From positions 1 to 25,490 of the IMG/VR virus record IMGVR_UViG_3300032893_000259: a stretch of 25,490 bases of DNA; one strand, given 5' to 3'. The position numbers and the translations under genes were made by a program. How positions within the stretch are numbered: position 1 is the stretch's first letter; each line of letters opens with the position of its first letter. This document shows positions 1-25,490 of the stretch, one piece after another. Source of the DNA: a virus. Below the pieces are notes generated by a model. It was not told the DNA's origin, ran no database searches, and saw nothing but the letters and a program-made list of their open reading frames with translations.

Positions 1-91
1 AGTCGGCGAGCAGCTTCATGTCCCGCTCGAGCAGGATCGGATCGCCGTGGTGGCTGCCGACCGGATCGTTGGGATTCTTTACGGGGTTCAT
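1..91 (-). CDS. Hypothetical protein, N-terminal 30 residues only (cut by window edge)
   Basis: An open frame begins at the ATG at 91-89, 26 nt after the methyltransferase stop, and runs off the left edge. The visible peptide starts MNPVKNPNDPVGSHHGDP and is polar, with no recognisable domain in 30 residues. Position and orientation fit a next gene in the minus-strand operon. No strong Shine-Dalgarno sequence is seen upstream. The plus-strand frame at 18-203 is treated as its shadow. Confidence 0.45.
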   Translation of the reverse strand, partial: MNPVKNPNDPVGSHHGDPILLERDMKLLAD

Positions 92-117
92 GGCTGCTCT
101 GTTCCGTAGGAAGGTGG

Positions 118-822
118 TCAGGCAATTCGCAGCTGCCGCTGCGCCTGTTCAATCCGTTCGCAGGACAAGTCGAAAAACGCTGGATCTACCTCAATACCAA
201 TGAACGGACGGCCGAGATTTGCGCAAGCAACGCCGGTAGTCCCTGACCCCATGAATGGGTCAAGCACTGTCTCCCCTGGGTCACTGTGCCATTCTGTCAG
301 CCATCGGACATGCTTCAGGCAGCGCGGCATGGGGTGCGCTTGCTTCGCTACAGATTCGGCAGCTTGAGCCCTCGTGCGATTCCTGCCGTGCCTCTTGATA
401 AAGTCCGCTTCTGACGGCTCGCGCCGGTAGCTGGCGACCATAGCCGGTAGTACACGTCGGCCAGGTGCTGACTTTGGCGGTTTCCCATAGACATATGCCA
501 CGTCGGCTTCCACGAGCACCCTGCCGTTGTAACTAGGTGGAACGTACCTAAGCCAACAGGCGTGAATGAATGGCATCAGCGCCGCAATAGGGGCGCAGAA
601 ACAAGGATCCGTGTAGCAGCCCAGCTGAATAGCCACGCATCGTGCTCTAGCTAGATCAGGCGCGACGCTGGCGAATAGACCTCGAGGATTGTCGGCGCCA
701 GCGATCCCCTTTGCTTGGTCCCACGGTGGGTCGGTCACAACCACGTTGGCCGCGAGACTCGAAAGGATCTCCCGAGCATCGCCGCAGTACAGCGTGGCGT
801 TACCGATCACTTCACTTCTCAC
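118..822 (-). CDS. DNA methyltransferase, beta-class (N6-adenine or N4-cytosine)
   Basis: A 234-residue protein with the two hallmark motifs of amino-methylating DNA methyltransferases. The catalytic DPPW motif (IV) lies near residue 32, and the SAM-binding segment FMGSGTTGVA (motif I) lies in the C-terminal quarter. Catalytic motif before SAM motif is the beta-class order. Such phage enzymes usually act without a cognate nuclease and methylate specific adenines or cytosines, often protecting phage DNA from host restriction; that role is inference. The target site cannot be read from sequence. The start is GTG at 822, sharing a GTGA overlap with the upstream gene's stop. No restriction endonuclease is adjacent. 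Base composition here looks lower in G+C (33 of 60 on the line from 541) than the structural genes, which hints at separate acquisition. Confidence 0.9.
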   Translation of the reverse strand: MRSEVIGNATLYCGDAREILSSLAANVVVTDPPWDQAKGIAGADNPRGLFASVAPDLARARCVAIQLGCYTDPCFCAPIAALMPFIHACWLRYVPPSYNGRVLVEADVAYVYGKPPKSAPGRRVLPAMVASYRREPSEADFIKRHGRNRTRAQAAESVAKQAHPMPRCLKHVRWLTEWHSDPGETVLDPFMGSGTTGVACANLGRPFIGIEVDPAFFDLSCERIEQAQRQLRIA

Positions 823-1052
823 TTTCTGGGTTCTCGTTCTTCAGATGGAGGATCTGGCAACGGCAGCCAATGCGTTGGCTTGTCGTGCACCTTTTGCCCA
901 CTAGTAGCGTTCTCCCAACATCCGCCACCCCATCCGCTCCATCTGATAGGGATAACGTCCTGCCGAGCTATGTACCCGCGCCGCGTAGGGAAATACGCGA
1001 GGACCGTGATATCCCCTCTTGGTATTGAGTCGATAGTTCTCCATTCATTCAT
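819..1052 (-). CDS. DUF551-like small phage protein
   Basis: A 77-residue protein. The opening WRTIDSIPRGD and the C-terminal PTHWLPLPDPP match the pattern of the DUF551 family of small phage proteins (W..I..aP.dgt ... PTHWmPLPepP), whose function is unknown. It carries several Trp and aromatic residues and no membrane segment. The ATG at 1052-1050 overlaps the upstream stop by an ATGA, and its own stop overlaps the methyltransferase GTG, so it is probably translationally coupled on both sides. The family assignment rests on the remembered motif pattern only. Confidence 0.75.
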   Translation of the reverse strand: MNEWRTIDSIPRGDITVLAYFPTRRGYIARQDVIPIRWSGWGGGCWENATSGQKVHDKPTHWLPLPDPPSEEREPRK

Positions 1053-1264
1053 GGCGCCACCTTAGGCTGACTCCCTTCCTCGCTCACCGCTGCTCGCCCT
1101 GACTTCCAACGCTCCAGGTCATCGAGGCTCACCACCGCAATCGTGTTGAGCGCCCCGTCCTTCATGACGCGCCCGCGGAGCTCGCCGTTGTCTATGGCAG
1201 AGATCACGTCGGGGTCGCTGCTTTCCAACTTGGTTTGGTCTGACACTTTGTTCACCAAACTCAC
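1049..1264 (-). CDS. Small hypothetical protein (71 aa)
   Basis: A 71-residue acidic protein. A longer frame is open up to 1531, but the N-terminal extension is Arg-rich shadow sequence of the neighbouring gene. I chose the GTG at 1264-1262 because it overlaps the upstream stop as GTGA and has a GGGAGCGG stretch just before it. The central part (residues about 17-55) reads like a small helix-rich module ending in VVSLDDLERWKSG, a pattern reminiscent of excisionase or MerR-like DNA-binding adaptors. That resemblance is weak, so no function is assigned. Confidence 0.6.
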   Translation of the reverse strand: MSLVNKVSDQTKLESSDPDVISAIDNGELRGRVMKDGALNTIAVVSLDDLERWKSGRAAVSEEGSQPKVAP

Positions 1265-1539
1265 CCCGCTCCCAGTGCCAACCGGATGACACGCGGCCGT
1301 GGCTGGCGACCTTCGCTGCCGTTCCGCACGCATTCCGCCATCGCCCGCGATTCGGTTTTCGTGGCACCGATCGCGGCCGTGCCGCCGTACCAAGCCCACG
1401 CGCGCGGCTTGCGCTCGACGCGCCTCGCGACCATCTTGGGCGCCGTGTCGTAGCCGAGATCCGGCACGATCACTTCGTAGGGGTCGAGTTCGTAGAACTG
1501 CGGGCGCCGGCTCATGGCGGGGATTCTGCACAGCACCAT
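1261..1539 (-). CDS. Hypothetical protein (92 aa)
   Basis: A 92-residue basic protein of unknown function. The ATG at 1539-1537 forms a TGATG overlap with the upstream gene's stop; a second Met nine residues in (1515) is an alternative start. The N-terminal half is aromatic and mixed-charge (QFYELDPYEVIVPDLGY), and the C-terminal half is Arg-rich and Gly-rich. No Cys clusters, membrane segment or known motif is seen. It sits in a coupled run of small genes between the IS110-like protein and the methyltransferase. Confidence 0.6.
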   Translation of the reverse strand: MVLCRIPAMSRRPQFYELDPYEVIVPDLGYDTAPKMVARRVERKPRAWAWYGGTAAIGATKTESRAMAECVRNGSEGRQPRPRVIRLALGAG

Positions 1540-1724
1540 CACGCGAATGTCCTCCCGATCAGCAGCACGACGACACGCGCCTCCTGGCCCTCGCGTTTCC
1601 ACACGACGCGGCTGACCTCGAACTTGCCCGCGGGCAGCTCGACCCAATCGCCGCGCTGCGGCACGTGCTCGGTCGAGCCGGTCGCGATCGTGTCGCCCTT
1701 AAACTGGTAGTCGATGGGGATCAT
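1539..1724 (-). CDS. Small hypothetical protein (61 aa), possible beta-barrel fold
   Basis: A 61-residue protein, MIPIDYQFKGDTIATG..., with alternating hydrophobic/polar strands and a WVELPAGKFEVSRVVW segment that suggests a small all-beta fold. The ATG at 1724-1722 overlaps the upstream stop as ATGA. A slightly longer frame reaches 1745 but lacks that coupling. The function is not recognisable. Its stop overlaps the next ATG (TGATG), consistent with coupled translation. Confidence 0.6.
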   Translation of the reverse strand: MIPIDYQFKGDTIATGSTEHVPQRGDWVELPAGKFEVSRVVWKREGQEARVVVLLIGRTFA

Positions 1725-3133
1725 GCGGCTCTCCACGCCCGCCACAGGTCCCTGAGCAGGCGCTTTTCGACGTACCGCTGAGAGCGGCGATGAATCTTCA
1801 TCAGCGACCGGAACCCGTGCGCATCCTGGTCACGCGGATCGCCGACCTTGGCCGGCCGGACTTCAAGGCCCGCAGCCTTCGCCTTCTCGATCTCGTACGC
1901 CTTGCGCAAATTGTACAGCTCCTTGTAGGCGTTCTGCTTCTTGAGCAGTGAGTCGCCGATGACGAACATCACCGAACGCCGCCGCGTGGAGTACCCGTGG
2001 GCGAGCGCAAGCGCCGGGTCCGAGAACCGCTGCTGGCGGATGCCGTCGACGAGCCCGAGCCCAAAGCGCTTCCACAGTTTCGCGGGGTTCGCGTAGATGG
2101 ATAAGTCGCCGGCCTCGCCGATGATCTGCGCGAACCCGAGCGCTCCGAACCCGCAGATCGGTTCCACGAACGTCGCGTAGGCGGGATGCGTCATGGCGAG
2201 CTTTTGCAGCTCGCGCTCGATGCGTGTGCGTTCGCGCTTCAGGTAGCGCTGTGCGGCGCGCAGTTGGAAGGTGGCAGCGAGGACGCCACCAAATTGGTTA
2301 ACGTCCGTATCGTGGTCCTCGCTACCGGAGGCAATCTTAGGCAGGGTATCTCCCGCTGCGTGGCCTCCATTCAAAGGGGCGGATGCAGACGATGCGGTCA
2401 TGGTAGACGGCAAGGCGGTGGCCTGCATCCGTCGTTCGATCGCTTTGCTCTGGCGTGCGAGTGAGCCCTCGGCGTTCAGGAAGTCCTGACGGCGCCGGTG
2501 CAGCTCCTTGATGGTGGCGACGAGGGGAGACAGGCCAGACCTGGGTGACTTGCCTTCTGTGATCTCCCCGTCGCCGGGAAGGATCGCAGCAAGAGGCGTG
2601 GTGACAGCGGGTGCCACTTGTCGTGTGGCCTCCTCCTGCGAAAGGGGCGGGGAGGAAGGCACCGCGCGAACGGGGGACTTGTGCTTGCTGGCCTTCCTCC
2701 CCTTTGAAGTAGACGCCGAAGAAAGCGCTGCAACACTGGGTGACGGTGCGACACCGGCCCTCTTCGGCTTGGAACGGGTCGGCGAAGAGGGCGCGGATGG
2801 TGTGGATGACGGGGCGCGTGCGGCCCCCTCCGCCTTTGAAGGTGCGCGCGGCGAATACTGCTTGGGTGACGTGCAGGACCTGGCCGCGCGCTTGGAACGA
2901 GAGGGAGGCGGCGTCGCAGGTATGGGTGCCGAAACAGTTGTGGCCGCCTCCGGTGAAAGAGAGGCAGGAAGCATCACGCCTTCGGGTGACGTCACGTCAA
3001 TGGCCTCCTGCCGTGAAAGAGAAGGGGCAGGCGGCGTTGGGCTGGGTAACGTCAAGACCGCGGCCTGCCCCAGTGAAAAGGGAGCGGCGACACGGTCGTC
3101 TTGGATGTCAATCGAAGTGTGGTCGCCGCTCAT
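1721..3133 (-). CDS. Repeat-linker protein with IS110-transposase-like C-terminal domain
   Basis: A 470-residue protein. Residues about 18-195 are a Pro/Ser/Ala/Thr/Lys-rich tract of 20-22-residue repeats. Residues about 200-315 are helical and likely coiled-coil, with a low-complexity insertion. Residues about 320-470 resemble the Transposase_20 half of IS110/IS1111 transposases: a HhH-like FVEPICGFGALGFAQIIGEA, then GDLSIYANPAKLWKRFGLGL, then a basic helix region (YSTRRRSVMFVIGDSLL) and a C-terminal RSQRYVEKRLLRDLW helix. The N-terminal DEDD RuvC-like domain of true IS110 enzymes is not visible, so this is probably a DNA/RNA-binding relative and not an active transposase. The ATG at 3133-3131 overlaps the upstream stop as ATGA. 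It lies directly after the AAA ATPase and the 176-aa gene, which suggests a role in phage DNA metabolism (inference). Confidence 0.7.
   Translation of the reverse strand: MSGDHTSIDIQDDRVAAPFSLGQAAVLTLPSPTPPAPSLSRQEAIDVTSPEGVMLPASLSPEAATTVSAPIPATPPPSRSKRAARSCTSPKQYSPRAPSKAEGAARAPSSTPSAPSSPTRSKPKRAGVAPSPSVAALSSASTSKGRKASKHKSPVRAVPSSPPLSQEEATRQVAPAVTTPLAAILPGDGEITEGKSPRSGLSPLVATIKELHRRRQDFLNAEGSLARQSKAIERRMQATALPSTMTASSASAPLNGGHAAGDTLPKIASGSEDHDTDVNQFGGVLAATFQLRAAQRYLKRERTRIERELQKLAMTHPAYATFVEPICGFGALGFAQIIGEAGDLSIYANPAKLWKRFGLGLVDGIRQQRFSDPALALAHGYSTRRRSVMFVIGDSLLKKQNAYKELYNLRKAYEIEKAKAAGLEVRPAKVGDPRDQDAHGFRSLMKIHRRSQRYVEKRLLRDLWRAWRAA
2543..3079. repeat. Degenerate in-frame tandem repeat, 60-66 bp units
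   Basis: On the plus strand the anchor GGGTGAC (or a 1-2 mismatch variant) occurs at 2543, 2609, 2672, 2738, 2804, 2864, 2924, 2984 and 3044. Spacings are 66, 63, 66, 66, 60, 60, 60 and 60, all multiples of 3. About 16 nt after most anchors there is a second partly conserved block of the type TGGCCTCC...GTGAAAGAGA. On the coding minus strand each unit encodes a 20-22-residue module of the type APSLSxxEA...SPxxxxxP. Confidence 0.8.
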
Positions 3134-3660
3134 GACAGGTTCTCCCACAGCCTTTCGAGCTGCTTGTCGGTAAACTGATCGCGCACCCGCTTGTTGACCG
3201 GCAACTTGCGCATAATCTCGGAGTAAAACGCGGCGTTGCGCTTTAGCCCCTTGATCTCGTCGTGCTTGGTCTCGATCGCGTGCTTCAGATCCACCTGCAG
3301 CGCGTCTCCGAGCCGCACGCCATTCGGCAGCAGTTCCATGTCGAGCCAGCGCATCTGCAGCCGCGCGACCGCTTGCAGCCCGCTCGCGTCGTCCTTGTTC
3401 GGAACGACCCGCAACTTCTGCCTCGTAAAGAACTCCGCCTGGCGGATGAAGTAGCGGCTGGCCGAGGCAATGATCGCCCTCGCCAGCACCGGATCATCCG
3501 CGGCGCGCGATTGCAGCAACTGGATCGCCTTCTCGCGGTTGTAGTTGCTTTGCGCAAGACACTCGTCCGCGATCACGCTCAGCTTCGTCGCCGCAGCGGG
3601 TTCGATGTCGGCGACGGCCGACTGCAGAGTACTGCCGGCTGAATCCGTCATGGCACTCAT
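3130..3660 (-). CDS. Hypothetical protein (176 aa), helical, beside AAA ATPase
   Basis: A 176-residue, predominantly helical, charged protein. It begins MSAMTDSAGSTLQSAVADIE and contains a helix-rich core (residues about 25-75) and a basic C-terminal half (KHDEIKGLKRNAAFYSEIMRKL). No catalytic motif or zinc site is visible. The ATG at 3660-3658 overlaps the ATPase stop as ATGA; a second Met at residue 4 is possible. Its position between the AAA ATPase and the IS110-like protein suggests a partner or loader in replication or recombination, but this is context only. I do not recognise the family. Confidence 0.75.
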   Translation of the reverse strand: MSAMTDSAGSTLQSAVADIEPAAATKLSVIADECLAQSNYNREKAIQLLQSRAADDPVLARAIIASASRYFIRQAEFFTRQKLRVVPNKDDASGLQAVARLQMRWLDMELLPNGVRLGDALQVDLKHAIETKHDEIKGLKRNAAFYSEIMRKLPVNKRVRDQFTDKQLERLWENLS

Positions 3661-4655
3661 GCCGCCACCTTCCCCGCCAGTTCCTTCTCACGCGTCTGGT
3701 ACGCCTCGCGCAGCGACTGCACGTCCTGCGGCGTCATCTGCGACTTGAGTTCCGGCGTGATGAGCTTGCCGATCTGCTTGAGGCTGTCCTGGCTCTTGGC
3801 GAGCGCAACCTGCGCCGACCACTCCTTCAGCAGTTCCGCCGAGCGCGAGATCCGAAGCGCCTCGTCCGCTGCGATCTGCTCGGCGTCCTTGACGGCCGTC
3901 GATTCGAGCGTCTCGATCTGCGCTTGGCTCGCGCCGAGCAACGGCAGCAGCGGCTTGCACAGCGAATCAAACGTCGGGTTCACGAACGACCGACCGGCGA
4001 GCACGCCCGTGCGATCCTTCTCCGCGTACGCCACGATCATCGCGAGCTCGTTGGTCTTGCGCGGCTTGATGGCCTCCATGCGGATCAGGATGTGCGGCTC
4101 GTAGGGCGTCTCGCCCTCGGCCTTCATCTTGACGCCGACCGCCTTCAGTTCCTCGGTCTCCTCGTCGGTCGCGTACTCCGTCCCCTGCCGGCCGCAGATG
4201 ATGACGTGCATCGGCGATGACAGCAGCGTCGTCATCAGGTCCTTGTAGGGCTTCTTGATCTTGCCCCACGCGTGCATCGGGATCGTGCCAGCGGAGGTTT
4301 GCCGGCCGCCGTATGCCTCGATGCAGGCTTGCCACAGGTGCGTGACCGAATCGATGATGACGACGCCGTATTCCTCGGGATTGAGGGCGCGCACCGCGGC
4401 CACGGTGTCCATGATCGAGCGCGTGTAGAGCGCATCGAAGTCGAACGCTTCCGGGTGTGTCGCCCGCGTCGCGACGGATTGGCAGTAGAAGTCGCTACCG
4501 TGCTCGGTGTCGACGAGCGCCACGCGCTTCTTGCTGATCCTCGAGATGCCCTCGGCGATCAACAGCGACGTGAACGTCTTGCCGCTCCCCGGAGGGCCAT
4601 AGATGCCGATCTTGAGTGCCGCCTGCTCGGCCTTCGCTTTCCTGAACCCTGCCAT
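3657..4655 (-). CDS. Phage AAA-family ATPase (AAA_24, RecA-like fold; Sak4-like)
   Basis: A 332-residue cytosolic ATPase. Walker A is GPPGSGKT at residues 20-27. A conserved LVDTEHGSD strand follows at 47-55. Walker B is VVIIDS at 98-103, followed by a THLW signature typical of the phage AAA_24 family. These proteins are found with phage recombination and replication genes, and some (Sak4-like) assist single-strand annealing. The C-terminal third (from about residue 240) is helical and charged, longer than a minimal Sak4 protein, and probably mediates oligomerisation or partner contacts. The start has a GGAGA Shine-Dalgarno 6-7 nt upstream. It leads a run of coupled genes. Confidence 0.9.
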   Translation of the reverse strand: MAGFRKAKAEQAALKIGIYGPPGSGKTFTSLLIAEGISRISKKRVALVDTEHGSDFYCQSVATRATHPEAFDFDALYTRSIMDTVAAVRALNPEEYGVVIIDSVTHLWQACIEAYGGRQTSAGTIPMHAWGKIKKPYKDLMTTLLSSPMHVIICGRQGTEYATDEETEELKAVGVKMKAEGETPYEPHILIRMEAIKPRKTNELAMIVAYAEKDRTGVLAGRSFVNPTFDSLCKPLLPLLGASQAQIETLESTAVKDAEQIAADEALRISRSAELLKEWSAQVALAKSQDSLKQIGKLITPELKSQMTPQDVQSLREAYQTREKELAGKVAA

Positions 4656-4741
4656 CGTCGTCTCCTTGCCAGCACTGCCCGCGCATGTCGCGGCGGGTCA
4701 GCCAGCATCTGGTCCACCGGCTAGCGGCCGGCGCGCTTGAA

Positions 4742-5014
4742 TCAATCTGCCTGGCGCCTCACAAACGCCGGCAATGTGTCGTCGCCAAAGTCCATCTCGT
4801 CGTGCTTCGGGAGCGCGGCGCCGTTGCGCAACTCCTCGCGGAACCGCTCGATCGAGCCCTCGCGGAACACGGAGCGGTCAGGGGCAGCGAGCCCGCGCTG
4901 ACGCCGCCGCCACGCATCAACAACCTCTGTGCTCCACGCGACGGCGCCGCCCGCGATCATGACCACGCACAACATGACCACGAACGCTGGGGCGTAATCG
5001 GCGATCCTACTCAT
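4742..5014 (-). CDS. Small single-pass membrane protein (90 aa)
   Basis: A 90-residue protein. Residues about 6-26 form one hydrophobic segment (YAPAFVVMLCVVMIAGGAVAW), and the remainder is a charged cytosolic-type tail ending DDTLPAFVRRQAD. The start is ATG at 5014, with AAGGAG 7 nt upstream inside the preceding gene, which it overlaps by 8 nt; upstream in-frame codons are ignored. The C-terminal LPAFVRRQA recurs in the neighbouring gene at 5257-5493. Membrane peptides like this are common in phage early regions; a lysis or superinfection role would be a guess. Confidence 0.7.
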   Translation of the reverse strand: MSRIADYAPAFVVMLCVVMIAGGAVAWSTEVVDAWRRRQRGLAAPDRSVFREGSIERFREELRNGAALPKHDEMDFGDDTLPAFVRRQAD

Positions 5015-5177
5015 GCTCGTGCTCCTTGGCCTTGCGTTCCGCATCCTCAGCCGCCATCGCCTTGAATCCCACCCTCATCATCTCGTCCGTCTCCTCATCG
5101 CGCGCGATCTCGCGGAGCAGCGCGAACCATTCGGCATCCGTGACGGGGCGGCCGTCGATGAAGTGGATGACGGGCAT
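5007..5177 (-). CDS. Small acidic hypothetical protein (56 aa)
   Basis: A 56-residue protein, MPVIHFIDGRPVTDAEWFALL followed by a strongly charged helix (Glu/Lys/Arg/Met-rich) to the end. No known motif. I use the ATG at 5177, with GGAG 9 nt upstream. A GTG at 5192 in the same frame is possible but would overlap the 26-residue membrane ORF. The stop lies just inside the next gene, so the two are likely co-translated. Confidence 0.65.
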   Translation of the reverse strand: MPVIHFIDGRPVTDAEWFALLREIARDEETDEMMRVGFKAMAAEDAERKAKEHEHE

Positions 5178-5179
5178 CG

Positions 5180-5260
5180 TCAGCGACTCCACTTGTTAGA
5201 TAGTGCGGCAGCGAGCGCCACAACCATCACCATCAGACAGAACCATGCGAAGTCGCTCAT
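5180..5260 (-). CDS. 26-residue membrane microprotein
   Basis: A very short frame: ATG at 5260-5258 forms an ATGA overlap with the upstream gene's stop, and its TGA at 5182-5180 ends 2 nt before the next ATG. The peptide (MSDFAWFCLMVMVVALAAAL then SNKWSR) is almost entirely one transmembrane helix with a short basic tail. Precise fit into the coupled operon on both sides is the main support; there is no homology evidence. Confidence 0.5.
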   Translation of the reverse strand: MSDFAWFCLMVMVVALAAALSNKWSR

Positions 5261-5493
5261 AGGTTCGCCTGCCTCCGTAAGAACGCTGGCAAATCGCGGT
5301 CATCCTCGACGATCCTGAGCCGCGCGCCCTTGCGCTCACGGCGGCGCTTCTCGTTCTCCGCCACGCGCTGGCGCCACACGAGTTCGAGCAGGCGGTCGGC
5401 GTCACGCTGCATCGGAGCGACCAGCTTCGGCCGAGCGGGGGAGATGAAGCGCAGCCAGGACACGCGCAGCCGGCGGTAGAGGGGGGTTCTCAT
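5257..5493 (-). CDS. Basic hypothetical protein (78 aa)
   Basis: A 78-residue Arg-rich, probably helical protein. Residues about 28-58 form a strongly charged helix (RDADRLLELVWRQRVAENEK). It ends DLPAFLRRQANL, close to the LPAFVRRQAD tail of the membrane protein at 4742-5014, so the two may share a tail by duplication or a common binding partner. The ATG at 5493 overlaps the upstream stop as ATGA. The charge suggests nucleic-acid binding, but no fold is recognised. Confidence 0.65.
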   Translation of the reverse strand: MRTPLYRRLRVSWLRFISPARPKLVAPMQRDADRLLELVWRQRVAENEKRRRERKGARLRIVEDDRDLPAFLRRQANL

Positions 5494-5771
5494 GGGGTGC
5501 GCTGGAGGGCGGCGCGGGCAATGTTCTCGATGTACATAAGCGCCTCGCCCGGCTTCTCACGCAAGTCTGCAGCTTTAACCACGATCCGTTCCAACGCAGC
5601 CTGATAACGATCGCGCTCGGCCTTGAGGGTGTCGTAGTCGGAGGCGAGGACGACGGCGATGAAGGCCGCGGCTGGGTTCGATGAGAACCTGTCAGTCCCA
5701 CGACGCTCCATAATCAAGCCGTCCTCGAATCGCACCAACTCGGTAGCGGCCCACCTTTTCACCTCACTCAT
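5490..5771 (-). CDS. Hypothetical phage protein with C-terminal coiled coil (93 aa)
   Basis: A 93-residue protein. The N-terminal half contains a FEDGLIMERR segment. From residue about 42 it has a VLASDYDTLKAERDRYQAAL stretch that reads as a coiled coil, a pattern recurrent in small phage early proteins of unknown role. The ATG at 5771 overlaps the upstream stop as ATGA and has a GGGGAGAG Shine-Dalgarno. Its own stop overlaps the next ATG. No enzymatic motif is seen. Confidence 0.7.
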   Translation of the reverse strand: MSEVKRWAATELVRFEDGLIMERRGTDRFSSNPAAAFIAVVLASDYDTLKAERDRYQAALERIVVKAADLREKPGEALMYIENIARAALQRTP

Positions 5772-5938
5772 CGCTTCTCTCCCCTCAGCGGCGTGACGTT
5801 CCTACGCGGCTCCAGCATCAGCACGTTCTTGCCGCTCCTCGTGAACGCGCACACGAGGACGTGCCCGTAGCGGTTCGCCCATTCATCGAGCGACCGCAGC
5901 GGCGCGCGCTCGATCGCCGTGGGGTGGACGAGAATCAC
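5768..5938 (-). CDS. Small hypothetical protein (56 aa)
   Basis: A 56-residue protein starting at GTG 5938-5936, chosen because it overlaps the upstream TGA as GTGA. An ATG in the same frame at 5962 would intrude on the upstream gene by 28 nt. The sequence has a mixed alpha/beta look with a hydrophobic strand (YGHVLVCAFTRSGKNVLML) and a basic tail. No family recognised. Confidence 0.55.
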   Translation of the reverse strand: MILVHPTAIERAPLRSLDEWANRYGHVLVCAFTRSGKNVLMLEPRRNVTPLRGEKR

Positions 5939-6633
5939 GCAGCCTCCGTGAGCCAGAGCCACTGACAGCCAGGCGCGTTCATGTCGATGAGGATCTGCAC
6001 GATCCGCTCGGCATAGTTAGCCAACACGCGGTCCCGTTCGGCGGCGGCGTAGGCGGCGGCCTCGGCGTCGGCGGCGGCGTAGGCGGCGTCGGCGGCGTCG
6101 GCGGTGCAGGCGGCGGCGTAGGCGGCGGCCTCGGCGGCGGCGTCGGCGTCGGCCTCGGCGGCGGCGGCGGCGGTGCAGGCGGCGGCTCGCGCCTGCAGGG
6201 CATTATGGCGCGTGGGTTCGTTCTCACATGCTGCGGCCGCAGATTCCAGCGCGTCCTTGTGGGCCGCATTTCGCTTCATGTCCGCAGCCGCTCGCAGGGC
6301 CATGGGGACGTACACCTGAATGGCGAGCGTCACGACGCGCTTGCGGAACTCGGCTTCGTCCAGAACGCCTGCGCTGCCAAGCTGCGCGACCGCGAGACGC
6401 CGCATCCCCTTGGCGCGGGCCTCGTTGCTCGACCATACCGAGTCGTTGAGCCGGATCTTGAGCGAGCGAAGGACGGGCGCGACGCACTCCGGCTTATCCC
6501 CGTGCGGCTGGCCGAGCGCGTAGCACACGGCGGCCTCCACGCACATCTGGCCGGGGATGGGCTCCCCAACGCCGGCGCAGAGTCCTGCGTCCACGACGGT
6601 GAGCAGCTTGCGGGCGACGGTTTCGTTGATCAC
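5935..6633 (-). CDS. Ala-rich hypothetical protein (232 aa)
   Basis: A 232-residue protein. Residues 1-115 look globular (RKLLTVVDAGLCAGVGEPIP... with MCVEAAVCYALGQP). Residues about 145-197 are an Ala-rich low-complexity stretch of short blocks such as EAAAYAAACTADAADAAYAA. A normal-looking 35-residue tail (ERDRVLANYAERIVQILIDM...) follows. The start is GTG at 6633, with AGGAG 7 nt upstream. Similar Ala/Tyr-rich tracts occur in phage proteins of unknown function. The tract is probably a long helix or flexible spacer. Confidence 0.7.
   Translation of the reverse strand: MINETVARKLLTVVDAGLCAGVGEPIPGQMCVEAAVCYALGQPHGDKPECVAPVLRSLKIRLNDSVWSSNEARAKGMRRLAVAQLGSAGVLDEAEFRKRVVTLAIQVYVPMALRAAADMKRNAAHKDALESAAAACENEPTRHNALQARAAACTAAAAAEADADAAAEAAAYAAACTADAADAAYAAADAEAAAYAAAERDRVLANYAERIVQILIDMNAPGCQWLWLTEAA
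6039..6188. repeat. GGCGGC/GTAGGCGGC low-complexity tract within CDS
   Basis: About 150 bp built almost only from GGCGGC, GTAGGC and GTCGGC words; on the minus strand these are Ala codons mixed with Tyr, Asp and Thr codons. It preserves the reading frame of the gene at 5935-6633. Such a tract is prone to slippage and to assembly collapse, so its exact length should be treated with caution. Confidence 0.75.
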
Positions 6634-6655
6634 TTGATGGCTCCTGAGGGATGGA

Positions 6656-7003
6656 TCACAGCGGGCCGTAGGGCTCGACGCCCAGATCCCGGCAGTAGGC
6701 GGCGAACTCGTCCTTGTGCGGGGGATCGCCCAAGTCGTGCATCTGCGGGTCGTCCTTGCTGTAGCGCGGCGGAAACCAGCTCTCGACGTACCACTTGCCC
6801 TCGGCGCCGCACCCGAGTTCGGACAGGCGCTGCGAGTCGCAGTAGGTGAGCAGGCGCTTGCTGAATCCCGTCACGAGATCGGGCGCCGAGTTCTGCGGCG
6901 CGAGGCACTTCGCGAACTCCGCATTGCCATCCGCCTGGAACTTGGCCCGCTCGTCGGGTGAGGCGACGAGGGAGCAGTGCTTGCAGTCGGTGCAGAGCTT
7001 CAT
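6656..7003 (-). CDS. Cys-rich hypothetical protein (115 aa)
   Basis: A 115-residue protein starting MKLCTDCKHCSLVASP. The N-terminal Cx2Cx2C plus later Cys (KCLAPQN, LLTYCDSQR, LGCGAEGKWY, AYCRDLG) suggests a small metal-binding or disulfide-rich module. The core GCGAEGKWYVESWFPPRYS is aromatic. The ATG at 7003 has AAGGA 9 nt upstream. Longer in-frame starts up to 7321 are rejected because they would cross the divergent promoter and the HTH gene. It is the first gene of the leftward operon, about 30 nt after the predicted promoter. Function unknown. Confidence 0.7.
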   Translation of the reverse strand: MKLCTDCKHCSLVASPDERAKFQADGNAEFAKCLAPQNSAPDLVTGFSKRLLTYCDSQRLSELGCGAEGKWYVESWFPPRYSKDDPQMHDLGDPPHKDEFAAYCRDLGVEPYGPL

Positions 7004-7034
7004 GGCAGGCGTTCCTTTCGTGTCCACTGTTGTC

Positions 7035-7063
7035 ACCTTAGCAACCCATTGCGCTCGTGTCAA
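7035..7063 (-). promoter_or_regulatory. Predicted sigma70 promoter of the leftward operon
   Basis: On the minus strand TTGACA (7063-7058), a 17-nt spacer and TAAGGT (7040-7035) make a near-consensus sigma70 promoter. A start site near 7028 would give a roughly 25-nt leader before the ATG at 7003, containing the AAGGA site. It lies in the 81-bp gap between the divergent genes. Confidence 0.6.
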
Positions 7064-7078
7064 CGCCATGGTAGCGTT
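7062..7078. promoter_or_regulatory. Candidate operator (AACGC-N7-GCGTT)
   Basis: A 17-bp inverted repeat, AACGC-CATGGTA-GCGTT, sits 6 bp before the HTH gene and touches the -35 element of the leftward promoter. Half-site length and placement resemble lambdoid-type operators. Only one clear copy is seen, so the call is tentative. Confidence 0.35.
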
Positions 7079-7084
7079 TATTTC

Positions 7085-7276
7085 ATGGAGCCCGTCAAGG
7101 AATGGATCAACCGCAAGGGCATCACACGCACGGCATTCGCCGACAAGATCCGTGCCAACAAGTCGCAGGTGACGCGCTGGCTCGACGGCACGCACAAGCC
7201 GAGCCTGCCCGCGTTGCGTCGCATCAGGGACGTGACGGGCATCAGCCTCGACAAGCTCGCCAAGAGCCTCGAATGA
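7085..7276 (+). CDS. Cro/CI-type helix-turn-helix regulator (63 aa)
   Basis: A 63-residue XRE-family DNA-binding protein: MEPVKEWINRKGITRTAFAD, then a helix-turn-helix (residues about 15-36, AFADKIRANKSQVTRWLDG) and the family-typical HKPSLPALRRIRDVTGISLDKLA. It has no dimerisation or peptidase domain, so it is Cro-sized. Placed divergently from the leftward operon with an operator-like repeat just upstream, it probably controls one or both promoters (inference). No clear Shine-Dalgarno precedes the ATG. Upstream in-frame codons to 6977 are non-coding or part of the opposite gene. Confidence 0.85.
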   Translation: MEPVKEWINRKGITRTAFADKIRANKSQVTRWLDGTHKPSLPALRRIRDVTGISLDKLAKSLE

Positions 7277-7315
7277 GCCTGCCGCGTATCCCAAGCAAGA
7301 TTTGTGCCAGCGCAT

Positions 7316-7330
7316 TGGCACGCTTCTTGC
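7316..7330 (+). promoter_or_regulatory. Sigma54-like -24/-12 element
   Basis: TGGCAC-GCTTC-TTGC matches the conserved core of sigma54 promoters: GG and GC dinucleotides exactly 10 bp apart, with the flanking T residues present. The predicted start near 7342 is only about 6 nt before the ATG at 7348. The left half also forms a 6-bp inverted repeat (GTGCCA...TGGCAC, 7304-7321). It may be coincidental. Confidence 0.3.
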
Positions 7331-7347
7331 CTGTTTGATGCCTCCTC

Positions 7348-7554
7348 ATGCCCCGCTCCGGCGAACTCTTTGCAGGCACCGCTGACGCGATCAGCGACGA
7401 GGAACGCCAGATCGAGTCCGACATCGCGGTACAGCGGCAGATCGCGTGGACCAGCCGGTGGCCGAAGGACCGCATCCACGCGCTCAAGAAGATCAAGGAA
7501 CTCACGGCACGCAGGGCCGCGATCGTCAGCGCCAGGCTCGCGGCGAAGCGCTGA
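7348..7554 (+). CDS. Small helical hypothetical protein (68 aa)
   Basis: A 68-residue charged, helical protein (MPRSGELFAGTADAISDEER...; C-terminal LKKIKELTARRAAIVSARLA). No membrane segment or known motif. The ATG lacks a clear Shine-Dalgarno. A 21-codon frame (7273-7338) that overlaps the HTH stop as ATGA and ends 9 nt upstream could couple translation to it. It leads the replication block. Confidence 0.6.
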   Translation: MPRSGELFAGTADAISDEERQIESDIAVQRQIAWTSRWPKDRIHALKKIKELTARRAAIVSARLAAKR

Positions 7555-7556
7555 CC

Positions 7557-7664
7557 GTGAAGCGCCTCCTCGTATGGCTGTATTGCCGCGGCGCGCTTTC
7601 ACTTAAGGCAGCCGAATCCATCGCGAGCCGGCTGCCCCACTTCCGCTTCTGGAAATCCTCGTGA
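7557..7664 (+). CDS. 35-residue basic small protein
   Basis: A short frame from the GTG at 7557, 2 nt after the preceding stop, to the TGA at 7662-7664, which overlaps the ATG of the primase gene as TGATG. The peptide begins VKRLLVWLYCRGALSLKAAE and is basic and amphipathic. Tight fit between two genes is the main support. An ATG/GTG-coupled leader role for the primase gene is possible. Confidence 0.5.
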   Translation: MKRLLVWLYCRGALSLKAAESIASRLPHFRFWKSS

Positions 7665-9544
7665 TGGCGGCGCGCGCGGAGTGGGACGCCGAACGCATCG
7701 CGCGGCTGCTCCCGAAGGCCAAGAAGAGCCCTAACGGCTGGAAGGCGTGCTGCCCCGCCCACGATGACTCGAACCCGTCGCTGTTCCTCGCTGACGGTCG
7801 CGATGGCGTTGCGATGGTGTGCTACGCCGGCTGCACGTACCGGCAGATCGCCGACGCGCTCGCGCTCAAGGGCGTCGAGTTCGGGCCGCGCAAGGACGCC
7901 GAGGGGTACCCTACGGATCACTACCAACTCGGCCAGCCGCACAACCAATGGGAGTACCGCGACAAGGCCGGCAACGTCATCATGCTCGTGTGCCGGTGGA
8001 ACCAGCCGAACGGACGCAAGGACATCCGCCCGCTCGTTCGGACGGCGGACGGCTGGAAATGGCAGCACCACCCGACCCCCCGACCGCTCTACAACCTCGA
8101 CCAGCTCGCGAACGAGCCCGAGCGGCCCGTGTATGTGCTCGAGGGCGAAAAGGCCGCTGCAGCCGCCCAGAAGCTGTTTCCGGCCGTCGTCGCGACCACG
8201 TGGCCCGGCGGCGCCCAGAGCGTCGGTCAGGCCGATTGGACGAGCCTTGCGGGGCGCGATGTCACGCTGGTCCCTGACTGCGACGAGCCCGGACGGCAGG
8301 CCATGCGCTGGGTCGCCAAGGCGCTCTCGCAGACGGCCAAGCGCGTCCGAATAGTCGACCCGTCGACGAAAGGACTGTCACTCCCGGACGGATGGGACCT
8401 CGCCGACGCCGGCGTCGACCGCGAGACGATCCTGTCGTGGTTCGTGGACGCCCCTGCCGAACCGGTGCTGATACGCCACCCGCTCGCGTTCTCGGTGCTG
8501 GGAGAGTCAGCCGCTCCCTCCCGCACATGGGCGATCGACGGCTGGCTCGGCAAGGGCCACGTGACCCTCCTCGCAGGGCCTCCAGGGGCCGGCAAGACGG
8601 CGCTGGCGCAGTCCCTATCCTCCTGCTTGGCCCTCGGCGTCGACGTGCTGGGGAACGTCCCAAAGCCCCTCAAGTGCCTCGTATGGGCCGGCGAGGACGA
8701 CCACGACGAACTGTGGAGACGGCAGGAGGCGATTTGCCGATGGCTCGGGCAGCCGCTCGCGGCGTTCTCCGAACGGCTGATCCTCGAGCACTACCACGAC
8801 CGGGATCTTACGCTTGCCGGACTCGCGAACGGAGTCCTGTGCATCACCGAACTGATGAGTGAACTGCGCGAGCAGATCGCTGACTACCAGGCCGACGTCG
8901 TGTTCGTCGACTCGATCGCCAAGGTGTTCGGCGGAAACGAGAACGACCGCCATCAGGTCACGAAGTTCGTCACGGCATTATGCGATGCGCTCGCCCCGAC
9001 GAACGCGGCCCTATGCCTCCTCGGCCACCCGTCCAAGGCCGTTGGGTCGGAATGGTCGGGCTCGACCGCCTGGGAGGCCAGTTGCCGCTCGAGGTGGTAC
9101 TTCGGGCATGTGAAGCCCGGCGAGAAGCCAGAAATCGACATCGAGGAGCAACCGGACGCCGACCAGCGGTGGCTCGCCAAGCGCAAGGCCAACTACTCCG
9201 CGCGCGAGCTCCGCGAGGTCAGGTGGGTCGACGGCTGTATGCGGCCAGCCGAGGTGTCCGACTCTCCGGCCAAGGTCGGCTCGTTCTCCCCCCAGTTCCT
9301 GGCCGACGAGGCGCTGCGGCTGTTCCGCGAACTGAAAGTGATGGGGATCGACGCCTCGAACACTCCTCAGGCCGCCAACTACCTCCCGAAGGCGGCCCGC
9401 CGCCAGATGCTGATCGACCCGAGGTTCACCGAAAAAGACATCCGGGTCGGTCTCGCCGAACTTATGAAGGTCGGCCGACTCAAGATTGGCCCCTGCGGCC
9501 AGTATGGCAACCGCACCCCCAAGATCGGGCTCGTCGAGCCCTAA
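7664..9544 (+). CDS. Toprim primase fused to RepA-like AAA helicase
   Basis: A 626-residue replication protein. Residues about 8-60 hold a CHC2-like zinc finger (CCPAHDD at 29-35, with the second pair in MVCYAGC). Residues about 150-240 are a Toprim domain, with the catalytic Glu in LEGEK (E160) and the DxD-type DCDEPGR (205-211). From about residue 285 a RecA-fold helicase/ATPase follows: Walker A GPPGAGKT at 305-312, a Walker B-like ADVVFVDS later, of the RepA/AAA_25 type. The C-terminal about 90 residues look like a winged helix. It probably primes and unwinds phage DNA. GTG at 7661 is an alternative start (GTGA overlap). The iteron-like region immediately downstream fits an origin near its replication gene. 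Confidence 0.9.
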   Translation: MAARAEWDAERIARLLPKAKKSPNGWKACCPAHDDSNPSLFLADGRDGVAMVCYAGCTYRQIADALALKGVEFGPRKDAEGYPTDHYQLGQPHNQWEYRDKAGNVIMLVCRWNQPNGRKDIRPLVRTADGWKWQHHPTPRPLYNLDQLANEPERPVYVLEGEKAAAAAQKLFPAVVATTWPGGAQSVGQADWTSLAGRDVTLVPDCDEPGRQAMRWVAKALSQTAKRVRIVDPSTKGLSLPDGWDLADAGVDRETILSWFVDAPAEPVLIRHPLAFSVLGESAAPSRTWAIDGWLGKGHVTLLAGPPGAGKTALAQSLSSCLALGVDVLGNVPKPLKCLVWAGEDDHDELWRRQEAICRWLGQPLAAFSERLILEHYHDRDLTLAGLANGVLCITELMSELREQIADYQADVVFVDSIAKVFGGNENDRHQVTKFVTALCDALAPTNAALCLLGHPSKAVGSEWSGSTAWEASCRSRWYFGHVKPGEKPEIDIEEQPDADQRWLAKRKANYSARELREVRWVDGCMRPAEVSDSPAKVGSFSPQFLADEALRLFRELKVMGIDASNTPQAANYLPKAARRQMLIDPRFTEKDIRVGLAELMKVGRLKIGPCGQYGNRTPKIGLVEP

Positions 9545-9545
9545 A

Positions 9546-9684
9546 TTGCACAAAGTCTCGCCCAAAGACTCGCACAATGTCTGCCCAAGGTGCACAAAGA
9601 CCCTGCACACACATAGTCTCCCCCCTAGGGAGGGGAGACTGTGTGCACAGGGTTGACGTTGTGCAGACCTTGAGCATTGTGCAA
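9546..9684. repeat. Iteron-like inverted repeat array, candidate origin
   Basis: Seven variants of a 10-mer around GCACA lie in two opposed sets. On the plus strand TTGCACAAAG (9546), TCGCACAATG (9570), GTGCACAAAG (9590) and CTGCACACAC (9603). On the minus strand GTGCACACAG (9648-9639), CTGCACAACG (9666-9657) and TTGCACAATG (9684-9675). Between them GCCCAAAG/GCCCAAGG spacers recur. The centre is a hairpin: AGTCTCCCC (9615-9623) and GGGGAGACT (9632-9640) around CCTAGG. The region is non-coding on both strands. Confidence 0.6.
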
Positions 9685-9695
9685 AGGATTGCTGC

Positions 9696-9884
9696 ATGAC
9701 AGCATTCACCACCGTCCGCGACGCGATCGCCGCCACCGACCCCAAACTCCTCGCCCTCCTTGACGCAGCGCGGCAACGGTTCGACGTCAAACTCCGGTAC
9801 GTGCGCCTGCACATCGACGGCGAGTGGCAGCACGCCGGGTCCCTGACTCTCCGCGACCAAAGTGTTGCGGCGACGCAGCGTTAG
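9696..9884 (+). CDS. Small hypothetical protein (62 aa)
   Basis: A 62-residue protein with an N-terminal helix pair (VRDAIAATDPKLLALLDAAR) and a short beta-like segment (KLRYVRLHIDGEW). The ATG has AAGGA 8 nt upstream, sitting in the last iteron-like repeat, so its expression could be affected by protein binding there. It lies between the candidate origin and the late promoter. No family recognised. Confidence 0.6.
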   Translation: MTAFTTVRDAIAATDPKLLALLDAARQRFDVKLRYVRLHIDGEWQHAGSLTLRDQSVAATQR

Positions 9885-9893
9885 GGCTATAAC
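9865..9893 (+). promoter_or_regulatory. Predicted sigma70 promoter of the late/packaging genes
   Basis: TTGCGG (9865-9870), a 17-nt spacer and TATAAC (9888-9893) lie at the end of the small upstream gene. A start near 9900 gives a leader of about 43 nt before the terminase small subunit. The -10 box is one base from consensus; the -35 box is weaker. Confidence 0.45.
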
Positions 9894-9942
9894 GGCCGGC
9901 AAGTCTCGTGCCAGATAAGACCGCGGGAAGCGACAGCATCCA

Positions 9943-10479
9943 ATGGCCGATCAGCCGCCCAAACGCCCCAGAGGCCGACCGACCAAATACACCCGCGACA
10001 TCGCCGACGACATCCTGCACCGCCTCGCACTCGGCGAACCCCTCCAGCAGATCTGCCGCAACCCGCCCGAATGGTCGACGCGCGAAGCGTGGCCGGACAT
10101 GTCGACCGTTGTCGACTGGATCAACGACGATCGCGACGGTCTTTCCGACCGATATGCGCAGGCGCGCGAGAAGGGATGGCTCGCGATGGCCGACTCGCTG
10201 ACCGACATCGCCGACGATGGCACGAACGACTGGATCGAGCGCGAGACTCGAGCGGGCAACATCGTCAAGCAGGTCGACCGCGAGTGCACTGAGCGCTCGA
10301 AGCTGCGCGTCGACACGCGCAAGTGGCTGCTGTCGAAGATGCTCCCGAAACTCTACGGCGATCGCGCGCAGCTCGATCACATCAATAGCGACGGATCATT
10401 CGGCGCGTTCGCAGCGGCCCTCAAGAAGTCCGCGGAAAAGATGGAACATGGCGCGCCAGGCAGCCCAGCGAAAGGTTAG
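9943..10479 (+). CDS. Terminase small subunit
   Basis: A 178-residue DNA-recognition subunit of the packaging motor. It opens with a basic GRPTKYTRDIADDIL helix, then a helix-turn-helix-like region (LGEPLQQICRNPPEW...STVVDWI), an AREKGWLAMADSL helix and the family-typical C-terminal RVDTRKWLLSKMLPKLYGD. These segments match the common proteobacterial-phage small terminase pattern. It would bind the packaging site and regulate the large subunit. The last 32 nt overlap the large-subunit gene. The ATG lies 49 nt after the predicted -10 box. Confidence 0.85.
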   Translation: MADQPPKRPRGRPTKYTRDIADDILHRLALGEPLQQICRNPPEWSTREAWPDMSTVVDWINDDRDGLSDRYAQAREKGWLAMADSLTDIADDGTNDWIERETRAGNIVKQVDRECTERSKLRVDTRKWLLSKMLPKLYGDRAQLDHINSDGSFGAFAAALKKSAEKMEHGAPGSPAKG

Positions 10480-12055
10480 CCCCGAGCAGGCGGCGGACGA
10501 CTACCTCCAGCGGTATCGTTTCAATCCCAACCTGTTCGCTGCCGAAGTCCTGCGCGTCAAGCTCGACCCGTGGCAGGTCGAAGCGAACGAAGCCGTCGCC
10601 GATTACGTCCGGTTCGTGTACGGCCGCGACTGCAAGATTCAGCGCTGGCCGGCTAAGGGCTACTTCACCGTCCGCGCGATGCACGGGCCCGGCAAGACGT
10701 TCTGGGGCGCGCAACTGATCCTGTGGTTCGGATCGGTATTCCCCGGCGCGCGCATCCCGATCATCGCGCCAAAGTTCCAGCAGATCACGACACGCATGAT
10801 GCTCGACGTGAGGAAGATCCGCGCTGGCGCAGTCCCTGACTTCCAGCGCATGACCGAGGACATCGGCCAGGCGTACGTGCGCTGGTTCGGCGAAACCGAG
10901 TGGGTCGCGTTCGGGCAGACCGCCGCGAAGGCAGATAACCTGTCCGGCCTGCACAACGAGCACCAGCTCATCTTCGTAGACGAGGCGTCTGGCGTCTCGG
11001 AGCACCTGTTCCCGACGATCTTCGGTGCGCTCAGCACCGGCCGCGTGCAGATCCTCGTGCTGATCGGCAATCCCACGCGCAATGCCGGGACGTTCGCCGA
11101 ATCCCACCGGCGCGTGAGCGTCGCGCAGCAGTTCCACCAGATCCACATCACGCTCGATAAGGCGCCCCGAGTCAGCCGCGCCTGGGTCGACCGGATGGTC
11201 GCGAAGTACGGGCCGTCGAGCCCCATCGTCAAGATCCGCTGCTTCGGCGAGTTTGCGGAGATGGGCGAGCTCCAACTCGTCAGCCCGGAATGGCTGATCG
11301 AGGCACGGGATCGCGCCGAGGCGTTCATGGCGGGCGACGGCTCGATCGGCCGCCTGCGCGTCAGCGTCGACGTCGCAGACGGCGGCGAGGACAAGTCCGT
11401 CGTTACCGTCTGCCGTCACTTCCAGACACGGCGGATCGGATTGAAGCAACGATCGTTCAGTTTCGAGGGCGGCAAGGTCACGGCCGCACTCGCCGAGGAA
11501 GCGATCAAGCTGTTCCTGCAGTTTGGTGGCAACAAGGGCGCCGATGACTTCGTGGTCGACGCCAACTGCGTCGGCGCGGGTGTGCACGACTACCTCGTGC
11601 GCAAGGGCTACCGCGTGATCCGGTTCATGGGCGGCGCTGGCTCGGCCGACACGAAGCGCTGGCGCAATCGGCGCGTGCAGTCGTACATGGCGCTTCGCGA
11701 TGACCTGCGTGACGGCCACCTTGCGATCGCGCCCAACTTCATCGACTCCGGCGAATCTGGCGATGAATCCGACGAATCGAGCGCGTGGGACGAGTTCGAT
11801 GCGCAGATGTGCAGCATCCTCCTGAACCCCGGCACCGATCGCGTCGAGGATCTCGTCAGCAAACAGGACATGAAGCGCGACGGGCTCAAGTCGCCGGACC
11901 GCGCCGACAGCCTCATGATGCAATACGCGACGACGGCGCCGACGCTTGCGACCGCCGGCGTCACCGACGGCGCCAAGACACTGCCGCGCGTGATGGTGCA
12001 CAAGTCGACGATGTGGGACGACATGAACGTCAACGAAGGAGGACGGATACGATGA
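10448..12055 (+). CDS. Terminase large subunit (packaging ATPase/nuclease)
   Basis: A 535-residue protein. The ATPase domain has a Walker A-like MHGPGKT (residues 78-84; a variant of the usual sequence) and Walker B LIFVDE with the catalytic pair D178-E179. The nuclease domain has the RNase H-fold acidic strand VSVDVADGG (D308, D311), a central DANCVGAGV segment and a C-terminal DRADSLMMQYA. It would cut concatemers and pump DNA into proheads through the portal. I chose the ATG at 10448, inside the small-subunit gene; upstream in-frame codons to 10217 are the shadow of that gene. Length is typical. Confidence 0.93.
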   Translation: MARQAAQRKVSPEQAADDYLQRYRFNPNLFAAEVLRVKLDPWQVEANEAVADYVRFVYGRDCKIQRWPAKGYFTVRAMHGPGKTFWGAQLILWFGSVFPGARIPIIAPKFQQITTRMMLDVRKIRAGAVPDFQRMTEDIGQAYVRWFGETEWVAFGQTAAKADNLSGLHNEHQLIFVDEASGVSEHLFPTIFGALSTGRVQILVLIGNPTRNAGTFAESHRRVSVAQQFHQIHITLDKAPRVSRAWVDRMVAKYGPSSPIVKIRCFGEFAEMGELQLVSPEWLIEARDRAEAFMAGDGSIGRLRVSVDVADGGEDKSVVTVCRHFQTRRIGLKQRSFSFEGGKVTAALAEEAIKLFLQFGGNKGADDFVVDANCVGAGVHDYLVRKGYRVIRFMGGAGSADTKRWRNRRVQSYMALRDDLRDGHLAIAPNFIDSGESGDESDESSAWDEFDAQMCSILLNPGTDRVEDLVSKQDMKRDGLKSPDRADSLMMQYATTAPTLATAGVTDGAKTLPRVMVHKSTMWDDMNVNEGGRIR

Positions 12056-12306
12056 TGGACAGCAATCACAGCCCCGGTCACTGGTCGCAGGAGCCGCAGA
12101 CGTTCCGTGCCTCGCACGCGAAGTCCGGCGACACGAAAAAGACGGGCAAGGACAAGATCAGTGGCAAGTCGAACAAGCTCGGCCACGGCGGCCGTGCGGC
12201 GCAGTTGAAGCGCAAGGGCGTTCCTGGCGCGGTGATCGGCGCGATTGCCAGGGCGAAGGGCGCGGCGCCTGGCGGCCCGAACTACCACGGGCATCGCGGC
12301 AAGTAA
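12052..12306 (+). CDS. Gly/Lys-rich basic hypothetical protein (84 aa)
   Basis: An 84-residue basic protein. A Lys/Ser/Gly-rich, probably disordered middle (SGDTKKTGKDKISGKSNKLG) is followed by a conserved-looking HGGRAAQLKRKGVPGAVIG and a C-terminal GPNYHGHRGK. Short proteins with this Gly-Gly-Arg-Ala pattern occur between terminase and portal genes of other phages, with no known function. The ATG at 12052 overlaps the terminase stop as ATGA and has AAGGAGG nearby. Confidence 0.7.
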   Translation: MMDSNHSPGHWSQEPQTFRASHAKSGDTKKTGKDKISGKSNKLGHGGRAAQLKRKGVPGAVIGAIARAKGAAPGGPNYHGHRGK

Positions 12307-12515
12307 TGGACGTCGGCGACAGCGGTCCAGAGCCTTTCGTGCCGTCCGGCAACGTCGTTCAGTTCACGCCGAAGAAAGAGTACGTGTGGATGCACACCGA
12401 GGCTGGCTGCGACGGGCAGAAGTTCTACCTGCACCGTGATGGGTCGGTGCAGTGCAGCGCCTGCAACCGCTACGTTCGTGCGTTGTGCTGGGGCAAACGT
12501 GACGGAGATGGGTAA
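12306..12515 (+). CDS. Small zinc-ribbon-like protein (69 aa)
   Basis: A 69-residue protein. Cys residues in EAGCDGQKF, VQCSACNRY and ALCWGK include a Cx2C pair and could form a small zinc ribbon. The core KFYLHRDGSVQCSACNRYV resembles short zinc-ribbon proteins of phages. TAA of the previous gene overlaps the ATG (TAATG). Function unknown; it sits between terminase and portal. Confidence 0.65.
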   Translation: MDVGDSGPEPFVPSGNVVQFTPKKEYVWMHTEAGCDGQKFYLHRDGSVQCSACNRYVRALCWGKRDGDG

Positions 12516-12518
12516 CGG

Positions 12519-15161
12519 ATGGCGAAAGCCAAAGCCCCGCTGAACCGCGGCACGATGCAGCCCACGAAGCCGCAGCGCCAGCCGAAGCCGGACCTACGCT
12601 CGCCGCGATCACGGAGCGTGCTGGCTGATCCCGACCAGTCACAGGGCGCGAACACGCCCGCGAAAGTCGGCGCGAACCGTGCAGCGGGCGCAGCGCTCAA
12701 CCAGCCGGCCGCTGTCGGCACCGTCAACACGCCAGGGCAGCCGGTGCCGAGCGGGCAGGTGAAGGTCGACCCGCTCTATCCGCCCGTCGGGCAATCAGGC
12801 GCGAGCGGTGTTGGACCGATTCCACCGACCGACCCGATCGACCCTCCCCACCAGTTCAAGCCGCTGGAGTCGGTTGCCTACCAGAGCTCGATGCTCTACG
12901 GCAACTACGACTTCCCGCGCTACAACTCGGACGCACTGATCGGGCAGCGTGGACTTGCCGTCTACGACCGCATGATGGTCGACGAGCAGGTCAAGGCGGT
13001 GTTGCACTTCAAGCGCGACGCGATCACCGCGCGGCCATGGTCGTTCAAGTACGAGGACGGCGAGGACCGCATCGACGAGGACGAGCAGCAGCGCCGCATC
13101 AACATCATGAACTGCAGCGTGCGCGCGATGAAGGGCTCGTTCATCGACGCGATGAACTACGTCCTGCGCGGGCTGCAGTTCGGCTACTCGCTGACGGAGA
13201 AGATCTACGACTACACCGAGATCGACGGTGCGCTGTACTACTACATCCGCGAGATGCGCGCGAAGCCGCTCAACACGTTCTACTTCGTCGCCGACCAGTA
13301 CGGCAACCTGACGCAGTTCTACCAGTTGATCGGCGGGTTCAAGAACTTCCTCGACATCCGCAAGTTCGTGTACTACGTGCACCAGCCCGAGGAGGACTGG
13401 CTGTTCGGCCGCTCGGAACTGCGCGCAGCCTATCGCTCGTGGTTCTCCAAGGACGCGATCATCAAGCTGTGGAACCTGTGGATGGAACGCACCGCAGGCG
13501 GGTTCCTGATGATCGAGCGCGCGCCTGGCTCGCAGCTCATCACGCAAGGGACGCCCGAGTACAACGACCTGATGGCCGCGATGGCCGGCATCACGACCTC
13601 AAGCTCGCTCTTGCTGCCGGAAGGGTTCAAGGCATCGCTGGTCCAACCCGGCAACACCGACCAGTTCAACAGCGCGCTCGTGTGGCATAACACGGCGATC
13701 GCGAAGTCGCAGCTCGTGCCGAACCTCCTGGGCGTCAGCGAGCAGGGCGTGCACGGCTCGCTCGCGCAGTCGCAGACGCAACTCGAGGCGTTCATGTGGA
13801 CGCTGACCAACATCAAGGTCAGGCTCGAGGACACGCTGCAGGAGCAGGCGTTCAACGACGTCTGCGAGCAGAACTTCGGTGACGGCATCTACCCGAAGTT
13901 CAAGTTCAACCCGATTTCCGATGCGCAATTGCAGTGGATCATCACGCAATGGACGACGATGGTCGGCGCTGGCGTCCTGCACCTGACCGCGAACGACGAG
14001 ATCTGGCTGCGCAAGATCCTCGATGCCCCGTCGATCACCGCAGACCAGATCGAGGAACTCGACGCGCAGAAGCAGCAGAATGCGCTCGACATCGCGAACG
14101 CGACGAAGCCGATCGCATCGAACGCCGCGAAGCAGGAATCCGGCAGCCCTGACGCTGGCGGCATCAAGGCGAACGCCAACACCGAGAAGGCGCAGTACCG
14201 CGCACACACCAAGGATGGCAAGCCGCGCACCGTGACCATGGCGGCGTTTTCGCGCGCCTGCCAGCGCGTCGACTTCTCCGTGATCGAGCACCGCGCGATG
14301 ATGATTTCGTCATCCGCCCGCCAGACGGTGGCGCGCGCGATGGCCAAGGGACTCGCACGCCAGTTGGAACCGGCGCACCTCAACGACCTACTTAAGACAC
14401 CGGAGCTGGTCGGCCAACTGGCGTTCGATAAATCAGACGTGGCGCGGGTGAAGGTCGCCTGCCGCGCCGCCTTGCAGAACGGGTGGAACCTTGGACAAGA
14501 CCAGGCCGCACGGGAAATCGCTCAGGCTAAGAAACTGCGTGCGTCGCGCGCTAAGTTCAGCGCCCTCGATGACGCCGCCGGCTTCCTCGAGGCCAACAGC
14601 TTCAGGATGGCCGGCAACCTCACCGACGGCGCCCGCGCGATCATCCAGCAGGAACTCCTGAACGCGATCAAGTCGGGCGACACGAACGCGGCGCAGATCA
14701 GGACCAACATCCTCGAGCGGCTCATCAACAAGGGCTACATCGACCTCGCTGCGGTGAGCGATTCGCCGATGGCTGACTCGATGCAGGCGCTCAAGGAAAC
14801 GCTGGGACCGGACGCCGACGAGAACAAGTCGCCGTACATCGACACGCTCGTGCGCACCAACGTATTCGAGGCGTTCAACGAGGCGCGGTACGCGCAGTTC
14901 AAGGACCCGGACCTCGATGGGTTCGTGGTCGCGCTCGAATACAGCGCGATCCTCGACGATCGCACGACGGAGATCTGCACCGAACTCGATGGCGTCGTGT
15001 GGGACGAGGCGAATCCGCTGTGGGACACCTACCGGCCGCCGAACCACTACAACTGCCGTTCGATCCTCGTGCCGATCACCGCCGTCGATGGCTGGGACGG
15101 CAAGGAGGACGGTGTGCCTGGCGTTGTACCACAGGATGGATTCGGAGCAGGTGACAAATGA
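12519..15161 (+). CDS. Portal protein fused to MuF-type head morphogenesis domain
   Basis: An 880-residue fusion. Residues 1-105 are a Pro/Gln/Lys-rich disordered leader. Residues about 120-510 are a portal protein of the Mu gp29/DUF935-like type (YDRMMVDEQVKAVLHFKRDA; RSELRAAYRSWFSKDAIIKL), the dodecameric DNA channel at the capsid vertex. Residues about 690-870 are a Mu gpF/SPP1 gp7-like domain with TLVRTNVFEAFNEARY and the terminal PPNHYNCRS motif of that family. Portal and MuF are separate genes in Mu and SPP1, but fusions occur in other phages. It would seed capsid assembly and may carry MuF into the virion. A GGAG precedes the ATG by 11 nt. Confidence 0.9.
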   Translation: MAKAKAPLNRGTMQPTKPQRQPKPDLRSPRSRSVLADPDQSQGANTPAKVGANRAAGAALNQPAAVGTVNTPGQPVPSGQVKVDPLYPPVGQSGASGVGPIPPTDPIDPPHQFKPLESVAYQSSMLYGNYDFPRYNSDALIGQRGLAVYDRMMVDEQVKAVLHFKRDAITARPWSFKYEDGEDRIDEDEQQRRINIMNCSVRAMKGSFIDAMNYVLRGLQFGYSLTEKIYDYTEIDGALYYYIREMRAKPLNTFYFVADQYGNLTQFYQLIGGFKNFLDIRKFVYYVHQPEEDWLFGRSELRAAYRSWFSKDAIIKLWNLWMERTAGGFLMIERAPGSQLITQGTPEYNDLMAAMAGITTSSSLLLPEGFKASLVQPGNTDQFNSALVWHNTAIAKSQLVPNLLGVSEQGVHGSLAQSQTQLEAFMWTLTNIKVRLEDTLQEQAFNDVCEQNFGDGIYPKFKFNPISDAQLQWIITQWTTMVGAGVLHLTANDEIWLRKILDAPSITADQIEELDAQKQQNALDIANATKPIASNAAKQESGSPDAGGIKANANTEKAQYRAHTKDGKPRTVTMAAFSRACQRVDFSVIEHRAMMISSSARQTVARAMAKGLARQLEPAHLNDLLKTPELVGQLAFDKSDVARVKVACRAALQNGWNLGQDQAAREIAQAKKLRASRAKFSALDDAAGFLEANSFRMAGNLTDGARAIIQQELLNAIKSGDTNAAQIRTNILERLINKGYIDLAAVSDSPMADSMQALKETLGPDADENKSPYIDTLVRTNVFEAFNEARYAQFKDPDLDGFVVALEYSAILDDRTTEICTELDGVVWDEANPLWDTYRPPNHYNCRSILVPITAVDGWDGKEDGVPGVVPQDGFGAGDK

Positions 15162-15388
15162 GCTACGACGAACTGATGGGCATCGTCCCGCCGGCCGTCA
15201 TCATGCCGGCGATCCCTGCCGAGTTCACCGAACTCGAACGCGCGAACGCCGAATGCGTGCTGCGCATTCAAGCGAATTTGCGGATCTATCTGTTTGACTA
15301 CGAAACCGAGCAACAGCGATTCGCAGCTCTTGACGAGTTGTCGCACGACATCCAATGGCTGGCGCTGCAACACAAGAGGAAGGCGTGA
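15158..15388 (+). CDS. Hypothetical protein (76 aa)
   Basis: A 76-residue protein of mixed helix character (MSYDELMGIVPPAVIMPAIP, then a charged ERANAECVLRIQANLRIYLF helix and EQQRFAALDELSHDIQWLAL). No membrane segment or catalytic motif. The ATG overlaps the portal stop as ATGA. Its position between portal-MuF and protease suggests a minor head-assembly role, but the family is not recognised. Confidence 0.65.
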   Translation: MSYDELMGIVPPAVIMPAIPAEFTELERANAECVLRIQANLRIYLFDYETEQQRFAALDELSHDIQWLALQHKRKA

Positions 15389-15415
15389 TGCTACGACTAC
15401 CTTGGGGGAATCGCG

Positions 15416-15565
15416 ATGGACGCCCACAGTTGGCCGTCGTTGGCAGCACTGGGCTGCTTTCTCGTCGCATGGTTGCTCGCGACGTGGCCCACGCTCCTCG
15501 GTACCGTGCGATCCTTCGCCTCGCGATTCGCGAGATGGCGGAGCACTGGGAAGTGCAGGAACTGA
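15416..15565 (+). CDS. Small membrane protein (49 aa)
   Basis: A 49-residue frame with GGGGGA 6 nt before its ATG. Residues about 8-30 form one hydrophobic helix (LAALGCFLVAWLLATWPTLL), followed by a basic tail. A competing frame (15388-15690) covers the same DNA, but its N-terminal half looks like Arg-rich shadow sequence while this frame encodes a credible membrane segment. I favour this ORF plus the gene at 15535. Holin-like function is only a possibility. Confidence 0.45.
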   Translation: MDAHSWPSLAALGCFLVAWLLATWPTLLGTVRSFASRFARWRSTGKCRN

Positions 15566-15690
15566 CGTTCACGTTCTACCGGTACGCCGCATGGCGGTTC
15601 GTCACACGCGTGCCGACGCCGGACGAGGCGCAGGCGCTGATTGACCGGCTGCAGTACGAGTCGGTCCTGTACCCGACGGTGCGGCCGTGA
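15535..15690 (+). CDS. Small hypothetical protein (51 aa)
   Basis: A 51-residue protein, MAEHWEVQELTFTFYRYAAW then RFVTRVPTPDEAQALIDRLQ, with a beta-strand-like start and a helical end. The frame is open back to a TGATG-coupled ATG at 15388 (100 residues), so that longer form is the alternative. I prefer the internal ATG because the preceding part overlaps a better-looking membrane ORF in another frame. Its stop overlaps the next GTG. Confidence 0.45.
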   Translation: MAEHWEVQELTFTFYRYAAWRFVTRVPTPDEAQALIDRLQYESVLYPTVRP

Positions 15691-15959
15691 AAACCCTGCG
15701 CGACCGCATCCAGGAACTGACGCTCGAGTATCCGGCCGAGTTCGTACTCGAGACGGCGGCGGAGTTCTTCGACCAGCATGGCGGCAAGCCGCTGCTGTCG
15801 GTCGCGCCCTTGCAGGATGTCGCGTACATCGCCGCGGCCCTCGTGATCCTGAGTTCCGACAAGTCCAAGGCCAGCATCCCGCTGCGCGGCCCGTTCGCGC
15901 GCTCGCGTACCTTCAACATCACGCTCGACGACCACACCGGAGGGTTCGGCGATGGCTGA
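15687..15959 (+). CDS. Hypothetical protein (90 aa)
   Basis: A 90-residue protein (MKTLRDRIQELTLEYPAEFV...; LQDVAYIAAALVILSSDKSK; FNITLDDHTGGFGDG). A moderately hydrophobic helix near residues 45-56 is probably internal to a soluble fold. The start is GTG at 15687, in a GTGA overlap with the preceding stop. It overlaps the protease start by 8 nt. No family recognised. Confidence 0.6.
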   Translation: MKTLRDRIQELTLEYPAEFVLETAAEFFDQHGGKPLLSVAPLQDVAYIAAALVILSSDKSKASIPLRGPFARSRTFNITLDDHTGGFGDG

Positions 15960-17061
15960 GATCAAGAAAGCCCACGTGTTCGAGACCGGCACGTGGAACG
16001 GCATCGAGATCACGGGCGCCATCCTCGACAGCCTCGTGCAGTCGTTCCAGGCGATGGCCAACGCCGGCAAAATCCCGCTCAAGCTCGGCCACAACGACGA
16101 GCAGAAGGTCACGGACGGCCAGCCGGCGATCGGCTGGGTGTCGAACCTCTGGCGCGAGGGCACGTCGCTGTTCGCGACGTTCACCGGTATGCCGGCGGTA
16201 GTGATGGACGCCATCAAGGCAAAGCTGTACAAGTTCGTGTCGATCGAGATGCTTCTTGACGTCGAGTGGAACGGGTCCCGATGGCCCGCAGTGCTCGATG
16301 CCGTCGCACTCCTGGGCGCTGACCGACCTGCGGTCACGGCCCTGAAGGAACTGGAAGGACTCACCGCGATGTCGCGACAACTCTCCGCCATGAGAGTTGG
16401 TGCACGTGCGGCGTTCACGCAGGCAGACCCCTTCCCCAACTACGGAGAACGCAAAGCAATGGATGAGGCACAGATCAAGGCCGCCATTGACGCCGCGCTC
16501 GCTCCCGTCAAGGCCGAGGCCACGCAGCTCCGCGAGCAGTTCACGGTGCAGGGCACCAAGCTCAAGGACGCGGAGACGGAGAACGCACGGCTCAAGGCGC
16601 AGCTCGAGGAGACCCGCAAGCGCGAGCGCGACCAGAAGATCGCCGCCAACAAGGAGCGGTTCAAGAAGCTCGCCGACGTCCAGGTGCGCGCCGGCAAGGT
16701 GACGCCTGCCAAGCGCGACGAGTTCACGGCGAAGTACCTGAAGGACGAGGCCGCGTACGAGTCGCTCGACTTCGATCTCGTCGAGATCGTGTTCGGCAAG
16801 CCCGAGGACCCCAAGGTGAACGACAACCGGAGCCGGTTCAGCTCGCCGGACGCGACGGCGATCGAGCAGCGGGCCGAGGAACTCAACAAGGAGCGCCGCA
16901 AGCGCGTCCGTGAGTACCAGGCGGCACATCCGGGCGCGGACATCTTCCAGGCCAACGCCGCAGTGATGCGCGCGGACCCGGACCTCGCGCTCGACTTCAA
17001 GCAGCACCTGCTGCAGACCGGACACGTCCGCGGCCAGCCCATCGCCGCGTTCGCTTCGTAA
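15952..17061 (+). CDS. Mu gpI-like head maturation protease / scaffold fusion
   Basis: A 369-residue protein. Residues about 1-155 look like the protease of Mu gpI-like proteins: IPLKLGHNDEQ gives a candidate catalytic His47, IGWVSNLW follows, and KFVSIEM supplies a candidate Ser97. Residues about 170-260 are a highly charged coiled coil (EAQIKAAIDAALAPVKAEAT...) typical of scaffolds, ending in a basic domain and a QAAHPGADIFQANAAVMRA segment. The protein would guide prohead assembly, then cleave itself and other head proteins. An internal ATG at 16459 could give the scaffold alone, as in Mu (gpZ). The gene precedes the decoration and capsid genes, the normal order. Confidence 0.85.
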   Translation: MAEIKKAHVFETGTWNGIEITGAILDSLVQSFQAMANAGKIPLKLGHNDEQKVTDGQPAIGWVSNLWREGTSLFATFTGMPAVVMDAIKAKLYKFVSIEMLLDVEWNGSRWPAVLDAVALLGADRPAVTALKELEGLTAMSRQLSAMRVGARAAFTQADPFPNYGERKAMDEAQIKAAIDAALAPVKAEATQLREQFTVQGTKLKDAETENARLKAQLEETRKRERDQKIAANKERFKKLADVQVRAGKVTPAKRDEFTAKYLKDEAAYESLDFDLVEIVFGKPEDPKVNDNRSRFSSPDATAIEQRAEELNKERRKRVREYQAAHPGADIFQANAAVMRADPDLALDFKQHLLQTGHVRGQPIAAFAS

Positions 17062-17076
17062 GGAGGACCGAGAAAG

Positions 17077-17439
17077 ATGGCAACTGACGGCCCATACCAG
17101 ACCAATCAAGTCGTCGCAGTCGACGATTGGTCGACATCGGCGGCCCTCCACAAGTTCGTGGCGCACGACGGCACCTTCGCCGCCGACGCGACGAAGGTGG
17201 CGGGCGTTCTCAAGTCTCACGCGAAGGCGGGCCAGCTCGCCCGCGTGGCGTTCGAGGGCATCGTCAAGGCATACGCAGGCGCGGCGGTCACGTCCGCCGG
17301 CTGCGCACTGACGGTGACGACCTCGGGATTCCTTGCGGTGGGCTCCTACGGCACGACTGCCGTGTGCCGGCTGACCGCGCAGAGCGCACCGTGTGCCAGT
17401 GGCGATCTCGTCACTGTGCAGCTCGGCGGCGTGCTGTAA
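17077..17439 (+). CDS. Capsid decoration (cement) protein, DUF2190-like
   Basis: A 120-residue beta-rich protein between protease/scaffold and major capsid genes, where decoration proteins usually lie. KSHAKAGQLARVAFEGIVKA then a run of small beta strands (ALTVTTSGFLAVGSYGTTAV) fits the DUF2190 type, which binds the outside of the capsid shell. The ATG has a strong AAGGAGG 10 nt upstream, as expected for an abundant structural protein. Confidence 0.7.
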   Translation: MATDGPYQTNQVVAVDDWSTSAALHKFVAHDGTFAADATKVAGVLKSHAKAGQLARVAFEGIVKAYAGAAVTSAGCALTVTTSGFLAVGSYGTTAVCRLTAQSAPCASGDLVTVQLGGVL

Positions 17440-17451
17440 GGGGGCGCGAAC

Positions 17452-18417
17452 ATGGACAAGACAAAATTCGCGCAGAGCACCGGCGCATACGACCTGCACC
17501 TGGCTCAGTGGCTCACCGAAATGGCCATTGGGTACCAGCCGCAGGGCATCATCGCCGACTCGATCTTCCCCATCGTCCGCGTCGCCAAGCAGACGGACTG
17601 GTACCCGGTGTTCAGCCGCCAGGAAGCGCTGACCATCGAGAACACCGCCCGCGCGCCCGGCACTGAGGCGAGGAAGATCACGCGGTCCGTCACGAGCGGC
17701 TCGTACTTCGCCAAGAACTACGCGCTCAAGACCGAGCTCACGCTCGAGGATCGCGTCAACATGGACATGGGCCTTGCGACGGAGCTGGTGGGCGGTCGCG
17801 CCCGCTACATCCTGAACAAGCTCATGCTCGACTGGGACCTGCGGGTCTCGAATCTCGTCAACAGCTCGTCGAACGTCGGCTCCTCGGGGACGGTGACGTC
17901 CGCGTGGAACGGCGCCGGCTCGCCGCTGACGAACCTGTGGACGGCGATCGACAACGTGAAGTACGCGACCGGCTACAGGCCGAATCGCGTCGTGTTCGGT
18001 GCCCGCGCGTGGGACTCGTTCCGCCGCGACGTGACCGTGCGCAACCTCATCTACGGCGTGAACAACGGCGGCGGCTACGTCAACCTGCCGCAGGTCAAGA
18101 CCGTGTTCGAGGTCGACGACATGATGGTCGGGCAGTCGTTCTACTCCTCGTCCAACGAGTCGCAGGCCGAGGCGGTCTCGGTGATCTGGCCGGACAACGT
18201 GCTCGTCTCGTTCACGGCGCCGAACCCGACGCGTGAGGACCCGTCCTTCGGGTACTCGTTCCGCTGGGCCGGTGGTGTGCCGGAGATGGCCGTCGAGGTG
18301 CTCCCGTACGACCCGAAGATCAAGTCCGAGGAGATCGAGGCGGCCTACTACCAGGACGAGAAGATCACGGGCTCGAGTTACGGGTTCCTGCTCTACAACG
18401 TCAACTCCTCGCACTAG
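17452..18417 (+). CDS. Major capsid protein
   Basis: A 321-residue protein of the size and position of a HK97-fold major capsid protein. N-terminal helices (LHLAQWLTEMAIGYQPQGII) are followed by a IIADSIFPIVRVAKQTDWYP strand pattern, an EARKI loop region, a LTLEDRVNMDMG helix with a long charged spine and C-terminal sheets (DPSFGYSFRWAGGVPEMAVE). It lies after protease and decoration genes and is followed by a terminator hairpin. The hundreds of copies needed per virion agree with the strongly biased, GC-rich codon use seen here. Exact fold subfamily unknown. Confidence 0.9.
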   Translation: MDKTKFAQSTGAYDLHLAQWLTEMAIGYQPQGIIADSIFPIVRVAKQTDWYPVFSRQEALTIENTARAPGTEARKITRSVTSGSYFAKNYALKTELTLEDRVNMDMGLATELVGGRARYILNKLMLDWDLRVSNLVNSSSNVGSSGTVTSAWNGAGSPLTNLWTAIDNVKYATGYRPNRVVFGARAWDSFRRDVTVRNLIYGVNNGGGYVNLPQVKTVFEVDDMMVGQSFYSSSNESQAEAVSVIWPDNVLVSFTAPNPTREDPSFGYSFRWAGGVPEMAVEVLPYDPKIKSEEIEAAYYQDEKITGSSYGFLLYNVNSSH

Positions 18418-18461
18418 CCTCTCCCCCCTGAACCCAAAGCAGGCTGGTGCTTGGACAACTC

Positions 18462-18489
18462 GCCGGGGCCGCAACGCCCCGGCATCTTT
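18462..18489 (+). terminator. Hairpin terminator after the major capsid gene
   Basis: GCCGGGGC (18462-18469), a 6-nt loop and GCCCCGGC (18476-18483) form an 8-bp GC-only perfect stem, followed by ATCTTT. The T-tract is short, so termination may be partial; that would fit reducing transcription from the abundant capsid gene into the following genes. Confidence 0.65.
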
Positions 18490-18503
18490 GAGGAGACCGA
18501 GGA

Positions 18504-18677
18504 GTGGGTGAGATCAAGGATCGCGAGGCGCGGCCGGAAGGCAACCGCAACCGCGAGCGCGTGGAGACGGGTGAACAGCACCGTGAGGCATCGCGGCAGC
18601 GGGACCTGCGCGACTTCAACGATGCCGTCAACAAGGGCTACAGGAACCGTGCGATCACGGAAAGGCTGAAGCAATGA
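18504..18677 (+). CDS. Charged small protein (57 aa)
   Basis: A 57-residue frame starting with GTG at 18504, with GAGGA boxes just upstream, and ending in a TGA that overlaps the next ATG (ATGA). The product (V G E I K D R E A ... ; later RDLRDFNDAVNKGYRNRAIT) is extremely charged and probably helical. The absence of an ATG and its length make it easy to miss. Support comes from the coupled overlap, the Shine-Dalgarno and the fully open frame. No function assigned. Confidence 0.5.
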   Translation: MGEIKDREARPEGNRNRERVETGEQHREASRQRDLRDFNDAVNKGYRNRAITERLKQ

Positions 18678-18907
18678 CCGATCCGAAGGCAGTCCCGCAG
18701 CCCGCGACGGACAGTGAGCGCGGTGCGGACACGAACCTCATGGGCGAGCGGCCACTGACCGACTTTCCTGGCGGCGTGATCCCGCATCACGTCGCTGTCG
18801 AACGGTACGCGGCCAAGAAGGCGCCCCCGCCGCCGCCGGCCAGCGAGATTCCGACGCTGGCGGACGTCGTGGTCGAGACAACGACACTGGAGGGCGACAG
18901 CACGTGA
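18674..18907 (+). CDS. Pro-rich small protein (77 aa)
   Basis: A 77-residue mostly disordered protein: MTDPKAVPQPATDSERGADT, then a KKAPPPPPASEIPTLADVVV tail. The ATG overlaps the preceding stop as ATGA. It is one of several small, poorly structured proteins after the capsid gene. Possibly a minor virion or head-tail component; no family recognised. Confidence 0.55.
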   Translation: MTDPKAVPQPATDSERGADTNLMGERPLTDFPGGVIPHHVAVERYAAKKAPPPPPASEIPTLADVVVETTTLEGDST

Positions 18908-19107
18908 GTGGCGTCATTCCCTCGAACCCCGCGAGCAAGTACATCATCAAGCAGCCGGGCGACATGACGGCGACCGAGGCGTACAACCTCGCAGTCGAAA
19001 AGACGAACCTTGGCGACAACTACCTGTCTGGCGGTATTGCCGCGCCGACCGGGCACAAGGAGATCGTCACGATGGTCAACGGCAAGGCACAACTCAAGGA
19101 CAAGTGA
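18904..19107 (+). CDS. Small hypothetical protein (67 aa)
   Basis: A 67-residue protein. The start is GTG at 18904, overlapping the previous TGA (GTGA). The sequence VIPSNPASKYIIKQPGDMTA then TEAYNLAVEKTNLGDNYLSG reads as a small mixed fold with a Gly-rich end. No motif recognised. Its stop lies a few bases before the next gene's start. Confidence 0.55.
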   Translation: MSGVIPSNPASKYIIKQPGDMTATEAYNLAVEKTNLGDNYLSGGIAAPTGHKEIVTMVNGKAQLKDK

Positions 19108-19109
19108 CA

Positions 19110-19361
19110 ATGGGCCACATCGTTCCCCACAACCGCGAGACCGACCGCCCGAAAACGATCGGCGAGCTGACGGAATCCGAACGCATCCACATCGCCGACC
19201 AGATCGAGGACGATTTCAAGAACGGCCGCGCGATCGGCCGACCCGTGAGCGACGAGACGGTCGCGTTCGCGCACAAGGTCGCCGTCGGCACGGCGAAGGA
19301 AGGACTCGTCGACCTGCCCAACAGGCCGGTCGGCCAGCCGCAGAAGTCCAAGGGCATCTGA
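19110..19361 (+). CDS. Small hypothetical protein (83 aa)
   Basis: An 83-residue charged protein (MGHIVPHNRETDRPKTIGEL; ESERIHIADQIEDDFKNGRA; KVAVGTAKEGLVDLPNRPVG). The ATG at 19110 has AAGGA 9 nt upstream. GTG at 19104 in the same frame overlaps the previous stop but would sit too close to that site. No known fold. Part of the run of small proteins between capsid and glycosyltransferase genes. Confidence 0.55.
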   Translation: MGHIVPHNRETDRPKTIGELTESERIHIADQIEDDFKNGRAIGRPVSDETVAFAHKVAVGTAKEGLVDLPNRPVGQPQKSKGI

Positions 19362-19377
19362 AGTAGGGAGGATCACC

Positions 19378-19620
19378 GTGACCGACGAAACCCGAAGCAA
19401 TGAGCAATGGCACGCCGACATGACGGCGTGGGAGAAGCGTCTTGCCAGCCTCGAGAGCAGTCTTGCGCAGCAGCAGGTCATGCTGACGCACACGGCGAAG
19501 CTGCTAGAGCAGAAACAGGCGCGCATCGACGAGGACCGCGATGCGCTTGGCCGGCTTCTCCAGCGGGCACGGGAACGGGCGCCCGTGAATGTCAGCATCA
19601 CCGTCAACGGGGGTGCATGA
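19378..19620 (+). CDS. Coiled-coil small protein (80 aa)
   Basis: An 80-residue protein dominated by one long charged helix (HADMTAWEKRLASLESSLAQ then QQVMLTHTAKLLEQKQARID), with a short strand-like end (NVSITVNGGA). The start is GTG at 19378, with GGGAGG 6-7 nt upstream. Reads as a trimeric or dimeric coiled coil with a cap, as in minor fibre or chaperone proteins, but there is no direct evidence. It ends 1 nt before the glycosyltransferase ATG. Confidence 0.6.
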   Translation: MTDETRSNEQWHADMTAWEKRLASLESSLAQQQVMLTHTAKLLEQKQARIDEDRDALGRLLQRARERAPVNVSITVNGGA

Positions 19621-19621
19621 C

Positions 19622-22600
19622 ATGGAAATCGTACTGCACTGCCTCGGGTTGCCGTTCAACGGCTCGACCATCTACGAAGGCTCGCTCGGCGGCTCGGAGA
19701 CGGCCGGCTACTACCTGGCTCGTGAACTCGCCAAGCGTGGGCACAAGGTCCGCGTGTTCACGGCCATGGGACCTGACGGCGAGGGCACGTTCGACGGCGT
19801 GAGGTACCTCTCGGCTGGCCAGCCGAGTGAGGAGACGCCATTCGGGTCGAAGTTCCACTCGTGGTGCACCAAGACCCCGCACGACGTCCTGATCGTGCAG
19901 CGCCAGCCGCGCGCGTTCCACTACCAGTGGGCGAGCAAGATCAACATCCTGCAGCTCCACGACCTCGCGCTGTTCCGGCAGGCTAACGAGGTCGGCGATG
20001 CGCTGTGGAACGTGAGCGCGTTGACGTGCGTCAGCGACTGGCACGCAGACCAGGTGTCCAAGGTCTACCCGATCCCGCGCGAGAACATCGATGTCGTGCG
20101 CAACGGTGTCGACCTCGATCTCTACGACTGCCCGCCGAACGAGGACATCGCCCGTGAGGACACGGCATTCAAACTCCTGTACCAGTCGCGGCCCGAACGT
20201 GGACTGGAACATCTCGTACGGCCCGGCGGGATCATGGAGCGTCTCGCTGATACCGCCGCGCTCCTGTACGTGTGCCGTTACGACTGCACCGTCCCGCAGA
20301 TGCGCTCGGTCTACGAACAGCTTGACGCGTGGTGCGACCGGCTGCCGAACGTCGTCATGCTCGGCGCGCTCTCGAAGCCGAAGCTCGCGGCCGTGCAGAA
20401 GGCGTGCGACCTGCTCGTCTACCCGACGGAGTTCGAGGAGGTGTCCTGCATCTCCGTGATGGAGGCGATGGCGGCCGGCCTGCCTGTCCTCGCATCGAGG
20501 CACGCTGCGCTTGTCGAGACCCTTCACGGGTGCAAGGGTGCGCATCTCGTCAAGATGAAGCTCAACGGCAAGGGCCCGGAGGTCGACGAGGAAAAGTTCG
20601 CCAACATCATCCGGGCGTACATCGATGGGCAGGCGATCGGCACAGCCGGTGGCGAGCACCAAGACCCGAAGATGCGTGAGTGGCAGCGCGAGTCTGCACA
20701 GTCGCGTACATGGGCGCACGCCGCAGACCAACTCATGGCGGTGATCGACCGTGAGATGGGCAAGCGCAGTGGCAACGCCGCCGCGGTCCTCAAGTCAGCA
20801 ATCGAAGTGGCTGACATCGACACGGCAGAGGCAGTGATCGAGGCAGGCGTCACTGGGCCGAATGCGATCTTCGAGCGCGCCGCAGCCGAAGTTCGCACGA
20901 TGTACAACTTCCGCTTCACCGCGGAGTCGTACGCCGAGCACTACCTCAAGCACCAGTCGAAGTATTACGACGAGCACGAGGAGGACGTGATCGGCGAGGA
21001 CGTCTCGCACACGGCTCGTTTCCGTGCGACCGTCTCGGCGATGTCGAAGAAGCTGCTCGCCGCGAAGGGCGCTGGGCTCCGCATCCTCGACTACGGCTGC
21101 GCCCACGGGCACTACCTGATGCCGCTCGCCAAGAACGCACGCAAGTGCGAGTTCACGGGCGTCGACATCTCCGGCCGCGCGATCGCAGCCGCGATGAAGT
21201 GGATGGTCAAGGACCAGCTCCACAACGTCACGCTCGTGCACGGTGGCGAGGAAGCGCTGACGCGGCACATGCTGTGTCCGTATGTCCACGAACAGCGCGT
21301 GCATCCTGCCGTGCCCGAGGAAAGCGAGGAGTGGACAGAGGCGATCATCAAGTACGACCCGGAGACAGGCAAACAGCTTTACGACCCGGACCGCTACGAA
21401 CTGTTCGACATCATCCTCGCTGGCGAGGTGGTCGAGCATGTGTGGGATTATCGCGGCCTGATCGAGAAGTTCCGCGGCTTGCTGAAGCCCGACGGTCTGC
21501 TCGTCATCACGACACCGTATGGCCGCTGGGAATGGATCGGGCACGAGGCGTACAAGACAGGCCGCGAGCACCTGCATCACTTCACCCGCGCCGACCTGTA
21601 CGAACTGTTCGCTGGCCACGAGGTCGAGGTGTGCTGCGCGGCCCACGGCGGCGACGAGGCGGGACTGCCGATCGGCTCGTTCGTCACCTCCGTCACGTTC
21701 ACGCCCGACGTGCCCCTCGGGACCATCGATGCTGAGCGGCACCGCCGCGAGTTTTCGGCGCGTCAAACGGTGAGCGCCTGCCTGATCGTCAAGGATGGCG
21801 CCAACCACCTGCGGACGGCGCTCGATTCGATCGCCGCGCACGTCGACGAGGTGGTCATCGGCATCGACAAGGGCACGACCGACACGACCGAGCTCGTCAT
21901 CGAGGCGTTCAGCCTCGACAATCCGTGGTTGCCTGTGCGCACGCTGTTCATCGAGTCCCCGGTCGTCACCGGGTTCGACGTCGCCCGCAACACGGTCCAC
22001 GACGAGGCTGCGGGGCAGTGGATTCTGTGGATGGATGCCGATGAGAACGTGATCGACTCGCAGAACCTGCACAAGTACCTGCGGCCGTCGCTCATCAGCG
22101 CCGTCCACTTCCCGCAGCAGCATTACTCGGCGCAGCCGGCGCAGGTACTGACGACAGATCACCCGTGCCGTCTGTTCCGTAATGACGGCCGGACGCGGAT
22201 CTACGGCGTCGTGCATGAGCACGCGGAGTCGGCGCCTGGCGAGGGTGCGCCGCAGGCGATCATGCGCGGCGACGTGCAGTTCGCGCATTCCGGCTACGTC
22301 ACCGAGGCGGTACGCCGCAAGCGGTACGAGCGCAACATGCCGCTGCTGCTCAAGGACGTCGAGAAGTACCCGCAGCGCAAGCTCAACCAGTTCCTGCTGA
22401 TCCGGGACCTCGCGCAGGGCATCGTGTTCGACTCGCAGCGCCATGGCGGCGTCGTGACGGCCAAGAACCGGGAGGATGCCGAGCGCGCGATCAAGGTGTT
22501 CCGGTCGATGATCGACCAGGACCATCCGGCGACGAGCAGACTGCTGATCGATGCGCTCGACTACTACTCGGTCTGCGTCGAGGTACTCGACACCGGGTTC

Positions 22601-22750
22601 GAGGCCGAGGTGAGTTTCAAGCTGCTGAATCCGCCGCTCAAGGCGGCATCGGCCGTGAAGGGTCGCTTCTACAACCGCGAGCACTTCACGGCATTGACTG
22701 ACCGGCTTTTCAAGGAGGCCACCAAGTACTATGAGCAAAAGTATTTTTGA
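19622..22750 (+). CDS. Trifunctional GT4 glycosyltransferase-methyltransferase-GT2 glycosyltransferase
   Basis: A 1042-residue fusion. Residues about 1-390 are a GT-B family 4 glycosyltransferase: GSLGGSETAGYYLAREL near the N-terminus and the donor-site segment FEEVSCISVMEAMAAGLPVL. Residues about 420-700 are a class I SAM methyltransferase: motif I ILDYGCAHG (about 488-497), later LAGEVVEHVWDYRG and LKPDGLLVITTP. Residues about 716-950 are a GT-A family 2 glycosyltransferase: VSACLIVKDG start and DAD metal-binding triad at 805-807 in WMDADENV. It would build a short glycan and methylate a sugar or other group in one polypeptide. Whether the target is a virion protein or the host surface is unknown. 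The ATG follows the preceding stop by 1 nt. Confidence 0.85.
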   Translation: MEIVLHCLGLPFNGSTIYEGSLGGSETAGYYLARELAKRGHKVRVFTAMGPDGEGTFDGVRYLSAGQPSEETPFGSKFHSWCTKTPHDVLIVQRQPRAFHYQWASKINILQLHDLALFRQANEVGDALWNVSALTCVSDWHADQVSKVYPIPRENIDVVRNGVDLDLYDCPPNEDIAREDTAFKLLYQSRPERGLEHLVRPGGIMERLADTAALLYVCRYDCTVPQMRSVYEQLDAWCDRLPNVVMLGALSKPKLAAVQKACDLLVYPTEFEEVSCISVMEAMAAGLPVLASRHAALVETLHGCKGAHLVKMKLNGKGPEVDEEKFANIIRAYIDGQAIGTAGGEHQDPKMREWQRESAQSRTWAHAADQLMAVIDREMGKRSGNAAAVLKSAIEVADIDTAEAVIEAGVTGPNAIFERAAAEVRTMYNFRFTAESYAEHYLKHQSKYYDEHEEDVIGEDVSHTARFRATVSAMSKKLLAAKGAGLRILDYGCAHGHYLMPLAKNARKCEFTGVDISGRAIAAAMKWMVKDQLHNVTLVHGGEEALTRHMLCPYVHEQRVHPAVPEESEEWTEAIIKYDPETGKQLYDPDRYELFDIILAGEVVEHVWDYRGLIEKFRGLLKPDGLLVITTPYGRWEWIGHEAYKTGREHLHHFTRADLYELFAGHEVEVCCAAHGGDEAGLPIGSFVTSVTFTPDVPLGTIDAERHRREFSARQTVSACLIVKDGANHLRTALDSIAAHVDEVVIGIDKGTTDTTELVIEAFSLDNPWLPVRTLFIESPVVTGFDVARNTVHDEAAGQWILWMDADENVIDSQNLHKYLRPSLISAVHFPQQHYSAQPAQVLTTDHPCRLFRNDGRTRIYGVVHEHAESAPGEGAPQAIMRGDVQFAHSGYVTEAVRRKRYERNMPLLLKDVEKYPQRKLNQFLLIRDLAQGIVFDSQRHGGVVTAKNREDAERAIKVFRSMIDQDHPATSRLLIDALDYYSVCVEVLDTGFEAEVSFKLLNPPLKAASAVKGRFYNREHFTALTDRLFKEATKYYEQKYF

Positions 22751-23276
22751 GCGGGTCCGCAACGCGGGCCGCGCCCTCGCAGGCAAGGACGACTCGGTAG
22801 CCCTCAAGGGCTTCTGGGACATCAAGGTCATCCGCGCCGACGGCACGATCGAGGAGCGCACCCGCGAGAACCTCGTGACCGCGACCGGCATGAACCGGAT
22901 CGCGGACCTCGCGGTCGCCGCGAACGTCGTGAGCGCGTTCGCCTACATCGTGATCGGCACCAACACCGGCGCGCCGGCCGACACCGATACGCAAGCGCAG
23001 GTCGGCGAGGTCACGAACGGCCGCAAGATCGCGGCGCTCAAGGTCCAGTCGCGCGAGTGGATCGCGCTCACCTGCACGTGGGCGGGCAACACTGACTCGT
23101 TGACGGGCATCGCGCTCGACTCCGGTTGCATCAGCGACTATCAGTCCTCGAGCGCGAGCACGGGATTGATCGCGAACCGCGTGAACGGCATGGGCGTGAC
23201 GCTGCAGGCGTCGGACTTCCTGAACCTGACCGTGCGCATCCGCTGCGGCTCACACAACCAGGCGCACACGACTTGA
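22731..23276 (+). CDS. Phage structural-type protein, possible tail/adhesin-associated (181 aa)
   Basis: A 181-residue protein. The early GFWDIKVIRADGTIEERTRE then NLVTATGMNRIADL and YIVIGTNTGAPADTDTQAQV are a pattern found in phage virion proteins near tail-fibre genes (GxGTxxxAPxxxDTxL). The remainder is beta-rich (SREWIALTCTWAGNTDSLTG). The gene overlaps the end of the glycosyltransferase by 20 nt, with AAGGAGG inside that overlap. It could be a substrate of the upstream enzyme; that is only a hypothesis from position. Confidence 0.6.
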   Translation: MSKSIFERVRNAGRALAGKDDSVALKGFWDIKVIRADGTIEERTRENLVTATGMNRIADLAVAANVVSAFAYIVIGTNTGAPADTDTQAQVGEVTNGRKIAALKVQSREWIALTCTWAGNTDSLTGIALDSGCISDYQSSSASTGLIANRVNGMGVTLQASDFLNLTVRIRCGSHNQAHTT

Positions 23277-23296
23277 GGTAAATCAAGGACTTACGC

Positions 23297-23440
23297 GTGC
23301 AAGTAGCCGACTCGCTGATCGTCACGATTGTCAGGCCAGCCCCGGTGGTCAAGGTCATCACGTTGACCGACACCCTCGTGCTGTCGGCGAGCGACTACTG
23401 CACGCGCCAGATCAACGTCGTATTGACGGAGGACAAGTAG
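23297..23440 (+). CDS. Small hypothetical protein (47 aa)
   Basis: A 47-residue frame from GTG at 23297, with AAGGA 7 nt upstream, to the TAG immediately before the next ATG. The product is strand-rich (VADSLIVTIVRPAPVVKVIT, then QINVVLTEDK), suggesting a small beta structure. Found only because the gap between genes is fully open in this frame. No family recognised. Confidence 0.5.
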   Translation: MQVADSLIVTIVRPAPVVKVITLTDTLVLSASDYCTRQINVVLTEDK

Positions 23441-23602
23441 ATGGCCAAGACCCCGTACCAGCCGCCGCCGAGGCCGACCGTCGGCGGTGGCCCCAGAATC
23501 CCCTACGAGCCGCCAGGACCGCGGACGGTGATCCCTTCGCCCACCGCACCACCCCGTACCGTCACGCCGCGCCATGGCTCCGGCGGCGCCCGCAAGAGGT
23601 AA
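23441..23602 (+). CDS. Pro/Arg-rich peptide (53 aa)
   Basis: A 53-residue peptide starting MAKTPYQPPPRPTVGGGPRI and ending in a basic HGSGGARKR tail. About a quarter is Pro. The ATG is directly after the preceding stop. It is disordered and looks like a small structural, binding or substrate peptide. Because it lies near a radical SAM gene, a modified-peptide role is possible but unproven. Confidence 0.55.
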   Translation: MAKTPYQPPPRPTVGGGPRIPYEPPGPRTVIPSPTAPPRTVTPRHGSGGARKR

Positions 23603-23607
23603 CGACC

Positions 23608-23868
23608 ATGGCCAAAGGCCCAGCAGAATCCCAGAGCGGCGTCGCCGGCCCTCCCGGCATGAAGCCGCTCGGCTCGCTCACGATCCCCGGCAAGCCGGGC
23701 CGCAAGCAGGAAGCCTCGAGCACGATGGAAGGCGGCCCGCAGCTTCCGGCGCCCCCCGGCATGGTGCCGCTCGGCACGATGCGGGTGCCAACCCCGCCGA
23801 AACGCATCGGCTCGCCAGAGGGCGCCAGTGAGGACGACGGTGACGGGGACCAGGACGTCCGCGGGTGA
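23608..23868 (+). CDS. Pro/Gly-rich protein with internal repeat (86 aa)
   Basis: An 86-residue disordered protein. An internal duplication is visible: PPGMKPLGSLTIPGKPGRK (residues about 15-33) and PPGMVPLGTMRVPTPPKR (about 49-66), followed by an acidic tail (SEDDGDGDQDV). The ATG lies 5 nt after the preceding stop and shares its MAK start with the neighbouring Pro-rich peptide. No fold or enzyme motif is seen. Its function is unknown. Confidence 0.6.
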   Translation: MAKGPAESQSGVAGPPGMKPLGSLTIPGKPGRKQEASSTMEGGPQLPAPPGMVPLGTMRVPTPPKRIGSPEGASEDDGDGDQDVRG

Positions 23869-24185
23869 TCCTGTTTCGCAGAAACCCCCTTTCCCAGCAA
23901 TTGAGCCAGCTCCTTAGCGAGGTCGCGGCTCTCAACCAGAAGGTGACGCAGATGACGACAGCCCTCGATGACCTGAACGCCGCCGTGGCGAACCTCACGA
24001 CCGTCGATCAGAGCGCGATCGCGCTCATCAACGGCCTAGCGGCGCAGATCCAGGCCGCGAACGCCATCAGCCCGGCCGCGGTCGAGGCGGCCGTGACGAA
24101 CATCAACGCCCAGGCGGCGGCACTCGCCGCAGCGGTGGCTGCGAACACGCCAGCGGCCCCGGCGCCGGCCCCAGCGGCGACCTGA
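23865..24185 (+). CDS. Helical Ala-rich protein (106 aa)
   Basis: A 106-residue protein: MILFRRNPLSQQLSQLLSEV followed by a long coiled-coil-like stretch (QKVTQMTTALDDLNAAVANL...) and a Pro/Ala tail (AAPAPAPAAT). The start is GTG at 23865, in a GTGA overlap with the previous stop. Coiled coils with Ala/Pro tails of this type are frequent in small phage virion-associated proteins. No specific function. Confidence 0.6.
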   Translation: MILFRRNPLSQQLSQLLSEVAALNQKVTQMTTALDDLNAAVANLTTVDQSAIALINGLAAQIQAANAISPAAVEAAVTNINAQAAALAAAVAANTPAAPAPAPAAT

Positions 24186-24200
24186 CCCGAGGGAGGGGAC

Positions 24201-24884
24201 ATGCTCACGTTCGAGCTTCGGGCGTTGCACCAGATCGAGATGACCTCGAACTGCAACCTGCGGTGCCGGTACTGCCCCTCGCCGCACCTGCAGCGTCCGA
24301 AGCTCCACATGAGCGACGAGCATTACACCAAGTCCCTCAAGTGGGCGACGTACTTCGTGCGCACGCACAAGCAGCGCGAGCTCAACCTCGCAGGCATCGG
24401 CGAGTCGACCATCCACCCGGAGTTCGTGCGCAATGTCCACCTCGCTCGTGAGGCTGTTGGGGATTCATGCGACCTTGTTCTTGCTACGAACGGCGTCGTG
24501 GTTACTGACGAGCTTGCTCGTGCTATTGCTCCTGCCCGTCCTCGTGTGTGGGTCAGCAATCATCGTCCTGAAAAATCAGGTCCTGCGATTAACGCCCTAC
24601 GGCGAGCTGGCGTCCTCGCGGGCACGTCGAATGATCCGGCCGAGCACGCGATCAATTGGGCCGGCCAGGTCAAGTGGGAAGTGAGCGTTGCCGGCAAGCG
24701 GCACTGCCAGTGGGTGACGAGCGGCCGGTGCATGGTGATGGCCGATGGCCGTCTCACGCGCTGCTGCCTCGATGCGAGCGGTTCGGGCGTCCTCGGCACG
24801 ATCGACGACGACCTCACCAAGATCCGCACGTCGCCCTACGTACTCTGCAAGACGTGCGACGAGGACGTGGGAGTGCCGGTGTAG
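24201..24884 (+). CDS. Radical SAM enzyme with SPASM-like C-terminal Cys cluster (227 aa)
   Basis: A 227-residue enzyme. CNLRCRYC (C18, C22, C25) is the CX3CX2C motif that binds the SAM-cleaving 4Fe-4S cluster. GIGEST near residues 65-70 fits the GGE-type SAM contact. The C-terminal cysteines (C169, C177, C188, C189, C216, C219), with RCMVMADGRLTRCCLDASGS and CKTC, look like a SPASM or twitch auxiliary-cluster region that often handles peptide substrates. The protein is shorter than usual for such enzymes. The ATG has GGGAGG about 6 nt upstream. Codons 82-136 have an aberrant synonymous composition (35 of 55 end in A/T, against 5 of the first 81 and 11 of the last 91). The substrate is unknown. 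Confidence 0.85.
   Translation: MLTFELRALHQIEMTSNCNLRCRYCPSPHLQRPKLHMSDEHYTKSLKWATYFVRTHKQRELNLAGIGESTIHPEFVRNVHLAREAVGDSCDLVLATNGVVVTDELARAIAPARPRVWVSNHRPEKSGPAINALRRAGVLAGTSNDPAEHAINWAGQVKWEVSVAGKRHCQWVTSGRCMVMADGRLTRCCLDASGSGVLGTIDDDLTKIRTSPYVLCKTCDEDVGVPV
24433..24684 (+). CDS. Possible overprinted membrane ORF inside the radical SAM gene (83 aa)
   Basis: A +1-frame ORF with ATG at 24433, a GGAG box 10 nt upstream and a stop at 24682-24684. Residues about 8-50 are strongly hydrophobic, with LLTSLLVLLLLPVLVCGSAI as the core, then a basic tail. The hydrophobic part coincides with the patch where the host frame changes to T-ending codons. T-ending Ala, Leu, Pro and Arg codons themselves create Leu codons in this frame, so the segment may be a by-product. 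A lysis or membrane role would be speculation. Confidence 0.25.
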   Translation: MSTSLVRLLGIHATLFLLRTASWLLTSLLVLLLLPVLVCGSAIIVLKNQVLRLTPYGELASSRARRMIRPSTRSIGPARSSGK

Positions 24885-25490
24885 ATGCCCGTCACGCGCA
24901 CCATCAACCTCGAGACGGCGAGCGGCAGGCAGGCGGCATCGCCGGCCCTCTCGATCACGACATCCTCGCCATTGCCGGCAGGCACGGTCGGAACGCCCTA
25001 CTCCGCATCGATGGCCGCGACCGGCGGGACGGCGCCCTATACCTGGTCGATCACCGCTGGCTCGCTCGACTCCGGTCTCAGCATGTCGTCTGGCGGCGTG
25101 TTCTCGGGAACCCCCGCGAACGCCGAGACCGACACGCTCACCATCAAAGTCACGGATTTCGTCGGGGCCACCAAGAGCGCGGTGTTCTCGCTCACGGTGA
25201 GTGCGGCTGGCGGGCAGTGGTTCATGTCGGACGTGCCGTTCACCCAGGGCGTGGCGTCGACGTTCTCCATCGCCGCGTACTCGCCCGCTGGCAACAGCGA
25301 CTACACCGAGATCGGCGCGGCGCTCCCGCCGGGTTGCACATTCGACCTCGTGGCACTCACGATCTCCTACGATGGCGTGGGCGCAGTCGCGACCGTCACT
25401 GGCTGCCAGATCGACGCAGAGCCGAACGCCCTCGAGGACTACGCGGCGCGCATTGCCGGGCCGAACGTCGTGTGGCACCACCCGTTCCAG
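24885..25490 (+). CDS. Ig-like (He_PIG-type) domain protein, partial, cut by window end
   Basis: A frame open from the ATG at 24885, immediately after the radical SAM stop, to the end of the window (202 codons, no stop). Residues about 25-105 match the putative Ig domain pattern He_PIG: LPAGTVGTPYSASMAATGGT, then APYTWSITAGSLDSGLSMSS, GVFSGTPANAETDTLTIKV and a closing FSLTVSA. The rest is beta-rich. Such domains occur in phage tail-fibre and other surface-exposed virion proteins that bind carbohydrate or cell surface. It may be a long adhesin continuing to the right. Confidence 0.8.
   Translation, partial: MPVTRTINLETASGRQAASPALSITTSSPLPAGTVGTPYSASMAATGGTAPYTWSITAGSLDSGLSMSSGGVFSGTPANAETDTLTIKVTDFVGATKSAVFSLTVSAAGGQWFMSDVPFTQGVASTFSIAAYSPAGNSDYTEIGAALPPGCTFDLVALTISYDGVGAVATVTGCQIDAEPNALEDYAARIAGPNVVWHHPFQ

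Follow-up and report, generated by a model that had tools for sequence, protein, structure and literature searches.

The window, meaning the whole stretch of DNA analysed here, is a virus record of 25,490 bases. An 880 aa open reading frame at 12519–15161 (+) joins a Mu-type portal to a Mu F-like head morphogenesis domain (Pfam), and a major head protein and a head protease are also encoded in the window. A capsid protein pattern search of the viral_contigs collection gave no close phage relatives; capsid homologues at 43–52% are found in the records of five of the relatives described below. The late region carries, upstream of the radical SAM gene, a 1053 aa open reading frame (19589–22750, +) that combines a GT4-type glycosyltransferase, a methyltransferase and a GT2-type glycosyltransferase. 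On the other strand, the C-terminal part of a 475 aa protein (1721–3148, −) is similar to NCBIfam NF052498 (TIGR-Tas RNA-guided endonuclease; E-value = 7.6e-26, 91.4 bits with a cut-off of 100). This protein has a Ser/Pro/Ala-rich N-terminal half and no Pfam match, and no tandem guide-like array was seen nearby. A DNA methylase gene (N6_N4_Mtase; 118–822, −) displays 40% A/T-ending codons, far above its neighbours, and is probably a recent arrival. Short GGC/GTC-type repeats (TCGGCG units) at 6038–6186 give an Ala-rich stretch in the open reading frame at 5935–6633 (−).

The radical SAM gene, at 24201–24884 (+), encodes 227 amino acids with a CxxxCxxC motif (C18, C22, C25) and four further cysteines (C169, C188, C216, C219). 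All seven are invariant in 43 sequences. The protein matches Pfam Radical_SAM PF04055 (E-value = 1.8e-08), and its AlphaFold2 model has a mean pLDDT of 96.2. The closest PDB fold is BtrN (4m7t, TM-score 0.70). Both marks of the superfamily, the CxxxCxxC motif and the radical SAM barrel, are therefore present, and they are shared with the SPASM/twitch-like enzymes, among which BtrN gives the best fold. The protein differs from BtrN in having only 17% identity with it and scores below every curated NCBIfam cut-off. A PDB sequence match to a designed propeller (E-value = 5.7e-13) was dismissed: it arises from the summing of repeats, and no stretch passes on its own.

A codon-use island in the radical SAM gene

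Codon use changes abruptly within the gene. A recount gives 5 A/T-ending codons among codons 1–81 (4 of them T-ending), 35 among the 55 codons from 82 to 136 (24444–24608; 29 T and 6 A), and 11 among the 91 codons from 137 to 227 (8 T-ending), exactly as an earlier note on this DNA had counted them. The gene outside codons 82–136 thus has 16 A/T-ending codons in 172. Codons 82–136 are the most extreme segment in a scan over all segments of the gene, and a count of 35 per 55-codon window was reached by none of 20,000 codon shuffles, whose maximum was 27. A two-change-point fit places sharp edges at codons 82 and 136 (24444 and 24608), with an uncertainty within 2 lnL of codons 77–83 and 135–138, and its gain is 31.7 lnL versus at most 15.8 in 60 shuffles. 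Of all such islands in the window it is the strongest by a wide margin (22 of 30 codons), and other genes show nothing comparable. The codon island is real and statistically extreme.

The island is not uniform. Its 5′ part (24444–24569, codons 82–123) lies beneath the hydrophobic segment of the +1 frame described below and has a T:A ratio of 25:1. Its 3′ part (24570–24608, codons 124–136) lies past the main hydrophobic run and is still rich in A/T-ending codons (9 of 13), with a T:A ratio of 4:5. The two ratios differ with a Fisher P of 0.002 (0.03 for four-fold codons plus Ile), a comparison to be read with caution as the split at codon 123 was picked post hoc, with the data already seen.

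In the protein model the island encodes strands 91–96 and 115–119 and helices 103–112 and 123–136. These two beta-alpha units are modelled as well as the remaining barrel, and the invariant residues N97, G98 and H121 are encoded within the island. Thus the radical SAM frame is the real gene across the island. An assembly chimera or a patch of locally biased mutation is unlikely. In its favour, the island is carried by only one contig; against it, the frame and protein are intact and the fold is confident. A chimera would moreover require shared k-mers at both ends of two allele switches 165 bp apart. In four-fold boxes, C3 falls from 42/90 to 5/39 inside the island and G3 from 40/90 to 6/39. 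The loss of both misfits one-way deamination, and one-way C-to-T mutation was rejected because G3 drops too.

The +1 open reading frame over the island

The earlier note had also pointed to an open reading frame in the +1 frame with a GGAG box and a long hydrophobic run over the island, and these are present in the sequence. The open reading frame (24433–24684, +) starts with ATG and has 83 codons; the GGAG (24419–24422, +) lies 10 nt before this ATG, within codons P73–E74 of the radical SAM gene. An open second frame, a start and a ribosome site, as looked for in a nested gene, are therefore all found. The +1 frame is, however, open from 24313 onward, well upstream of the island, and thus the island is not what opened it.

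The window contains 70 nested non-gene open reading frames of at least 60 aa, and 48 of these have at least 83 aa, so that the length of the +1 open reading frame is ordinary. Its hydrophobicity is the highest of the 70 (best 19-residue mean of 3.04), and an SD core is in place in only four of them. When the synonymous codons of the island are permuted, the +1 frame has no stop in 16% of cases (P = 0.16) and its mean hydrophobicity is as high in 11% (P = 0.11), while the 19-residue hydrophobic peak is as high in 2.5% (P = 0.025). When all island codons are simulated as T-ending where possible, 99.8% are stop-free and the +1 hydrophobicity is always equal to or above that observed. A T in the third position of the host frame is the second position of a +1 codon, and Leu, Val, Ile or Phe results. 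The caveat of the earlier note, that T-ending codons alone generate Leu codons in the +1 frame, was correct, and this is the main cause of the hydrophobicity. Composition explains most, perhaps not all, of the +1 pattern, and the hydrophobic +1 frame looks to be mainly a by-product of the codon patch.

Another possibility is that the +1 open reading frame is a recent gene limited to this lineage. It would encode a small membrane protein of holin or lysis type, with one or two transmembrane segments and a basic tail, and selection for its hydrophobic segment would have driven the T-ending codons in the radical SAM frame. The open ATG frame with GGAG at 10 nt, the top rank in hydrophobicity among nested open reading frames, the peak above that of permuted synonymous codons, and the excess of T over A confined to the hydrophobic part would all agree with such a protein. 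There is also a textbook precedent in phiX174, where E, a Leu-rich lysis protein, arose in the next frame over T3-rich D codons (PMC8227390). E in D and the +1 frame are alike in that T3 of the host frame is position 2 of the nested codons and yields a Leu-rich transmembrane segment. They differ in that T-richness is here local, an island within a gene otherwise GC3-rich; conservation of the nested frame is lacking, and its product is putative. Weighing against this origin, an open frame is expected in 16% of permutations, the overall hydrophobicity is not unusual under permutation, the island extends past the hydrophobic run, and the +1 protein has no homologue in viral_contigs and no match in Pfam, PHROGs or NCBIfam.

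Relatives of the radical SAM gene

In viral contigs, a scan for this gene found 79 loci, and 69 encoded proteins, a few of them near-identical, were codon-aligned. Bacterial genomes yielded just generic radical SAM proteins of at most 33% identity. Across codons 78–161, +1 stops are found in 68 of the 69 relatives, all of which keep the radical SAM residues; the sole exception is L041. In 35 non-redundant GC-rich relatives there are 125 +1 stops versus 122 expected from synonymous permutation, and the +1 frame is thus unprotected in the family. The second frame is neither conserved in relatives nor are stops avoided there. All these relatives have at most 65% protein identity to the window protein, and a very young, lineage-limited +1 gene would be beyond their reach.

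The nearest relative is L007 (65% identity). Among 70 radical SAM genes, its own (L007:3001–3669) ranks second by strength of the A/T3 island, which lies at codons 100–161 as aligned to the window gene (27/62 versus 16/161). This island overlaps that of the window gene but is shifted by 18 and 25 codons at the two ends. The L007 +1 frame contains a stop and the hydrophobic run is absent. Thus a codon island occurs here without a membrane open reading frame. Identical A/T-ending codons are found in L007 and the window gene at 109–111 and 122–125, a small number that hints at a shared or related source.

A/T-rich alleles of the gene are also found in the wider family (L042, L047 and L040). L040 and L047 have stretches with T:A ratios of 16:1 and 20:1 and six stops in each +1 frame, and thus an excess of T over A arises without overprinting. 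Such an excess is not common. A T excess of at least 0.9 is present in 0.6% of 625 A/T-rich windows of related loci. The radical SAM gene shows it in L040 and L047, with 5 of 336 overlapping windows.

Taken with the relatives, the suggestion in the earlier note of an overprinted membrane or lysis peptide is not supported. The radical SAM residues are kept while the +1 frame is stopped in nearly all relatives, a pattern which that note had itself named as refuting the idea, stops are as frequent as expected, and L007 has an island without the open reading frame. A newborn overprinted membrane protein, possibly for lysis, caught at its origin, with a stretch of the enzyme recoded to T-ending synonyms in one lineage and its nearest relatives without it, would be a distinctly improbable account of the data, and the +1 open reading frame is most likely non-functional. 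The idea is mechanistically sound but is without comparative support here.

Selection acting locally on synonymous codons without a second protein might have served co-translational folding through slow codons, or an internal promoter or RNA element; this is somewhat less improbable but still unlikely. The island ends where a helix ends, at residue 136, and the overlapping island in L007 would agree with a local function. However, A/T3 is not raised over the segment family-wide (mean z 0.08, P = 0.56, with column means near zero), and a family-wide codon feature was rejected as the cause of the island on this ground. A search of the island for an internal promoter or terminator found no such site, and RNA structure was likewise rejected (fold z −1.25, with neither an Rfam match nor a tRNA).

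Recombination as the probable origin of the island

The island is probably a mosaic patch within the gene, a short segment taken over from a diverged allele rich in T3. About 165 bp of the GC3-rich radical SAM gene (codons 82–136, two beta-alpha barrel units) would have been replaced, and homologous recombination between strongly conserved sequences is the probable route. The flanking motifs GIGESTxHP (residues 65–73) and WAGQVxW (residues 153–159) could be the exchange sites. The donor would be a lineage that favours T-ending codons and carries a diverged allele, of which the corresponding segment would have been taken over. The protein would have stayed normal after the replacement, and the imported T-ending patch would read as Leu, Val, Ile and Phe in the +1 frame that was already open, giving it the look of a membrane protein.

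We infer both the recombination and the kind of donor from several features. Composition switches sharply within a single gene (at codons 82 and 136 in the two-change-point fit), as expected of a recombination patch; the switch is at synonymous positions, with loss of both C3 and G3; and A/T-rich alleles exist in the family. The offset, overlapping islands of L007 and the window gene fit repeated segment exchange.

Some results count against recombination. The T:A ratio of 25:1 over the first 42 island codons is uncommon even in AT-rich windows, and other genes on the relatives' contigs show no clear mid-gene island of this kind. Among the strongest islands listed in those genes, one of L034 looked on inspection like a spurious antisense open reading frame, and the others were judged by position to be probable untranslated leaders of stop-to-stop open reading frames. 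Phage and plasmid collections, searched at the DNA level for a donor, gave short chance matches only. Among viral contigs none comes near the patch; the best has 63% DNA identity over the island. Identity of the window protein to the others within the patch follows identity elsewhere, as it does for other members (r = 0.86, rank 30 of 70), and amino acid data thus display no phylogenetic incongruence, although with 55 residues and relatives at no more than 65% this comparison has little power. Import by recombination of part of a diverged gene copy, also raised in the earlier note, remains the best explanation, but neither a donor nor amino acid incongruence accompanies it.

A similar pattern is described for psbA of Synechomyovirus, where patchy GC was ascribed to intragenic recombination (PMC3900582). 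Both are phage-carried enzyme genes with internal patches of differing composition. However, the psbA pattern was reported from several phages forming a group, while the island here is found in one contig with no donor identified.

If the +1 frame were expressed, a de novo gene would here be seen at its birth, which is rare. If the island is a recombination patch, it would be a clear case of a short import that mimics an overprinted membrane gene, a mimicry relevant to gene finders that infer nested genes from hydrophobicity and anomalous codon use. The offset islands in two lineages suggest that, in this group of phages, segments of the radical SAM gene may have been exchanged repeatedly.
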